This document shows positions 1 through 64,000 of a stretch of 64,000 bases of DNA, piece by piece; positions within the stretch are counted from its first letter, which is position 1, and each line of letters begins with the position of its first letter. The notes under the pieces were generated by a model. The model did no database searches. It was not told the origin of the DNA and saw nothing but the letters and a program-made list of their open reading frames with translations. The stretch is from Tepidimicrobium xylanilyticum (GTDB lineage Bacteria; Bacillota; Clostridia; Tissierellales; Tepidimicrobiaceae), in contig NZ_FNNG01000001.1 of the NCBI RefSeq assembly GCF_900106765.1, positions 127,774-191,773 on the forward strand, given 5' to 3'. The position numbers and the translations under genes are program-made.

Positions 1-667
1 CTATCATTATTACATCTGCCTCAAAATCTGAAGTATCTTCAGTTACCTTTAGACCCGCTTCTCTCAATGCATATTCTAATACAATTCTTGGACTGCTTAC
101 TGCAGAATGGTAGCCAGCTAATATTGGTTTTTCTATATTTTTTGCATACTCAATTAATTCTTCAAAAGTATCATATTCAGCATCAATATCTGCAACTACA
201 GATACTCCTCCACTTTGAATAGGGCATAATATACTACAATCTAAACCTTGGTCAATACCAGTCATAAAAGCTGTACTAGAACTAAAAGCAACATCCAAAT
301 GCCCTTGCGACATAAGCGTTACATTTTCAGAACCACTACCACCAAGAATGAAATTCACAATTGCAATAACTTCCCCATCTTTAACCAATTCCAATTTGCT
401 ATCAGTTATTGGTCTTAAGTGTACAGGGTTATTTTTAAATAGTTCTGATGCCTCAAAAGCCATATGTGGATTTGCAGTATGTAAATCTTTCCCCCAAGCA
501 ACATTTATTTCAGGAATTTCCACATCAGCTTTATCTGCTTTATTTTCTCCAGATTCATTAGCTAATTCTACATTATCACTATCATTTGATGCTTCTTTGC
601 TAGTACAACCTGCAGATGCACCAACTATAAGCACAGCTACTAAAAACAGCAAAAGAATTCTTTTCAT
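1..667 (-). CDS. ABC transporter substrate-binding lipoprotein, 3' end cut by window edge
   Basis: Only the N-terminal 222 or so residues are present; the gene runs off position 1. The ATG at 667 follows a GAAAGGAG-type ribosome binding site. The product starts with a lipoprotein signal peptide (KR, then a hydrophobic stretch, then A-S-A-G-C with the lipidated Cys at about residue 21) and an acidic, Asn/Ser-rich linker. The mature part (INVAWG, later VAFSSSTAFMTGIDQGLD and a YDTFEELIEYAK segment) resembles NMT1/TauA-type periplasmic-binding proteins of nitrate/sulfonate/thiamine-precursor ABC importers. The partner permease and ATPase are not in the window and may lie beyond position 1. The substrate cannot be told. 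The fold assignment is by pattern recognition only. Confidence 0.7.
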   Translation of the reverse strand, partial: MKRILLLFLVAVLIVGASAGCTSKEASNDSDNVELANESGENKADKADVEIPEINVAWGKDLHTANPHMAFEASELFKNNPVHLRPITDSKLELVKDGEVIAIVNFILGGSGSENVTLMSQGHLDVAFSSSTAFMTGIDQGLDCSILCPIQSGGVSVVADIDAEYDTFEELIEYAKNIEKPILAGYHSAVSSPRIVLEYALREAGLKVTEDTSDFEADVIMI

Positions 668-907
668 GTAAATTCTCCTTTCGACTATAATTTCATTAAA
701 TAAAATTCAATGATTATTAATTGATAGTTAAATCATCTACAATATTTGACATAAAAGATGATTTTACTACATACGCTTTTTTACATCAGATAAAATTTTA
801 TCACTGTAAAATATCTATTTCCAATTGTAAATACTTATGTTTAAAAGTTTGTTATAAAATTAATTAATAGTTGAAGATAGTAATTGTTGGAAACATTATT
901 TTATCAA

Positions 908-942
908 ATAAAAGAAGCATGGAAATTAACCATGCTTTTTTA
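908..942 (-). terminator. Rho-independent terminator after the 943-1590 gene
   Basis: AGCATGG and CCATGCT arms (916-922 and 930-936) with a 7-base loop. T-rich flanks lie on both sides, so it may work in both directions; the plus-strand T-run is the better one. A very similar hairpin lies at 4627-4648. Confidence 0.6.
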
Positions 943-1590
943 TTATCTAGTCATTACCCATACAGAACCATCTGGCATCCTTCGCAAATATCCAGGCATT
1001 CTTTCAAGGATTTCTCCGGTTTCAGCATCCCTAATGATTATTTCTTCACGATAATGTGGGTCTTCTATCCATTTTGATGTGTATATTTTCCCATCATTTT
1101 GGAAGTTTAAGAACTCATTTTCTTCAAATTGAATATGCTTTTCTTTGGGCCATAAAAAATCAATTGTATCATTTTGAATATCATACTTAACTAAGACAAA
1201 AGGAGAAACTTCTAATCGAAGGTTTATCATATCTCCCACCTTTGAAAAGGGCATTTCTGTGATAATTTCCACACTGGAACAATCCGGTTTAAAAATAAAC
1301 ACCTGAATAACTTCTTTATTAAAATCGTAGCGAATTATTCCAAATGAATTATCTTTATATTCATAAACTGGTCTTTCTAAAAATACATTTTTTTCTTGCT
1401 TAATCGGCTCAAAAACATTGCCAGATGGATATTCAAAAAAATACAATCTCGTACCTGGGTACTCGCCTTTAAAACATGGTACTTCATATGCCTCTGAACA
1501 TGGAGTCAACTGTGCATAATACCAAGAATCCGTTCCTTCTACTCCTTCAGGGTATGTATCTTCAAACCCTTTAAATATCTTAAAAATCAT
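943..1590 (-). CDS. hypothetical protein, 215 aa, cytoplasmic
   Basis: I do not recognise a family. The ATG at 1590 is preceded by GAGGAGG at a good distance, so the gene is probably real. The product has no signal peptide or membrane segment. It is rich in aromatic and charged residues with alternating short beta-like stretches (SWYYAQL, TRLYFFEYPSG, IRYDFNKEVIQVFIF, SPFVLVKYDIQNDTIDFLW). The end, GEILERMPGYLRRMPDGSVWV, resembles one blade of a beta-propeller-like repeat. It stands alone between a lipoprotein gene and a VanZ-like gene and ends in a clear terminator, so it is probably monocistronic. Function unknown. Confidence 0.6.
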   Translation of the reverse strand: MIFKIFKGFEDTYPEGVEGTDSWYYAQLTPCSEAYEVPCFKGEYPGTRLYFFEYPSGNVFEPIKQEKNVFLERPVYEYKDNSFGIIRYDFNKEVIQVFIFKPDCSSVEIITEMPFSKVGDMINLRLEVSPFVLVKYDIQNDTIDFLWPKEKHIQFEENEFLNFQNDGKIYTSKWIEDPHYREEIIIRDAETGEILERMPGYLRRMPDGSVWVMTR

Positions 1591-1711
1591 AGTCCTTGAT
1601 ACCTCCTCTATACATCCCTTATTTTGCTACAACTTAATTTATATCTATGTTTAGGTAAATCTTCAGCATAAAAAAATTGATTTTACTATGGTCATTCATA
1701 TAGTAGCTTAT

Positions 1712-2037
1712 TTATGTATCAAATTGCAATAATAAAGTATCCGATTTATCTTTATCGTAAATAGCAATTGTAAAATTGAAACAATACCGATTTAATAAAT
1801 CAGTATCATCTTTCGCATCTTTAATCTCACTATATCTGTCTATAAAAAATAACAGCAACTATATCTCTTTGGAAAAATTGCTTCTCCTCCATCATCCGTC
1901 AAATATTAATCGATAGACTTCCATGGACTTTTTTTGCCATATACAACAATATTCAAATTTTCAGATAAGGGTAACCTATTTCATTTGATAAATCTATGCC
2001 TCTTCCTACTAATTAGGTATATAGATGTTTTATAATT
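1712..2037 (-). pseudogene. probable decayed coding sequence
   Basis: This gene-free stretch (1591-2036) holds short protein-like pieces on the minus strand in several frames. The last is a 48-codon open piece ending at a TAA at 1712-1714 (it reads ...DRYSEIKDAKDD... then NRYCFNFTIAIYDKDKSD...). Upstream are pieces containing FFQRDIVAVIFYRQI, LTDDGGEAIFPKRY and GIDLSNEIGYPYL. They are separated by stops and frame changes, as expected for a gene broken by several indels. No ribosome binding site or intact start is seen. The parent family is not recognised. The rest of 1591-1711 shows only the ribosome binding site of the upstream gene. Confidence 0.3.
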
Positions 2038-2510
2038 CATTTAAATACAATATTACTTATTTTTAAAAAAGCTAGGTATAATGTAAAACCGATAATAGCA
2101 CCAATTGTATTTAATAGTATATCATCAATATCAAATGCTCCTAAGACTGTTATTAACTGTATAACTTCTATGATTAATGAGAATGTGGTTGCAAAGATAG
2201 TTATAAAATATATATTTTTTCCCTTATTAGATATAATAGGTAATAAGAAACCCATTGGTACAAAAGCGATAATATTGTACATTAAAACTTTTATATAATA
2301 ACTATCAAATGTCAATATATCCCTTGTAATCGTTCTAAATGGTATTAAATTTGCTGTTCTAATATTTCTATATACTAAACCAAAATTCCAAGATACTAAT
2401 ATTTCCTTAATTAAAACCCTTGGATATTTAAATATAATCAATATTAAAAGGATTAGACAATAAATTATAAATAATAATGTTATCAGTTTTATCATACCTT
2501 TTTTATCCAT
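2037..2510 (-). CDS. VanZ-like membrane protein
   Basis: A 157-aa integral membrane protein with four to five hydrophobic segments. VanZ-family hallmarks are visible: an NLIPF motif after the first helix, NIIAFVPMGFLLP in the second, and a late helix with SLIIEVIQL followed by FDIDDILLNTIGAIIGF. VanZ proteins are small membrane proteins; the founding member gives low-level teicoplanin resistance, but most chromosomal homologues have no known role. No van genes are nearby, so a resistance role should not be assumed. It is followed closely by the 2593 gene on the same strand but separated by about 80 bases with no evident terminator. Confidence 0.8.
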   Translation of the reverse strand: MDKKGMIKLITLLFIIYCLILLILIIFKYPRVLIKEILVSWNFGLVYRNIRTANLIPFRTITRDILTFDSYYIKVLMYNIIAFVPMGFLLPIISNKGKNIYFITIFATTFSLIIEVIQLITVLGAFDIDDILLNTIGAIIGFTLYLAFLKISNIVFK

Positions 2511-2592
2511 ATTATTAACTCCTACTTCTAATAACGGGGCCTGCCAATGCTTATTATTTTACTTAAACAACATAATCATATTAGTGATAAAT

Positions 2593-3882
2593 TTAATCAT
2601 GTACAAGACTAAAATACTCTACAAATCCATGTATCAAATCCACCACTACAATATAATTTCCGTCTTTGTCACCATAAGTTTCATGTTTATCTTCTTCATA
2701 TAAACTTGGATATAAATCTGATATCTTTATTAATTCGATCTCTTCATCTACATATCTTTTAACAAAGTCCTTTGCTAATTCTAAAGCTTTAGTTTGACTT
2801 ATTGGGTTTTCCTCTAAGTCATACCAATAGTTTTTAATGTGGTATCTTATTAATTTGCCATTCTTGTCAAACTCTGCCTCTATCTTTATGGAGATCTCTT
2901 CTTCATTTCTCATATTTCTTAAAAATAAAAAACTAGTATTCTGCACAGGAACCTTGTAGGTAAAGATTTCTCTCTCAATAAAAATATTCTCTGGTACATA
3001 GTTATCTAATATATCGTTAAGCACTCTTATTTCTCTTTTATAATTATTCTTATCATCTTCTACAAAGTCATTATCATCATCAATTTTATTAAAAGAACCT
3101 AATACCTTTTGTACTTCATTATATATTTTTGTATACGAATCCAGAGTTTCAGGACAAAATTGGAAATCCCTTCCAAACAATGCTTCGATATATTTTCCAT
3201 CGCTATAATAAAGCACATAATTACCTTTATATGGTAATTCAGCTACTGTTGAATAATCACTGCACCTTATTTCAAATACTGGATCAAAGGATTCATGTCC
3301 ATCTTCTATAAACTTCTCAACAGATTTCTTGTCATATACATACAGTATTCCATCCTTAGTTTCAATTATTGTTTCATTTTCCCACGAATTAGGAAAGCTT
3401 AATGTATATCCATATTCTTCATTAAAATACAAAAATGTATCCTCAATTTTTGCCTTTTTTGAAAAAACACCAATTATTATATTATGATTTTTATCATCCC
3501 ATTGTACCGTTTTTCCTATACTTTCTGCAAGAAATCTAACTGGTACAAATATTTCCTCTTCCTTCATAAAAGTTTCTACATCCAATTCTAGTTCTTTTTC
3601 GTTTAATTTAACCTTATTAGAATTTAAAATAAATTCTATATTCACATTATCCTTTATCACATTTACTACCATATCTTTTTCATTAAATTCTACTGCCAAA
3701 TCTAAACACTCTGAAATAGAGTCAATAGGTACCAAAACCCTGTTATGCTTCAATACCGTAACAATATCTAAAGCTATACCATCCACAATTACATTAATTA
3801 TATTACTTTCTGCTTGGGCTGGAATGGTAAAAATCATTATACACATTAATATAAATATTAAATATAGATTAGCTTTTTTCAA
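2593..3882 (-). CDS. secreted protein with copper-amine-oxidase N-terminal (stalk) domain
   Basis: The start is set at the TTG at 3882, seven bases after GAGGTGAT. The longer frame to 3915 would place the ribosome binding site inside the gene. The N-terminus KKANLYLIFIL...IPAQA is a cleavable signal peptide. Residues of about 25-145 match the copper amine oxidase N1-like beta domain common in Clostridia surface proteins: IIVDG/VLVPIDSISE, then IFVPVRFLAESIGKTVQWDD. That domain is a structural module and gives no oxidase activity. The C-terminal part (ISQTKALELAKDFVKRYV, GNYIVVVDLIHGFVEY) looks like a PepSY/YcdB-type repeat. Probably exported; ligand and role unknown. Confidence 0.75.
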   Translation of the reverse strand: MKKANLYLIFILMCIMIFTIPAQAESNIINVIVDGIALDIVTVLKHNRVLVPIDSISECLDLAVEFNEKDMVVNVIKDNVNIEFILNSNKVKLNEKELELDVETFMKEEEIFVPVRFLAESIGKTVQWDDKNHNIIIGVFSKKAKIEDTFLYFNEEYGYTLSFPNSWENETIIETKDGILYVYDKKSVEKFIEDGHESFDPVFEIRCSDYSTVAELPYKGNYVLYYSDGKYIEALFGRDFQFCPETLDSYTKIYNEVQKVLGSFNKIDDDNDFVEDDKNNYKREIRVLNDILDNYVPENIFIEREIFTYKVPVQNTSFLFLRNMRNEEEISIKIEAEFDKNGKLIRYHIKNYWYDLEENPISQTKALELAKDFVKRYVDEEIELIKISDLYPSLYEEDKHETYGDKDGNYIVVVDLIHGFVEYFSLVHD

Positions 3883-4088
3883 ATTTCTCATCACCTCAAG
3901 TAGAAATTTTATCACAGTATTTAGATAAATTCGTTACAAATTAGTTAAAAATATGATAAGGATCAAGTCAACAGCACAGTTCTCCAAGTTTTGTTTTTCT
4001 TATTGATACATATTGCAAATCCTCTAAAATATCATTCTCACTCTTATTTGCTCTGCACTATTTCTTCAAAATGTAATTCAATTAATCT

Positions 4089-4523
4089 TCACTTTTTTAA
4101 AAAAGTATTAATTTCTGATTCGCCTATAACCTCTATCCCATTTTTGGTCAACAGTTCTGCAGTTATTCCATTGCCATCTGTCAATCTACCAGAAAATGTC
4201 CCATCATATATTTTGCCATATCCACAGGAAGGACTTCTTTCCTTTAAAATAGCCAGTTTACAATTATAGAGTTTAGCAAGTTTTAATACTTCCTCTGCTC
4301 CTCTTTTATAATTATCGGTTACATCTTTCCCATTTTTAGTAGTTATCCTATTCCCCATTATCTCTGCAGGCTCCCTTGGAGTTGAAAGGCCGCCAAATAT
4401 TTCTGGGCATATGGGAATTAAGTTATATTTATCTTTTAGAGAATCTATTTTTTCTACAAGTTTACTTCCTCCGTCATACCTACAATTTACTCCTAATAAA
4501 CAAGCACTGATTAGAATATTCAT
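4089..4523 (-). CDS. DUF523 family protein (TudS-like)
   Basis: The start at 4523 follows AAAGGAGG by eight bases; the frame continues upstream to 4544 without need. The 144-aa product has the family signature ISACLLGVNCRYDG near the N-terminus, CPEIFGGLSTPREPAEI in the middle and SPSCGYGKIYDGTFSG later. The three cysteines in SACLLG, ICPE and SPSCGYG are those known to bind a [4Fe-4S] cluster in the DUF523 member TudS, a thiouracil desulfidase; all are present here. Whether this protein acts on thiouracil is inference. It sits alone, with no evident partner. Confidence 0.8.
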   Translation of the reverse strand: MNILISACLLGVNCRYDGGSKLVEKIDSLKDKYNLIPICPEIFGGLSTPREPAEIMGNRITTKNGKDVTDNYKRGAEEVLKLAKLYNCKLAILKERSPSCGYGKIYDGTFSGRLTDGNGITAELLTKNGIEVIGESEINTFLKK

Positions 4524-4618
4524 ATTTTCTGCCTCCTTTTGCATTATTAAATAAAACTTCCTTTATATGTATGATACATTGTCATGTTAGTATGGTCAAT
4601 CAACTTTACATTATTTAC

Positions 4619-4648
4619 AAAAAAAAAGCATGGAAGATAAACCATGCT
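4619..4648 (-). terminator. terminator of the cellobiose PTS operon
   Basis: Minus-strand hairpin AGCATGG/CCATGCT (arms 4627-4633 and 4642-4648) followed by nine T residues, placed about 45 bases after the last gene of the operon. Confidence 0.8.
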
Positions 4649-4691
4649 GTAAATTAAATAGCTGATAGTTATGGTTTTGCTTGTAATGCTA

Positions 4692-6041
4692 TTAACTATT
4701 TTTTTCCTTTTCTATTTTTTCAATTGAATCCTTGAATTGTGGTAGATAATCCTTATGCGCTATTAACATCTCATCTAATAATTTTTTAGCGATATTACCT
4801 GCCGGAACTAATGGATTGATAGTAAATGCTTGCAAGGCTGCACCATAATCTCCTGTAACTGCTGCCTCAATGGTTAACTCCTCCATTGCCTTCATCAATT
4901 GGAGATAGCCTCTTGCTGCAGCATTTAATTTCCCAAAAGCAATTGGTTTTGGACCTGCTGCCGTCATGACGCTACTTACTTCTACTGCAACATCATCTGG
5001 CAAATCTGGCAATGCACCATTGTTTCTTGTACTAACAACCATTATATTCTGCTTATCGTTGTAAATAGAGCTTATTGTTTCACAGGCTGCATCTGAATAA
5101 TGTGCACCACCACGTTTTGAAAGCTGTTCTGGTTTTTCCTTAAGATCTGAGTCTTTATATAGTTCAAATAGTTCTCTTTCTACATCTTTAACTACTTCTG
5201 CCCTCGTTTCTCCTTTTTGATAGGACTCTATTGCATTTTTAAGCATATCATCCTGAAGGTAATAAAACCTATGATAGGTACATGGCAGCATACCTAAGTG
5301 ACGAATTTGCTCTTCTAGAAACGGAATATTACGAATATTTTCTACTACTTGTTTATTTTCCTTAAACATTAAATCCATTATGTCTTCAGTAATTTCATTG
5401 CCTTTCTTATCGTAAACTTTGTGCCAATGAAAATGATTTAGTCCTCCAAATAAAAATATCAAATCTTCTGGTCTTTTACCAAGCAACTCCGATTCTCTCA
5501 TCATATGAATAATTGGCACATTACATAATCCCACTACTTTATCAAAACTACCATATCTCAATACTGCTTCCGTAATCATACCTGATGGATTAGCAAAATT
5601 AATTAGCCACGCATCTGGACATAGCTCTTTCATTTCTTCAATTATTTCCAAAACAACTGGTATAGTTCTAAAAGCTTTAAACATTCCACCTGCCCCATTC
5701 GTTTCCTGTCCTAAAATTCCATAGCTTAAAGGTATCCTTTCATCTTTAATCCTTGCATCTAGCATACCAACTCTAAATTGAGTTGTTACAAAATCTGCGT
5801 CTTTTAAAGCTTCCTGTCTATCCAGTGTTAAATATACTTTCCAATCTAAACCTGCATCTTTTACCATGCGTTTAGCTAAATCTCCAACTACCTCTAGTTT
5901 TTCTTTCCCTTCCTCAATATCTACCAACCAAATTTCCCTTATTGGTATTTCGTCTTTTCTTTTAATAAAGCCTTCAATGAGTTCTGGAGTATAACTTGAA
6001 CCTCCACCTATTGTTACAATTTTTATTCCTTTACCCATCAT
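4692..6041 (-). CDS. celF: 6-phospho-beta-glucosidase, GH4 family
   Basis: A 449-aa glycoside hydrolase family 4 enzyme. It would hydrolyse intracellular cellobiose-6-phosphate (or other phospho-beta-glucosides) delivered by the PTS encoded just upstream. GH4 enzymes use NAD+ and a divalent metal in a redox-elimination mechanism. The N-terminal Rossmann motif (IVTIGGGSSYTPELIEG), the INFANPSGMITEAV stretch and the metal-binding GLCNVPI (Cys) followed by GLNHFHW (His) are all present. Two start codons are adjacent (6041 and 6038); either suits the GGGGG ribosome binding site. It is the last gene of the operon and is followed by a strong terminator. Close relatives are named LicH, ChbF or CelF; the exact sugar is inferred from context. 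Confidence 0.9.
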   Translation of the reverse strand: MMGKGIKIVTIGGGSSYTPELIEGFIKRKDEIPIREIWLVDIEEGKEKLEVVGDLAKRMVKDAGLDWKVYLTLDRQEALKDADFVTTQFRVGMLDARIKDERIPLSYGILGQETNGAGGMFKAFRTIPVVLEIIEEMKELCPDAWLINFANPSGMITEAVLRYGSFDKVVGLCNVPIIHMMRESELLGKRPEDLIFLFGGLNHFHWHKVYDKKGNEITEDIMDLMFKENKQVVENIRNIPFLEEQIRHLGMLPCTYHRFYYLQDDMLKNAIESYQKGETRAEVVKDVERELFELYKDSDLKEKPEQLSKRGGAHYSDAACETISSIYNDKQNIMVVSTRNNGALPDLPDDVAVEVSSVMTAAGPKPIAFGKLNAAARGYLQLMKAMEELTIEAAVTGDYGAALQAFTINPLVPAGNIAKKLLDEMLIAHKDYLPQFKDSIEKIEKEKNS

Positions 6042-6051
6042 AATTCCCCCT

Positions 6052-6372
6052 TTACTTTTTGAAATTATTTATTTCCTCTTGCATATATATTATTTCTTGT
6101 ATTAAATCATTAGCTAGTATCGACGTCATTAGATGATCTTGAGCATGTATAAATAAAATATTAACTTCAATTTTATCGCCATTTGCTTCCTTCTGAATCA
6201 ATTGTGTCTGTATTTTATGTGCTTTAAGTATTTCTTCTCTAGCAATGGCGATTTTTTCATTTGCTTGATCTATTTTCCCTTCTTTTGCAAGTTTCAATGC
6301 TTCAAAAGAATGGCTTCTAGCAGAACCTGAATTGGATATTAATTCGAATGCTAACTGTTCCAATTTATCCAT
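6052..6372 (-). CDS. celC: PTS lactose/cellobiose-type IIA component
   Basis: The 106-aa product is a helical cytoplasmic phosphocarrier that takes phosphate from HPr and passes it to the IIB protein. The family motif HAQDH is at residues 76-80: His76 is the expected phosphorylation site and Asp79 the metal ligand of the trimer. Length is normal for the family. AGGAGG lies just upstream of the ATG. It lies 10 bases before the phospho-glucosidase and 33 after the IIC gene, so the genes are co-transcribed. Confidence 0.92.
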   Translation of the reverse strand: MDKLEQLAFELISNSGSARSHSFEALKLAKEGKIDQANEKIAIAREEILKAHKIQTQLIQKEANGDKIEVNILFIHAQDHLMTSILANDLIQEIIYMQEEINNFKK

Positions 6373-6405
6373 AGATGTACCTCCTATTTAGTATAAACTT
6401 CTAAT

Positions 6406-7728
6406 TTATGCTATTGACTCTCCACCTTTTTCTTCTTCTAACAATTTCTTTTCATATGACTTAAAGAATGGATAATAAATTATCATATCAATTACAATTA
6501 ACAATACCACTAGTACAAATGCTTTCCAATCCATAGTAGAAAGTGCTAACCCTAAAGGAGCAGGAGTTGTCCAAGGAGCTTGAACAAAAACCTTCTCTAT
6601 TAGCCCTACCTTCATAGCAGTATAACAAATTAGGTTATTAACCATAGGTGCTGTTATAAGAGGTATCATTAATATCGGATTAAGTATTATAGGTGCACCA
6701 AATAATACTGGCTCATTAATATTAAATAATCCGGGCAAAATACCAAGTTTTCCTACTGTCTTTAGATGAGATGATTTACTTCTAAGCATTAATAATGTTA
6801 AACCTAAAGTTGCTCCCGAACCTCCTAAATGGCCTGAAAAAGCCCATAATGGTTCTGTAAATATATGTGGTAAAGATTCACCAGCAGCTTTTGCTGCAGC
6901 ATTTGCCAAAATATTAGACATAAAAACCGGAGTAACAATAGGATTTAGCGCTGCACCATGAACACCAATAGACCACAAAAGATGTCTAAGCATTGTCATA
7001 ATCAGCACAAACCATATAGTGTCAGCACCTTTCAATGCTGGAGTTAATACTGACATAATTGTTTCTGGAATATTTTTTCCTACTGTACCAATTAAAATTA
7101 AATTTATAGCATAAAATAGAATTACATTTATAATCATTGGAATTAATCCACTAAATGATGCTGCTACTGCAGGTGGAACTCCTTCAGGCATTTTGATAGT
7201 TATTCCTTTTTTCAATAAGCCCTTTGTAATTTCCACTGTTATTAACCCAACAATCATAGCTGTAAAAAGCCCTTTTGCATCTAAATAAGTTGTAGGTATC
7301 ATACCATCTTTTGAAGGAGCCGCAACTAGTAAAAAAACTACTCCTGCAATAATTCCACTAGCTAAAGGATTCGTGCCATATTCTTCCTCATAATGTTTGC
7401 CCAAACTATAACCTATAGCAAAAGCAACGAAAAGTGCCATTATTGCCATAGTCATTTTAAAAGGAGTTAACACCACTTCTGTATTTGTTTTAGCCCAATT
7501 ATACCAAGCTAATAGAAATTTATTAAAAAAGTTAGTCGGTTTTATCATTTCAGGATCTACCGGGGGAGATGCTATTATTAAACTTATACCACCAATAATG
7601 GTCAAAGGTATTGTACTCATAAGTCCACTCATAATAGCTTTTAAATGTTTCTGTTCAGAAATTTTAGTAGAAACTGGCAAAAGCCTATCTTCTACAATTT
7701 TACTAAATTTGCTATTTTGATTACTCAT
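6406..7728 (-). CDS. celB: PTS cellobiose-type IIC permease
   Basis: A 440-aa polytopic membrane protein, the sugar-translocating subunit of a cellobiose/diacetylchitobiose-type PTS. Around ten hydrophobic segments are seen. Family features include the N-terminal LPVSTKISEQKHLKAIMSGLM, GIIAGVVFLLVA, the HLGGSGATLGL stretch, and LPGLFNINEPVLFGAPIILNP, where the NEP triplet is the conserved sugar-binding loop of IIC proteins. The ribosome binding site GGAGGAAGG precedes the ATG. Substrate (cellobiose versus another beta-glucoside) is inferred from the GH4 gene in the same operon. Confidence 0.92.
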   Translation of the reverse strand: MSNQNSKFSKIVEDRLLPVSTKISEQKHLKAIMSGLMSTIPLTIIGGISLIIASPPVDPEMIKPTNFFNKFLLAWYNWAKTNTEVVLTPFKMTMAIMALFVAFAIGYSLGKHYEEEYGTNPLASGIIAGVVFLLVAAPSKDGMIPTTYLDAKGLFTAMIVGLITVEITKGLLKKGITIKMPEGVPPAVAASFSGLIPMIINVILFYAINLILIGTVGKNIPETIMSVLTPALKGADTIWFVLIMTMLRHLLWSIGVHGAALNPIVTPVFMSNILANAAAKAAGESLPHIFTEPLWAFSGHLGGSGATLGLTLLMLRSKSSHLKTVGKLGILPGLFNINEPVLFGAPIILNPILMIPLITAPMVNNLICYTAMKVGLIEKVFVQAPWTTPAPLGLALSTMDWKAFVLVVLLIVIDMIIYYPFFKSYEKKLLEEEKGGESIA

Positions 7729-7743
7729 TATATTCCTTCCTCC

Positions 7744-8055
7744 CTATTTTTTATTTTCATATAGTTCCTTTGCAAAGTCTAATATTTTTTCCCCATTCGC
7801 CAGCCCATAGTCAGCAGTATTTATGGTTTCCACTGGTATGTTATACTCTCTAGCTATTTTTTCAAATTCATCCTTTTTAAATCTAATTTGCGGTCCCAAA
7901 AGTACTACATCATATTTTTTAAATTCATCTTCGAACCTCTCTGCTGGCTTTGCTTCTATAATCCAATCTTGTTCATCAGGCCCTAAGGCCTTTTTCATCT
8001 TATTCACCACTAAACTAGTTGACATTCCTGCAGCACATACTAATAAGATTTTCAT
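7744..8055 (-). CDS. celA: PTS cellobiose-type IIB component
   Basis: A 103-aa phosphocarrier. The active-site loop LLVCAAGMSTSLVV carries the phosphorylated Cys7, typical of lactose/cellobiose IIB proteins. It receives phosphate from the IIA protein and phosphorylates the sugar as it passes through the IIC protein. It is the first structural gene after the regulator (13 bases downstream) and 15 bases before IIC. GGGAGG precedes the ATG. Confidence 0.93.
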   Translation of the reverse strand: MKILLVCAAGMSTSLVVNKMKKALGPDEQDWIIEAKPAERFEDEFKKYDVVLLGPQIRFKKDEFEKIAREYNIPVETINTADYGLANGEKILDFAKELYENKK

Positions 8056-8068
8056 ACTACTTTCCTCC

Positions 8069-10021
8069 CTATAATTTAATATTTTCTATGAAATCATCAA
8101 AATTCTTAGATTTGTATAACGTCTCCATTGTTTCTCTTGATTCTAATATTTCTTGAAGTAAATAATATAGTACTTTTAATTTCTCATCTTCTTTTGCATT
8201 AACTGCAAACAAAAAGATAATATTTATTTTTTTACCATTATGGATGATTGGATTTTTAAAAATTCCTACAGATACCACTGTTGTTTCTGACATAGATTCC
8301 ATAGGGTGAGGTATAGCTATTTCTTCGTCTAATATGGTTGAAAAAAGGTTTTCTCTCATAATAACAGACTCATAGAACCTTTTTTCATCTTCAATATAGT
8401 TTTCTAACTTTAACATATTGACGAGTTCTAATATAGCATGAAAATAGCTTATTTCCTCAGTAAAGCATTTAAATAACTCTTTTCTAAAAATCTGATATTT
8501 TAATTCTTTTATACCTGTATTTTTAATTCGCCTTAATGGACTATCTATACACTGTCCTATTTTCATAAGATCCTCTTCATTGATCAAAGGATTTACTTGA
8601 ATTATAGGTATCCTGCTCCTATTAGATATAGGTATGGTAGAAACTATTAAATCCACCTTCCCATATTCGCCTTTTAAAATATTGTCCAATTTGTATATAG
8701 GAAAGTATCCAACAATATTTATCAATTCGCTATAATAAGAGGATATCTTCCTCATTATTAGTTGAGCTGTACCTAGCCCAGAACCACAAACAATAGCTAT
8801 ATTTGATTTGTTATCTTTTTCATCCAATGCTACAGCCACATGCAAAGCTATATAGGATACCTCTGCTTCATTAATTATTACTCCTAATTTTTCATTAATT
8901 ATAGGAACTATCAACATAGATATTTCAAAAGCCAACGGGTAATTTGCCTTTATTTGGTTTATTAGTGGATTTTCTTCTAAATAATTATTTTTGATTCTTT
9001 CTAACATAGGATTCAAATGTAATATAAGATTATTTCTAAAGTTTTTATTTTGAGAAAAATCGATATTAAATTTATTTTTTATTTCTTTTATAAACTCTTC
9101 CACTATAATATGGGCTTCAGTTTTTAGAACATACTTTCCGCTTTTAACATTTAATAACCTTTTAGTATTAAAACTTTGCTGAAAGTAAGCTAGTTCCTTT
9201 TCATCGATAGAAATATTAAAGTGACATTCAATTTCCCCTTTAAGGGCCTTAGCTATAGTTAAGTCTAAATCCCCTGCAATTTTTTCGCCTATCCTAAAGC
9301 CCATTTGAATTCTCTTTATACTAATCAAAATCTCTTTTACAAGTAGATTTACATCAACATCTGCTAGGATATATCCATGTTTATTTAATATATTTATTAT
9401 AGATTCATACAAAAATATCATTTCATTATTGAGATTTGCATTTTGACCATCTAAAGCATAGTAAATGGATTTGCTTAACATTAAATCTTCATAGGTTTTC
9501 TCCCTTTTAAGTACATTTGATATTAATAATCTTTTTGATCTCTCATCTCCTTTAAGCTTCATTCCTCTTATTGGCGATATCTCCAATTCTAAGGTTGAAA
9601 ATCCATCCAAAAATTCCATGACCTTTTGTACATCTAGATATACTGTAGTCTTTGAAACGAATAACGTATCAGCAATTTCTTCCATAGTTACATAATCTTT
9701 TGAAAAAGCCAGCTTAAAAATTATGAAGGCAAATCTCTCAGATGGAGTATTGGGAATCCCCTTTAGACTGATTTCTTTATTAAACACTTCTTTTACTATT
9801 TCAAACCCTTTTGCCTTTTGCGTATCGGATATAAAATATCCATCTTGTCTAGAGGAAGATATGCCAATATTATATTTTTTAAGTGTTTCATTTAAAAATT
9901 TAATATCAGATCTAATAGTTCTAGTAGAAACATTGAATATTTTTGATAGTTCTTTGCCTGATAAGGCCTTATCAGAATTTAATAAATGCAAAAAAATATT
10001 TTTTTGCCTTGCATAAGCCAT
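8069..10021 (-). CDS. PRD-containing PTS regulator (LicR/MtlR-like activator)
   Basis: A 650-aa multidomain regulator. In order: an HTH_11 DNA-binding domain (about 5-60, LSGKELSKIFNVSTRTIRSDI), a second Mga-like HTH (about 85-165), two PTS regulation domains (about 190-405, with conserved His in LILHLNPML and YIALHVAVALDE), a IIB-like domain with a Cys in IAIVCGSGLGTAQLI, and a C-terminal IIA-like domain with His in IAIPHPMES. This is the layout of LicR/MtlR activators, not of RNA-binding BglG antiterminators, since no CAT domain is present. It is the first gene of the operon and probably activates it when cellobiose is being transported, with HPr-dependent control through the PRDs. The ribosome binding site is weak (GGTGAT). 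Confidence 0.88.
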   Translation of the reverse strand: MAYARQKNIFLHLLNSDKALSGKELSKIFNVSTRTIRSDIKFLNETLKKYNIGISSSRQDGYFISDTQKAKGFEIVKEVFNKEISLKGIPNTPSERFAFIIFKLAFSKDYVTMEEIADTLFVSKTTVYLDVQKVMEFLDGFSTLELEISPIRGMKLKGDERSKRLLISNVLKREKTYEDLMLSKSIYYALDGQNANLNNEMIFLYESIINILNKHGYILADVDVNLLVKEILISIKRIQMGFRIGEKIAGDLDLTIAKALKGEIECHFNISIDEKELAYFQQSFNTKRLLNVKSGKYVLKTEAHIIVEEFIKEIKNKFNIDFSQNKNFRNNLILHLNPMLERIKNNYLEENPLINQIKANYPLAFEISMLIVPIINEKLGVIINEAEVSYIALHVAVALDEKDNKSNIAIVCGSGLGTAQLIMRKISSYYSELINIVGYFPIYKLDNILKGEYGKVDLIVSTIPISNRSRIPIIQVNPLINEEDLMKIGQCIDSPLRRIKNTGIKELKYQIFRKELFKCFTEEISYFHAILELVNMLKLENYIEDEKRFYESVIMRENLFSTILDEEIAIPHPMESMSETTVVSVGIFKNPIIHNGKKINIIFLFAVNAKEDEKLKVLYYLLQEILESRETMETLYKSKNFDDFIENIKL

Positions 10022-10099
10022 TATGTATCACCAAACCCTTTGAATATATTCTACAGTCGTCACATAATTCTTGCAATTAAGTAAATTTCCTATGGGTTA

Positions 10100-10113
10100 G
10101 GAAAACGATTTAA
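10100..10113 (-). promoter_or_regulatory. possible cre (CcpA) site upstream of the PTS operon
   Basis: The sequence TTAAATCGTTTTCC (minus strand) has the AA-N-CG-N-W core of a catabolite-responsive element, with two differences from TGNAANCGNWNNCA. It lies about 80 bases upstream of the regulator start, where catabolite control of a sugar operon would be expected. Weak evidence. Confidence 0.3.
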
Positions 10114-10242
10114 CATTTAATCCAATAAACAATTAATAACTTATATAAGTTTTGGCAAGTTAAAAGTAATGATGACACAATTTGATGAGGAAATTAATAA
10201 AAAGTTTCACTAACCTAAAACCAAAATAGTATGATGAAGTGA

Positions 10243-10279
10243 AAAATAAAACCTCTGAGTTTCCTCAGAGGTTTTATTT

Positions 10280-10280
<1 letters not shown>
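10243..10280 (-). terminator. terminator of groESL
   Basis: A 17-bp perfect stem (10243-10259 paired with 10264-10280) and 4-base loop. The arms end in an A/T-run that gives TTTTATTTTT at the 3' side. It begins at the groEL stop codon. Confidence 0.9.
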
Positions 10281-11896
<1,616 letters not shown>

Positions 11897-11955
11897 TTAA
11901 TTCACACTCCTTTTATTTGATAATTGTCCATTGTCCTTTTCTATTTGTCAATTCT

Positions 11956-12237
11956 TTACTCTACTACCGCCAAAATATCATTTAATTTAAGTATTGTAAA
12001 TTCTTCACCATCAATCTTAACTTCTGTACCAGCATACTTAGAAAAGATTACCTTATCGTTTACCTTAATTTGATCTTTTTTCTTCTCATCGTTAAGAATA
12101 TCTGGTCCTATGGCAACAACTTCTGCCATTTGAGGTTGTTCTTTAGCGCTGCTTGGTAGCACTATACCCGATTTAGTCTTTTCTTCCGCTTCAAGAATTT
12201 TTATTACTACTCTGTCACCTAATGGTTTAAGGTTCAT
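11956..12237 (-). CDS. groES: co-chaperonin GroES
   Basis: The 93-aa co-chaperonin forms the heptameric lid of the GroEL chamber. The signature NLKPLGDRVVIKILEAEEKTKSGIVLP with its mobile loop, and the C-terminal SKYAGTEVKIDGEEFTIL, are clear. AGGGAGG precedes the ATG at 12237. It is the first gene of the heat-shock operon and lies 38 bases downstream of a perfect CIRCE operator, so repression by HrcA is expected (hrcA itself is not in the window). Confidence 0.98.
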   Translation of the reverse strand: MNLKPLGDRVVIKILEAEEKTKSGIVLPSSAKEQPQMAEVVAIGPDILNDEKKKDQIKVNDKVIFSKYAGTEVKIDGEEFTILKLNDILAVVE

Positions 12238-12275
12238 ATCACTACCTCCCTATTTTCTGATGGTTTTCCATATTA

Positions 12276-12302
12276 TTAGCACTCATCTTTAATGAGTGCT
12301 AA
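12276..12302 (-). promoter_or_regulatory. CIRCE operator (HrcA binding site)
   Basis: Exact match to the CIRCE consensus TTAGCACTC-N9-GAGTGCTAA. It lies between a likely promoter (minus-strand -10-like TATAAC/CATTAT around 12308-12318) and groES. Confidence 0.97.
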
Positions 12303-12319
12303 TATGTACAGTTATAATG

Positions 12320-12418
12320 TTACTGAATAAGAAATTTTGAATCAAGTCTAGTTTTTGCTTGAATTTGATTAATAATCCTATTTTTCCTAATCTTTCTTTT
12401 GTTTTTCTTGTTTTTCAT
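12320..12418 (-). CDS. candidate small basic peptide ORF, 32 aa
   Basis: An ATG at 12418 lies seven bases after TAGGAG and opens a 32-codon frame ending at TAA 12320-12322. The predicted peptide is strongly basic (MKNKKNKRKIRKNR then IINQIQAKTRLDSKFLIQ), with 10 Lys/Arg in the first 14 residues. It begins 33 bases after the DUF554 gene stop and ends just before the groES promoter/CIRCE region. The good ribosome binding site argues for translation, but the A-rich composition could produce such a frame by chance, and no family is recognised. It could be a leader or nucleic-acid-binding microprotein; function unknown. Confidence 0.35.
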   Translation of the reverse strand: MKNKKNKRKIRKNRIINQIQAKTRLDSKFLIQ

Positions 12419-12450
12419 TGATTTTCTCCTAAGTTTATTGCCAATGCTTT

Positions 12451-13134
12451 CTATATTAATAGCTTAAAAATATAGTATAGAAATGGAATAAATATGGCTG
12501 GAAGCATGTTCCCCACCTTTATTTTCTTCAATTCTAATATATTTATTCCTATGGCCATAATGAGTATCCCACCTACTGCAGACATTTCAAGTATCACATC
12601 GTGTGTCAAAAGGTCCTTCAAGTAAGTGGCTAACAATGTAATCAATCCCTGATATATAAATACAACTATAGCAGAAAAGGCAACCCCTATCCCCAAGGTG
12701 GAGGCAAATATTATGGAAGTAATACCATCCAATATTGATTTAGCAAAAAGGGTATTATGATCTCCCAACAGCCCACTTTCTAAAGCCCCTACTATGGCCA
12801 TTGCCCCTACACAGTAGACTAGGGAAGCAGTTACAAATCCTTTGGAAAAGTTGGAGTCTCCATTGCTAAACCTAGCTTCTAAGCTATCCCCTAGTCTATT
12901 CAGCTTTTTTTCAATTCCTGAAATCTCTCCAATTATGCTTCCCAAAACGATGCTTATGATAGCCATAATGGTATTTTCAGTTTTTATTGCCGCGGAAATC
13001 CCAATGATTATAACCGAAAGACCTACTCCATCCATGATGGTTTTTTTATATTCTTCCTTTATTCCTTTTTTAATAATTATCCCCAAAACGCTACCTGCAA
13101 TTACAGCAATGGAATTTACTATGGTTCCCAACAT
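12451..13134 (-). CDS. DUF554 family membrane protein
   Basis: A 227-aa polytopic membrane protein with about six hydrophobic segments. DUF554 (YdfK-like) hallmarks: the start MLGTIVNSIAVIAGSVLGIIIKKGI, then GVGLSVIIIGISAAIKTEN, IVLGSIIGEISGIE, the FVTASLVYCVGAMAIVGALESGL stretch, and a C-terminal GGILIMAIGINILELKKIKVGNMLPA. The family is thought to act as a transporter, but no substrate is established. A GGGTGAGAG ribosome binding site precedes the ATG. It is separated by 87 bases from the glycosylase gene upstream. Confidence 0.85.
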   Translation of the reverse strand: MLGTIVNSIAVIAGSVLGIIIKKGIKEEYKKTIMDGVGLSVIIIGISAAIKTENTIMAIISIVLGSIIGEISGIEKKLNRLGDSLEARFSNGDSNFSKGFVTASLVYCVGAMAIVGALESGLLGDHNTLFAKSILDGITSIIFASTLGIGVAFSAIVVFIYQGLITLLATYLKDLLTHDVILEMSAVGGILIMAIGINILELKKIKVGNMLPAIFIPFLYYIFKLLI

Positions 13135-13221
13135 ATTTCTCTCACCCTTACACTTAATGAAATATATTTATAGATTATACACCATCTAAGTAATTTTTTC
13201 TAGGAAAAAAAGAAAACAACC

Positions 13222-14112
13222 CTAAGGTTGCTTTTTCCCTATTCCCAACTCTCTAGCGTAATAAAACAAGTATTGTTGAGCAAAGCCTCCTAAGGAACCA
13301 AAATTTTCCTCAGCATATTGGGAAATCCTTTTAATACTAGCACCTTCTTTAAAATACAAGCTCTCCATTACCCTTTTGACCCAAGTATCCACAGGAAAGG
13401 CATCATTTTTATTTAAAGAAAACAATAATATGCAATTGGCTACCTTAGGTCCTACTCCAGGAAGTTTTAAAAGTATTTCTTTGGCTTTATCCGTTGGCAG
13501 TTTATATAATTCATCTAAATCTACTTCCTTGTTTTTTATCATATTAGACGTTTCCACTATGTATTTAGCCCTATAACCTACCCTAGAATCCCTCTCCAAC
13601 TCCTCATAATCTACATTAGCCAAGGTTTCTGGATCTGGAAAAGTAAAATATTCCTTGTCTTTATAAGAACCTACAGACTTTCCATAGTGCTGAGTAATAA
13701 GTTCTATAGACCTCTTAATCCTTGGTATCTGATTGTTGGCAGATATTATGAAGGAAATAGTCGTTTCAAAGGGTTCCTGATTGAGTATCCTTATACCTTC
13801 CCCAAACTTAATGGCCTCCTTAAGTATTGGGTCCTTAGACAATTCCTCTTTAATCTTCCCATAATCTCTACCTAAATCGAAATACTCATACCATACATCA
13901 TTAAAATCAGCCATGTTCGTATTTAAAAATATAATGTCCCTTCCATTTCTTTTAACATTGATTATCTTACCTTTGTGAATAGCTGTGTAGCTCTCATCTT
14001 CTTCCACATACCACCTAAAAGCCTGCCCACATTCAAATATATGTTTAGGTTCAAAATCCTTTATGTCTTTTATTATTATTTTATTATCTTTTTCTACAAT
14101 ATCATAGTTCAT
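13222..14112 (-). CDS. 8-oxoguanine DNA glycosylase (OGG family, HhH-GPD)
   Basis: The 296-aa base-excision repair glycosylase/AP lyase has an N-terminal OGG-type beta domain (FECGQAFRWYVEEDESYTAIHKG) followed by a helix-hairpin-helix GPD domain. The active-site Lys is in LPGVGPKVANCILLFSL and the catalytic Asp in AFPVDTWVKRVME, both spaced as in human OGG1. FIISANNQIPRIKRSIELI is the conserved strand-probing region. No C-terminal iron-sulfur cysteine cluster is present, unlike MutY/Nth. AAAGGAG precedes the ATG. It appears monocistronic or loosely linked to the DUF554 gene. Confidence 0.9.
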   Translation of the reverse strand: MNYDIVEKDNKIIIKDIKDFEPKHIFECGQAFRWYVEEDESYTAIHKGKIINVKRNGRDIIFLNTNMADFNDVWYEYFDLGRDYGKIKEELSKDPILKEAIKFGEGIRILNQEPFETTISFIISANNQIPRIKRSIELITQHYGKSVGSYKDKEYFTFPDPETLANVDYEELERDSRVGYRAKYIVETSNMIKNKEVDLDELYKLPTDKAKEILLKLPGVGPKVANCILLFSLNKNDAFPVDTWVKRVMESLYFKEGASIKRISQYAEENFGSLGGFAQQYLFYYARELGIGKKQP

Positions 14113-14195
14113 ATTTTTTCTCCTTTCTACTACTTATAAATCATGGGAACACTCTTGCTATACATTGTAAATATTATACCCAATTGATCTAATAT

Positions 14196-14231
14196 AAACA
14201 TAAATAAGTCGGGGAAAACCCCGACTTATTT
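14196..14231 (-). terminator. terminator of glutamate dehydrogenase gene
   Basis: A 13-bp perfect stem AAATAAGTCGGGG/CCCCGACTTATTT (14202-14214 and 14219-14231) with a 4-base loop. It overlaps the stop codon region and is followed by a T-rich stretch. Confidence 0.85.
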
Positions 14232-15496
14232 TAATACCATCCTCTTAATTTCATTACATTTGCTATCTTCTTAACTGAAATCATATAAGCTGCTTCTCTT
14301 ATTGTAACATTCTTCTCTTCTTTTAGTGCCCATATATCGTTAAAGGCGTTAACCATTGAAATTTCTTGTCTTCTTTGAACTTCGTCTTCCTCCCAGTAAT
14401 AACCTTGTAAGTTTTGTACCCATTCAAAATAAGATACGGTTACTCCGCCAGCATTAGTTAAAATATCTGGAGTTACTGGAATACCTCTCTTATTTAGTAT
14501 CTCATCCGCATCCGGTGTAATTGGTCCATTAGCAGCTTCACAGATTAGTTTTGCATTAACCTTTTCTGCTATTTCAGCAGTTATAGCATTTTCTAAGGCT
14601 GCCGGAATAAGAATATCCACCTCTAATTGCCAGAATTCATCTAATGAAATCTGCTTAGCCTTTGGATAGCCAACTAAATTCCTATGTTCATCCATATAAG
14701 CTCTTAAATCAGCATAGTCTAAACCTTCTTCATTATATATAGCATAAGTACCAACTGATGGAGCCCATTCAGCAATAGCTATGATCTTCGCTCCTTGAGC
14801 TTGGACATTTTTAACTGTAAAGGACCCTACGTTTCCAAAGCCTTGTACTGCCACTTTAGCACCTTTCATTTCAATGCCTAGTTTTTTAGCAGCTTCTCTT
14901 GCAATCACTGAAACTCCAAATCCAGTAGCTTCATTTCTGCCTTTGGAGCCACCCCATTCTACTGGCTTCCCAGTAAGAACTCCAAGGTTAGAGCCACCAG
15001 TTAATTTATTATATTCATCTACCATCCATGCCATTACCTGTGCATTGCTTCCCACATCTGGTGCTGGCACATCTATCTTCTCACCTAAATATTTATAAAG
15101 ACCTTGTATATATCCTCTAGAAAGCCTTTCCAATTCTCCTTGCGAAAGAGATAAAGGATCTACAGTAATTCCGCCTTTTCCTCCGCCATAAGGTACACCC
15201 ATTACTCCACATTTAAATGTCATCCAAACAGATAAAGCCTTAACCTCGTCAGGATTTACTCCTGGATGAAATCTAATTCCACCTTTTCCTGGGCCTATGG
15301 CATCATTATGTACAGCCCTATATCCCTTAAATACCTTAGTAGTTCCATCATCCATCTTTACTGGAATTGATATTTCAATCATCCTTTTAGGCTCTTTCAA
15401 TATTTCATATACAGCTGGATCTAATCCCAATGCATCGCAAGCTGCTTTCACTTGCTTTTGCGCACTTTCCAATGGATTTAAACTTTCCTTTGTCAT
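14231..15496 (-). CDS. gdhA: glutamate dehydrogenase (Glu/Leu/Phe/Val family)
   Basis: A 421-aa hexameric-type dehydrogenase that interconverts glutamate and 2-oxoglutarate plus ammonia. In amino-acid-fermenting anaerobes it is usually NAD-linked and catabolic. The ATG at 15496 is seven bases after GGAGG. The catalytic Lys motif PYGGGKGGI, the substrate-binding GPGKGGIRFHPGV, and the nucleotide-binding VQGFGNVGSFTVKN are present, as is the GAAN-type CEAANGPITPDAD. A Val/Leu dehydrogenase role is less likely given full GDH length and sequence. Flanking hairpins at 14202 and 15601 suggest a single-gene transcript. Confidence 0.93.
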   Translation of the reverse strand: MTKESLNPLESAQKQVKAACDALGLDPAVYEILKEPKRMIEISIPVKMDDGTTKVFKGYRAVHNDAIGPGKGGIRFHPGVNPDEVKALSVWMTFKCGVMGVPYGGGKGGITVDPLSLSQGELERLSRGYIQGLYKYLGEKIDVPAPDVGSNAQVMAWMVDEYNKLTGGSNLGVLTGKPVEWGGSKGRNEATGFGVSVIAREAAKKLGIEMKGAKVAVQGFGNVGSFTVKNVQAQGAKIIAIAEWAPSVGTYAIYNEEGLDYADLRAYMDEHRNLVGYPKAKQISLDEFWQLEVDILIPAALENAITAEIAEKVNAKLICEAANGPITPDADEILNKRGIPVTPDILTNAGGVTVSYFEWVQNLQGYYWEEDEVQRRQEISMVNAFNDIWALKEEKNVTIREAAYMISVKKIANVMKLRGWY

Positions 15497-15600
15497 CAAA
15501 ATACCTCCTCTTATTTGGAATAAGAAAACCTTTTCAAGAATCTCATAAAATTATACATTATTTCCAATCATAAGTATATTCTATCATTGAATTTATACAA

Positions 15601-15631
15601 GTGCAAGTATATAAATTAACAATACTTGCAC
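15601..15631 (-). terminator. hairpin terminator after the acyl-CoA dehydrogenase/ETF operon
   Basis: Perfect 10-bp inverted repeat GTGCAAGTAT/ATACTTGCAC with an 11-base loop, starting nine bases after the etfA stop. The following T-tract is weak (TTGTATAAA). Confidence 0.6.
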
Positions 15632-15639
15632 CTGTATTT

Positions 15640-16845
15640 TTAAGCATTTTCCATTAATTCATCGATGTTCTCCAATCCCTTTATAAGCTCTGGCAGTATC
15701 TCGTATACATCTCCTACTATTCCATAATCTGCAATTTTAAATATAGGTGCATCCTTATCCTTATTAATGGCAACTATACACTTAGACTCCTGCATACCAG
15801 CCAAATGCTGAATAGCTCCAGATATGCCGCAAGCAATATATAGGTTTGGTCTAACGGTTTTGCCTGTTTGTCCTACTTGATGGGATTGGTCTATCCAACC
15901 AGCATCTACTGTGGCACGGCTTGCCCCTACTACTCCACCAAGCTTATCAGCTAATTCTTTCAAGAGCTTAAATCCTTCAGGATTGCCTAAGCCTCTTCCT
16001 CCAGATACTATAATGGATGCATCTTCTAGCTTTACTTGTGATCTCTTTTCTTTAACATAATCTATTACTTTAGCTGTAATATCCTCTTCTTTCAAATCGG
16101 GATTAATTACTTCTACTACTCCCTCTCTAGTCTCGTTATATTTAGCCTTTTCCATAACCCCTGGCCTTACAGTTGACATCTGTGGTCTGTGATTAGGGCA
16201 TATTATGGTAGCCATTAAGTTACCACCAAAGGCAGGACGAGTTTGCATCAATCTTCTATTCTCTAAATCCACATCAAGCCTAGTACAATCTGCAGTAAGA
16301 CCAGTATGTATTCTTGCAGAAATCCTTGGACCTAAATCTCTACCTATGTTAGTGGCACCAATCAACATTATTTCAGGTTTTCTCTCATTAATCAAATCAC
16401 ATATTACCCTTGTATATCCATCGGTGGTATATACATCCAATTGAGGGCTTTCAGCATAAATAACCTTATCAGCCCCATATTTTATCAACCTATCTGCTAA
16501 ATTTTTAACATTATTACCTAACAAAATAGCTGTTAATTCAGTATTAAGCTTATCTGCAATCTTTCTGCCTTCTCCTAGCAGCTCTATGGAAACATTCATT
16601 AAATTTCCTTCTCTTTGTTCTGCAAAAACCCAAACCCCTTCGTATTCTTCAATATTAACCTTCCTTTTATTCTCCTCTTCCTTTTCTATAGCACCTACAG
16701 GACATTCTTCCACACAAGCACCGCACATTGTACATTTATCTGTTATATGAGCCTTACCATCTACCATTTCTATAGCATCAAAGGGGCAGACACTTACACA
16801 TACTTCACAACCTATACATTTTTCTTCTATTACCTTTACTGCCAC
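15640..16845 (-). CDS. etfA: electron transfer flavoprotein alpha subunit with N-terminal 2[4Fe-4S] ferredoxin domain
   Basis: The start is placed at GTG 16845, seven bases after AAAGGAGG, giving 401 aa. Residues 1-60 form a ferredoxin domain with two clusters (CIGCEVCVSVCP and CTMCGACVEECP). The rest is EtfA: an N-terminal Rossmann-like part and the C-terminal FAD-binding domain with SGGRGLGNPEGF, SRATVDAGWIDQSHQVGQTGKTV and LYIACGISGAIQHLAG. Ferredoxin-fused EtfA is known from CarE, the bifurcating caffeoyl-CoA reductase ETF of Acetobacterium; bifurcation here is inference. It lies directly after etfB (8 bases before the in-frame open region; 25 bases to the GTG). Confidence 0.92.
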   Translation of the reverse strand: MAVKVIEEKCIGCEVCVSVCPFDAIEMVDGKAHITDKCTMCGACVEECPVGAIEKEEENKRKVNIEEYEGVWVFAEQREGNLMNVSIELLGEGRKIADKLNTELTAILLGNNVKNLADRLIKYGADKVIYAESPQLDVYTTDGYTRVICDLINERKPEIMLIGATNIGRDLGPRISARIHTGLTADCTRLDVDLENRRLMQTRPAFGGNLMATIICPNHRPQMSTVRPGVMEKAKYNETREGVVEVINPDLKEEDITAKVIDYVKEKRSQVKLEDASIIVSGGRGLGNPEGFKLLKELADKLGGVVGASRATVDAGWIDQSHQVGQTGKTVRPNLYIACGISGAIQHLAGMQESKCIVAINKDKDAPIFKIADYGIVGDVYEILPELIKGLENIDELMENA

Positions 16846-16870
16846 GGCAAATCCTCCTTTCAAGGTTAAA

Positions 16871-17662
16871 CTATATTATCTTTTCTTCCTTTAATCTTAC
16901 AATTAACTTTCTTGCTTGTTCCTTTGCATCTCCCTCTAACATCTCTAAATTTCCACTCTTAGTGGGAGGAGTAAAGGATTTATTTACTTGAGTAGGAGAT
17001 CCATCTAATCCAATATTCTCTTCATCTGCATTAATGTCCTTAGCTGATAAAATCTTAATCCTATCCCCTTTATAGCCTTCATAAATTCCCCTTATAGATG
17101 GATATCTAGGCGTATTTAATTCTTTTATTGCAGTAATCAACACTGGCATTTCAGCTTCTATAACATAATATCCATCTTCAAGAACCCTTTTAGCTCTAAC
17201 CTTTCCGTCTTCAATCTTTAATTCCTTCACATAGGTAATTTGGGGTATTCCCAAATGCTCAGCTATTTGTGGCCCTACTTGAGCTGTATCTCCATCAATA
17301 GCTTGTCTACCACAGAATATTAAATCGTAATCGCCTATATATCTAATCCCCGATGCCAATGCTGTTGATGTTGCCCAAGTGTCAGATCCCGCAAAAGCTC
17401 TGTCGCTTAATAATATGCCTTCGTCAGCTCCCATGGCAATAGCCTCAACCAAGGCTGCTTCAGCTTGATAAGGTCCCATGCTAAGAACTGTAACCTTAAC
17501 ATCTTCATATTTGTCTTTTATCCTCAAGGCCTCTTCTAAGGCATTTTTGTCGTCTGGATTGATGATACTTGGTACCCCTTCCCTGATTAGAGTTCCTTTG
17601 ACAGGGTCGATCCTAACTTCATTTGTATCGGGAACCTGCTTTATACATACTATTATATTCAT
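16871..17662 (-). CDS. etfB: electron transfer flavoprotein beta subunit
   Basis: The 263-aa partner of EtfA carries the second flavin (or AMP) and docks to the dehydrogenase. The N-terminus MNIIVCIKQVPDTNEVRIDP, the nucleotide-binding stretch AMGADEGILLSDRAFAGSDTWATS, GRQAIDGDTAQVGPQIAEHL and ITAIKELNTPRYPSIRGI are all characteristic. The gene is 21 bases after the dehydrogenase stop. The order dehydrogenase-etfB-etfA is the standard clostridial one. Confidence 0.95.
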   Translation of the reverse strand: MNIIVCIKQVPDTNEVRIDPVKGTLIREGVPSIINPDDKNALEEALRIKDKYEDVKVTVLSMGPYQAEAALVEAIAMGADEGILLSDRAFAGSDTWATSTALASGIRYIGDYDLIFCGRQAIDGDTAQVGPQIAEHLGIPQITYVKELKIEDGKVRAKRVLEDGYYVIEAEMPVLITAIKELNTPRYPSIRGIYEGYKGDRIKILSAKDINADEENIGLDGSPTQVNKSFTPPTKSGNLEMLEGDAKEQARKLIVRLKEEKII

Positions 17663-17682
17663 CTAAATTCCTCCTTCACCTA

Positions 17683-18822
17683 TTATCTTAAGAGGTTTCC
17701 TGCAATAACCATCTGTTGTACTTGGGAAGTACCCTCATATATTTCGGTAATCTTTGCATCCCTCATCATTCTTTCTACTGGATAGTCCTTGGTAAATCCA
17801 TAACCACCATGTAATTGGACTGCTTTTGTGGTAACATCCATAGCTACTTTAGACGCATAAAGTTTAGCCATGGCCGCTTCCTTGTTATAAGGTAACCCAT
17901 TGGCTTTATTGTAAGCAGCTTTATAGACCAATAACTTTGCTGCTTCTATCTCTGTAGCCATATCTGCAACCATCCATTGCAATCCTTGGAATTTAGATAA
18001 AGGCTTTCCAAATTGTTGTCTTTCCTTTATGTATTTAATAGACTCTTCCAAAGCTCCTTCTGCAATACCTAAAGCTTGAGCTGCTATACCGATTCTTCCT
18101 CCATCTAGAGTAGTCATAGCAATTTTGAATCCCATTCCTTCTTCCCCTAGTAAATTTTCCTTTGGAATTACACAATCCCTAAATATCAATTCAGCAGTAG
18201 AAGAACCTCTAATACCCATTTTATCTTCAATTTTACCTATGCTGAACCCAGGAGCATCCTTTTCCACTATAAAGGCGGATATGCCCCTAGTACCCTTACT
18301 CTTATCAGTCATCGCAAATATAATATAGATATCTGCTTCTCCTCCGTTGGTAATGAACAGTTTAGTTCCATTCAGTACATAGTTGTCCCCATCTAACACA
18401 GCTACTGTTTGCTGAGCTGCTGCATCAGTTCCTGCATTTGGTTCTGTTAATCCAAAAGCTCCTAACTTATCTCCCTTTGCCAATGGGACTAAATATTTTT
18501 GTTTTTGCTCTTTGGTTCCATATTTATATATAGGCCAGCAGGCTAATGAGGTATGAGCAGAAAGGATTACCCCTGTAGTAGCACATACTTTCGATAACTC
18601 TTCTACTGCAATGACATAGGCTATGTCGTCTCCACCAGCTCCACCATATTCAACTGGAAAAGGTATCCCCATCATGTTATATCTCGCCATTTTATCCACC
18701 GTTTCCCTTGGAAATCTGGCTGTTTCATCTATTTCCGATGCAATTGGTTTTACTTCATTTTCTGCAAATTCTTTCATAACAGTTCTTATCATTTCCTGCT
18801 CCTTCGATAATTTGAAATCCAT
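17683..18822 (-). CDS. acyl-CoA dehydrogenase (short-chain/butyryl-CoA type)
   Basis: A 379-aa FAD enzyme that oxidises or reduces the alpha-beta bond of acyl-CoA. With the adjacent ETF it probably reduces an enoyl-CoA such as crotonyl-CoA. The start at 18822 gives a six-base gap to GAGGAGGG; the ATG at 18828 would abut it. Motifs: [12 protein letters not shown], the FAD-binding [34 protein letters not shown] and the catalytic Glu in [12 protein letters not shown]. No crotonase, hydroxyacyl-CoA dehydrogenase or thiolase gene is beside it, so the exact substrate is open. A candidate Rex operator lies about 70-90 bases upstream. Confidence 0.9.
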
Positions 18823-18892
18823 GTTCATCCCTCCTCAATTTAAAACCATGCAATTTTATTATAAAACATTGAATAAGATATTTCCACAGATA

Positions 18893-18910
18893 TTGTTAAT
18901 TATTTCACTT
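18893..18910 (-). promoter_or_regulatory. candidate Rex operator upstream of the acyl-CoA dehydrogenase
   Basis: On the plus strand TTGTTAA-TTAT-TTCACTT; 11 of 14 fixed positions match TTGTTAA-N4-TTAACAA. It lies just downstream (minus strand) of a TTGACT -35-like element in the leader of the dehydrogenase/ETF operon. The rex gene is next door. Known clostridial Rex targets include bcd-etf operons; binding here is inferred. Confidence 0.4.
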
Positions 18911-18954
18911 TTAGTCAAAAAAATTTTTCCTTTTTTATCATCTCTTTCCATTAT

Positions 18955-18998
18955 AAATGCCTATAATACCAGGTTTTGCTTTGGCACTATAGGCATTT
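18955..18998 (-). other. long hairpin between rex and the acyl-CoA dehydrogenase gene
   Basis: Arms 18955-18971 and 18982-18998 are 17 bases each with a 10-base loop. As minus-strand RNA all 17 positions can pair (two G-U), whereas plus-strand RNA has two A-C mismatches, so it seems built for the minus strand. No T-run follows. It is probably the end of the rex transcript or a processed structure. Confidence 0.45.
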
Positions 18999-19079
18999 TA
19001 TAACGAAAATATTTTGAACAATAAAAATAATTAGTAAATTCATTTTGGAAATTTGACTGAATTTTCTCAATTCCTAAAC

Positions 19080-19727
19080 CTAATCTCTTACATAATCAGA
19101 CTCATTTTTTAAGAAATAGGAAAGAGTAAATAGGGATTCATTCAAATGAACGTTTTCAATTATAACCTTATCATCCACTTTAAGATCAGCAGGGGCAAAA
19201 TTCCAAATTCCCCTTATTCCACTTCTCATAAATATATCAGCCACATCTTGGGCACTTTCCTTTGGAGTAGTTATAATTCCAATATCTATGTTATTTTCTC
19301 TAATAAAATTTTCCATCTCATCTACATCTTTAATCTCTATATCTCTAATTTTCAATCCGATAAGTTTAGGGTTTTTGTCAAACATAGCCAATATTTTAAA
19401 TCCAGCTTCTTCAAAGCCTCTATAGTTAGCTACTGCTTGCCCTAAATTCCCTGCTCCCGCAATTATGGTTTTATAGGTTCTATCCAAACCTAATATCTTC
19501 CCTAATTGATTCCTTAATTCCTCTACATTATATCCATATCCTTGCTGCCCAAATCCACCGAAATTGTTCAAATCTTGTCTAATCTGCGAGGCGGTAAAAC
19601 CTGTTAACTTACTTAATTCTTGAGAAGATATCCTATTAATCCCTTTTTTCAATAATTCCCCTAAGTATCTATAGTATTTAGGCAATCTTCTTATTACCGT
19701 TATCGATACCCTGTTTTCTCTGTCCAT
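19080..19727 (-). CDS. rex: redox-sensing transcriptional repressor Rex
   Basis: A 215-aa NADH/NAD+ sensor that represses fermentative and respiratory genes when NADH is low. An N-terminal winged helix (ITVIRRLPKYYRYLGELL, ISSQELSKLTGFTASQIRQDLNNFGGFGQQGYGY) is followed by a Rossmann fold (TIIAGAGNLGQAVANY, ILAMFDKNPKLIGLKI) and a C-terminal swapped helix. All family hallmarks are present and length is normal. The ribosome binding site AGAAGGGGTGA precedes the ATG. The gene lies upstream of and parallel to the dehydrogenase/ETF operon, a likely target. Confidence 0.96.
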   Translation of the reverse strand: MDRENRVSITVIRRLPKYYRYLGELLKKGINRISSQELSKLTGFTASQIRQDLNNFGGFGQQGYGYNVEELRNQLGKILGLDRTYKTIIAGAGNLGQAVANYRGFEEAGFKILAMFDKNPKLIGLKIRDIEIKDVDEMENFIRENNIDIGIITTPKESAQDVADIFMRSGIRGIWNFAPADLKVDDKVIIENVHLNESLFTLSYFLKNESDYVRD

Positions 19728-19956
19728 TATGTCACCCCTTCTTATCCATATTTATTACTTTAAGTTGATTTTATTATAACATTTTGATATTAATTGGTCA
19801 ATTATTAAGGTTTATACCCAGTTTTGGATAATAATTCAATATTTTTTATTAATTTTTTCACTAATAATTATATCCATTTTTTGAGAACAATACCTAATAC
19901 ATATTAAAATTGTTTATTACCTATAATATTATTAACAAACTTAGAAGGAGGATTTT

Positions 19957-20172
19957 ATGGCCAGCAAAGAACAATTGAGGAAAATTGCCATATATTGTGA
20001 TTCATACAAACCTAAAGATAGAAACTCTCTTAATATGACTTCCCAAATATATGAAGAGAAATTTGAAAGCTGCGAAAATTGCTCCCACTATACCGAGGAA
20101 AGAAAGTGCGAACTGGATTTGATAGATAAAGTTTTAAGCAGCTTAGCAATGGAACATGACTTAAAATCCTAG
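19957..20172 (+). CDS. small cysteine-containing protein, 71 aa, unknown function
   Basis: The ATG follows AGAAGGAGG by six bases and the gene ends at its own terminator, so it is very likely expressed. The product is soluble, with a basic N-terminus and four cysteines: Cys14, a CENC pair and one in ERKCELDLIDKV. The last three (C-x2-C-x8-C) could hold a metal together with the nearby His. I do not recognise a named family, though short proteins of this type occur in Clostridia. It is divergent from rex and transcribed toward the ABC-F gene. Confidence 0.65.
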   Translation: MASKEQLRKIAIYCDSYKPKDRNSLNMTSQIYEEKFESCENCSHYTEERKCELDLIDKVLSSLAMEHDLKS

Positions 20173-20173
20173 T

Positions 20174-20205
20174 AGGCCTCCCCCTTTAAAAGGCCTTCTT
20201 TTTTT
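20174..20205 (+). terminator. terminator after the 71-aa gene
   Basis: AGGCCT arms at 20174-20179 and 20191-20196 followed by TCTTTTTTT. Confidence 0.75.
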
Positions 20206-20262
20206 GATAGAATTAATCTATAATAGGATCAAAATCTTAATGAATAGGGCAGGAGATGGATT

Positions 20263-22170
20263 ATGATCATTTTAACGTGCAATAATATAAGTAAAACTTA
20301 TGTAATAGATCAGATATTGGAAGATATTAGCTTTAATATAGAAGATGGAGATAAAATTGGATTAATAGGACTTAATGGGTCAGGTAAGACCACGCTACTT
20401 AATATTTTAGCAGGAGAAACCCCCAAAGATAGCGGAGACATTTATATTAGAAAGGATTTGAAAATTGGATATTTAAAGCAGCACAGTAATTTTGAAAGCA
20501 ATAGAACAGTTTTTGAGGAATGCCTTCAGGTATTTAGTCCCTTAATTGAAATGGAATTAAGGTTAAGGAAATTAGAAAAAGAGATTAGCATTAAGAGCAG
20601 CGAAGGTCTATCAAAGGAATTAGATAAATTGATGAATGAATACTCCTATTTGCTGGAGAAATTTAATGAATCAAATGGATATGGCTATAGAAGCGAAATT
20701 AAAGGAGTACTAAAAGGACTGGGGTTTAAAGAAGATGAATTTGACAAACAGGCAGATATATTAAGTGGCGGGCAAAAGGCAAGACTTTCTCTTGCTAAGC
20801 TATTATTAGAAAAGCCTGATCTCCTGTTATTAGACGAGCCTACTAACCATTTAGATATTGAGGCTATTAATTGGCTTGAATCCTATCTTAAAGAATATAG
20901 AGGAGCTATTTTAGTAATATCCCATGATAGATATTTTTTGGATAATGTGGTAAATAGAATATTCCTCTTGGAAAATAGGAAGCTGAAAGTATATAATACC
21001 AACTATTCTAGATTTATGACGGAAAGGAAAAAGGAGCTGGAACTATTAAAGAAAACTTATGAAAATCAGCAGAAGGAAATCAAAAGACAGGAAGAAATCA
21101 TTAGGCGCTTTTCCAATTATGGAGGTCAAAGGTATATAAGACAGGCCCAAAGCAGGCAAAAATTATTGGATAAGATGAAAACCCTAGATAAACCTGTCGA
21201 TAATAAAAAGATAAAAATATCCTTTGAACCTAAAATAAAAAGCGGCAAGGATGTACTAAGGGTAGAAGGGATTGGAAAATCCTTCAATGGATTTGAACTG
21301 TTAAAGAATATTGATTTTACCATCTATAGAGGTGAAAAGGTAGGATTAATAGGCCCTAATGGAATAGGAAAGACCACCTTATTTAAAATAATTTTAGGCA
21401 AAATTCCCTATGATTCAGGAAATATCATACTAGGACATCATGTCCATATAGGCTATTTTGACCAAGAACAGTCTAATCTAAATTTAAGTAAAACTGTAAT
21501 AGACGAAATATGGGATGAAAACCCAAAGTTTGATCACTTCCAAATCCGTTCTATCCTCAGCCGATTCCTCTTTATAGGTGACGATATTTTCAAAGAAATA
21601 GAAGAACTAAGCGGTGGAGAAAGAGGAAGGTTAGCACTTTTAAAGTTGATGCTTTCTAAGGCAAATTTTCTCATGATGGATGAGCCTACTAACCATTTGG
21701 ATATATACTCTAAGGAGGTACTGGAAGATGCCCTTCAGGATTATGAGGGAACCCTTTTGGTAATATCCCATGATCGCTATTTTTTAAATAAGGTTACAGA
21801 TAAGATCTTAGAGCTATCAGAAAAAGGAATTACAGAGTATATGGGCAATTACGATTATTACCTTGAGAAGAAAAACCAAGTGGAAATTGAAGAAGAAGAG
21901 GATTTTAAAACCAAAACTCAGATTAAATTGGAAAGAAAAAAGGAAAGGGAAAAATTAGCCCAAGAAAAAAAGAGAAAGGAAGAGATATTTGCTATAGAAA
22001 AATCCATCGAAGAAATGGAAGGTAGAATAGAAGAATTGGACGAGTTGTTATGCGACCCAGAGCTTTATGAAGACCCAGATAAAGTCGTTGAATTGACTAA
22101 GCAAAGGGAAAAATTACAGCAAGAGCTGGATTCCCTATATGATACTTGGATAAAAATAACAGAATTTTAG
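20263..22170 (+). CDS. ABC-F family ATPase
   Basis: A 635-aa soluble protein with two ABC domains and no membrane segment. Members act on the ribosome as translation factors or antibiotic-protection proteins. Domain 1 has GLNGSGKTTLLN, LSGGQKARLSLAKLL and LLLLDEPTNHLDIEA. A charged linker with KKTYENQQKEIKRQEE and RQAQSRQKLLDKMK follows. Domain 2 has GPNGIGKTTLFK, LSGGERGRLALLKLM and DEPTNHLD. A Lys/Glu-rich coiled-coil C-terminus ends the protein. It is closest in look to housekeeping YdiF/Uup-type proteins; a resistance role cannot be judged from the sequence. GGAGATGG precedes the ATG. Confidence 0.92.
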   Translation: MIILTCNNISKTYVIDQILEDISFNIEDGDKIGLIGLNGSGKTTLLNILAGETPKDSGDIYIRKDLKIGYLKQHSNFESNRTVFEECLQVFSPLIEMELRLRKLEKEISIKSSEGLSKELDKLMNEYSYLLEKFNESNGYGYRSEIKGVLKGLGFKEDEFDKQADILSGGQKARLSLAKLLLEKPDLLLLDEPTNHLDIEAINWLESYLKEYRGAILVISHDRYFLDNVVNRIFLLENRKLKVYNTNYSRFMTERKKELELLKKTYENQQKEIKRQEEIIRRFSNYGGQRYIRQAQSRQKLLDKMKTLDKPVDNKKIKISFEPKIKSGKDVLRVEGIGKSFNGFELLKNIDFTIYRGEKVGLIGPNGIGKTTLFKIILGKIPYDSGNIILGHHVHIGYFDQEQSNLNLSKTVIDEIWDENPKFDHFQIRSILSRFLFIGDDIFKEIEELSGGERGRLALLKLMLSKANFLMMDEPTNHLDIYSKEVLEDALQDYEGTLLVISHDRYFLNKVTDKILELSEKGITEYMGNYDYYLEKKNQVEIEEEEDFKTKTQIKLERKKEREKLAQEKKRKEEIFAIEKSIEEMEGRIEELDELLCDPELYEDPDKVVELTKQREKLQQELDSLYDTWIKITEF

Positions 22171-22191
22171 TATCCCCAGATTTTCCCCAAT

Positions 22192-22320
22192 TTATTCACA
22201 GAATCCACAGATTTATCCACAAGAGCTTGTCCCGTTTTTTAGACCTTAAATGAAGATTTCCACATTATCCACAAGTACTTATTGTAAACTAAACTCCTTT
22301 TGTGGCGATAATGTGGAAAT
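22192..22320. promoter_or_regulatory. DnaA-box cluster with inverted repeat between convergent genes
   Basis: Two perfect TTATCCACA boxes (22213-22221 and 22265-22273), one single-mismatch TTATTCACA (22192-22200) and one two-mismatch GAATCCACA (22201-22209) lie in the same orientation. A 14-bp perfect inverted repeat ATTTCCACATTATC/GATAATGTGGAAAT (22256-22269 and 22307-22320) encloses the last box. The region lies between the stops of the ABC-F gene and tsaD. There is no dnaA or dnaN nearby, so a DnaA-titration or regulatory site is more likely than oriC. Confidence 0.55.
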
Positions 22321-22331
22321 ATTGTTAATAA

Positions 22332-23351
22332 TCATCCTTTTAACTCTAAATTTGGCTCCACGTTTAGATGGAAATTAGAAATATTTCCATTGATATAGTT
22401 AAAATAGGCAGCAGAACCAATCATGGCTGCATTATCAGTACAAAGAACTCTTGAAGGATAATAGATTTCAATTCCTTCTTCTTTTCCTCTATTTTTCATT
22501 AAATTTCGTAGCCCCTCATTTGCTGCTACTCCTCCAGCCATCACTATCTTATGGGATTTTCTTTCCTTTGCCAATTTAATGGACTTTTCCACAAGAACCT
22601 CTATTACCGCTTGTTGGAAACTAGCAGCCACATCTTCTACTATTATCTTTTCTCCCTTTTGCTTTGCTTGGTTCAAATAATTTAATACTGCAGTTTTTAA
22701 CCCACTAAAGCTAAAATCATAGCTATTAGGCTCTAAAAATACCCTAGGAAAATCGATAGCTAAATTATTTCCTTCTTTGGCCAATTTATCAATTATAGGT
22801 CCTCCTGGATATGGCAAACCTAAAGCTCTAGCCACTTTATCGAAAGCTTCTCCTGCTGCATCATCTCTGGTTCTTCCCACCAGTTCATACTTAGTATATC
22901 CTTCTACCTGAACTAGATAGGTATGCCCTCCAGAAACTATTAAGCAGGTAAATGGAGGCTCTAAATCCTTAAACTCTATATAGTTAGCGCAGACATGTCC
23001 TTCTATATGGTTTACTCCCACTAGGGGCCTGTTAAGTGCATAAGCTATGGCCTTTGCGCTAGATATACCCACAAGTAGAGCACCCACCAGACCTGGGCCT
23101 TGGGTTACTCCTACTAAGTCTACATCCTTAAAAGTAACACCAGCCTTTTCCAGAGCCTGTTGGATTATGATATTGATGTTTTCTATATGCTTTCTAGATG
23201 CCACTTCGGGTACTACTCCTCCAAATTTCTGATGGATTTCAATTTGAGAGGAGATAATATTTGATAAAACCTCCCTGCCATTTCTTAACACCGCACAGGA
23301 AGTTTCATCACAGGAAGTCTCTATAGCCAATGTTATTATATCTTCATTCAT
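22332..23351 (-). CDS. tsaD: tRNA N6-adenosine threonylcarbamoyltransferase TsaD
   Basis: The 339-aa catalytic subunit transfers the threonylcarbamoyl group to A37 of ANN-decoding tRNAs (t6A), working with TsaB and TsaE. Family marks: [32 protein letters not shown], the metal-binding [38 protein letters not shown] and [21 protein letters not shown] precedes the ATG. It is the last gene of the tsaE-tsaB-rimI-tsaD operon, 16 bases after rimI. Confidence 0.97.
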
Positions 23352-23367
23352 GTTTTCACCTCTTATA

Positions 23368-23811
23368 TTAGATGCTTTTCCACATTATAATCGCATCTTC
23401 ATTATTATCGTGATAATAATTAGGTCTAATCCCATATTCTATAAATCCATATTTTTTATAGAGGGATTTGGCTACTTCGTTGGATTTTCGAACCTCTAAG
23501 GTTATGGCTCTTATATTCCTGTCAACGCATATTTGGATTAGCCCTTCTAATAGTGCTTTGCCTAAACCTAACCCTCTATATTTTTTATCGATAGCAATAT
23601 TAGTTATATGACCCTCATCTATTATAAGCCAAACTCCTCCATATCCTGCGATTTCTCCATCCGCCAATACTACTATATACTTGGCCAATATATTTTTGGT
23701 TAATTCTAATAAAAAGGCCTCCCTAGACCAAGGAGGGTTGAAGGTTTCTGCCTCAATCTCCATTACTCGATCTAAATCTTCTTCCCTCATTTCACGAATG
23801 GATATTTCCAT
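23368..23811 (-). CDS. rimI: ribosomal protein S18 alanine N-acetyltransferase RimI
   Basis: A 147-aa GNAT-fold acetyltransferase. [33 protein letters not shown] and the acetyl-CoA loop [21 protein letters not shown], followed by [19 protein letters not shown], are typical of RimI. Its place between tsaB and tsaD, one base from tsaB, is the usual arrangement in Firmicutes. The natural substrate in Gram-positives is less certain than in E. coli, where it acetylates the N-terminus of S18. Confidence 0.93.
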
Positions 23812-23812
23812 A

Positions 23813-24508
23813 CTAGCTTTCCCTCTTTCTTAAATTTTGTTGGGCTTGAGATTCCTTTAAATATTCAGGAACTAGATTATAATAATTATCTTTGTTTTCA
23901 GCATGTTTTAACAGGGCTAGCTCTGCAATGCTTGCTGCCCTAGGGCTATTTAAGCTTATCGGAGCAAACCTCACTTTATCCTTAAGCCTGTCTTTTATAA
24001 TCTCTCTATAAAGCAAGGCTCCATTGCCGCTTACCATAATATTATTATGCTCCTTATTCAATAATTCTAGCAGTTCATCTATATCCATGGTGGTAGGCTC
24101 TAATATATTTATAAGCTTATCCTGATTCCACCTATAAATGCCAGTATATACCCTATTTCTCCTCGCATCTATCATAGGAACAATTATACCGCTTGTTCTA
24201 ACATTAAAGGCTAGTCCTTCTAAAGTGGATATCCCAACAATAGGCTTGTTATATACGTGGGCAAAGGCCTTAACAGTAGCAATTCCAATCCTAAGGCCTG
24301 TAAAGGAACCAGGGCCTGTTGCTACTGCATACAGATCTATATCAGATACCTTTAAGTTCAAGTTTTCCAAAAGGGTTTTCACCATGGGAACCAAATTCTC
24401 AGAATGTCCAAAGTTCTGATTTAAGGAAAATTCCCCTAACAAATTCTCCTCATCTAAAACAGCACAAGTTGCTATTACTGTGGATGTGTCTACAGCTAAT
24501 ACTTTCAA
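23813..24508 (-). CDS. tsaB: tRNA threonylcarbamoyladenosine biosynthesis protein TsaB
   Basis: A 231-aa ASKHA-fold partner of TsaD needed for t6A synthesis. The N-terminus VLAVDTSTVIATCAVLD, then NFGHSENLVPMVKTLLENL and AVATGPGSFTGLRIGIATVKAFAHV, define the family. Its ATG overlaps the tsaE stop by four bases (ATGA), indicating translational coupling. The C-terminal metal-ligand region of TsaD is absent, as expected for TsaB. Confidence 0.95.
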   Translation of the reverse strand: MKVLAVDTSTVIATCAVLDEENLLGEFSLNQNFGHSENLVPMVKTLLENLNLKVSDIDLYAVATGPGSFTGLRIGIATVKAFAHVYNKPIVGISTLEGLAFNVRTSGIIVPMIDARRNRVYTGIYRWNQDKLINILEPTTMDIDELLELLNKEHNNIMVSGNGALLYREIIKDRLKDKVRFAPISLNSPRAASIAELALLKHAENKDNYYNLVPEYLKESQAQQNLRKRES

Positions 24509-24966
24509 ATTTCTCTCAACTCCTTAACTATTTGACTGTATCTTTCTCCTTCTCCAGAAATGGTAACTATTCTTTCATCCAGTTCCTTTCCCTTCTCAAT
24601 GTGTATATGGATTGTTTCTTCTGGTAGAAGTTCACTGATTCTATCTCCCCATTCTACAATGGTAACTCCATCGGAATAGAAATAATCTTCAAAGCCTAAG
24701 TCGTATAGATCGTCTACATTATCCAATCTATATACATCAAAGTGGTATACTTTTACTCTACCATTATATTCGTTTATCAGGGCAAAAGTGGGACTGGTTA
24801 TGTATTCTTCCACTCCTAAACCCTTGCCAATGGATTTAGTAAGAGTTGTCTTGCCTGCCCCTAGATCTCCTGTTAAAGATAGAACATCTCCACCTTTTAG
24901 TATGTTGCCCAATCTTTCTCCAAATTCCTCAGTATCTCTAAGCCCTTTTAATACTATTGTAACCAT
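24505..24966 (-). CDS. tsaE: tRNA threonylcarbamoyladenosine biosynthesis ATPase TsaE
   Basis: A 153-aa P-loop ATPase that binds the TsaD-TsaB complex and supports turnover in t6A formation. Walker A LTGDLGAGKTTLTKSIGKGL, SPTFALINEY, and VYHFDVYRLDNVDDLYDLGFEDYF with TIVEWGDRI are characteristic. AGGAAGG lies before the ATG. It is the first gene of the operon; no clear promoter is assigned in the upstream intergenic region. Confidence 0.96.
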   Translation of the reverse strand: MVTIVLKGLRDTEEFGERLGNILKGGDVLSLTGDLGAGKTTLTKSIGKGLGVEEYITSPTFALINEYNGRVKVYHFDVYRLDNVDDLYDLGFEDYFYSDGVTIVEWGDRISELLPEETIHIHIEKGKELDERIVTISGEGERYSQIVKELREI

Positions 24967-25329
24967 CCAATCAACCTTCCTATACTTAAACTAAGTATTA
25001 TTATATCATTTGTTTTGTCAATTAACAATTGACAGTTCACTTAACATGTTCCTGATCTTATCAACTTTATAGTTAATTATAGTAACTTCTTTTCTACATT
25101 TAAGTTTCTAAGATAAATAGTGCCACAATTAGAATATATCTATTATCTTAATGCTAAATTTTTGATTACTTTAATATGCTCTTATTAAGTTATTCTTTAA
25201 GTATCTTTATATTTATAAATACTAATGGTAAATTTTTTTACCTTCATGCCAAGATTCTACAATTTTTTCTTAAAACTTATGATAAACTATCCTCAGAAAG
25301 TAAAAATATAAAAAAGGGGGATAACATTA
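24967..25329. other. gene-free, very AT-rich intergenic stretch
   Basis: The leaders of the divergent tsaE operon and the 25330 gene. It holds an inverted repeat TGTCAATT/AATTGACA (about 25016-25034) and a small hairpin GGTAAA/TTTACC near 25227-25244. I see no gene, RNA element or clear promoter. Confidence 0.5.
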
Positions 25330-25415
25330 TGAAAAAACTACTAATTACTTTATTAACGATTTTAATTATTTTTGTTAATGTATTTCCTAGTTTTGCTGCA
25401 AAAGTAATTTTATAA
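25330..25415 (+). pseudogene. signal-peptide start of a frameshifted secreted-protein gene
   Basis: The ATG at 25330 follows GGGGG by eight bases and encodes a textbook signal peptide (KKLLITLLTILIIFVNVFPSFAA) but meets a stop at 25413. The next frame is open from 25391 and runs into the 25457-26560 gene. Adding one A to the four-A run at 25400-25403 would join them exactly at the signal cleavage region, giving a single secreted protein of about 410 aa. Either a frameshift mutation, a sequencing error in the A-run, or less likely -1 slippage. Confidence 0.6.
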
Positions 25416-25456
25416 CTATCGGAGATATTCAACAAATAGACGAAGTTAATAAAAAT

Positions 25457-26560
25457 ATGAAATTTATCGGAGCAAAATCATTTAAAATGTTAACTCCTAA
25501 CGAAACAAGATATGAAAACTCAGAATTACTAATTAATAATTTTTCAATATCTGGATCAGAGTTAATTTTATCAGGAGAGATTGATAATAAAAAATTTAAT
25601 TTATTAGGAACAATATATCAATCACGTATTCATGATGAAAAGTTATTAATTGATTCTAAAGATATTGAAGGAAATTTTGAAGTAATTCATACTGGTATAT
25701 TTCTCAAATTACCTAATAATTATAATTTGTTATTAAATAATGAAACAATAAATGAAAATATTTTCTTACTTTATTTAAAAAACGATGACATTTATTATAC
25801 CTTTGAATTTGAAATACCAAAAGAAATTATTAAAGAAATATCGCAATCAGTTTATAAGGATTATGATAATAAATTATTATCGATAGAACATTGGTGGACA
25901 AAAGTATATAAACCAATTGTTAAAGATAAAAGCAATAAATCTATTGATATAAATAGTTACCCAAATAGAGTTTCAAGAACTCTAACATATTCATACGAAG
26001 ATTTTAGTTACGAGTATGAAGTTGATATTATACTTGAATTATATACAAGAGACTTGTTTAGGAATGAAACAACTGGAGAAGCATTAATATTTATCGATGA
26101 TCAGAGAGTATACTATGGTGGTAGTCTTGTAGATGATGTTCCAATGTTAGGTGTTACAAATGCAGATATTAGCATAAGATTAGATAGCAATAATGATGAT
26201 GTTTTTAGAAGATTAGAATGGGATACATATACTAACTACCCAAGCCCTAAATTTACTATTGAGTGGGGATATGGATATGGACCTATTAGTATAAATTATA
26301 GTGGAAAATCTTATAATAGTTCAGGATCTATTGCAATACCAGGTTCTGCTTCAAGACAATATAAATTAATGAGTGTTCTCAATGAAACCCCAACTTTAGA
26401 AGTAGGAGATTCTCATCAAGTATTTTATTCTATTGAAGAAACTGCACCATATAGTGGTACACATTATATAACTGCTGATTTTGAATACGATATATTTTTA
26501 GTCAATCACCATACAATAATAGATTGGGATAGCTATACATTAAGAGGTTCTTACAAATAG
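25457..26560 (+). CDS. unknown protein, body of a probably secreted protein
   Basis: 367 aa from the first ATG in frame, but this ATG has no ribosome binding site. The true start is probably the signal peptide at 25330 in another frame (see that entry). The product is rich in Asn, Tyr, Ser and Ile with alternating beta-strand-like stretches and ends near DWDSYTLRGSYK. The second half (LTYSYEDFSYEYEVDIILELYTRD, PKFTIEWGYGYGPISINYSGKSYNSSGSIAIPG) looks like an extracellular beta-sandwich. No catalytic motif or named family is recognised. Very AT-rich compared with neighbours; probably accessory DNA. It ends at a strong terminator. Confidence 0.6.
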   Translation: MKFIGAKSFKMLTPNETRYENSELLINNFSISGSELILSGEIDNKKFNLLGTIYQSRIHDEKLLIDSKDIEGNFEVIHTGIFLKLPNNYNLLLNNETINENIFLLYLKNDDIYYTFEFEIPKEIIKEISQSVYKDYDNKLLSIEHWWTKVYKPIVKDKSNKSIDINSYPNRVSRTLTYSYEDFSYEYEVDIILELYTRDLFRNETTGEALIFIDDQRVYYGGSLVDDVPMLGVTNADISIRLDSNNDDVFRRLEWDTYTNYPSPKFTIEWGYGYGPISINYSGKSYNSSGSIAIPGSASRQYKLMSVLNETPTLEVGDSHQVFYSIEETAPYSGTHYITADFEYDIFLVNHHTIIDWDSYTLRGSYK

Positions 26561-26569
26561 GTAAAATAT

Positions 26570-26613
26570 ACATAAACAACCCATAATTAAATTTAATTAT
26601 GGGTTGTTTATGT
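26570..26613 (+). terminator. terminator after the 25457-26560 gene
   Basis: Two perfect 20-base arms (26570-26589 and 26594-26613) with a 4-base loop. The stem itself carries the T-rich 3' side. Bases 26614-26868 then show no gene before the next ribosome binding site. Confidence 0.85.
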
Positions 26614-26868
26614 ATTAAGTTATCTGATTGACTATTTGTTACGTTATTATTAACTATTATACAGTTATAATAATCGCATATGAATATATAAAATGCAATC
26701 GATAAAGCTAGCTAACTGTCATGATAATTTCAAAATATTATACTTATTAAATTCTTTTTATTGCTGTTTTATATGATATTATTAATTTGTATAATATTAT
26801 TAATATTATTAATGAATAAAATTCATATTATTATTTTGATAGTTATTTGTTTTATTAGAGGTGTTAAT

Positions 26869-27426
26869 ATGAATAAAAAAATCCTATTTATTACTCTTTC
26901 TTTAATAGCAATAATATTATTCTCTACATCTATCTATAAAAAAACAAAAAGCGATAAAATTTATATTACTGATGAATTGAGAAAACATCATACGGCATTA
27001 TTATCTATAGTAGCAAATTTAGAAAAATATGATAATGATATTAACAATATCAATAAGCTTTATATCAAATCTTTACTCAATACATCAAGGGAATTTGAAA
27101 TTGCCTTAAGCAGTTATAACAATGCATATAATAAGGTATATTCTAAGGAAAAACAAAAAGAAAATTTAAAGGAAATTACTTCATTAATTAATAACTACTA
27201 CAACCTATTCCTAGAATCAGTAAGTTTAATTGATCAAATAGACCATGAAACTTTAAAAACAATAAAGAATGATATTGAAAAATGGGGCCTATGGATAGAA
27301 GATAACTATATTTCTACTGATAAAGATGGATTTACTCTTTATAAAATGTATACTTTTGATGATATGAAAAAAAGTGGATTAGTAAATGAACTTGAGATAA
27401 ACAACTACAAAGTAGCAATAAAATAG
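26869..27426 (+). CDS. membrane-anchored protein of unknown function, 185 aa
   Basis: The start is set at ATG 26869, five bases after GAGGTG. The frame extends upstream to 26761, but that part is low-complexity and has no ribosome binding site. The product has one N-terminal hydrophobic helix (ILFITLSLIAIILFSTSIY) followed by a Lys-rich, mostly helical extracellular domain with coiled-coil character (LSIVANLEKYDNDINNINKLYIKSLL, QKENLKEITSLINNYYNLFLESV). No family is recognised. It lies in the same AT-rich patch as the frameshifted secreted protein and ends at its own terminator. Confidence 0.6.
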   Translation: MNKKILFITLSLIAIILFSTSIYKKTKSDKIYITDELRKHHTALLSIVANLEKYDNDINNINKLYIKSLLNTSREFEIALSSYNNAYNKVYSKEKQKENLKEITSLINNYYNLFLESVSLIDQIDHETLKTIKNDIEKWGLWIEDNYISTDKDGFTLYKMYTFDDMKKSGLVNELEINNYKVAIK

Positions 27427-27459
27427 GGACATATTATATACAATATGTCCCTATTTATT
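27421..27459 (+). terminator. terminator after the 26869-27426 gene
   Basis: A 15-bp perfect stem AAATAGGGACATATT/AATATGTCCCTATTT (27421-27435 and 27442-27456) including the stop codon. It may also serve the convergent ribU gene. Confidence 0.8.
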
Positions 27460-27496
27460 CATAAATATTGATAATATTAGTCAGTGGTTAAATAGT

Positions 27497-28102
27497 CTAT
27501 TTCTTCAATATAGGTGATACTCGCTTATATATCAATAAAGTTACCAAAGTAACTATAATACCTTTAAATAAATTGAATGGTACTATTGCATATAGTATTA
27601 AGCTTTTATAGTCTACTACATATTTATTCACTGCAGAACCCATTGCCACAATCTTGTCTATGGGTAGTCCAAACAACTTTGCATAGAAAGGAATCATGAT
27701 GTAATAATTAATTGTCGACATGGCTGCTGTCATTACTAATACTCCTATAGACATTCCAATTATTGCATTTTTGAAGGTTTTATCCTTGTAGTAGAATAGG
27801 CCTGCTGTGTAGACATAAATGCTACCTACAACAAAATTAGCTAGTTCCCCTACCCCTCCAGTACTTGAGCCTTCGATTAGCAGATTCAATAGGTTTTTTA
27901 CCAGTTGTACTAATACTCCTGCCATTGGACCTAAAGCAAAGGAACCTATTAGTGCTGGTACGTCGGAAATATCAAACTTTAAAAAACTAGGAGCAAACCA
28001 TAGGGGAAAATCAAGTAGCATCAGTATTAAAGCTATTACAGCCAATACTGAGATTTTTACCATGGTCTTTGTGTTTAATAATTCTTTATTCAATGTGTAC
28101 AT
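27497..28102 (-). CDS. ribU: riboflavin ECF transporter S component RibU
   Basis: The start at 28102 follows GGAGGGG by six bases; an upstream in-frame ATG at 28117 lies before the ribosome binding site. The 201-aa membrane protein has about six helices and RibU-type features: the N-terminal KISVLAVIALILMLLDFPLWFAPSFLKFDISDVPALIGSFALGP segment and QLVKNLLNLLIEGSSTGGVGELANFVVGS. It is the substrate-binding subunit for riboflavin uptake. The energising ATPases and T component are not nearby, as usual for group II ECF systems. The FMN riboswitch upstream supports the substrate. Confidence 0.93.
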   Translation of the reverse strand: MYTLNKELLNTKTMVKISVLAVIALILMLLDFPLWFAPSFLKFDISDVPALIGSFALGPMAGVLVQLVKNLLNLLIEGSSTGGVGELANFVVGSIYVYTAGLFYYKDKTFKNAIIGMSIGVLVMTAAMSTINYYIMIPFYAKLFGLPIDKIVAMGSAVNKYVVDYKSLILYAIVPFNLFKGIIVTLVTLLIYKRVSPILKK

Positions 28103-28136
28103 AAAAAACCCCTCCATAAATTTATTTCTTCAGGGA

Positions 28137-28170
28137 GGACAAAATAAGCCCCGAATATTACTTCGGGGCT
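28137..28170 (-). terminator. riboswitch-linked terminator in the ribU leader
   Basis: AGCCCCGAA/TTCGGGGCT stem (28147-28155 and 28162-28170) with 6-base loop, then TTATTTTG. It lies between the FMN aptamer and the ribU start, as expected for FMN-dependent premature termination. Confidence 0.85.
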
Positions 28171-28207
28171 AGAATGCATATGAAAATTACACAATAATGC
28201 ACTATAA

Positions 28208-28316
28208 TCTTCTCCCATCCAGACTTTCACTGTCGGCCTTGGAATTTCACCAAGTCAACCAATAAATGGCTCGCGGGCTATACCGCCGGTGAGGAATTGC
28301 ACCTCGCCCTGAAGAT
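28208..28316 (-). ncRNA. FMN riboswitch (RFN element)
   Basis: On the minus strand the conserved blocks occur in order: ATCTTCAGGGCGAGG, GTGCAATTCC, CACCGGCGGTAT, AGCCCGCGAGC, a variable stem with TTGACTTGGTGAAATTCCAAGGCCGACAGT, then AAAGTCTGGATGGGAGAAG. The RFN element binds FMN. Here it controls the ribU gene, probably through the downstream hairpin. Confidence 0.98.
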
Positions 28317-28404
28317 TTATCCAAATTAAGTATAGTATAATTTTTATTAATTGTCAATAAATTCTTTATTTGATTTATACTCTTCAAAATACCCATTTCA
28401 ATTT

Positions 28405-29958
28405 CTAAATGCTGGGCCTTTTGATTCTAAACCTACTTACCATGAATACGGATAATAGAGTAAGAATTATGACATTTTCATTAAATAATGGGATATTCGA
28501 TTGGATTCTATAGTTTATATCTATTAAGTGTTTAATAGCAAAGAAACTTCCTGCTAGTGTTATGGGAAGCCCTTTAATGTACTCATAGTCCTCATCTATG
28601 TTGAATCGCGCCAATCTGAATATTCCTGCTCCAACAAATAATATGGATATTACTAATTCCAGCATCTTTAAATATCCGCCATTTAAATTCCACCAAATGA
28701 CTACCGGAGCTAATCCAAATGATAATAAATCGCATAGAGAATCTAATTCTCTTCCAAAGCTGCTGGTTAAGTTAAATTTTCTGGCAACTAATCCATCTAT
28801 TTTATCCACTATTGCTGCTAATATTACCAATATGCAGGAAACCTTTATATTTTTCACTTCTCTGGTAGAGCTTAACCATATGGCTATGATCCCAAATAGC
28901 ATATTGGTATAGGTTATAAGGGAAGGGAGGAAATATTTTTTATCTTCTTTAATTTGTACCTTTAACATATTTATATCATTCCTTATTGTTAGAAGTTTAA
29001 AAACTTTATCAAAAAATAATATTAAGAAACTCATCAAAAATTCAAACCAAAAGGTTACAAACCTAAATACTACTGAAATGGCTATTCCATTTCCCACTTC
29101 TATGCCCTTTAGAGCTAACAGCCCTACCATGCTAGTTTCAAAGCTTCCAATTCCTCCTGGAAGTAAGGGAAGCATGCCTATTATATAGGTTAAGTAGGTT
29201 ATAGCAGCAGCAGAAATAAAGTCGATGCTTATATTATATCCTCTGATTAATATTGCCAACTTAACTGCAAACAAAAGCCATATAGAAATGCCCAGCAACA
29301 ATTGAAAATAGAATTTCCCTTTATTTTCCAGCATCTTATTCAAATTATTTCTATATTGGCTAACCCAATTATAGATTTTCTCTTTCTTTGCATCTTTAAT
29401 CCTTATCTTTTTTAATACTTTCTTAGTTCTTTCCAGATCTATACGTAGGAAAAAAAATATAAATCCCATTAGTATTATTAAAAATACCAATATCGGAACA
29501 AGGAAAGCCCTAAAATACAAGTTATTCCCTGCTGTAGTAATATAAAGCCATATTAAGCTAAATATTACTAAAAAAATAAAACTAGTAATGGAAAGGGTCT
29601 TCTGCAATCCAACAACTAAAATGGCTTCTCCCATTTCCATATTAAGTGCATTTTTAATTTCATATACTCTTGCAAGCTCTCCCCCCACCTTTACTCCCGG
29701 GGAGAGAGCATCTACAATATTGCCTTTAAGATTAATCTTTAAGGCATCATAAAATCTAATATCCTTTCTTATCCAGGAAATAATCAATTTCCACTGGATT
29801 CCCAATAGCATAATAGTCATAATCTGTAAAGATAATAGGAGTAATACTATCTTTAAGGAAATTGTTCTGGCAAAGATTAATAGGCCTTTAAAATCCATAT
29901 TTATAACTAAATAAACAAATATAGCAAATCCCAATATATATGCTAGATACCTTTTCAT
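28405..29958 (-). CDS. fusion of flippase-like (LPG_synthase_TM) domain and CDP-alcohol phosphatidyltransferase
   Basis: The start at 29958 suits AAGGTAA; the frame opens at 29964. The roughly 517-aa membrane protein has two parts. Residues of about 1-320 match the LPG_synthase_TM/UPF0104 flippase-like family (LSPGVKVGGELARVYEIK, LLPGGIGSFETSMVGLLALKG, at least seven helices). Residues of about 335-517 are a CDP-alcohol phosphatidyltransferase with complete motif DG-x2-AR-x8-G-x3-D-x3-D (DKIDGLVARKF...GRELDSLCD), most like phosphatidylserine synthase (ITYTNMLFGI). The two domains are normally separate proteins. It lies 10 bases after the nicotianamine-synthase-like gene in the feo operon. The lipid product is unknown. 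Confidence 0.85.
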   Translation of the reverse strand: MKRYLAYILGFAIFVYLVINMDFKGLLIFARTISLKIVLLLLSLQIMTIMLLGIQWKLIISWIRKDIRFYDALKINLKGNIVDALSPGVKVGGELARVYEIKNALNMEMGEAILVVGLQKTLSITSFIFLVIFSLIWLYITTAGNNLYFRAFLVPILVFLIILMGFIFFFLRIDLERTKKVLKKIRIKDAKKEKIYNWVSQYRNNLNKMLENKGKFYFQLLLGISIWLLFAVKLAILIRGYNISIDFISAAAITYLTYIIGMLPLLPGGIGSFETSMVGLLALKGIEVGNGIAISVVFRFVTFWFEFLMSFLILFFDKVFKLLTIRNDINMLKVQIKEDKKYFLPSLITYTNMLFGIIAIWLSSTREVKNIKVSCILVILAAIVDKIDGLVARKFNLTSSFGRELDSLCDLLSFGLAPVVIWWNLNGGYLKMLELVISILFVGAGIFRLARFNIDEDYEYIKGLPITLAGSFFAIKHLIDINYRIQSNIPLFNENVIILTLLSVFMVSRFRIKRPSI

Positions 29959-29968
29959 GGGCATTACC

Positions 29969-30535
29969 TTAATTCTTAACCACTAACATAATTTCGTCCA
30001 TATTAGGATTATAACAATTTAAACTACAATTTTTCATACAATCCTTACATAGGACTAATAATTTATTTGAAATATTTGAGTAAAAGACCCTCCTACTTTT
30101 TTTAGGATTACGTATTATAATCCTAGTTCCTCTTTTGGATTTGCTCAATATATTTTCAAAAACCTCATCTTTAGATTGGACCTGAAGAGCAATGTGGATT
30201 ACATCATAATCAGAAGGCTCTATCACTTCCCCATTTCCCCAAATTACTTTAATCTTATCCTCTAAGCCCAACTTTTCCACTATATACCTTGCTCTTTCAA
30301 CCGCTTCCTCATCTATATCTAATACATGAATCTTTGCATCTGTTAATTTAGCCATTTGAAGGGCAGTGCATGGGATGGATCCACCACCAATGCACAATAC
30401 CTTATCACCATCTTTTATGCCTGCAATTTCTACCTCATTTTTTACTAATCTTTCATAATATTTATTGTAAAGATTGACTAATGTTTCGGAAAAGGAAATC
30501 CGCTTTTCCATCCAACTGGTCCAAGCAATGATCAT
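29969..30535 (-). CDS. nicotianamine-synthase-like SAM-dependent enzyme
   Basis: The 188-aa class I SAM-fold protein has its nucleotide loop, IGGGSIPCTALQMAK at residues 49-63, matching the GSGPLPLTS loop of nicotianamine synthases rather than the usual GxGxG of methyltransferases. VHVLDIDEEAVERARYIVEKLG-type acidic strand and WGNG follow. The C-terminus has a C-x2-C-x3-C-x3-C motif (Cys163, 166, 170, 174), which could bind an Fe-S cluster or metal. It sits between feoB (9 bases upstream) and the lipid enzyme fusion. Nicotianamine-type enzymes make metallophores from SAM; a metal-related role here is inference. A plain methyltransferase is the alternative. Confidence 0.75.
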   Translation of the reverse strand: MIIAWTSWMEKRISFSETLVNLYNKYYERLVKNEVEIAGIKDGDKVLCIGGGSIPCTALQMAKLTDAKIHVLDIDEEAVERARYIVEKLGLEDKIKVIWGNGEVIEPSDYDVIHIALQVQSKDEVFENILSKSKRGTRIIIRNPKKSRRVFYSNISNKLLVLCKDCMKNCSLNCYNPNMDEIMLVVKN

Positions 30536-30543
30536 ATTTTCAC

Positions 30544-32301
30544 CTACCCAACTAATGCTAATATAAGAGATCCTATCTGATTAATTAATCCAGCAAATAG
30601 AAAGGCTGAGGTAATAGTAGCTACACCAATTCCCAATGAAACCTTTAAAGAAAATTCCTTAGTCAGTACTCCAAATACTGCAAGACATGGAAGATAGAAT
30701 AGAGCAACTACAGAACCTACTAACAACTGCAATGTGCTTAAATCAAGCTCTAATAATGGCAAAACCGCCAATTCCCTTCTTATTATCCCCAGCAATAAGG
30801 AAAGGCTTGCTTCCTTCGGTAATCCCAACCAGCCTTCAACTAAAGGTCCTATCATAGTGCTGATAGAATTTAATACTCCAGTCTCTGCAACTAGTGCGGC
30901 TATTCCTATCCCAACAAACATTGGCCCTTCAGCATCCATTAAGAAATGCTTCATCCTAATTTTCAATTTTTTGAAATAAGACGTTCTATCGGGTAGCAGT
31001 AAATTGGGTATCTCTAAAAGCATAGGCTGTCCTTTCCCCTTGATGACTTTGTCCATTATGATTCCCACAGTAAATAAGGTCATAAATGAAAGCAAATATA
31101 CCAGTATTAAGGCTAAAAAGGATTTATCCCCCAAGAGTGCAAAAAATGCACCACTTTGCGAAGCACAAGGTATGGCAAATGATACTAAGGTAGCCACCAT
31201 AATTCTTTCCTTATAGGTAGTAGCAGCTCTAGTTCCAAGTATTGCTGGCACTGCACAACCATATCCTAACATCATAGGAATAATGTTACCACCTTGTACC
31301 CCAATTTTCTTAAGGGCACCATCAGCCAAAACGCCTATTCTAGGTAGATAACCGCTGTCCTCTAAGAATGAAAATACTACATAGAATAAAAATACATAAG
31401 GCAGTATCAAGGCAAAGGGCCATTCAATACCTATCTTCAATATTCCAAACTCCCCAACCAGTAGATTTCTAAAAATCCCTTCTGGTACAATAAAACTGAC
31501 TATTCTTGTAAAAAAAGGAGTAATCACGTTGTTTACAAGTGGTAGAAGTATTAAAGCTCTTAATGCTTTCCCACCACCAACTACTACTCCTAAAGATAAT
31601 ATTAACACCAACAAGGCTATAGGTATTCCAGGCCAAGGTTTTAGGGTTAAATACTCTAACTTTTGAATGAAAGTTGGCTCTTTATATTCATAACTTTGCA
31701 CTTCATTGGTAATTTCATTAATGGTTGCCCATCTTTCATCTTCACTTTGCTTGGGAAAAGTCTCTGCCTTCTGTCCACATAGGGAAAAGGCCCTATCCAA
31801 TAATTCTCTAAGCCCCTTGTTTTTAATGGCCACAGTAGGAATAACTGGTGCTTTTAACATCACTTCTAATTTATCCTTATCTATTTTAATCCCATCTCTT
31901 TCTGCCACATCGATTAGGTTTAAAGAATATACTATGGGTATTGGATATTCCCTTAAGCTAAGGGCTAAATCTAGATTCCTTGCTAAATTGGTAGCATCTA
32001 AAACACAGATTATAACATCAGCACCCTCTTCTAAAAAACTAGTTGCTACCCTTTCAGCTTCTGAACTGGCCTCTAAGGAATAGGTACCTGGTACGTCTAT
32101 GATTACACCCTTCTTATTTTTGTAATTTACATCCCCGTAGGTATAATCTACAGTAGTACCCACATAATTAGAACTGGTAACATGAACCCCCGTAAGTTTA
32201 GAAAAAATAACGCTCTTACCAACATTAGGATTGCCCATTAATAATATCTTTATCTTATCTTCTGAAGATACAGGAACGACTTGCTCTGAATGACAGCTCA
32301 T
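30544..32301 (-). CDS. feoB: ferrous iron transport protein FeoB
   Basis: The 585-aa inner-membrane Fe2+ importer has an N-terminal G domain: G1 GNPNVGKS at 23-30, the GTTVDYT switch, DVPGTYS, NLID. Then come about eight to ten membrane helices with the conserved GYGCAVPAILGTRA and CASQSGAFFALLG Cys-containing motifs. It is shorter than E. coli FeoB, lacking much of the GDI spacer and the C-terminal tail, but this compact form is common in Clostridia. GGAGG precedes the ATG. The gene follows feoA by two bases and leads a four-gene operon under a Fur-like operator. Confidence 0.95.
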   Translation of the reverse strand: MSCHSEQVVPVSSEDKIKILLMGNPNVGKSVIFSKLTGVHVTSSNYVGTTVDYTYGDVNYKNKKGVIIDVPGTYSLEASSEAERVATSFLEEGADVIICVLDATNLARNLDLALSLREYPIPIVYSLNLIDVAERDGIKIDKDKLEVMLKAPVIPTVAIKNKGLRELLDRAFSLCGQKAETFPKQSEDERWATINEITNEVQSYEYKEPTFIQKLEYLTLKPWPGIPIALLVLILSLGVVVGGGKALRALILLPLVNNVITPFFTRIVSFIVPEGIFRNLLVGEFGILKIGIEWPFALILPYVFLFYVVFSFLEDSGYLPRIGVLADGALKKIGVQGGNIIPMMLGYGCAVPAILGTRAATTYKERIMVATLVSFAIPCASQSGAFFALLGDKSFLALILVYLLSFMTLFTVGIIMDKVIKGKGQPMLLEIPNLLLPDRTSYFKKLKIRMKHFLMDAEGPMFVGIGIAALVAETGVLNSISTMIGPLVEGWLGLPKEASLSLLLGIIRRELAVLPLLELDLSTLQLLVGSVVALFYLPCLAVFGVLTKEFSLKVSLGIGVATITSAFLFAGLINQIGSLILALVG

Positions 32302-32303
32302 GA

Positions 32304-32516
32304 TTATACCTCCTGTACTTCTATTTGTTTTGCTAAGGATTTATCTACAGCTATACTTCTATTGCCTACTTTAATCACCACAGGTCCTTGTAGAGGTTGT
32401 TTGGTCTGTACCTGAAATTTAACCCCTTTTCTAATTCCTAAAGATTTTAATAAATGCATATTAGGTACTTCATGAATAATGTAATCTTTACTCTTTACAC
32501 AGTTATCTAGTACCAT
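32304..32516 (-). CDS. feoA: ferrous iron transport protein FeoA
   Basis: A 70-aa SH3-like beta-barrel protein. HLLKSLGIRKGVKFQVQTKQPLQGPVVIKVGNRSIAVDKSLAKQIEV matches FeoA (HxLxxLGI...G..V......GPV.....G..IA). It is the first gene of the operon, beginning with ATG after GGGAGGGGTAGG, and probably modulates FeoB. The normal gene order feoA-feoB is kept. Confidence 0.94.
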   Translation of the reverse strand: MVLDNCVKSKDYIIHEVPNMHLLKSLGIRKGVKFQVQTKQPLQGPVVIKVGNRSIAVDKSLAKQIEVQEV

Positions 32517-32547
32517 TTCCTACCCCTCCCAATTATATAAGATATGA

Positions 32548-32568
32548 TATTGATTGTCGTTATCAATA
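32548..32568 (-). promoter_or_regulatory. Fur-like operator of the feo operon
   Basis: Perfect inverted repeat TATTGAT-N7-ATCAATA. It overlaps the -10 element and start region of the feo promoter, and contains GATAAC/ATCAATATC blocks related to the Fur box. Iron-dependent repression is inferred. Confidence 0.55.
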
Positions 32569-32594
32569 ATACCACTTTGCAAAGCTTTTGTCAA
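32566..32594 (-). promoter_or_regulatory. sigma-A promoter of the feo operon
   Basis: Minus strand TTGACA (32594-32589), 17-base spacer, TATTAT (32571-32566). It lies about 50 bases upstream of feoA. Confidence 0.8.
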
Positions 32595-32724
32595 TAATAT
32601 TTGCTTCATTTAAGGAAATTTGGACATCCAGAACTTAAATTATTTTCATTGACAATACTAATCAAAAAATATTAATAGGACAGAGATTTTCTCTGCCCTA
32701 TTAAGCTCAAAATACATATGTGAA

Positions 32725-33837
32725 TTAAAGACCTTTTACCTTGTGGATAGCTTCTTCCGTATAACTAGTCCTAACCTTCATATATCCATTAAACATTTTA
32801 TTCACCTCATCGTCTCCTGTATCTACCAGTAATGGTCTTCCCTCTAATGATAAAAGCTTTTGCTTAGAAGCAATTATTATTATATTTTCCTTTCCAACCC
32901 TTTTAATTACTTCTGCACTAATCTGTTGATTTCCCCTGCCAAATATATAGCCTTGTCCTCCTATTATGGTAACTATTATCTTGGCCTTATTGCCATCAAT
33001 ATGCTTGAGAATCTCTTTTTCATTGGCATCAGAGGCTAATAATTTCTTATTTTTGATTATATCCACTCCTAAGAGGGTATTGGTTAAGCCCAATTTTTCC
33101 ATTATAGGTCTAGTAGAGGTACCTGAGCCGATTATATAAACTACATCCTCTTCCATCTGTTCAATTATTTTATCCGAGATCCCATCTAATGCTGCTTCTT
33201 CTCCGGCAATTCCTCCAGATTTTTGGTTCTGAACCAGCTCTGGTTCAAAAGGAACCTTCATATAGCCATATAATTTAGCTGTAACTTGGCCTTCTCTAAA
33301 GGCCTCCTCATCAATATCCATTACTTCCATTTCCTTTAAATTCAAGTCTTCACCTTGAATATACTTTAAAGCAACCTTGCCAGCAGAACTAGGATGGTTG
33401 GCATAAACTCCAGAATGGATCTTAACGCCAGCAGGAATTCCTATAACTGGGATTTTATCCCCAACTACATTGTAGATATTTCTTGCAGTTCCATCACCGC
33501 CTGCAAATAACAGAAGGTCTACCCCCTCATCCACCATTCGTTCTGCTATTATTTCCGTATCCCTTGAAGTATAATTTTCCTTTGCCTCTCCAATTACCTG
33601 TAGATTAAAACCCAGTTCAAGGGCTTCATCTTCTCCCATCGGTCCAGGCCCAGTAAACAACTTAATTTCATCTTTAACTGATTTCAACACTTCTAGGGCT
33701 TTCTTAGCCTTATTTGGAGATTCAGGAACAGCCCCCAGTTCTATTGCCTTCATTAGAACCTCCTTACCATCAGTACCTTTTAATCCTACTCTTCCTCCCA
33801 TTCCTGCTATAGGATTTACTATGAATCCTAGCTTCAA
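32725..33837 (-). CDS. ATP-NAD kinase (AcoX-like) family protein
   Basis: The start is placed at TTG 33837, six bases after GAGGTG; the longer frame from 33846 would use the ribosome binding site itself as start. The 370-aa protein has LGFIVNPIAGMGGRVGLKGTDG at the N-terminus and the diacylglycerol/NAD-kinase motif LLLFAGGDGTARNIYNVVG. VIGIPAGVKIHSGVYANHP also fits. The family is annotated as ATP-NAD kinase-like/AcoX; NAD phosphorylation has not been shown for most members. It lies 17 bases after the amidohydrolase gene, at the end of a likely operon. Confidence 0.85.
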   Translation of the reverse strand: MKLGFIVNPIAGMGGRVGLKGTDGKEVLMKAIELGAVPESPNKAKKALEVLKSVKDEIKLFTGPGPMGEDEALELGFNLQVIGEAKENYTSRDTEIIAERMVDEGVDLLLFAGGDGTARNIYNVVGDKIPVIGIPAGVKIHSGVYANHPSSAGKVALKYIQGEDLNLKEMEVMDIDEEAFREGQVTAKLYGYMKVPFEPELVQNQKSGGIAGEEAALDGISDKIIEQMEEDVVYIIGSGTSTRPIMEKLGLTNTLLGVDIIKNKKLLASDANEKEILKHIDGNKAKIIVTIIGGQGYIFGRGNQQISAEVIKRVGKENIIIIASKQKLLSLEGRPLLVDTGDDEVNKMFNGYMKVRTSYTEEAIHKVKGL

Positions 33838-33853
33838 AATATTCACCTCTCTA

Positions 33854-35011
33854 TTATCTATACACTATTTCCCCATTTATAATGGTCATATAGGTCTTAT
33901 AGTCTATATCTTTAATTGGATTTCCTTCAACTATAATAATATCTGCATCCTTGCCTACCTCTATACTACCCACTCTGTCATCAATTCCAACAATTTCGGC
34001 TGCATTGATTGTAATGGCCTTTAAGGCTTCCATCTCATCTAAACCAAATTTATGAGCTAATCCTGCACATATAGGAAGATACTGCAATGGTATAACGGGA
34101 GAATCGGTAGTTATTGCAATCTTTACACCAGCTTCATGTAGAATTCTTGGAGTATTGAACGTTAAATTCTTAAGCTCAAACTTAGACCTATTGGATAGGG
34201 TTGGTCCTACAATAGCCCCTTTTCCTTCTTCCGCCAAATAATCTGCTATTAGATGGCCTTCTGTACAATGGTCTAATGTAATATCTACATCGAATTCCTT
34301 GGCAATCCTCAAGGCTGTAAATATGTCATCTGCCCTGTGAGCATGGGCTTTAAGAGGTATTTCCTTCTTCAACACCTTAGCTAGGGCTTCCATCTTTATA
34401 TCGAATTCTGGCATTTTAGATGGGTCATCTTTAGCTAGTTCCTTTTTCTCCAAATAACTTTTAGCCTTGTATAGGCTTTCCCTAAGAATAGCTGCTGTTG
34501 CCATCCTAGTCATGGGGGATTTTTTCTGTCCATAGTAGACTCTCTTAGGATTTTCCCCAAAGGCAATCTTCATAGCTATAGGTTCTTTGATGATCATATC
34601 ATCTATTCTTCTTCCATAGGTCTTAATAGCTACACTCATGCCCCCAATTACATTAGCAGAACCAGGTCCTGTTACTACAGAAGTAACCCCAGCCATATAT
34701 GCTTCTTCAAAAGATATATCCATTGGATTTATCGCATCTATAGCCCTTAAGTGGGGAGTTACTGGATCCATCGCTTCGTTTCCGTCATCACCTTCAAATC
34801 CTATACCTTCTTCCCACATTCCTAGATGACTATGAGCATCGATGAAACCTGGTAATACCATCTTCCCTTCAGCATCAATTATCTCCGCATCTAATGGGGC
34901 CACCAAATCCTTTCCTACTTCTAATATCTTCCCATCTTTTATTAAGATAGAACCCTTTTCTATAACGCTACCTGCCATAGTGTATATGGTTCCGTTTTTG
35001 ATAAAAAGCAT
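33854..35011 (-). CDS. amidohydrolase family protein
   Basis: The start at 35011 follows AGGAGGG; the open frame goes on to 35077 but without a ribosome binding site. The 385-aa product is a metal-dependent hydrolase of the imidazolonepropionase/dihydroorotase-like superfamily. It shows the N-terminal beta-sandwich IKNGTIYTMAGSVIEKGSILI, LPGFIDAHSHLG with metal ligands, LKAHAHRADDI, LDHCTEGH, and ITTDSPVIPLQ with a further Asp. KDADIIIVEGNPIKDI ends the fold. Substrate unknown. It lies next to a NAD-kinase-like gene and a sensor kinase. Confidence 0.88.
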   Translation of the reverse strand: MLFIKNGTIYTMAGSVIEKGSILIKDGKILEVGKDLVAPLDAEIIDAEGKMVLPGFIDAHSHLGMWEEGIGFEGDDGNEAMDPVTPHLRAIDAINPMDISFEEAYMAGVTSVVTGPGSANVIGGMSVAIKTYGRRIDDMIIKEPIAMKIAFGENPKRVYYGQKKSPMTRMATAAILRESLYKAKSYLEKKELAKDDPSKMPEFDIKMEALAKVLKKEIPLKAHAHRADDIFTALRIAKEFDVDITLDHCTEGHLIADYLAEEGKGAIVGPTLSNRSKFELKNLTFNTPRILHEAGVKIAITTDSPVIPLQYLPICAGLAHKFGLDEMEALKAITINAAEIVGIDDRVGSIEVGKDADIIIVEGNPIKDIDYKTYMTIINGEIVYR

Positions 35012-35063
35012 AATATCCCTCCTAGGTTCTTTCGTTACTCTAATTAACATTATATTCTCTATT

Positions 35064-36410
35064 TTATATATAAGCAATATTATCTTTTACGCTAACAGTA
35101 GGTAAATAAATGGTGAACTTGGTTCCCTCACCTAATTTGCTTTCCACATATATCCTTCCATTGTGTTTATCAAAGGCTTTCTTTGCAATACTAAGTCCCA
35201 ATCCCGTACCTTGTGACCCCTTAGTTGTAAAATAGGGTTTAAATATTTTGCTCTTAGTTCCTTCATCCATCCCTATGCCAGTATCGGAAATTTCCAATAC
35301 TATATTGTCTCTAATATCAAAAGTTCTAATGGTTAATACCCCTCCATCTTTCATAGCATCTATTCCATTCAGTACGATGTTTATTATGGCATGCCTTATA
35401 TCGTATTCATTAACAAATACATATCCATTAGAGTTCAAATCCACTACTAATTTTAACTCCCTTCCATTTTCTATTGAGGTTTTAAAATTGTGTTTCACCA
35501 TATCTATGCAGTTATTAATAATGTGATTAAATTTATACACGTTCTTTAAGGACTCATAATCTCCCTTAATACGGTTCTTTACTTTGTTGATAACATTTTT
35601 CCCATCAGAGGCAGTTTTACAAATTATCCTTAAATATTCCTTTATCTCCTCAATATCGTCCAGCATTACTGAAAATTGAGCATAACCTAATATGGTAACT
35701 AATAGATTGTTTATATCGTGGATAGTACCTTCTACTACTTCTCCTAATGTTTCTAAGTATTCATTTTTCAAAATATCCTTTTCAATAACCTTTTCATTTA
35801 CATGGGACTGAGTTAAGAGCAATAAGGATTGGCTAGCTAATTGGCTTGGTGTAAAGCATTCGTAGTAATCCGTTCGATCTATTAATATGAAATCATGATT
35901 ATCCAACACGTAATTAAAATATTTAACGTTGATTTCTTCTATTAAATACCTTATAATTACTCCAGCTTTTTCTTCCACTACTAGTTTTTTTAAACAACCA
36001 TAGATATTTTTTAAATTTCTGTTTCCTATTGAATTCCAAGAGGAATCGAAAGTAATATGAATCTGTATTCTGGTTGCTCCTCTTTTCTTGAGAAGGTCTA
36101 GACTTTTCTCTATTGAATTGAATAATTTACCTATATCTACCCTACCATTATGGTAAAAGCTGTCCTCAAATATGAAAGCAAACCGACTATTATTAAATAA
36201 ATTGATAATACTAAAATTAGAATGTCCTTCATAATATTTTATACACTGTTCTTCATTTCTCTTTGAACATATAATGATTAGACCTCCACCATTCTTAAAA
36301 TAACCCTTTACGTTATCATCGATAAGATTATTCTTTCCCGTATAGAAACCAGAACTAATTATACCAATAAACTTATTCTTGGTATTTAATAGCCTTTTAA
36401 TATCCCACAT
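35064..36410 (-). CDS. sensor histidine kinase with N-terminal MEDS-like domain
   Basis: The start at 36410 is six bases after GGGGGG. The 448-aa protein has no membrane segment. The N-terminal 200 residues (GIISSGFYTGKNNLIDDNVKGYFKNGGGLIIIC...) resemble the MEDS/DcmR sensory domain. A phospho-acceptor His lies in EGTIHDINNLLVTILGYAQF, as in hybrid-type kinases. The ATPase domain has NIVLNGIDAM, ISDTGIGMDE and KGSQGTGLGLSIAKK. No response regulator gene is adjacent, so it is an orphan cytoplasmic kinase. It sits between tex and the amidohydrolase in the same direction. Confidence 0.88.
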   Translation of the reverse strand: MWDIKRLLNTKNKFIGIISSGFYTGKNNLIDDNVKGYFKNGGGLIIICSKRNEEQCIKYYEGHSNFSIINLFNNSRFAFIFEDSFYHNGRVDIGKLFNSIEKSLDLLKKRGATRIQIHITFDSSWNSIGNRNLKNIYGCLKKLVVEEKAGVIIRYLIEEINVKYFNYVLDNHDFILIDRTDYYECFTPSQLASQSLLLLTQSHVNEKVIEKDILKNEYLETLGEVVEGTIHDINNLLVTILGYAQFSVMLDDIEEIKEYLRIICKTASDGKNVINKVKNRIKGDYESLKNVYKFNHIINNCIDMVKHNFKTSIENGRELKLVVDLNSNGYVFVNEYDIRHAIINIVLNGIDAMKDGGVLTIRTFDIRDNIVLEISDTGIGMDEGTKSKIFKPYFTTKGSQGTGLGLSIAKKAFDKHNGRIYVESKLGEGTKFTIYLPTVSVKDNIAYI

Positions 36411-36425
36411 TAACATCCCCCCAGA

Positions 36426-38525
36426 TTAAACATCCTTCATGCTTAAACTGATTCTACCTCTTTCTACATCGACCTCCAATATCCTAACCTTCACTATATC
36501 TCCAACTTTTACCACTTCCTTCGGATGCCTGATAAAATCATTGGATATTTGAGATATGTGCACTAAACCGTCTTGTTTTACCCCTATATCAACAAATACT
36601 CCAAAATCGACCACATTGCGTACTGTGCCAGTTAAAACCATATCTACACTTAAATCCTCCACCTTTAATACATCAGTTCTAAATATTGGTTTTGGTAACT
36701 CTTCTCTAGGATCTCTTCCTGGTTTTTTTAACTCTTCTATTATGTCCTTCAAAGTCAAAGGCCCTACACCAAGCTCTTCTGAAAGGAACCCTATATCTTT
36801 TTCATTTATATCTTTCCCTAATAGTTTTTCTGCAATTGGATAGGATTCTGGGTGGACTGCTGTATTATCCAACGGATTATCCCCTTCAGGAATTCTCAAA
36901 AAACCTGCGCATTGAGTGAAGGTTTTAGGTCCCAAGCCTTTTACATTTAATAATTCCTCTCTATTTCTAAATCTCCCTTTTTCTTCCCTATATTTTATGA
37001 TATTAAGGCTAATATTAGAAGATATACCCGATACATACCTTAACAGAGACGCACTGGCAGTATTTAAATCAACGCCTACTGTATTTACACAATCCTCCAC
37101 AACGCCTTCTAAAGCTTGATTTAGTTTTGTCTGATTCAAATCATGTTGATACTGGCCTACCCCTATGTGTTTAGGTTCTATTTTTACCAATTCTGCTAAA
37201 GGGTCTTGAAGCCTTCTTCCTATGGAAATTGCCCCTCTAATTGATACGTCTAACTCTGGAAACTCTTCTTGTCCTGTTTGAGAAGCTGAATATACGGAGG
37301 CTCCAGCTTCGTTTACTATTGTATAGGAAATATTTCTATCGATTTCCTTAATCATTTCTGCTACCACTAATTCGGTTTCCCTAGAAGCAGTCCCATTACC
37401 AATGGCAATTATATCTACATTATGTTTATCAATCATAACTTTAAGTTCTTTTTTTGCCTCTTCTACTTTATTCTGAGGCTCTGTTGGATATACAGTAGTA
37501 TAATCTAATAGCTTACCAGTCTCATCTATTACTGCCACCTTACAGCCTGTCCTATAAGCTGGATCTATTCCCATTACAACTTTCCCCTTTGTGGGTGGCT
37601 GCATGAGTAGTGGTTTCAAATTTAGTGCGAATATCTTAATGGCTTCCTCTTCCGCCCTTTCAGTAAGGCTATTTCTTACTTCCCTTTCAATAGAAGGAAA
37701 AATCAGCCTTCTATAGCTATCTTCAATACTAGCCTTTAAATAGCTTTCAGTTGCTGAAGATTTATGAATGATTATTTTAGATTCCAATTCAAATAATATA
37801 TCATCATCTGGTAATATTAAAGTAGCCTTTAATATCTTTTTACTTTCCCCTCTGTTAATGGCGAGAATTCTATGATTAGCTATGGTTTTAACAGGCTCTC
37901 TGTAGTCATAATACATTTCAAAAACGGATTTTTGTTCTGCATCTATAGCTTTAGTTTCAATTATGCCCCTGTCAAAGGCAATCTTTCTTATCATTTCTCT
38001 GTATTCCGCATTGTCTGATATTATTTCAGCAATAATATCCATAGCACCTTTCAAAGCTTCCTCTTCATCCAATACCCCCTTTTCTTCACTTATATAGGAT
38101 TTTACTATCTCTTCTAATTCAGCCTCCTTTAATTTCTTTTTAAGGATTATATCCGCAAGACCTTGCAGCCCCTTTTCTTTCGCAATGGTAGCCCTAGTCC
38201 TTCTCTTTGGTCTAAATGGCCTATAAAGGTCTTCTACTCTTTGGAGAGTTTCCGTTTTTAAGATCTCCTCCTTCAACTCTTCAGTCAATTTCCCCTGTTC
38301 TTCAATTAACCTTATTACCTCTTCCTGCCTTTGCTTTAAATTTCTCAAATAATTCAACCTATTATAAAAATCCCTTAAAACTGTATCTTTTAAATTTCCA
38401 GTCTGTTCCTTTCTATATCTAGCAATAAAAGGTATTGTATTACCTTCATCTATTAAATTAATAGTATTAACAACTTGAAAAGATTTAAGCTGAAATTCAT
38501 CTGCTAATCTCTTTACAATATCCAT
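36426..38525 (-). CDS. tex: Tex family RNA-binding transcription accessory protein
   Basis: The start at 38525 follows GAGGAAGGGG; the 38543 start lies in the ribosome binding site. The 699-aa protein has the Tex N-terminal helical region (VVNTINLIDEGNTIPFIARYRKEQTGNL), a YqgF/RNase H-like domain (MGIDPAYRTGCKVAVID), a helix-hairpin-helix pair (NVKGLGPKTFTQCAGFLRI) and a C-terminal S1 domain (GTVRNVVDFGVFVDIGVKQDGLVHISQIS). Tex binds nucleic acid and affects transcription and toxin expression in some pathogens; its basic role is unclear. Confidence 0.95.
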   Translation of the reverse strand: MDIVKRLADEFQLKSFQVVNTINLIDEGNTIPFIARYRKEQTGNLKDTVLRDFYNRLNYLRNLKQRQEEVIRLIEEQGKLTEELKEEILKTETLQRVEDLYRPFRPKRRTRATIAKEKGLQGLADIILKKKLKEAELEEIVKSYISEEKGVLDEEEALKGAMDIIAEIISDNAEYREMIRKIAFDRGIIETKAIDAEQKSVFEMYYDYREPVKTIANHRILAINRGESKKILKATLILPDDDILFELESKIIIHKSSATESYLKASIEDSYRRLIFPSIEREVRNSLTERAEEEAIKIFALNLKPLLMQPPTKGKVVMGIDPAYRTGCKVAVIDETGKLLDYTTVYPTEPQNKVEEAKKELKVMIDKHNVDIIAIGNGTASRETELVVAEMIKEIDRNISYTIVNEAGASVYSASQTGQEEFPELDVSIRGAISIGRRLQDPLAELVKIEPKHIGVGQYQHDLNQTKLNQALEGVVEDCVNTVGVDLNTASASLLRYVSGISSNISLNIIKYREEKGRFRNREELLNVKGLGPKTFTQCAGFLRIPEGDNPLDNTAVHPESYPIAEKLLGKDINEKDIGFLSEELGVGPLTLKDIIEELKKPGRDPREELPKPIFRTDVLKVEDLSVDMVLTGTVRNVVDFGVFVDIGVKQDGLVHISQISNDFIRHPKEVVKVGDIVKVRILEVDVERGRISLSMKDV

Positions 38526-38630
38526 CTTTTTCCCCTTCCTCAAATAGTAAATAGATTTACTATTTACATCTATTATTATTCTACATAAAATTTAAAATTC
38601 CTACTAAACTAAGAAAAAATTTAGCCTTCT

Positions 38631-39738
38631 TTATTTAGAAGGCTTCTGTTTCAAGTATGAATCGATAAAAACATCTATATCTCCATCCATAACCCCGTTT
38701 ATATCTCCCACTTCTACATCAGTCCTATGGTCTTTAACTAGGTTATAAGGATGGAATATGTAGGAGCGAATTTGAGAACCCCAAGCTATCTGAGTATATT
38801 TACCTTGTAGATCCTCTATTTTCTCCTTCTTCTCCTCTTCCTTTAGCTGAATGAGTTTAGCCTTTAACATCTTCATAGCAGTTATCTTATTACTATGCTG
38901 GGATCTTTCATTTTGGCATTGAACCGTTATTCCTGTAGGTATATGGGTTATTCTAACTGCTGAATCAGTAGTATTAACATGTTGTCCCCCAGCACCGCTT
39001 GCTCTATAGGTATCTATTTTTAAATCGCTTTCGTTTATTTTAATATCCACTTCATCGTCCAACTCTGGATATACATCTACGCTAGCAAAAGAAGTATGCC
39101 TTCTGTTGGATGAATCGAAGGGCGATATTCTAACTAACCTATGAACTCCCTTTTCCGATTTCAAGTATCCATAAGCATTTAATCCCTTAATTAGCAAGGT
39201 TACAGATTTAATGCCCCCTTCTGTATCAGATAATATATCCAACATTTCTACTTGAAATCCTTTTTGATCTGCCCATCTCTTATACATTCTTAATAGCATC
39301 TCAGCCCAATCTTGGGCCTCCAATCCTCCTGCTCCAGAATGGATGGAAAGAATAGCATTATTCTTGTCGTACTCTCCATCTAAAAGAGTTGAAAGCTTAA
39401 ACTTCTCTGCTCCCTTAGAAACTATCTTAAAACCTTCCTTCACTTCCTTATAGGTTTGATAATCCTCTTCTTCTATGGTCAATTCTATTAATACCTCTAA
39501 ATCCTCAATATGATTCATTAAATCATCATATTCTTTTATCTGCCCTTTTAGATGGCTAATCCTCTGCATTATCCTTTGAGCCTTCTGCTGTTCCTTCCAA
39601 AACTCCTCCTTATAGGATTCCTTCTCCAATTCTATGAGTTCTTCTTTTAAGCCCTTAATGTCAAAGAGAAACACCCAATTCTTCAATTACCTGTTTAATT
39701 TCCTTTACCTTTTCCTTATATAGATAAATATCCTCCAT
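38631..39738 (-). CDS. prfB: peptide chain release factor 2 with programmed +1 frameshift
   Basis: RF2 releases polypeptides at UGA and UAA. The reading starts at ATG 39738 after AAGGAGAAGG and runs 25 codons to CTT TGA C. A +1 shift at CTT then gives Leu-Asp-Ile-Lys-Gly and continues to the stop at 38631, for a 368-aa protein. The downstream part has the GGQ release motif in RASGAGGQHVNTTDSAVRI, the HSGAGGLEAQDWAEML region and IRSYIFHPYNLVKDHRTD. The shift makes RF2 self-limiting: when RF2 is scarce the ribosome stalls at UGA and slips. It lies downstream of secA, as in Bacillus. Confidence 0.97.
39660..39666 (-). other. programmed frameshift site in prfB
   Basis: The minus-strand heptamer CTTTGAC is the classic +1 slip site: CTT is decoded, TGA is the stop, and reading resumes at GAC. 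A short GGGTG upstream could act as a weak internal Shine-Dalgarno. Confidence 0.95.
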
Positions 39739-39775
39739 ACCTTCTCCTTTCATATATTAATTAATGTATTAATTA

Positions 39776-42511
39776 TCAGTTGTTTAAATTAGCTCCACAG
39801 CATTTCTTATACTTTTTACCGCTGCCACAAGGGCAAGGGTCGTTTCTACCTATTTTTTTCTTCTTAACTATAGGGTGTTGAGGTTTATCACCAGCATTAC
39901 TAGGTTCCGCTACCCTTCTTCTCCTCATCTTCTCTGGTGATTGAACATTGAATAGATACCTTACAGTGTCTTCTTGAATGCTATAATTCATCTCTTCAAA
40001 CATTTCAAATCCTTCATTCTGATAAGCTCTAACTGGGTCTTCATTGCCATAAGCTCTTAAGCTTATGCCCTGCCTCAATTGATCCATTAAATCTATGTGG
40101 TCCATCCATTTGCTATCTACAACCTGTAGCAATATTATCCTTTCTAATTCTCTGAACATGTCCTCTCCGATTTCCTGTTCCTTCTCCTTATACCTTTCTT
40201 CCCCAATACTATATAGCATTTGAATTAGCTCTTCCTTATTTAAGGATTTCACTTTCTCAACATCTAGTCCCCCTTTAGGCAAGAATATCCTTTCCAAATA
40301 GTTTGTCAAACCTACTATATCCCATTCCTCCGGATTATTGCTTTGATTTGTATATATTTCAATCGCTTCTTCAGTTATATTCCTCAACATGCCCATTATA
40401 TGAGCTCTAAGATTTTCTCCTTCTAGAACCCTTCTCCTCTCTCCATAGATAATTTCCCTCTGTTTATTCATTACATCGTCATATTGAAGCACATGCTTTC
40501 TAATTGCAAAATTATTACTTTCTACTTTTCTTTGAGCATTTTCTATGGATTTGGTTAGCAACTTATGCTCTAATGGTTCATCATCAGGCATATTCAAATT
40601 TTCCACCATGTCCCTTAATCGGTCTCCACCAAAGAGCCTCATTAAATCATCTTCAAGAGAAATATAAAATCTTGAAGAGCCTGGGTCTCCCTGTCTCCCT
40701 GAACGACCTCTTAGCTGATTATCTATCCTTCTCGATTCATGCCTTTCTGTACCGATAATATGGAGGCCTCCTACTTCTATTACTTTTTTGGCTTCTTCCT
40801 CCGTTTCCTTTTTGAATCTTTTATAGTATTCATTATATTCTTCTTTAGCTTTAATTACTTCTTCATCATCAGTTTCCACAAAACTGTCTACCATAGCTAT
40901 CACTTCGTCTCTATACCCTTTTTTCTTAAGCTCCATTTTTGCTAAATACTCAGGATTCCCTCCAAGAACAATATCTGTTCCCCTTCCTGCCATATTGGTA
41001 GCTATAGTTATGGCACCAAATCTTCCTGCTTGGGCTACTATTTCTGCTTCCTTTTCATGGTGTTTAGCATTTAATACTTGATGGGGGATTCCTTCCCTCT
41101 TTAACATTTTACTTAAAAGCTCCGATTTCTCAATGGAGATGGTTCCAACTAACACTGGTTGGCCAATCTTATGCTTTTCCTTAATTTCCTCAACAATAGC
41201 TCTAAATTTAGCCTCTTCGCTTTTATATACTACATCTGGGTAATCCTTCCTTATAACGAGCTCATTGGTAGGAATTTCTATTACATCCATTCCATATATT
41301 TCCCTAAATTCTTCCTCTTCTGTTTTGGCTGTTCCAGTCATACCAGCTAATTTTTCATACATCCTGAAATAATTTTGGAAGGTAATGGTAGCCAATGTCT
41401 TGGATTCAGATTTAATCTTTAGTCCTTCTTTAGCTTCTATTGCCTGATGTAGTCCTTCGCTATACCTTCTACCATACATAAGCCTTCCAGTAAACTCGTC
41501 TACAATTATAACTTCCCCATCTTTTACCACATAATCTATATCCCTTTTCATTATGTTTCTTGCCTTTAAGGCTTGATTGATGTGGTGGGCTATCTCCATA
41601 TTGCTAGGATCTGCTAGATTTTCTAATCCAAAGTATTTTTCAGCCTTTAAAGTTCCCTTTTCGGTTAAAGTACAAGTTCTAGCCTTCTCATCTATTAAAA
41701 AGTCCACGGTTTCCTCTTTAACTTCCCTATCAAAGGGATCCCTTTTCTGCTCTTTTGGATCTATAATTCTGCCAGTTAATGTACTCACAAAAGCATTGGC
41801 TGCTTCATACAATTTAGTAGACTGTTCCCCTTGTCCTGATATTATAAGGGGAGTTCTAGCTTCATCGATTAATATGCTATCAACCTCATCAACAATGGCA
41901 TAATTCAGCTTTCTTTGCACCATTTCCTCTTTGTAAATGACCATATTATCCCTAAGATAATCGAATCCAAATTCATTATTAGTCCCATAAGTAATATGGC
42001 AATTATAGGCTTCCTTCCTCTCCTTACTATTCATTCCATGAACTATACAACCTACTGTTAAACCTAGGAATTCATAAACCTTACCCATCCATTGCCTATC
42101 CCTTTTAGCTAAGTAATCGTTCACCGTTACAATGTGTACTCCATTCCCAGTTAATGCATTTAAATAGGCAGGTAAAGTGGCTACTAGAGTTTTTCCCTCT
42201 CCAGTCTTCATCTCTGCAATCCTTCCCTGATGAAGAATGATGCCACCCATCAATTGTACTCTAAAATGCTTCATACCTAAAGTTCTGTAAGCTGCTTCCC
42301 TGACTACCGCAAAAGCTTCTGGCAATAACTGGTCTAATGTTTCGCCCTTTTTTAATCTCTCTTGAAATTCAGCAGTCTTAGCCCTTAGTTCTGTATCGGA
42401 TAGTTTTTGCATCTCTTCATCTAAGGATTCGATCTTATTTACCAGAGGTTCTATACGTTTTAATTCCCTTTCACTATAGGAACCTAATATCTTATTTAAA
42501 AAGCCTAACAT
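39776..42511 (-). CDS. secA: preprotein translocase ATPase SecA
   Basis: The start at 42511 follows AAAGGCGG. The 911-aa motor drives Sec-dependent export through Sec[33 protein letters not shown] starts it. Motifs: Walker A in [95 protein letters not shown]. The C-terminal zinc-binding, SecB-type motif [15 protein letters not shown] is complete. It lies between hpf and prfB, as in Bacillus subtilis. Confidence 0.98.
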
Positions 42512-42615
42512 TCTTTTACCGCCTTTCAATTTTAACTAAATATTCATAATCTACATCAATATATTTTATCACTTATTATTATTCCAAACAAGTTAAATGT
42601 TTAGACTGGAGTACA

Positions 42616-42650
42616 CAATAAAATTGCAGGACATGCATCCTGCAATTAAA
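42616..42650 (-). terminator. terminator after hpf
   Basis: AATTGCAGGA/TCCTGCAATT stem (42622-42631 and 42638-42647), 6-base loop, then TTTATTGTG on the minus strand. Confidence 0.7.
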
Positions 42651-42679
42651 TCTAATTTAATCTATAATTAACATTACAA

Positions 42680-43216
42680 TTAATATTCTGGTTCAATCAA
42701 TCCATAATTTCCATCTTTTCTCTTATATAAAACATTTATATCATCTGTATCTGCATTCATAAATACGAAGAAATTATGTCTAAGTAACTCCATTTGCAAA
42801 ATGGCTTCCTCCACATCCATAGGTTTCATGTCAAATCGTTTTGTCCTCACTACTTTAGGCTTATCGTCATCATCTTCTTCTTCTGTAAGGGGAGCTATGT
42901 TCTCAAACCTAATAGTCTCACCATTATTATACCTTTTTTGAAGTTTAGTTCTATACTTCCTAATTTGCCTTTCTAATACGTCTACTGCCTTATCAATGGA
43001 AGCGTACATATCGTCTCCAGCCTCTTCGACTCTAAGTATGGTACCAGGTAGGTTTATGGTAACTTCTAAAATCTTCCTATTCCTTTCTACGCTGTAAATT
43101 ACATTTCCTTCTACATCCTTTTGAAAATACTTGTCTAGTTTACTAAATTTCTTCTCAGTAACTTCTTTCAAAGCCTGAGTAACCTCCATATTTTTTCCAA
43201 CAAAAGTAAGTTTCAT
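42680..43216 (-). CDS. hpf: ribosome hibernation-promoting factor, long form
   Basis: The 178-aa protein dimerises 70S ribosomes into inactive 100S particles in slow-growing cells. The N-terminal S30AE domain (MKLTFVGKNMEVTQALKEVTEKKFSKLDKYF, LRVEEAGDDMYASIDKAVDVLERQIRKYR) and the C-terminal dimerisation domain (VVRTKRFDMKPMDVEEAILQMELLRHNFFVFMNADTDDINVLYKRKDGNYGLIEP) are both present, hence the long form. AAAGGAG precedes the ATG. The position between flagellar genes and secA matches Bacillus yvyD. Confidence 0.97.
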   Translation of the reverse strand: MKLTFVGKNMEVTQALKEVTEKKFSKLDKYFQKDVEGNVIYSVERNRKILEVTINLPGTILRVEEAGDDMYASIDKAVDVLERQIRKYRTKLQKRYNNGETIRFENIAPLTEEEDDDDKPKVVRTKRFDMKPMDVEEAILQMELLRHNFFVFMNADTDDINVLYKRKDGNYGLIEPEY

Positions 43217-43322
43217 AAACCCCAGCTCCTTTCATATAAGCCCAATGCTTATATCCTTTATTTATATAATATACCCATATATCACAGATATGTAAACAAA
43301 AATATTGTCATGTAATAGAATT

Positions 43323-43554
43323 TAACCCACAGTAGTTTGTATATACTTTGTGGATTAATCCCAGAAAGGTTTGTGGATAATGTGGATTGTTTTGTGGGTA
43401 ACTGTTATATGCCATTTTTCTCTGTGGATTAATCTCTTAATAAATTCTTAATAAGTTTTTTATTCTTTTTTCCCTAATATTTTCCTCATTTTATTATATT
43501 ATTTACGTAAAATTTGTCGTTATTCCCCTCATTTTGGTAATTAGTTTGTCCACA
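43323..43554. promoter_or_regulatory. DnaA-box cluster in the hpf upstream region
   Basis: Five boxes in one orientation: TGTGGATTA (43349), perfect TGTGGATAA (43372), TGTGGATTG (43381), TGTGGGTAA (43393) and TGTGGATTA (43423). Two flanking boxes face the other way: TAACCCACA (43323) and TTGTCCACA (43546). An AT-rich stretch rich in AATAA/TTTTTT follows from 43430 to about 43510. The region lies between the flagellar chaperone gene and hpf and holds no other gene. Confidence 0.6.
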
Positions 43555-43555
43555 A

Positions 43556-43590
43556 CAAAAAATGAGTTAGACCAATCTAACTCATTTTTT
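43556..43590 (-). terminator. terminator of the flagellar cap operon
   Basis: Perfect stem AATGAGTTAGA/TCTAACTCATT (43561-43571 and 43576-43586) overlapping the stop codon and followed by TTTTTTG on the minus strand. Confidence 0.85.
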
Positions 43591-44052
43591 TTCATCTATT
43601 AGCATACTCCTGATCATAGTAGGAGCATAACCTTTGTAAGCTTTTTTACCTTCCTTAACCTTTTTTAATTCCAACTTAGTTAATTCCAATTTCTTTTTAA
43701 TAGCCTTTGTATTTTCTTCATCTATTAAAGAAAGGGATACTAAGGTTGAGGACACTTCCTTTACTGCCTCCTTTAATTCTTTTAAATTAGGATATTCTTC
43801 CACACTTAACTCTTCAATATCTTCAATGGAGTGGTCCTTTTTTATCTGGGAAAATATATTTATGAAGTCTAAATCTAATCTGTTTATTTCCTTAATTATA
43901 TCATCTTTCTGATCCAGTATGTGGTTTAAGTTATCCATTTCCTCTTTCTCTATTTCTTCAGCTTGGACCCTTGTAAGAGAAAGTAGACTATTTAATAATT
44001 CATTTTTCTTCCGAGTTATAGATATTAATTTATCGATTCTATCCAAAGTCAT
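43582..44052 (-). CDS. flagellar export chaperone, FlgN/FliT-like
   Basis: A 156-aa all-helical, charged protein with coiled-coil character (RIDKLISITRKKNELLNSLLSLTRVQAEEIEKEEMDNLNHILDQKDDIIKEINRLD). This pattern fits FlgN-type chaperones. Its position directly after fliS (3 bases) matches fliT in Bacillus, so it may be the FliD chaperone. FlgN and FliT cannot be told apart safely by eye. AGGAAGGTG precedes the ATG. Confidence 0.7.
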   Translation of the reverse strand: MTLDRIDKLISITRKKNELLNSLLSLTRVQAEEIEKEEMDNLNHILDQKDDIIKEINRLDLDFINIFSQIKKDHSIEDIEELSVEEYPNLKELKEAVKEVSSTLVSLSLIDEENTKAIKKKLELTKLELKKVKEGKKAYKGYAPTMIRSMLIDEKK

Positions 44053-44055
44053 AGT

Positions 44056-44451
44056 CTACACCTTCCTATTTTTGTAGACCATTTTCTTCACTTCCTGCAT
44101 GGCCTCTTTCCATGTATCCCTTAAACCAATTACAATCTCCATTGCCTCTTCAATCGGCTCTACCTTCTTATTTATATTGGCATCAATTAATTTACTCTTA
44201 ACGAAATTATATAAATTTCTTAAATCATTGGATATTTCATATTCCATATTCAAAGTAGAATCCAATTCAATTATAATGTCCTGCGCTCTAATTAATGCAT
44301 TATGTGCCTTTTCAACCTGCCCTTGTTCTATATTGTACTTAGCAATATTTAAAAATTTAATACATCCCTCATATAACATTAAAGTTAATTCTTCAGGAGT
44401 AGCAGTAAATACCGTGTTCTGCTTATACTGGTCTAAAGCATTATATGTCAT
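44056..44451 (-). CDS. fliS: flagellar export chaperone FliS
   Basis: The start at 44451 gives the typical N-terminus MTYNALDQYKQNTVFTATPEELTLMLYEGCIKFLNIAKYNIEQG; the longer frame (to 44508) would overlap fliD. FliS binds flagellin in the cytoplasm and prevents early polymerisation. The 131-aa helical protein ends DTWKEAMQEVKKMVYKNRKV. It lies 29 bases downstream of the fliD stop, with GGATGGGGAAG as ribosome binding site. No flagellin gene is in the window. Confidence 0.93.
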   Translation of the reverse strand: MTYNALDQYKQNTVFTATPEELTLMLYEGCIKFLNIAKYNIEQGQVEKAHNALIRAQDIIIELDSTLNMEYEISNDLRNLYNFVKSKLIDANINKKVEPIEEAMEIVIGLRDTWKEAMQEVKKMVYKNRKV

Positions 44452-44480
44452 CTTCCCCATCCTTTCAAAGTTCCCATCTA

Positions 44481-46253
44481 TTAACCTGAAAACTGTTGCA
44501 TTAGCCACATGCTCTGCTGATTCATCCTGCCAATAGCCTTTTCCATAGCAGCGAATTTAATATAGTAGTCGTTTTCTTTTTGAATTAACATTTTATTTAA
44601 ATCATCTATTTTCCTGCTATATTGCAATATGTCCTTATCAAGCATGCTGATGCTTCCGTATTCGGAAACAAAATCCAATAATATATTGAATTTAACCCCT
44701 CTATATAGGTCGGCGTTATCTCCCGTTCCAGATTTTTTAATTATCTCTTCCATGCCGACAATTAAATTATCGTAAATTCTAGTTACAAGACCTCCAATTT
44801 GTTTTACTTCCTTGCCATTTATGGTTTCCACTACATCTGGATTGCTTTCTTTAAATAAGAGTTCCAATACCCCTTCCGGATCCTTAGCAATAGCGTCTTT
44901 TAATTTTTTCTCATCTATTACTAGTTTACCACCAGCACTGCCTCTAGCATATTTGGGAGTAGATATACCTATTTCAGTAATAAACTTATAGCTTCCACCT
45001 ATGCCTGCTGATATTTCATATAAGGATTGTCTTACATTTTGCATAGTCGTTTGGATAATAGAATCATTTCTAAGAAGTCCAGATTTAGCCTTTTCCTCCC
45101 AAAGCTCTATATCCGACTTCTCCATTGCCTTCTTCTGCTCAGAAGTTAAAGGGGGGTAATTCCTATATACCTTTTCATTTAAAAGCTTATGGACCTTTTC
45201 TACCAATTCATTATATTGATCCACAAATTCCACTATCTTTTCATATATAGCATCCACATCTGTGGACACAGTTATGCTGAAATCCTCTTTTTTATTTATG
45301 TCGATTGTAATTCCATTAACGGTAAATCGGTTAGTAGAAGAAGTAATGCCTTCTGCACCGTTGAAGTTGATTATGGCGTCTTTGCCTTGATTGCTATAGG
45401 ATATTGATACAACTTTTCCATCTGCATCCTCAACAACAGAAGTGCCAGAAAACTGTAATGCATGAATAAATTGTGCCCCAACACCGCTAGCTTCAAATTC
45501 TATCTTAGCCTCTGCTCCCGTCCCTGTAGTCTGTAAGAAGAATCTATCGATGCCTGCATCATATGAGGCTCTAACTCCTAATGAAGTTTCATTTCCTTCT
45601 TTATCTTTGATTTTAGCATTATTTATAAGCCTTACTACATTGCTTAGCTTGATATTGGCCAAATCTCCATCTATAAAGGCTGCTTCATAATCAATTATCT
45701 CTCCATTTTCATCATATACTGGACCTACTCTATCATCTATAATATTCCCATCTTCATCTTTTTTCAGATTTCCTATTACGAATTTCTTACCATTTATAGT
45801 AAATTCAATTGTTTCTTCAGAGTTCAGCCCTAGCATTTCTTTAAGATTAGTATCCCCATTAATTTTCTTGCCACTAGCCAGACTAACTCCTTCTGCCAAT
45901 TGTACTACTTCTACACTATAGATCCCTTCTAAAGCACTAGCAGTGGTGGATACGGTTGCTACTTTTTCATCAGAGGACGTGGCCTTTTTAACCCAGCTTA
46001 AATTCTGATAGGAATTTGGTAAAAACGTACCATTGATAGAAACGGTAGTTAAACCAAACATCTTCCTAGTATTTAATATAAAATTAGCAAAATCTTTATT
46101 TAAATTATTATATATCTCCTGACGCCATAATAATATCTGTCTATCCTGTTCTACCCTGTCAACTTTAACCCTTTCTGCTGACATCAAAGTCTTTATCATC
46201 TCTTCAGTATCTATACCTGATGCCAAACCTGTAATTCTTAAATTACTATACAC
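44481..46253 (-). CDS. fliD: flagellar filament cap protein FliD
   Basis: The 590-aa hook-associated protein 2 caps the filament and helps insert flagellin. The start is GTG at 46253 after GGTGGTGAT. The N-terminus LRITGLASGIDTEEMIKTLMSAERVKVDRVEQDRQILLWRQEIYNNLNKDFANF is typical, and the C-terminus has the expected helical DLNKMLIQKENDYYIKFAAMEKAIGRMNQQSMWLMQQ. The central region (domains D2/D3) is variable as usual and is rich in Asp/Glu and Gly. It is in the flaG-fliD-fliS operon. Confidence 0.96.
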   Translation of the reverse strand: MYSNLRITGLASGIDTEEMIKTLMSAERVKVDRVEQDRQILLWRQEIYNNLNKDFANFILNTRKMFGLTTVSINGTFLPNSYQNLSWVKKATSSDEKVATVSTTASALEGIYSVEVVQLAEGVSLASGKKINGDTNLKEMLGLNSEETIEFTINGKKFVIGNLKKDEDGNIIDDRVGPVYDENGEIIDYEAAFIDGDLANIKLSNVVRLINNAKIKDKEGNETSLGVRASYDAGIDRFFLQTTGTGAEAKIEFEASGVGAQFIHALQFSGTSVVEDADGKVVSISYSNQGKDAIINFNGAEGITSSTNRFTVNGITIDINKKEDFSITVSTDVDAIYEKIVEFVDQYNELVEKVHKLLNEKVYRNYPPLTSEQKKAMEKSDIELWEEKAKSGLLRNDSIIQTTMQNVRQSLYEISAGIGGSYKFITEIGISTPKYARGSAGGKLVIDEKKLKDAIAKDPEGVLELLFKESNPDVVETINGKEVKQIGGLVTRIYDNLIVGMEEIIKKSGTGDNADLYRGVKFNILLDFVSEYGSISMLDKDILQYSRKIDDLNKMLIQKENDYYIKFAAMEKAIGRMNQQSMWLMQQFSG

Positions 46254-46264
46254 ATTATCACCAC

Positions 46265-46609
46265 CTAAACCCTTTCATCTACTATTATGCCAGCTATTTC
46301 CCATATAGCTGCCACCAAATCCAATATTTTCTCTGGAGGAATTTCACGTATTACCTCCTCTGTGTTCACATCGATTATCTTCACCATTATCTGTTTCGTC
46401 TTTTCATGAATTGAAAATTCAAATCTTCTGTCGAAAACGATAAAATGCTTATTGGCTGATTCAATGGATCTAATCAGCTCTTCCTCCGTATATCTTTTCT
46501 CTTCCCTTTCCAACTTAACTGGTTCAACGGGTACTTCTTTCCTTCCTGTGTTCCTACTATATTCAGCAGGATAAGTGGAAAAATGATTATTGACCCCTTT
46601 TACTTCCAT
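46265..46609 (-). CDS. flaG: flagellar protein FlaG
   Basis: The start at 46609 follows AAGGGGG at a good distance; the 46630 frame is longer without reason. The 114-aa cytosolic protein has a variable N-terminus and a conserved FlaG core: EELIRSIESANKHFIVFDRRFEFSIHEKTKQIMVKIIDVNTEEVIREIPPEKILDLVAAIWEIAGIIVDERV. It affects filament length in some species. It lies 11 bases before fliD, the same arrangement as yvyC-fliD in Bacillus. Confidence 0.93.
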   Translation of the reverse strand: MEVKGVNNHFSTYPAEYSRNTGRKEVPVEPVKLEREEKRYTEEELIRSIESANKHFIVFDRRFEFSIHEKTKQIMVKIIDVNTEEVIREIPPEKILDLVAAIWEIAGIIVDERV

Positions 46610-46665
46610 CGTTATGGCCCCCTTAATCATTCACTAATCTATACTCTATATCGACAAATACTTTC

Positions 46666-47346
46666 CTAATCTTTAATATTATATTTGGATTTTCTCTGCC
46701 AACAAAAAATCGCCAACGCATAAAACCCTTTAGTTAGGCCTGCAATTATGGCCTTCCCTGGGTCCTTAGCAATATTTATTGCATTGACATAGAAAAAGGA
46801 ATTAATAATCTGATTTGGAGTTAAGCCTAAAAATGTTCCCAATATATAATCCTTTATTTTTACAGAGGTAAGGCCTGACACATAACTTGCAAGGGTATAG
46901 GGAATAAAGGGCATACTTCTTAAAAAGAATATGTAGCTTACTCCATATTTCTCTATTTGATAGGACAATTGATCTAAAGTTATTTTCCTTTTCTTCCTAT
47001 TGTAGATTTTAATTATAGCTTTAGTAATATCGTCCTTAAACATTCTTGCCATGAAGAAAGAAGATACTGCTGCTATATGAGCCGCCAAAGTAACATAAAT
47101 CCAGCCTTTTAATCCAAAGCAAAGGGCTGCTATAGGCGAAAACCAAGATAGGGGTACGAAAAAAACCATGAGTATCCCGGACAATAATATGAAGAAGATT
47201 CCAAACTTGCCTGTTTTTCTTCCAAATATTAACATCTTAGTTATGCTTTCCTTCTCAAATATATTCAATTTAAGTGCTAAATAAATGAAGGATGTGACAA
47301 AGATTAGAATAAATCCTAATTTTATACCTTTTCTTTTATCGTCCAT
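46666..47346 (-). CDS. TVP38/TMEM64 family membrane protein
   Basis: A 226-aa polytopic membrane protein of the VTT/SNARE-associated family related to DedA. Marks: LSGILMVFFVPLSWFSPIAALCFGLKGWIYVTLAAHIAAVSSFFMARMF, YGVSYIFFLRSMPFIPYTLASYVSGLTSVKIKDYILGTFLGLTPNQIINSFFY. The F-RxxPxxP-type motif is present. These proteins are thought to act as lipid scramblases or in membrane homeostasis; a specific role is not known. A GGGAG ribosome binding site precedes the ATG. It is upstream of and parallel to flaG. Confidence 0.85.
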   Translation of the reverse strand: MDDKRKGIKLGFILIFVTSFIYLALKLNIFEKESITKMLIFGRKTGKFGIFFILLSGILMVFFVPLSWFSPIAALCFGLKGWIYVTLAAHIAAVSSFFMARMFKDDITKAIIKIYNRKKRKITLDQLSYQIEKYGVSYIFFLRSMPFIPYTLASYVSGLTSVKIKDYILGTFLGLTPNQIINSFFYVNAINIAKDPGKAIIAGLTKGFYALAIFCWQRKSKYNIKD

Positions 47347-47474
47347 AGTATCTACTCCCTACAATATTATATTACATCTAATATATTTTTTCCATTATTA
47401 GGCTAAGCTATTAATGGCTTGTCCTTCGCACATTTCACTGATATAATATTCTTAACATTGAAAAGGTGAGGATT

Positions 47475-48374
47475 ATGAAATTTGAAAGAATTGGAATGCG
47501 GACTATAAAAACAGCTTTTGCTGTTTCCATGACTATATGGATTTCCAATATTTTTAAGATACGAAGCCCTTTTTTCGCCGGAATTGCCGCTATTATCGCT
47601 ATGCAGACTTCTGTATCAGAATCTCTGTCTATAGGCAAAAACAGGATGTTTGGAACCGTCCTAGGAGCAGTTGTAGCTTTGCTATTTTCTAGTTTTGCTC
47701 CTGAAAACATCGTTTCCATAGGAATAGGGATAGTAATTATAATCTATATCTGTAATGTGTTTGGATGGAAAAAGTCCATACAGCTCTCAGCCATGGTCTT
47801 TTTATCCATCATCCTTAACTTTCAAGAAGGTAGCAGATTTAACTATGCCCTTTATAGGACTCTGGATACTTTAATAGGGTTAGTAATTGGAACTCTAATA
47901 AATTACTTTATAGTTCCTCCTAATGTGGAAGGAAAAATTAATGAAATGATAGAGAAAACCTATTCTGAGTTTAAGAAAATGATAGAGTCCATTATATATG
48001 AATGCAAAAAACCATCTTTAGAAGAATTAAAAAAACACTTAATAAATATGGAAGAAAGTTATAATGTGCTTAAAAAGGATATGAGACTACACCTAAGTAA
48101 AAAACAGAATACCTATGATTATAATTGGATTTTTACAGCTTTTGATAATATCTATAGCAATTTAAAGATTTTGTTATCTATGAAAAAATTGCCTAATATA
48201 AACGAAGTCAACAGAGAAGCTTTAAAAAGGGTATTTAACAAGGAAATATCTTATACTAACGATGGAAACCTAGATGAATTGGATTTAATCTATAATTACC
48301 ATTTAAGTGAACTATTAAAGGGATTAGACTCTATAGATAAGGCCCTTTTAAAAGTTGAAAAATTAAGCCAATAA
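47475..48374 (+). CDS. aromatic acid exporter (ArAE/FUSC) family protein
   Basis: The start at 47475 follows AAAGGTG; the 47466 frame start overlaps it. The 299-aa protein has about four to five N-terminal membrane helices (RIGMRTIKTAFAVSMTIWISNIFKIRSPFFAGIAAIIAMQTSV, LGAVVALLFSSFAP) and a charged, helical C-terminal half. This is the layout of DUF939/ArAE_1 (YgaE-type) proteins, which are half-size relatives of FUSC exporters. Substrate unknown. It is the only plus-strand gene in the region and ends at a bidirectional terminator. Confidence 0.82.
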   Translation: MKFERIGMRTIKTAFAVSMTIWISNIFKIRSPFFAGIAAIIAMQTSVSESLSIGKNRMFGTVLGAVVALLFSSFAPENIVSIGIGIVIIIYICNVFGWKKSIQLSAMVFLSIILNFQEGSRFNYALYRTLDTLIGLVIGTLINYFIVPPNVEGKINEMIEKTYSEFKKMIESIIYECKKPSLEELKKHLINMEESYNVLKKDMRLHLSKKQNTYDYNWIFTAFDNIYSNLKILLSMKKLPNINEVNREALKRVFNKEISYTNDGNLDELDLIYNYHLSELLKGLDSIDKALLKVEKLSQ

Positions 48375-48377
48375 TAG

Positions 48378-48417
48378 AAACCCCTTTCCTTAATAGTTAA
48401 GGAAAGGGGTTTTGTTT
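48378..48417. terminator. bidirectional terminator between convergent genes
   Basis: 16-bp perfect stem AAACCCCTTTCCTTAA/TTAAGGAAAGGGGTTT (48378-48393 and 48397-48412) with a 3-base loop. T-rich on both sides; serves the ArAE gene and pepF. Confidence 0.9.
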
Positions 48418-50113
48418 AAAACTTACTATCATCTATAGAATCAAGCCATTCCTTAATAGGCTCTACTACTTCCTTTATGGTACCATCTTCAAAAGGACTC
48501 TTTAATCCAGCTAATTCTACCAACTCTAAGAAGGGCTTACTGCCTCCTGCTTTACAAAGCCTTATATAATCTTCCCAAGCCTTTTCCCTACTATCCTTCA
48601 TCTTAATCCAGAACTGGAAGGCACACACCTGAGCCAATGTATAATCTATATAGTAAAAAGGACTTCCAAATATATGGCCTTGTCTAAACCAGTAACCTCC
48701 TCTTTCAAAGAAATCATTATCCTCATAATCTCTAAAAGGCAAGTATTTTTTCTCTATTTCTCGCCATTTAGCCTTTCTCGCCTCGGGAGTAGCTTCTGGG
48801 TTCTCATAGACGAAGTGTTGAAACTCATCTACAGTTACGCCATAAGGGATGAAACTTACTGCTCCACTTAAATGGCTGAATTTATACTTATCCACATCTT
48901 CTTTGAAAAATAATTCCATCCAAGGCCAGGTAATAAATTCCATGCTCATAGAGTGAATTTCACAGGCCTCTAAAGTTGGGGAGTTATATTCTGGTATTTG
49001 GTAATCCCTACTTAAATAGGATTGGAAGGCATGGCCTGCTTCATGAGTTAAAACATCTACATCATCGCTAGTTCCATTAAAATTAGAGAAAATAAAGGGC
49101 GATTTATAATCGGGAATGTAGGTACAATATCCACCACTCATTTTCCCCTTTTTACTTACTAAATCTAGTAATTCCCTTTCCACCATGTAAGTGAAGAATT
49201 CATCAGTTTCTTTAGAAAGCTCTTTATACATCCTCTTTCCATTATCCAATATCCAATCTGGTTCCCCTTTGGGAGTGGCATTTCCTGTTAAAAACTCTAA
49301 GGGTTCATCATAGTAAGTTAATTTATCTAAACCAAGTCTTTTCCTCTGTCTTTCCTTTAATTCAACCACCAGTGGAACTAAATCCTCGTAAACTTGCTTC
49401 CTGTAATTAGCCACCATTTCTGCATTATAGTCAGACCTGGCCATGCGAGCATAACCCAGTTCTACGAAGTTTTTATAACCCAATTTTTTGGCCATATTGG
49501 TCCTTACTTTTACCAACTCATCGTATATGGAATCGAATTGGGATTCATTTTCTTCAAAAAATTTAGTATAGGCTTCATAGGCAGCCTTTCTGATCGTCCT
49601 ATCCTTAGATTGAATGAAGGGCATCATCTGGCTTAAATTCCTTGTCTCCCCTTCAAACTCAATTTTAGCTGAAGCAATCAATTTATCGTATTGGGTAATT
49701 AATTTATTCTCCTTTACCAAATCCTCCATTATCTCTTCAGAAAAGGTTTTAAGTTTTAACTCTGCCAATGTAAAAATTTGTTTGCCCCAAACCTTTTCAA
49801 GTTCGGCTCTAAATTTAGAGTTTACCAAGGCCCTATAGAATTCTGAAACTGCCTTCTCGTATATAGGTATATTCTCATCAATAAAATCTTTCTCATTTGA
49901 ATAAAATTCATCTTCAGTATCGATGGAGTGGCGTATGAAAACTAAATTCTCCATGGTTGCCACATTAGACCTAAGCTTATTTATGGAAGCCATTATCTCA
50001 TTTTGCTCTTCAAAGGTTTCAGCATTATTGAACTTTTCAAGTAAATCCTGCATCTCCCTTTCAAAGGCTTTCAAATCAGGCCGTTTATACTCATAATCCT
50101 TAAATTTTAACAT
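48416..50113 (-). CDS. pepF: M3 family oligoendopeptidase F
   Basis: The start at 50113 follows AAAAGGAGGGG; the longer frame runs to 50179 into the neighbour. The 565-aa cytosolic zinc metallopeptidase cleaves oligopeptides. The zinc site HEAGH is in DVLTHEAGHAFQSYLS with the third ligand Glu in SPTLEACEIHSMSMEFI. Other M3 marks are GGYCTYIPDYKSPFIFSNFNG and the C-terminal FYYIDYTLAQVCAFQFWIKM. It fits peptide use in an amino-acid-fermenting anaerobe. Confidence 0.95.
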   Translation of the reverse strand: MLKFKDYEYKRPDLKAFEREMQDLLEKFNNAETFEEQNEIMASINKLRSNVATMENLVFIRHSIDTEDEFYSNEKDFIDENIPIYEKAVSEFYRALVNSKFRAELEKVWGKQIFTLAELKLKTFSEEIMEDLVKENKLITQYDKLIASAKIEFEGETRNLSQMMPFIQSKDRTIRKAAYEAYTKFFEENESQFDSIYDELVKVRTNMAKKLGYKNFVELGYARMARSDYNAEMVANYRKQVYEDLVPLVVELKERQRKRLGLDKLTYYDEPLEFLTGNATPKGEPDWILDNGKRMYKELSKETDEFFTYMVERELLDLVSKKGKMSGGYCTYIPDYKSPFIFSNFNGTSDDVDVLTHEAGHAFQSYLSRDYQIPEYNSPTLEACEIHSMSMEFITWPWMELFFKEDVDKYKFSHLSGAVSFIPYGVTVDEFQHFVYENPEATPEARKAKWREIEKKYLPFRDYEDNDFFERGGYWFRQGHIFGSPFYYIDYTLAQVCAFQFWIKMKDSREKAWEDYIRLCKAGGSKPFLELVELAGLKSPFEDGTIKEVVEPIKEWLDSIDDSKF

Positions 50114-50175
50114 AATACCCCTCCTTTTACAGTATAGTTTAATTATATTCCATTTATTGATAATCAACAACCCCT

Positions 50176-51105
50176 TCATTTAGCAGCTTTTTTAGGATAG
50201 TCCATATTAAGTATGCCAATCCCCAATACTACCGCCAATAGCCCTAAAGCTAGATTAATGGTAAAATACTCTCCTTCTATTAATAATACGGAAAATATAG
50301 AACCAAATATGGGGATGAAAAGCCTATATATGCTAACCCTTCCAGGGGAATTATATCTCAATATCATATACCATAGGGTAAAAGCCGCTGCAGAAATAAA
50401 AGCAGCATAAAGCAACAAGGATACGCTGGCAAAATTGAAATTAAGGCTATTTCCCTTAAGCCCTATTTTCCCAATTAATAAAAGTAACAAGGAACCCGTA
50501 AACATCTGGCCTCCTGAACTTAAAAAGGGGCTCATATCCCTAGGCATATTCTTAACGTATATGGTTGCTAGAGCACTTAATAGGGAGGACATTAATAAGA
50601 ATCCTTCTCCAGTTATCTTAAAGCTTAAATCGAAATTATTCCCCAAATTTATGATTATAACACCTGCAAATCCAAGCAATAGACTTATAGTTTTCTTAAA
50701 ATCCAACCTATCTTCCTTATATAAAAAATGAGCCATAATTACTACAAAGAAGGTACTTCCTGATTGGAGTATAGCGCTTTTTATTCCTGAAGTATTGGCT
50801 ACCCCAATATAGAAGAAAAAATATTGTAATGAGGTTTGGAGTAATCCTAATATGATTATAGGCTTTATGTGATAAGTTTTTATAATTAGCCTTTTTCTAA
50901 ATAATATTCTATGAAACATAAAAACCATGATAGAAGCAATGAAGAATCTCAAACCTGCAAAATAGATTTTCCCAAAAATATCAGCAGTTTCAATTTCAAA
51001 TAGCTCGTAGCCTATTTTTACTACGGGAAAAGCACTTCCCCACAAGGCCATGCATAATAACGATATGATTAGAATGTTTAGCTTCTTTGTTAAAAACTTT
51101 TCCAT
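50176..51105 (-). CDS. DMT family (EamA) transporter
   Basis: The start at 51105 follows GAAGGGAG; the 51192 frame start has no ribosome binding site. The 309-aa protein has ten hydrophobic helices in two EamA repeats: LLCMALWGSAFPVVKIGYELF in the first and GFLLMSSLLSALATIYVKNM in the second. VANTSGIKSAILQSGSTFFVVIMAHFLYKEDRLDFKK is typical. Such proteins export or import metabolites; the substrate is unknown. It probably is transcribed alone: a terminator lies upstream at 51204. Confidence 0.88.
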   Translation of the reverse strand: MEKFLTKKLNILIISLLCMALWGSAFPVVKIGYELFEIETADIFGKIYFAGLRFFIASIMVFMFHRILFRKRLIIKTYHIKPIIILGLLQTSLQYFFFYIGVANTSGIKSAILQSGSTFFVVIMAHFLYKEDRLDFKKTISLLLGFAGVIIINLGNNFDLSFKITGEGFLLMSSLLSALATIYVKNMPRDMSPFLSSGGQMFTGSLLLLLIGKIGLKGNSLNFNFASVSLLLYAAFISAAAFTLWYMILRYNSPGRVSIYRLFIPIFGSIFSVLLIEGEYFTINLALGLLAVVLGIGILNMDYPKKAAK

Positions 51106-51197
51106 TAGTATCTCCCTTCTGTGTCCATTGTTTTGTCCAATAAAGTAATACCCATTTTTCAATATATTAATTCTACCACTGTTTTTATCCAAAATCC

Positions 51198-51230
51198 ATT
51201 AATAAAGAGCGACCTAGGTCGCTCTTTAAA
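51198..51230 (-). terminator. terminator of the DUF3798 ABC transporter operon
   Basis: A 24-base perfect palindrome AAAGAGCGACCT/AGGTCGCTCTTT (51204-51227) just after the last permease stop, with T-rich sequence following. Confidence 0.85.
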
Positions 51231-51233
51231 ACT

Positions 51234-52265
51234 TTAGTTGTAAATATCCATCAATCGTTTTTTCGACTTATCCTTCTCCCAAGCGTGAAGTACTAAAGCT
51301 AAGCCTATAACTCCATAGGCTACAAAAGCTCTAAAATACTCGCCAATTTGTGCATTTCCTAATAAGTTCTGCCCAGCTAATGGAGATATTAAAAATAGGA
51401 AATGAAATAAAAATGTACCTATTATGGCTTCTTTCCACGAAGCTCTATCTATAGTAGCCCCACCTACTAAAAGAGATGCAACTGCAAAAAGGCCTACCTG
51501 TTCATGGCTAGCATAGGTTTGCATAGTGCCAATATTTTGTAAAAATATAATTTGTCCCCAAGCCGCCAGTAGAGTAGATAAAATGACTGAAATAATCCTA
51601 GTCCTTTCCACATTGATTCCAGATACCCTGGCAATTTCCATATCCTGTCCCACAGCCCTCATATCCTGCCCTAATTTAGTCTTAAGAAAATGGTTTAATA
51701 GTAAGAACATGAACATTAAGACTAAAAGGGTTGTAACTGGATATTTGCCAAGGGGTATTAGGTAATCGAAAGAATACTTAATACCAGATAAGTCAATGGT
51801 ATTTTTCACCCCTACTCCAGAGGTAAGGAGTAAATCCTTATTTCTAATGGGTATTATGGTTCCGGCCAACAATAAGAATACTAATTGATAGATCCCATTA
51901 GCAAAAAATCCTAGAACCATGCTGGTTATCATTTCCTTGCCCTTTGCCTTATTTAATATCTTCCCCACCATGAATCCAAACAATATGGCAAAGGGAGTGG
52001 ATATTAATATGCCCAGTATAAACCCTAAAAAACCCCCAATTGTATAATTGGTTATAATTATCAGTGCAATTTGTCCAGCTATAGCACCTAATGTAATTGC
52101 AAAATTAAGGCCTAACCCAGTAATTACAGGAAGTATTAAGGACATAACAAGGAGTAGATTTCTAGATAGCCTTATTACTATTTCATCCAATAGGAAACCA
52201 AAGGGAAGGCCTGTAAAAAAAGAACCTATTAAACATATTACAAAAAATATAATCGGTACTATCAC
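51234..52265 (-). CDS. ABC transporter permease, second of a pair
   Basis: A 343-aa membrane protein of the BPD_transp_2 (RbsC/BmpC) family with eight to ten helices. ITGLGLNFAITLGAIAGQIALIIITNY, FMVGKILNKAKGKEMITSMVLGFFANGIYQL, HLKTKLGQDMRAVGQDMEIARVSGINVERTRIISVILSTLLAAWGQ and LLVGGATIDRASWKEAIIGTFLFHFL fit. The GTG start overlaps the stop of the previous permease by four bases, so the two are translationally coupled. Equal length (343 aa) to its partner suggests a heterodimeric pore. Confidence 0.88.
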   Translation of the reverse strand: MIVPIIFFVICLIGSFFTGLPFGFLLDEIVIRLSRNLLLVMSLILPVITGLGLNFAITLGAIAGQIALIIITNYTIGGFLGFILGILISTPFAILFGFMVGKILNKAKGKEMITSMVLGFFANGIYQLVFLLLAGTIIPIRNKDLLLTSGVGVKNTIDLSGIKYSFDYLIPLGKYPVTTLLVLMFMFLLLNHFLKTKLGQDMRAVGQDMEIARVSGINVERTRIISVILSTLLAAWGQIIFLQNIGTMQTYASHEQVGLFAVASLLVGGATIDRASWKEAIIGTFLFHFLFLISPLAGQNLLGNAQIGEYFRAFVAYGVIGLALVLHAWEKDKSKKRLMDIYN

Positions 52266-53293
52266 GCCATTTCCCCTCCTTCTCTAGTTAGTGCATAGAG
52301 TATGATCCCATTACTTACAATTATCCTTATGACTTCAGACATACTGCCTTCAGCTATTTCATTTATCACAGGCAATGCCACTACCAATAGGGACTGAAAT
52401 AGGATGGTACCTATTATTACATGAATAATAGTGGCCCTTTTTATACTAGCTCCCCCAATCAGTATGGCTGCAGCAGCTGGCATTGCAGAATAAAGAGGTG
52501 CATTATATAGCTGCAAGAATCCAAAGGATTGGCTATAGACTATTATCCCAATGGCTGCTAAAACTGTGGACATAACAGTTCCCTTAATCCTTTCCCTATC
52601 CACATCGATCCCATTAGATAAGGCAAATCTCACATTGCTTCCAGTTACTATCATGGAAAGACCCTTGTTGCTTCTTGAATAGACCCATATTATGAGGGCA
52701 AGTATGGCAAAGAATAGGATAAGCCCCGTTGGAACCCTTATATTGCCAATATTAAAGGCCAAAAAATCATCCAAAACATGACGAATAGACGATTCCAGTG
52801 ATACGGTTACCCTTAATCCATTTCCACCATAAGCCCATATGAGCTCTGGGCTTTTAAAAGGTGCTAATAGCCAAAAAATACACATGAAGGATACTACCGA
52901 ATATCCTACATAATTCCCTACGGTCATTTCCTGCCCCTTAACTCCGTTTAGCATTTTTCCATAGAAAAATCCCGTTAAACCAGCTAAAGGCACAGATATG
53001 AGTATAGAAGCAAATAAACCTGTGAAACCCGTAAGTTGAAACTCAACACTTATTAAGGCTCCAATTAATCCGCAGACTATTCCTAAAGGAATATTAAAAT
53101 TAAGTCCTATTCCCGATTGTATGCCTGGAACCATGGCCAATACCAATATAGCGTTCATGCCAAAACGCACTAATATATCTGTAATTAACCCAGATACGGG
53201 AATTTCCAGATAAATTGCAAGTGACATCAATAATATTAGAAATATTATTATTATCAACCGAGGAAAACCTAATCTATTCACAAAATCCTTCAT
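52262..53293 (-). CDS. ABC transporter permease, first of a pair
   Basis: A 343-aa BPD_transp_2-family permease with about nine helices, similar in layout to its neighbour. PGIQSGIGLNFNIPLGIVCGLIGALISVEF, GKMLNGVKGQEMTVGNYVGYSVV, NKGLSMIVTGSNVRFALSNGIDVDRERIKGTVMSTVLAAIGIIVYS and AAAILIGGASIKRATIIHVIIGTILFQ are characteristic. Its ATG is adjacent to the stop of the ATPase gene, consistent with an operon. Substrate unknown (see DUF3798 entry). Confidence 0.88.
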   Translation of the reverse strand: MKDFVNRLGFPRLIIIIFLILLMSLAIYLEIPVSGLITDILVRFGMNAILVLAMVPGIQSGIGLNFNIPLGIVCGLIGALISVEFQLTGFTGLFASILISVPLAGLTGFFYGKMLNGVKGQEMTVGNYVGYSVVSFMCIFWLLAPFKSPELIWAYGGNGLRVTVSLESSIRHVLDDFLAFNIGNIRVPTGLILFFAILALIIWVYSRSNKGLSMIVTGSNVRFALSNGIDVDRERIKGTVMSTVLAAIGIIVYSQSFGFLQLYNAPLYSAMPAAAAILIGGASIKRATIIHVIIGTILFQSLLVVALPVINEIAEGSMSEVIRIIVSNGIILYALTREGGEMA

Positions 53294-54877
53294 TTAACTC
53301 ACCACCTTTTCTATGTCTTTTCCAGCCATTAAAAGACCAAAATGCTCATCGGATGCATCAGGAGGGAGTATTCCTGCTACTTTCCCATTATATATTATGG
53401 CAATTCTATCGGATATTTGGCGTAGTTCTCCTAATTCGCTAGAGGTTATTACTATTGTAACACCATACTCTTTATTAAGCCTAACCAAGGTATCCAACAC
53501 CAGTTTTTTAGCTCCAACATCGATTCCTCGCGTAGGCTCAGAAACCAGAAGGATATCTGGTTCTAAAGTTAAGGCCCTAGCTATACATATCTTTTGTTGA
53601 TTTCCTCCACTTAACCATCTCGTACTTTGCTTTGGACTAGTGCACCTTATATCCAATTCTTTAATCATTTTAATAGCATGTTCCCTAATCTTATTATTGT
53701 CTATTAGCTTAAAAGGACCTATTTTCTTTAAAAATCTTCCCTGTACCTCCAAACTTGAGAAAGCTATATTGAATTCTATAGAATCATCTAATAATAGTCC
53801 TACCCCTCGTCTATCCTCAGATAAAAAGGCAATGGAGGAATTTAAAGCTTCTCTTGGATTGTTTAAAGGAATTTCCTTCCCATCTTTAATAATTGTTCCA
53901 CTGCTTTCATATAAGCCCATAATACCATTGGCAATCCCAAGTTTACCTTGCCCAGCTAAACCGCCAATTCCTAGTATTTCTCCCCTCCTTACGGTAAGAT
54001 TAATACCTTTAACTATTTCACCAGGCATATGGACCTTTAAATCTTTAATTTCTAATATATTATCATCCATTATATGACGAATGTCTTCCTCTCTTTTGCC
54101 AAAATCAATTTGTCTTCCTACCATTAAACGTGCTATTTCACTTAAACTTATTTCCTTAGTTTCAACGGTTTTAGCTACTTCCCCATCCCTTAATATAGTG
54201 ATTCTATCTGTTACCTCTAATATTTCATCAAGCCTATGGGAAATAAACAGAATAGTTATCCCCATCTTAGATAATCTTCTTATTACTTTCAAAAACTTTG
54301 AAGCTTCAGATTCAGTAAGAACGGCTGTGGGTTCATCTAATATTAGAAGCCTTAATTTGCTCTTATCTATCTCCCTTGCAATTTCAATGAATTGCATATA
54401 GCCTACTGGTAATCCTCCAACAGGTAGGAATTCATCTACAGTCATATCCAACTTCTTCAATGCAGTCTTTGCATCCTTGACCATAGTTTTTATATCTAAT
54501 TTCTCTAACCTTTTTCCAAATATTTTGCTTAGATATGTAGGCGTTGTCCCTTCCCTATTTAGCTTTATATTTTCAGTAATAGTAAATCCAGGTATTAACA
54601 TAAATTCCTGATGTACCATGCCAACCCCTGCTAGCATAGCATCTTCCGGAGAATTTGGTCGATAAATATTACCATCTATTAATATTTCTCCCTCATAACC
54701 GCCTGTTGAATGAATAATTGGCATTCCAAATAATATGTTCATTAAAGTGGATTTGCCTGCTCCGTTTTCTCCTACAAGACCATGAATTTCTCCTTCTGTA
54801 ATGGATAAGGAAACATCATTTAAAACCCTGTTTTCACCATAATTTTTACTTATATTCTTTATTTGGAGTAAATCCAT
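53294..54877 (-). CDS. ABC transporter ATP-binding protein with two ATPase domains
   Basis: A 527-aa duplicated ATPase of the sugar/nucleoside (RbsA/NupO) type. Domain 1: GLVGENGAGKSTLMNILFG, then a degenerate signature around VGGLPVGYMQFIEIAREI, and LLILDEPTAVLTESEA. Domain 2: GIGGLAGQGKLGIANGIMG (degenerate Walker A, as is usual for the second half), WLSGGNQQKICIARAL and LLVSEPTRGIDVGAKK. AGGAGG precedes the ATG. It energises the two permeases immediately downstream. Confidence 0.93.
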   Translation of the reverse strand: MDLLQIKNISKNYGENRVLNDVSLSITEGEIHGLVGENGAGKSTLMNILFGMPIIHSTGGYEGEILIDGNIYRPNSPEDAMLAGVGMVHQEFMLIPGFTITENIKLNREGTTPTYLSKIFGKRLEKLDIKTMVKDAKTALKKLDMTVDEFLPVGGLPVGYMQFIEIAREIDKSKLRLLILDEPTAVLTESEASKFLKVIRRLSKMGITILFISHRLDEILEVTDRITILRDGEVAKTVETKEISLSEIARLMVGRQIDFGKREEDIRHIMDDNILEIKDLKVHMPGEIVKGINLTVRRGEILGIGGLAGQGKLGIANGIMGLYESSGTIIKDGKEIPLNNPREALNSSIAFLSEDRRGVGLLLDDSIEFNIAFSSLEVQGRFLKKIGPFKLIDNNKIREHAIKMIKELDIRCTSPKQSTRWLSGGNQQKICIARALTLEPDILLVSEPTRGIDVGAKKLVLDTLVRLNKEYGVTIVITSSELGELRQISDRIAIIYNGKVAGILPPDASDEHFGLLMAGKDIEKVVS

Positions 54878-54894
54878 ACGACTACCTCCTTAAT

Positions 54895-54926
54895 TTAAGA
54901 AGAATGAGGTCGTACATACGACCTCT
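54895..54926 (-). terminator. intercistronic hairpin between binding protein and ATPase genes
   Basis: GAGGTCGTA/TACGACCTC arms (54906-54914 and 54917-54925) followed by ATTCTTCTT on the minus strand. Likely a leaky terminator that makes the binding protein more abundant than the rest. Confidence 0.7.
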
Positions 54927-54928
54927 AT

Positions 54929-56047
54929 TTAGAATAATTCTGATGTAGCTACAAACATGAGGAAATTTGGATTTTCTTCTAATTCATTTACTATGATATT
55001 ATCATCTCCAGTTACTTCTTTTAGCATTTTAATCATATGGTCCTTATCAAATTTTCCTACTTCCCCATTACCATAATCTATTGCATACTGAACAGCAGCA
55101 TCTATCATTGCCATATTGGCTGATATCTTCCATGTTGCAAATCTTCCACTAGCTCCTGCTTCATCGATTTTTGCATGAATTTGCTCTAACATATATGCTA
55201 CATCACCAGCTTTTTCCTCTGGTATTTCGATTCCAAGGGCTCCTGGATAAGCATGATATGGACTAGGACAACATTGTTCAGGGTATATGGCTCCAGTTTC
55301 TAAAACCGTTTTAATAAGAGGTTCCTGCATTCCGCAGTTTGTATTGAAAAATGCAGTATTTTTGCCGTATTTTTCAACTTGTCTAGGGACATCTTCAATC
55401 ATAAACTGCTGTGCTCCTGGTATACCAGCATCTCCAGTTGGATCTGGTGCATCTACTCCAACAAAATTGATTCCTAATTCTTCACATGTTTGCTTCATTA
55501 TATCCCTACGTTGAGCTAGTAATTCCATGGACATATGCCTTGGGAATGAGTAGTGAATAAAGGTCTCTGCCCCCATATCCTTCGCTAACTGTATAATGGT
55601 TCTACCACGGGTTAGATTGTCCGTTTCCATAACAATATCTGCCCGTCCACTTATGGTTGCTGGGTCTTCATGGGGTACTCCAGCTATGAATAATATATCG
55701 TCCCTCTCTTCTTTTATCTTGTCAATGGCTGCTGATGTGCCCGGTACTGCTTGACATATTATTATCGCCTTTATTTCAGGGTCTGAAGCCAATGCAGTTA
55801 TTTGAGCTATGGTAGTTTCCTGCTCCTGTGAAAACTTATCCGGATAGGTTACGTGTTTAATGGCACTTCCATATTTAGCTATTGCGTTTTCTGCTGCCCT
55901 ATATTCCTCCTCCCCTTGAGAAACAGTGCCAGTAACTATACCAATTTTAAAACCTAAGTCCATTTGCACCTCCTTACTTTGACCACAAGCTATTAAGCCT
56001 ATTGTAAGGATGACAACTGGTAACAAAGCAAGTAACCTTTTTACCAA
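54929..56047 (-). CDS. DUF3798 family substrate-binding lipoprotein
   Basis: The start is TTG at 56047 after GAGGGGGG. The 372-aa protein has a lipoprotein signal (KRLLALLPVVILTIGLIACG, Cys21). The mature part has a BMP/periplasmic-binding-like fold: FKIGIVTGTVSQGEEEYRAAENAI, IKAIIICQAVPGTSAAIDKI, ILFIAGVPHEDPATISGRADIVMETDNLTRGRTII. Other features are a conserved GVDAPDPTGDAGIPGAQQFMIEDVP and a Cys-rich TNCGMQEP...PEQCCPSPYH. DUF3798 proteins are found with BPD_transp_2 ABC transporters; the ligand is unknown. First gene of the four-gene operon. Confidence 0.85.
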   Translation of the reverse strand: MVKRLLALLPVVILTIGLIACGQSKEVQMDLGFKIGIVTGTVSQGEEEYRAAENAIAKYGSAIKHVTYPDKFSQEQETTIAQITALASDPEIKAIIICQAVPGTSAAIDKIKEERDDILFIAGVPHEDPATISGRADIVMETDNLTRGRTIIQLAKDMGAETFIHYSFPRHMSMELLAQRRDIMKQTCEELGINFVGVDAPDPTGDAGIPGAQQFMIEDVPRQVEKYGKNTAFFNTNCGMQEPLIKTVLETGAIYPEQCCPSPYHAYPGALGIEIPEEKAGDVAYMLEQIHAKIDEAGASGRFATWKISANMAMIDAAVQYAIDYGNGEVGKFDKDHMIKMLKEVTGDDNIIVNELEENPNFLMFVATSELF

Positions 56048-56253
56048 TGAAATCCCCCCTCAATAAGATCATATTTAAAATCTCAAATGAGAAACCTAGA
56101 ACTAATATTAGATGTACGCTAACTTGAAACATTTCTTAATTGATTATATGTAATGATATGGATAAATAGAATATAATTTGTCCAAATTTATTTTCCAAAA
56201 TAAAAAAACTGACAGCCAGCCCAAAACAATTATCCATTATCAATTGAAATAAA

Positions 56254-56282
56254 TTGTGCATTGAATAAAGTTAGTATATAAT
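56254..56282 (+). promoter_or_regulatory. promoter of the 564-aa protein gene
   Basis: TTGTGC, 17-base spacer, TATAAT (56277-56282), 50 bases before the ATG at 56332. Confidence 0.6.
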
Positions 56283-56331
56283 ATATATTAATTGTAACTA
56301 GGAGGAATACTATTAAATTTTGGAGGGTAAT

Positions 56332-58026
56332 ATGAAGAATTTAGATTATGATGATATACAGGCTTTACAGGAGAATACGACAAAGAAGCTTATTAAATAT
56401 ATAAATGAATTTATACAAAAGGAGAAAGTGTTAGATACCGTTGAATTTTATTATCCCGATTACGATGAACAAAAAGCAAAAATTGCCTTTAATGTATGGA
56501 TTAGCATAGATTATAGAACAAATGAAGGTAAATCCTTTATTGAACATATGCTGGAAGATTGGTCTTCCCGTTTAACCGGCTTAGAAAAGGAAATATTAAT
56601 AGAGAGAAATAAATCCTTTATTTCCCTATTTGAAGTTGAAAATATAAAGGATAACAACATCTATCTCCTAGATTTATTAACACGAAAACAACATATAATT
56701 TGGGACCCCAATATTTCAAATTTATTAAATCCTACCGATTTAATATTTGGTAGAATTGGCAAAATAATTAATTACAAAGGATTTATTGGCAATATCAGTT
56801 TCTTGCCATCTACCGTTAAAGATATGTTTGTTGAGAAAGTACTATTAGATTACAATAGGACTAGATTTAAATATCCTAACCTGTCCATAAGCGAATATTT
56901 AAAGAAATTCAGCATAAATGTATATAGGATATATACCGAGTGTTTCTATGAGGTAATGGACAACGACGAAGATATGAACAATATACTTTATGATGAACTG
57001 AATGATTTTGAATTTTATCTGGAAACCAAAGAATCCCCCCAAGCAATTAAAACACATATTGCCAATTTAATAGAATTATTCGAGTATTATTTTATAAATA
57101 AGAATCTATTCCTGCTGGACTTTGATCAGCTTGATATGGAAAAGTTAATAATGGATGCTATAAGGGATGGATTCATATTTACTAAAAGGGATTTTACTTC
57201 CTATTTGTCTACCTTAAAAAAATACTTATACTTTCTTAAAAACCAAGATCCAGCTTACATTAGACCCTATGAGGACCTGCTTAAGATAAGTAAAAATAGG
57301 TTCTTTTATATGGCAAAATTAAGGGAAATCCAACCTCCATTCAATGTGGATGTAGAATTAGCACAGGGAATAAATTATAGTTTAAACGATGAAGCTTTAA
57401 GCTTCATTGCTGACTTTGAGAAATTTCTGCTATTAACTTTTGCTGAATCTTTCGAAGTAACTGAAAAAAAGAAATATATTAAGAAAAAACATTTAATTAG
57501 GATAAACGATGCTTTAATTAATAGAGAAGAGGTAGCAAAGGCTAACTCAAACCAAAGGGATTTTCCTCTTATTCACTTCTTCTATTTGCTTTCAATTAGC
57601 AAGGGAATGACTAAAATAGATAACAATAAATTAAATCTAACCTACCTAGGCCACAGCTATCAGAGGCTTAGCGATGAGGAAAAATTTAGCTTAATGTTAC
57701 AATTCCTCTGGAGTGAAGATTTCCTAAAAGCCTTTGGCATAGATAGAGATATCAAGGGGATTAGGATTGAAGCAATGAATCTATTGACTAGCTTAGAAAA
57801 AGACAATATTTATAGGATAGATAGTCTACACTATTCTAATAGTAGTACACGGAATTTCATAACAAACATTTCTTATTATTTGAATTTAATGGGATTATTG
57901 AATTATAATGAAAAGAATCCATTTTCAATTTCCTTAACCTCACTAGGAAAATTAGCACTTAAAATCCTATCAAAGAAAGATGAATATGAAAAATATAATG
58001 GAAAAGTAATCCATTTTGGGAGATAG
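56332..58026 (+). CDS. protein of unknown function, 564 aa
   Basis: The start at 56332 follows GGAGGG by five bases. The product is soluble, rich in Leu, Asp, Asn, Tyr and Phe, and mostly helical. The N-terminal part (AKIAFNVWISIDYRTNEGKSFIEHMLEDWSSRLTGLEKEILIERNKSFISLFEV) resembles the start of proteins that carry a SEC-C motif in Firmicutes, but no SEC-C cysteine motif is present. No catalytic motif or membrane segment is seen; only a few cysteines occur. It has its own promoter and terminator, so it is a real single gene. Function not recognised. Confidence 0.7.
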   Translation: MKNLDYDDIQALQENTTKKLIKYINEFIQKEKVLDTVEFYYPDYDEQKAKIAFNVWISIDYRTNEGKSFIEHMLEDWSSRLTGLEKEILIERNKSFISLFEVENIKDNNIYLLDLLTRKQHIIWDPNISNLLNPTDLIFGRIGKIINYKGFIGNISFLPSTVKDMFVEKVLLDYNRTRFKYPNLSISEYLKKFSINVYRIYTECFYEVMDNDEDMNNILYDELNDFEFYLETKESPQAIKTHIANLIELFEYYFINKNLFLLDFDQLDMEKLIMDAIRDGFIFTKRDFTSYLSTLKKYLYFLKNQDPAYIRPYEDLLKISKNRFFYMAKLREIQPPFNVDVELAQGINYSLNDEALSFIADFEKFLLLTFAESFEVTEKKKYIKKKHLIRINDALINREEVAKANSNQRDFPLIHFFYLLSISKGMTKIDNNKLNLTYLGHSYQRLSDEEKFSLMLQFLWSEDFLKAFGIDRDIKGIRIEAMNLLTSLEKDNIYRIDSLHYSNSSTRNFITNISYYLNLMGLLNYNEKNPFSISLTSLGKLALKILSKKDEYEKYNGKVIHFGR

Positions 58027-58048
58027 TTAATAAACTATCTCTTTTTTT
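58020..58048 (+). terminator. terminator after the 564-aa protein gene
   Basis: GAGATAGTT/AACTATCTC (58020-58028 and 58033-58041) with a 4-base loop and seven Ts. Confidence 0.9.
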
Positions 58049-58059
58049 AAAATAAAACC

Positions 58060-58088
58060 TTGACAAAAAAGCTGATTGTAATTATAAT
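58060..58088 (+). promoter_or_regulatory. consensus sigma-A promoter of the perR operon
   Basis: TTGACA (58060-58065), 17-base spacer, TATAAT (58083-58088): a perfect match at both hexamers. Confidence 0.9.
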
Positions 58089-58107
58089 AAAATTGTAATC
58101 ATTACAA
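58076..58107 (+). promoter_or_regulatory. tandem Fur-family (PerR-like) 7-1-7 operators
   Basis: Box 2 (58093-58107) is a perfect 7-1-7 palindrome TTGTAAT-C-ATTACAA. Box 1 (58076-58090) is TTGTAAT-T-ATAATAA, imperfect in its right half. They are two bases apart and cover the -10 and start region, so the PerR-like product probably represses its own operon. Confidence 0.75.
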
Positions 58108-58144
58108 ATTTGTTTTAGATTAGATTTCAAAAGGAGGAATTGGG

Positions 58145-58321
58145 TTGGATACTAAGGAATTGGTACTTAAAACTTTAAAGGAATCTGAAGAACCCCTAAA
58201 AGCAGCTGAAATAGCAGAAAAAGCTAATGTGGATAAAAAAGAAGTAGATAAGGCTATTAAGGCTCTAAAAAAAGAAGACTTAATTGAATCCCCTAAAAGA
58301 TGCTATTATACAGCCAAATAA
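58145..58321 (+). CDS. small winged-helix DNA-binding protein, 58 aa
   Basis: The start is TTG at 58145, seven bases after AAAGGAGG. The 58-aa product is a minimal HTH: LVLKTLKESEEPLKAAEIAEKANVDKKEVDKAIKALKKEDLIESPKRCYYTAK, with helix-turn-helix and a wing-like end. It is 27 bases before the perR-like gene and shares its promoter, so the two are co-expressed. No effector domain is present; it may be a partner or a small regulator in oxidative or metal stress. Function inferred from context only. Confidence 0.8.
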   Translation: MDTKELVLKTLKESEEPLKAAEIAEKANVDKKEVDKAIKALKKEDLIESPKRCYYTAK

Positions 58322-58348
58322 GCCCCTAACTCCTAAAGGAGGAGTAAA

Positions 58349-58762
58349 ATGGAATATAATAATAATGATTTAATTGAGTATCTAACAAAACATCAGATAA
58401 AACCTTCTACAATTAGAATCAAAACATTAGGTTATCTACTAAAAAATAAAAACCATCCTACTGTAGATGACATATATAAAAGTTTGAAGGATGAAATTCC
58501 TACCCTCTCTAAAACCAGCATTTACAACACCCTGGACTTGTTTTTAGAAAAAGGTGTTGTGAAGATTTTGTCTCTACAGGAAAAAGAATTAAGATATGAT
58601 ATTGACACCAACATACATGCCCATTTCAAATGTGAGAAATGCGGGAAGCTCTATGACTTCCCCATTTCCCCAAATTTTTTTAGTGAAGACAGTTTAGATG
58701 GATTTATAGTCAATGATAGGGATATTCATCTATATGGAATATGTAAGGAATGTAATCGGTAA
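58349..58762 (+). CDS. perR: Fur family peroxide/metal regulator, PerR-like
   Basis: A 137-aa regulator with a winged-helix N-terminus (HPTVDDIYKSLKDEIPTLSKTSIYNTLDLFLEKGVV) and a C-terminal dimer domain. All five regulatory-metal ligands of Bacillus PerR have counterparts with matching spacing: His36, Asp84, His90, His92 and Asp103. The structural zinc site C95-x2-C98...C132-x2-C135 is complete. The two Asp ligands favour PerR over Fur or Zur. AAAGGAGG precedes the ATG. Autoregulation is likely through the palindromes at 58076-58107. Confidence 0.88.
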   Translation: MEYNNNDLIEYLTKHQIKPSTIRIKTLGYLLKNKNHPTVDDIYKSLKDEIPTLSKTSIYNTLDLFLEKGVVKILSLQEKELRYDIDTNIHAHFKCEKCGKLYDFPISPNFFSEDSLDGFIVNDRDIHLYGICKECNR

Positions 58763-58811
58763 TTGAGACCCTTTAACAATATTATATGGGTACCAATTAC
58801 CGATTTTTTTA
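58754..58811 (+). terminator. terminator of the perR operon
   Basis: Perfect 12-bp stem AATCGGTAATTG/CAATTACCGATT (58754-58765 and 58794-58805) and a T-run. The left arm covers the perR stop codon; the 28-base loop can pair further (ACCC/GGGT). Confidence 0.85.
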
Positions 58812-58884
58812 CTTGATACGAGTCTATTTTATATTATATTTTTGATGTATAATAAACATAGAACATATAAAAAGGAGGGGTTCT

Positions 58885-60885
58885 ATGAAAAACTTGCAAG
58901 TAGATGATTTAACTAGGTATAAGTTTTTATCAGGTATTAAGTTTTCTCCTTACGGAAAAAAATTAGCCTTTATCCTTCATGAAATGGATGTGGAGGAAAA
59001 TACATACCTTTCCAACATTCACGTATACGATATAGAAACAAACCAATCTCTTAAACTCACCTCTGGAAACATGGAAAACAGCTTTATATTTAAGGATAAA
59101 GACACAATACTATTTCAAGCTCTACGGGATAGAAAGGACCAAGCTAGGAAAGAAAAGGGTGAAGAGTTCACCGTTTATTATGAAATATCTTTATTAGGCG
59201 GAGAAGCAAAAAAAGCCTTCGAAGTTCCCCTAAATGTAAACCAAATTGAAATATTAGATGAAGATAACCTAGTAATAAGTGCAGAATATGATCACAATAG
59301 GCCTAATTTAGAAGGATTATCTAAAGAGGAAAAGGAAGAAGCTCTAAAGCAGATGAAGGAAGAAGAAGATTACATAGTATTAGATGAAATTCCCTTTTGG
59401 TTCAATGGAAAAGGCTTTACCAATAAAAAGAGGAATAGGTTGTATATCTACAATCTTAGGGAAAAGGCTTTAACCTCAATTACCGACCAATTTACCAATG
59501 TAGAAAATTTCAAATTAAGCAAGGATAAATCTAAAATAATACTCATTGCCAATTCATTCATGGACAAGATGCAAATAAAATCAGATTTATATATCTACCA
59601 TATTAAGGAAGATCTATTAAAAAAGATAACCCATGATGATTACTTTAACTATTCTTATGCTGATTTTTTGGAAGACTACATAATCTTCACCGGCAGTCAT
59701 ATGGAAAACTATGGGCTTAATGAAAATGACCATATCTATTTAATGGATGATAAGGGAAATACTAAGGTGCTTACCCCAAAGAATTTCGATTATAGCCTAT
59801 GGAACACAGTAGGTGCAGATGTGCGTTATGGTAGTAGCACTACTATGAAAGTAGAAGGGAAGTATCTATACTTTATTACAACGGAATACGATAGTTCCTA
59901 TATAAATAGGATAGATAAAACAGGAAAAATTGAAAAATTAACTGTGGAAAAAGGCTCTGTAGATGGATTTGATGTATTTGATGAAAATATAGTGTTTATA
60001 GGGCTTAGAGGGCTAAAATTACAGGAATTATACAGGTTGGATAATTATAAGGAAGAACAATTAACCTATTTCAATCAATGGGTTATAGAAGAAAGAAAAC
60101 TATCTAATCCAGAAAAAATAACCTTTAAGACTGACAGTGGAATAATAATTGAAGGATGGGTATTAAAGCCTGTAGATTTTGATGAAAATAAAAAATATCC
60201 AGGTATTTTGGATATACACGGAGGTCCTAAAACCGTCTATGGTGAAGTTTTCTTCCATGAAATGCAGTACTGGGCAAATGAAGGTTATGTAGTATTCTTC
60301 TGCAATCCAAGGGGTAGCGATGGTCGTGGAGATGAATTTGCAGATATAAGGGGCAAGTATGGCACCATCGATTACGAAGATATTATGAAGTTTACCGATG
60401 TGGTCCTTGAAAGCTGTCCCTATATAGATCAAAATAGATTAGGAGTTACTGGCGGTTCTTATGGTGGCTTTATGACTAACTGGATAATAGGCCATACCAA
60501 CAGGTTTAAGGCTGCTGCATCTCAAAGAAGTATATCCAATTGGGTATCCAAATTTGGCACTACGGATATTGGATATTACTTTGTTCCCGATCAGCAAACA
60601 GCTACTCCTTGGCATGATGTAGACAAATTATGGTTCCATTCTCCTTTGAAATACGCTAATAAGGTAATGACCCCTACCCTCTTCATCCACTCAGATGAAG
60701 ATTATCGCTGTTGGTTAGTGGAGGCAATACAGATGTTCACTGCATTAAAATACCATGGAGTAGAATCAAGGATCTGTATATTTAAAGGAGAAAACCACGA
60801 ATTAAGTAGATCTGGCAAACCTAAGCATAGAATTAGACGACTTGAAGAGATTACCAATTGGTTTAATAGATTTTTAAAGAATTAG
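58885..60885 (+). CDS. S9 family prolyl oligopeptidase-type peptidase
   Basis: A 666-aa cytosolic serine peptidase of the acylaminoacyl-peptidase/DPP subgroup. Residues of about 1-400 form a beta-propeller (repeats such as GIKFSPYGKKLAFILHEMD and LYIYNLREKALTSITDQF). The C-terminal alpha/beta hydrolase has the nucleophile in GVTGGSYGGFMTNW, Asp in FIHSDEDYRCWLVEA and His in KGENHELSRSG. HGGPKTVYGEVF is the oxyanion region. AAAAAGGAGGGG precedes the ATG. It ends at its own terminator; no signal peptide is seen, so it acts on intracellular peptides. Confidence 0.94.
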   Translation: MKNLQVDDLTRYKFLSGIKFSPYGKKLAFILHEMDVEENTYLSNIHVYDIETNQSLKLTSGNMENSFIFKDKDTILFQALRDRKDQARKEKGEEFTVYYEISLLGGEAKKAFEVPLNVNQIEILDEDNLVISAEYDHNRPNLEGLSKEEKEEALKQMKEEEDYIVLDEIPFWFNGKGFTNKKRNRLYIYNLREKALTSITDQFTNVENFKLSKDKSKIILIANSFMDKMQIKSDLYIYHIKEDLLKKITHDDYFNYSYADFLEDYIIFTGSHMENYGLNENDHIYLMDDKGNTKVLTPKNFDYSLWNTVGADVRYGSSTTMKVEGKYLYFITTEYDSSYINRIDKTGKIEKLTVEKGSVDGFDVFDENIVFIGLRGLKLQELYRLDNYKEEQLTYFNQWVIEERKLSNPEKITFKTDSGIIIEGWVLKPVDFDENKKYPGILDIHGGPKTVYGEVFFHEMQYWANEGYVVFFCNPRGSDGRGDEFADIRGKYGTIDYEDIMKFTDVVLESCPYIDQNRLGVTGGSYGGFMTNWIIGHTNRFKAAASQRSISNWVSKFGTTDIGYYFVPDQQTATPWHDVDKLWFHSPLKYANKVMTPTLFIHSDEDYRCWLVEAIQMFTALKYHGVESRICIFKGENHELSRSGKPKHRIRRLEEITNWFNRFLKN

Positions 60886-60908
60886 AGAGGTTTCTCCTCT
60901 CTTTTTCT
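60884..60908 (+). terminator. terminator after the S9 peptidase gene
   Basis: AGAGAGG/CCTCTCT arms (60884-60890 and 60896-60902) with 5-base loop, then TTTTCTTCC. Confidence 0.8.
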
Positions 60909-61040
60909 TCCTTAACCCATTCATAAACATAGTCCTTTAGAATTAAAATATTGTTAATATAATTTATTTGACAATCAATAAATCAGAATATGCTATCATA
61001 CCTGTAGATGTAAATATCATTTATAAGGCGGGATTTAGAA

Positions 61041-61949
61041 TTGAAAGCGCTCAATATAAAGGATAGATTAAAAAAGCAAAAAAATAAAAAATGGTATTTT
61101 TTCCTCAACCAGCTCATATGTGGAATTAAAGAAGATGAAGTAACAGCTGTAGGCGCACAACTTACTTACTATTTAATACTATCTATATTTCCTTTTCTAA
61201 TATTCTTTCTTAATATATTAAGTTATACTTCTATTACACAGGAAAACCTGTTTAATGGCTTAGATATTCTATTACCGCAAGAAACTCAAAAATTGCTTCA
61301 AGGAATTATAAACGAAATAGCCTATTCCAGTTCTGACACCCTTTTATCCTTAAGTTTTCTATTAACACTCTGGACTGGTTCCTTAGGGATAACAGCAATA
61401 ATAAAGGCCATTAACAAGGCCTATAACGTTAAAAAGAAAAGGCCTTACTGGAGATTAAAAGCTATAGCAATCATATTTACCGTAGCCTTAGCCCTACTCC
61501 TTATAATAGTACTTGGTATGTTAGTTTTTGGAGAACTCATAGGAAATAAAATATTTGGGCTAATAGGTGCAACTAATATTTTCATCCATTTATGGGAAAA
61601 GTTGCGTATTGTAATTCCTCTTATGTCCATGATAATAATATTTGCTCTATTATATAAATTCAGCCCTACCCCAGAGGAAGGGATACATTTAAAAATTCGC
61701 CACACTCTTCCTGGAGCAATATTTACTACCATTGGGTGGGTTATTGCTTCTATGATATTTTCGTACTATGTAAATAATTTTGGCAAATATTCTAAAACCT
61801 ATGGTAGTTTAGGGGGTATAATAGTACTTTTAATATGGCTTTATATTGCCAGTATCATGATTGTTCTTGGGGGCGAAATAAATGGAGCCTATGCTGCTAC
61901 TATGAGTAATAAAGGAATTAATGAATGTGGCGATGATGAAAAGAAATAA
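61041..61949 (+). CDS. YihY/BrkB family membrane protein
   Basis: A 302-aa polytopic membrane protein with six helices, starting at TTG 61041 after AAGGCGGG. Family marks: EDEVTAVGAQLTYYLILSIFPFLIFFLNIL, SLSFLLTLWTGSLGITAIIKAINKAYNV, LPGAIFTTIGWVIASMIFSYYVNNFGKYSKTYGSLGGIIVLLIWLYIASIMIVLGGEINGAY. The family was once called tRNA-processing RNase BN by mistake; its true role is unknown. It overlaps or abuts the start of the glycosyltransferase gene. Confidence 0.92.
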   Translation: MKALNIKDRLKKQKNKKWYFFLNQLICGIKEDEVTAVGAQLTYYLILSIFPFLIFFLNILSYTSITQENLFNGLDILLPQETQKLLQGIINEIAYSSSDTLLSLSFLLTLWTGSLGITAIIKAINKAYNVKKKRPYWRLKAIAIIFTVALALLLIIVLGMLVFGELIGNKIFGLIGATNIFIHLWEKLRIVIPLMSMIIIFALLYKFSPTPEEGIHLKIRHTLPGAIFTTIGWVIASMIFSYYVNNFGKYSKTYGSLGGIIVLLIWLYIASIMIVLGGEINGAYAATMSNKGINECGDDEKK

Positions 61950-61977
61950 TATATACAATAGGAAAGGTGATAATAAA

Positions 61978-63075
61978 ATGAGTAGGGGTTTAAACAAGGA
62001 TGACATAATCTATTTTTTGTCCAATAGATGTTCACAAACCCTAGGTGGAGTGCAAACCATCATTAGGTTGATAGAACAGGCTCTCCCTGAGCAGAAATTT
62101 GTAGAAATACCCATAGTTTATAATAAAAAGGATTTAATATTGGATAAACTGCCAAACGTGGAAGTATATAGTATGGCTATAAATAAAAGCGAAAAGATTA
62201 AGCGCTACATAAACATATTTGAAATAGATAATGAAGAAATTAAGGAGGAAGTAATAATCCCCAATTCTAAAATTGTAGTTTTTGGGGTTCAAAAATTGAT
62301 ATTCTTGTCTAAAAAGGATTTGATTAACAATGAAATAATCATATTCCAATCCAATAGACCAGATATTACCTTTGGAACAGTTGAAAAAGGCAAAGTTCCT
62401 TTTATTTTGACGGAGAAGATTAAATATATTGATAAATTCCTATTTTACACGGAAGAAGACAAAAAAGAGATATTGAAAATATTAGGCAATTCAAAGGTTG
62501 AATATAATTTCAAATCCTATATTGTCCCTAATCCTTCAAAAACTCCTAGAAATCAAATATGTAGATATACCAATAGTCTAATGTATATGGGTAGATTCGA
62601 TATAATTCAAAAAAACATTAAGGAGTATATTAAATTAGCAGATAGACTCTATCCAAAATACAATATTAACGCCTATGGAGATGGAATTAGTAAGGTATTA
62701 TTAGAGTTTTCAAAGGTAAATGTTAAAGGGGTTATTAAGGATATTAGCGAAGTAGCTCATGAAAATAGCATATTACTCCTGCTTTCCAACTATGAAGGCT
62801 TTGGTAATGTAATAGTAGAGGCCTATTCGGTAGGAATGCCTGTTATAGTATACGACTCATACCCTGCTGCCAAATCCATAGTAACCCACAATGCAGGTAA
62901 ATTAGTACCCTATGGTGATCTTGACGGAGTAATAGAGGCAATTGAAGAAATATTAAAAGATGAAGTCACCTTCAAAAAATATTCAAATGGAGCCTTTGAA
63001 GAATCAAAAAAATATATAAAAGAGGACATAATTAGTAAATATATCCATGTAATTATGGACCCATATAAGAATTAA
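61978..63075 (+). CDS. GT4-type glycosyltransferase
   Basis: The start at 61978 follows AAAGGTG; the longer frame starts inside the YihY gene. The 365-aa protein is a GT-B fold enzyme with the C-terminal GT4 donor site: MYMGRFDIIQKNIKEYIKLADRL, then LLLLSNYEGFGNVIVEAYSVGMPVIVYDS with the E-x-F-G-x4-E motif, and HNAGKLVPYGDLDGVIEAIEEIL. The N-terminal half has SQTLGGVQTIIRLIEQALPEQKF. It would transfer a sugar from a nucleotide donor to an unknown acceptor. Linked to the YihY gene, 28 bases upstream. Confidence 0.88.
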   Translation: MSRGLNKDDIIYFLSNRCSQTLGGVQTIIRLIEQALPEQKFVEIPIVYNKKDLILDKLPNVEVYSMAINKSEKIKRYINIFEIDNEEIKEEVIIPNSKIVVFGVQKLIFLSKKDLINNEIIIFQSNRPDITFGTVEKGKVPFILTEKIKYIDKFLFYTEEDKKEILKILGNSKVEYNFKSYIVPNPSKTPRNQICRYTNSLMYMGRFDIIQKNIKEYIKLADRLYPKYNINAYGDGISKVLLEFSKVNVKGVIKDISEVAHENSILLLLSNYEGFGNVIVEAYSVGMPVIVYDSYPAAKSIVTHNAGKLVPYGDLDGVIEAIEEILKDEVTFKKYSNGAFEESKKYIKEDIISKYIHVIMDPYKN

Positions 63076-63092
63076 CATAATAGAAAATTGAT

Positions 63093-63118
63093 GGCACCAT
63101 TTGATGGTGCCTATCATA
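63093..63118 (+). terminator. probable terminator after the glycosyltransferase gene
   Basis: GGCACCAT/ATGGTGCC arms (63093-63100, 63104-63111) with 3-base loop and a weak T-rich tail. The rest of 63119-63350 shows no gene; it lacks a T-box-like motif. Confidence 0.6.
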
Positions 63119-63353
63119 TTAATTCCAAGTAAATTGTGCTGAACCAGTTTTAACAAATCTTTTTTAATTCACACTCAAATACATCTACTCTCAATATTAA
63201 TAGATAATTCTTAGCCAATCTTTGCATAGCATGTACTTGCTCCATTATTTGCGCAAAAAATATATGTTTCATGTCCATAGTGTGTACTAAAAAAATAAGT
63301 ATTACTTTAAATAATGCCTTACTTCCATTATTTTAATAAAAACTTAATAGTGA

Positions 63354-63359
63354 TATAAT
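63354..63359 (+). promoter_or_regulatory. extended -10 promoter of gltX
   Basis: TGATATAAT (63351-63359) is a TGN-extended -10 element 30 bases upstream of the gltX ATG; the -35 region is poor. Confidence 0.55.
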
Positions 63360-63389
63360 ACATATAGTTAAAACGAAAGGAGAAATATT

Positions 63390-64000
63390 ATGGAGGAGAT
63401 TAGAGTCCGTTTTGCTCCCAGTCCAACCGGATATTTGCATATTGGTGGAGCAAGAACTGCACTGTTTAATTACTTTTTTGCTAAAAGATATGGTGGAAAA
63501 TTTATCCTTCGTATAGAAGACACTGATAGGGAAAGGTTTAAGGAAGATTCAGTAAAGCAAATAATATCAAGTTTAAAATGGTTAGGTATTGAATGGGATG
63601 AAGGCCCTGAAATTGGTGGTAGGTATGGCCCCTATTTTCAGTCTGAAAGATTGGAACTTTATAGAAGGGAAGCCCAAAGATTAGTAGAAGAAGGAAAAGC
63701 ATATTACTGCTTCTGTACTGAAGAAGAAACTGTAATGGAAAGGAAAATTCAAAATTCTATTAAAGTTCCTTACAGATATTCTGGCAAATGTTCAACACTA
63801 TCTAAGGAAGAGATAGAAGCAAATATTAAAATGGGCAAACCTTATGTTATTAGAATAAAGCTCCCAAGGAAAGGAATTACAGAAGTATCAGACCTAATAC
63901 GAGGGACAGTAAGTTTTGATAATTCACAATTGGACGACTATATAATATTAAAATCCAACAATATGCCAACATATAATTTTGCATGTGTAGTTGATGACCA
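63390..64000 (+). CDS. gltX: glutamate--tRNA ligase, 5' part
   Basis: The ATG at 63390 follows GAAAGGAG; the gene continues past the window end, so only about 203 residues are seen. The enzyme charges tRNA-Glu. Class I synthetase marks: [31 protein letters not shown] with the HIGG signature, [11 protein letters not shown], and [20 protein letters not shown] and [10 protein letters not shown]-type motifs continue. The KMSKS loop lies beyond the window. GlnRS is excluded by the GluRS-type catalytic-domain start. Confidence 0.95.

Follow-up and report, generated by a model that had tools for sequence, protein, structure and literature searches.

In MprF-type lipid modification a synthase is combined with a flippase of the LPG_synthase_TM family, and the lipid enzyme BtaA uses diacylglycerol as its acceptor. 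BtaA transfers the 3-amino-3-carboxypropyl (ACP) group of SAM in betaine-lipid synthesis and apparently shares no homology with nicotianamine synthase (NAS) or CntL, and Tyr107 is a catalytic residue of the archaeal NAS, MtNAS (PMC10491745, excerpts). Opine zincophore clusters, as described in the available part of PMC7438024, hold cntL and cntM together with an Opp or FecCD-type ABC transporter and an MFS or EamA exporter; since CntM was used there as the handle, the published mapping of zincophores would not have led to the operons considered here. The open-licence literature, as far as its accessible text goes, gave no description of an operon joining feo, NAS-like, flippase-like and pss genes, and the available part of PMC12419801 contains neither 'FeoB' nor 'nicotianamine'.

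The window, i.e., the whole 64,000-nucleotide stretch of Tepidimicrobium xylanilyticum DNA that was analysed, carries such an operon on the minus strand. It begins with feoA (32304-32516, 70 aa; Pfam FeoA, 50.3 bits) and feoB for a Fe2+ transporter (30544-32301, 585 aa; Pfam FeoB_N, Gate and FeoB_C; TIGR00437, 320 bits against a cut-off of 315.65), continues with a gene for a short NAS-family SAM enzyme, a putative aminocarboxypropyl transferase (29969-30535, 188 aa), and ends with a flippase-like/PssA-like fusion (28405-29964, 519 aa). The gaps between these open reading frames are 2, 8 and 4 bases, which agrees with the preliminary description of four closely spaced genes behind one promoter. 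At the level of consensus matches, a promoter-like site lies at 32566-32594 on the minus strand (TTGACA-17-TATTAT, 11/12, with TG before the second hexamer), and a terminator-like stem (32704-32672) separates the upstream gene from feoA.

The kinship of the 188-aa protein to the NAS family, proposed in the same description, is real. Pfam NAS (PF03059) matches it with 40.5 bits against a cut-off of 27.1, over profile positions 98-243 of 276; most of the N-terminal domain is missing, and the full two-domain NAS architecture is not present. The closest PDB match by sequence is MtNAS (E 3.7e-17), and the SAM loop IGGGSIPCTA is found as it had been written. The protein lies far below the CntL equivalog model (NF033601, 47.2 bits against 350).

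The set of feo, NAS-like, flippase-like and pss genes is recurrent in many related bacteria. Among the 53 sampled genomes with a strong NAS-like match, 52 have the gene together with feoB, in line with the expected conservation of a feoAB-NAS-like neighbourhood, and 50 have a flippase-like gene adjacent to it; in relatives from the order and the class feoA is the first gene of the cluster wherever it is on the contig. Some NAS-like copies (L128, L139, L141, L143) adjoin neither feo nor flippase genes, and in some genomes, such as G327, G594 and G672, the cluster has two NAS-like genes. These counts leave aside 24 of 39 genomes of the order, whose matches (E 9.0e-7 to 9.8e-4) were assigned as a group to other SAM enzymes, 3 of 20 in the class (G553, G344, G523), where the proteins are longer and no feo relative was found in the loci, and 2 of a further 25 (G676, E 4.8e-22; G635, E 7e-13). 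A scan of genome contigs yielded eight loci, i.e., seven CntL-like proteins or fragments of Bacillota and one 160-aa protein of Bacteriovoracales, and BLAST found no feo, flippase or pss relatives in them; on viral contigs none of 10 pattern matches was confirmed as a relative.

Iron control of the operon through Fur is a candidate trait of the family. Two overlapping Fur-box-like sites, each 11/14 and with strand not assigned, lie at 32545-32565, but the window holds 24 such sites where 19.2 are expected, so those of the window are not beyond chance. Of 31 feo loci, 17 have a Fur-like site of at least 12/14 upstream of feoA, where 0.54 would be expected; 10 of the 31 have no site of at least 11/14.

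The last gene brings a lipid into the picture. Residues 1-322 of its product (28999-29964) form a flippase-like part, matched by LPG_synthase_TM (PF03706, 130.4 bits; cut-off 33.4) and by TIGR00374 (106 bits), and residues 329-519 (28405-28980) form a PssA-like part, matched by Pfam CDP-OH_P_transf (67 bits). The window scores 97.7 bits with the pssA model TIGR00473, just below the cut-off of 107, which several operon relatives exceed (e.g., G098 with 118 and G117 with 117.1 bits), and the CDP-alcohol phosphotransferase motif DxxDGxxARx8GxxxDxxxD is intact in the window and in 28 of 29 operon relatives. The fused state, which the preliminary description did not recognize as a minority form, is rare: flippase-like and pss are separate genes in 28 of the 30 operons that have both parts, and relatives encode the flippase-like part separately, with the exception of G506.

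The distribution of phosphatidylserine (PS) synthase and decarboxylase among genomes points to phosphatidylserine, a lipid link that is a new result and was missed before. Across the order, with 199 genomes sampled, PssA (counted at E <1e-18, 29 genomes; next best 6.4e-10) is present in 15/15 genomes with a NAS-like gene versus 14/184 others. Ten genomes have PssA without Psd, and they are precisely those whose operon includes a pss. In the class, own order excluded and PssA counted at E up to 1e-12, an operon pss goes with absence of Psd in 9/9 genomes, and Psd is present in five of six genomes with no operon pss; the sixth, G327, is 61% complete, has no pss after the flippase gene and gave no Psd or PssA. 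Neither enzyme was detected in G408, in which the operon is cut within the flippase gene, and both genomes were left out of the Fisher test on the class. Psd was counted above the Pfam cut-off (20/199, with G197 below it and dropped; 76/391, a few being fragments), and not all genomes without Psd are complete (G113 and G103, 87%; G427, 88%). Four genomes of the class (G206, G235, G297, G390) have PssA with neither Psd nor a NAS-like gene. In the follow-up test on the phylum, read without a phylum baseline, 8/8 genomes have PssA elsewhere, of 11 that have no pss beside the NAS-like gene. On the NAS tree (72 rows, 69 different, the long L096-L098 having been entered twice) the operon pss state changes nine times by parsimony, and at least six times as judged by well-supported branches; one of the nine may be added by L083 of G408, labelled 'no pss' although its operon is cut before any pss. 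The split into long and short proteins on this tree is not clean, since the long L098 (branch 3.25) stands among short ones.

The recurring gene set suggests that a metal-binding head group is built on a membrane lipid. What was observed is which genes the operon has and in what order, the relation to NAS, the conservation of candidate catalytic residues, the co-occurrence of the gene with PssA, and Fur-like sites upstream of feoA across the family. In the reading that we put forward tentatively, as plausible if slightly short of probable, the enzyme is an ACP transferase to PS, the flippase-like part exposes the lipid, and the lipid gathers metal near FeoB. The NAS-family enzyme would move the ACP group of SAM to the amino acid head group of PS. 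This PS would come from the Pss part of the fusion, whereas genomes with the usual PssA-Psd pathway would draw on their PssA. The flippase-like part would then bring the product, N-(aminocarboxypropyl)-PS or an extended version of it, to the outer face, where it could act as a nicotianamine-type ligand anchored in the membrane, collecting Fe2+ and perhaps other divalent metals close to FeoB and handing them over to the transporter. It is a possible but rather more doubtful step to see here a membrane-lipid metallophore in the full sense: PS bearing at least one ACP unit added by the short NAS and flipped outward, with Fe2+ passing directly to FeoB while the chelator stays in the membrane. Clusters with two NAS-like genes might add two ACP units and thus make a lipid form of nicotianamine. 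The NAS kinship, the conserved cluster with feoAB and the preliminary idea that a metallophore or a lipid step is tied to iron are thus all supported, the reaction itself being predicted.

In a rival reading the metallophore is soluble and of NAS type: ACP is placed on a free amino acid, export of the product falls to the flippase-like protein, and PS synthase serves the membrane only. In favour of it, the known NAS and CntL act on free amino acids (excerpts of PMC10491745 and PMC10248798), and the relative L128, outside feo, has an EamA transporter and an Opp-type ABC system as neighbours. We consider it unlikely: a soluble product leaves unexplained why in the order PssA without Psd is found only in these genomes and why the presence of pss in the operon coincides with the absence of Psd, the operon of the window has no chelate importer but FeoB, and no opine dehydrogenase was seen among the seven window proteins scanned.

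It is still less probable that the enzyme is a lipid methyltransferase, with the head group of PS or a different lipid as its substrate, and serves to adapt the membrane while being expressed together with iron uptake. The protein has the class I methyltransferase fold, Methyltransf_31 matches it with 37.2 bits (cut-off 27), many other methyltransferase models match weakly, and in VIA the methyltransferase TleD (Z 14.5) stands as high as MtNAS (13.8); NAS is not first there, and differences in Z below 1 were counted as ties. An ordinary methyltransferase was ranked below NAS despite the equal VIA scores: Pfam NAS matches 15/15 relatives at E up to 0.01, the next model 12/15, and the top three structures in Foldseek are MtNAS. 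The tyrosine of the NAS reaction, perhaps also the glutamate, has an invariant counterpart. E10, Y27, E34 and R142 are present in 33/33 sequences. The profile alignment pairs Tyr107 of MtNAS with Y27 (33/33), the pairwise alignment with MtNAS pairs it with Y26 (31/33). When shortened CntL-like proteins are aligned, E10 matches their MEK glutamate, while full-length CntL-like proteins put the MEK of the window at another place; this position of CntL is Q in PDB 7c9k and E in 7c9m. The modelled N-terminus with E10 has low confidence (pLDDT about 46), and the VIA ranges are shifted and do not place E10 clearly on the catalytic Glu (MtNAS Glu81).

Equally improbable, in our estimate, is an acceptor in another lipid or a FeoB-linked component, with PS needed only as a precursor or as an anionic lipid for the transporter. 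PS dependence by itself names no acceptor, and one of 15 NAS-like members matches DUF3419 (E 0.0015), the family to which BtaA, with its transfer of ACP to diacylglycerol, belongs. Nevertheless, PS is favoured since it is the simplest product common to the genomes with operon pss and no Psd and to those with PssA and Psd. As head group it also offers an amino acid whose amine is free, and this is the type of acceptor used by NAS (PMC10248798, excerpt). A FeoC-like metal-binding regulator or sensor of FeoB, with no enzyme activity and acting through the C-x2-C-x3-C-x3-C tail at residues 163-174, is very improbable, as this tail, present in the window as had been described, has all four cysteines in 1/33 sequences, the window's own, with two retained in a same-genus relative, while conservation extends to the SAM loop and to the candidate catalytic residues; the proposed metal site in the tail was rejected on the same count.

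If the lipid reading is true, these bacteria would have phospholipids of a new class and take up ferrous iron by a new route, in which the head group that chelates the metal is held in the membrane next to the transporter. The presence of PS synthase in genomes without PS decarboxylase would then be explained, and one branch of the flippase-like family would gain a function. Compared with known systems, the enzyme shares with MtNAS (PDB 3fpe, 3fpg, 3fpj, 3o31) the SAM domain, the G-G-G-x-x-P loop and the Tyr107 position, but it has 188 aa instead of 296-298, is without most of the N-terminal domain and has its gene among feo and lipid genes in one operon. With CntL, the staphylopine D-histidine aminobutanoyltransferase (PDB 7c7m, 7c9m), it shares the SAM domain and, in the alignment of shortened relatives, the MEK-like Glu, whereas CntL-like proteins of Bacillota form a separate tree branch (97/94) and CntM, the opine dehydrogenase of zincophore clusters, is absent from the seven window proteins scanned. 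Like opine zincophore clusters, the locus ties a NAS-family enzyme to metal uptake and to an export-type membrane protein, and the neighbours of L128 correspond to the transporter set of these clusters (PMC7438024, excerpt), but FeoAB replaces the ABC importer, and a flippase-like protein and PS synthase are added. As in MprF, a head-group enzyme is coupled to an LPG_synthase_TM protein, with a NAS-family SAM enzyme in place of the aminoacyl-tRNA-using domain (MprF model, 28.4 bits against a cut-off of 600). BtaA works in the way proposed here for the NAS-like enzyme, which would likewise draw ACP from SAM for lipid synthesis.

On the minus strand, the feo operon comprises four consecutive genes, i.e., feoA (32304–32516; Pfam FeoA), feoB (30544–32301; Pfam FeoB), the gene of a 188-aa SAM enzyme (29969–30535; Pfam NAS) and that of a 519-aa fusion (28405–29964), in which a flippase-like part (Pfam LPG_synthase_TM) is joined to a part resembling phosphatidylserine (PS) synthase, PssA (Pfam CDP-OH_P_transf). 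The gaps are of 2, 8 and 4 bases, which bears out the tight run of genes proposed in the preliminary description. For the C-terminal part of the fusion, the nearest models are archaetidylserine synthase and PssA. A good promoter-like site lies ahead of feoA and a terminator-like stem is located between feoA and the gene upstream of it. A 373-aa ATP-NAD-kinase-like protein, encoded upstream (32725–33846, minus strand), scores above the Pfam cut-off and far under the NAD kinase equivalog cut-offs. Downstream of the operon, an FMN riboswitch (28203–28320, minus strand, 120 bits) precedes an ECF-type transporter gene (27497–28117, minus strand); they form a separate unit that probably serves ordinary riboflavin uptake.

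Within the known nicotianamine synthase (NAS) family, the 188-aa protein represents a new subtype. Its Pfam NAS score is 40.5 bits (cut-off 27.1), the match spanning only positions 98–243 of the 276 in the profile, and its best PDB match is archaeal MtNAS (E 3.7e-17), followed by CntL, the NAS-family enzyme of staphylopine (1.4e-7); a profile of 15 relatives gave 3.7e-21 and 4e-14, respectively. The suggested NAS relation thus stands. A structure model was built from seven relatives together with the window protein (pLDDT 69.9, pTM 0.72). Its first three Foldseek rows are MtNAS; VIA-align ties MtNAS (Z 13.8, rmsd 4.0, 159 aligned) with the methyltransferase TleD (Z 14.5), while CntL, MccD and TYW2 reach Z 12.2 to 12.4. 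In the tree, CntL-like proteins of Bacillota stand apart from the short family (97/94), and one long protein, L098, is placed inside it on a very long branch.

In MtNAS the acceptor amine is described as deprotonated by two residues, Glu81 and Tyr107 (PMC10491745). Tyr107 corresponds to Y27 in the profile alignment (kept in 33/33 sequences) and to the neighbouring Y26 in the pairwise alignment (31/33). E10, conserved in 33/33, aligns with the MEK glutamate of CntL-like proteins (Q in entry 7c9k, E in 7c9m) when those are shortened at the N-terminus; with full-length CntL-like proteins it is placed elsewhere, and around it the structure model is of too low quality to choose between the two. A counterpart of the catalytic Tyr is therefore supported by the alignments, whereas E10 is a candidate for the catalytic Glu. 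The cysteine tail, regarded in the preliminary description as possibly metal-binding, was found complete in only one of the 33 sequences, that of the window.

Strong matches were found in 15 of 199 genomes of the order sample (the window's genome included), in 16 further genomes of the class sample (391) and in 22 further ones of the phylum sample (219). In 52 of these 53 genomes a NAS-like copy shares its cluster with feoB, so the anticipated conservation of the neighbourhood holds, and the flippase-like gene adjoins the NAS-like gene in 50. G654 has neither feo nor flippase beside its NAS-like gene; in G594 (contig of just 3.5 kb) and G672 feoB is present and no flippase was seen. In G026 (locus L053) feoB extends over two ORFs (8090–9184 and 9211–9879), by frameshift or a real split. 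A second NAS-like copy lies away from feo in four genomes (G625, G663, G621, G575). Clusters with two NAS-like genes (L087 of G327, L136 of G594, L138 of G672) may reflect two rounds of transfer. A second layout, feoA-NAS-flippase-feoB, occurs at L131, L137, L140, L142 and L091; in the tree these five, joined by L135 and L141, make up a supported group of their own (97/91). A Pss-like gene (operon pss) follows in 30/53 genomes (10 from the order sample, 9 from the class and 11 from the phylum). In 28 of them it is a gene of its own; in the window and G506 it is fused to the flippase-like gene. Relative to L040 of the same genus, indels at the window's junction put both genes in one frame.

The sole strong PssA match of the window genome is the operon's own. 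Its two further CDP-alcohol phosphotransferases, which score weakly against PssA and better against Pfam, are probably PgsA-like; a search of this genome detected no PS decarboxylase (Psd). Counted by TIGR00473 (E < 1e-18), PssA occurs in 29/199 order genomes, i.e., 15/15 with the NAS-like gene vs. 14/184 without it (Fisher p 5.7e-15, kinship uncorrected), and Psd in 20/199. The ten order genomes with PssA and without Psd are exactly the ten with operon pss; the remaining five NAS-like genomes (G012, G026, G030, G043, G052), which lack operon pss, all have Psd. The class sample, outside the window's order, largely repeats the pattern: 9/9 genomes with operon pss lack Psd, and where pss does not follow the flippase gene Psd is present in five of six; in the sixth, G327 (61% complete), neither Psd nor PssA was found and a second NAS-like gene occupies the pss place. 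G408, whose operon is cut within the flippase gene, was not scorable. Four genomes of the class sample (G206, G235, G297 and G390) have PssA, with neither Psd nor NAS-like gene detected. Among 11 phylum genomes without pss beside the NAS-like gene, PssA was found in 8/8 tested, G654 included, a count standing without a phylum baseline. Mapped on the NAS tree by parsimony, operon pss shows nine changes of state (one may stem from the cut locus L083 of G408), at least six of them by well-supported branches. Two genomes with Psd, G012 and G030, belong to a supported set of 12 rows that also includes the window and eight forms with operon pss (99/95); G026, likewise with Psd, is grouped with five such forms in a set of six (100/100). 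The NAS-like gene thus goes together with a PS source of one kind or the other. The simplest product that the two arrangements share is PS, so PS itself, and not PE, is likely the acceptor or precursor.

The genes, the NAS kinship and the co-occurrence with PssA are the established steps, from which a mechanism can be proposed. NAS enzymes are described as linking an amino acid, through its alpha-amino group, to the aminobutyrate moiety of SAM (PMC10248798), and PS carries an amino acid of this type on a lipid. With the N-terminal domain largely lost, the active site could lie open to a membrane surface. The product would be N-(3-amino-3-carboxypropyl)-PS; its two amines, its two carboxylates and its phosphate may act as ligands, and the flippase-like protein would expose it outside, beside FeoB. 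The reaction, PS as acceptor, flipping and metal binding are steps we infer. The product might instead be a soluble metallophore, a rival for which L128 of G654 (6969–10441) is relevant: outside feo, a short NAS-like gene there has as neighbours two Opp-type ABC ATPases, an EamA transporter, an SBP_bac_5 protein and DUF3793. CntM, the opine dehydrogenase of zincophore clusters, was absent among the eight proteins scanned, and L128 is a possible soluble-metallophore cluster. A lipid methyltransferase would accord with the TleD tie, the Pfam and PDB matches favoring NAS; another lipid might be the acceptor, the PssA/Psd pattern pointing to PS. A regulatory protein is the last rival, the conserved Tyr weighing on the side of an enzyme.

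Scored against a Fur-box consensus, sites with ≥12 of 14 matches occur upstream of feoA at 17/31 feo loci vs. 0.54 expected from shuffles, and sites of ≥11 at 21/31 vs. 4.0; the window's own sites reach 11 of 14 only, within chance for the whole window. Among the papers listed in searches of open-licence literature, we saw no description of a NAS-like gene in combination with feoAB, pss and a gene of the flippase-like kind. The zincophore mapping, as presented in PMC7438024, took CntM as starting point and would therefore not have been led to the short NAS-like group. In the clusters it describes, NAS occurs with Opp-type ABC and EamA (PMC7438024), both of which L128 has as well, and this lends support to metallophore chemistry for the short family.
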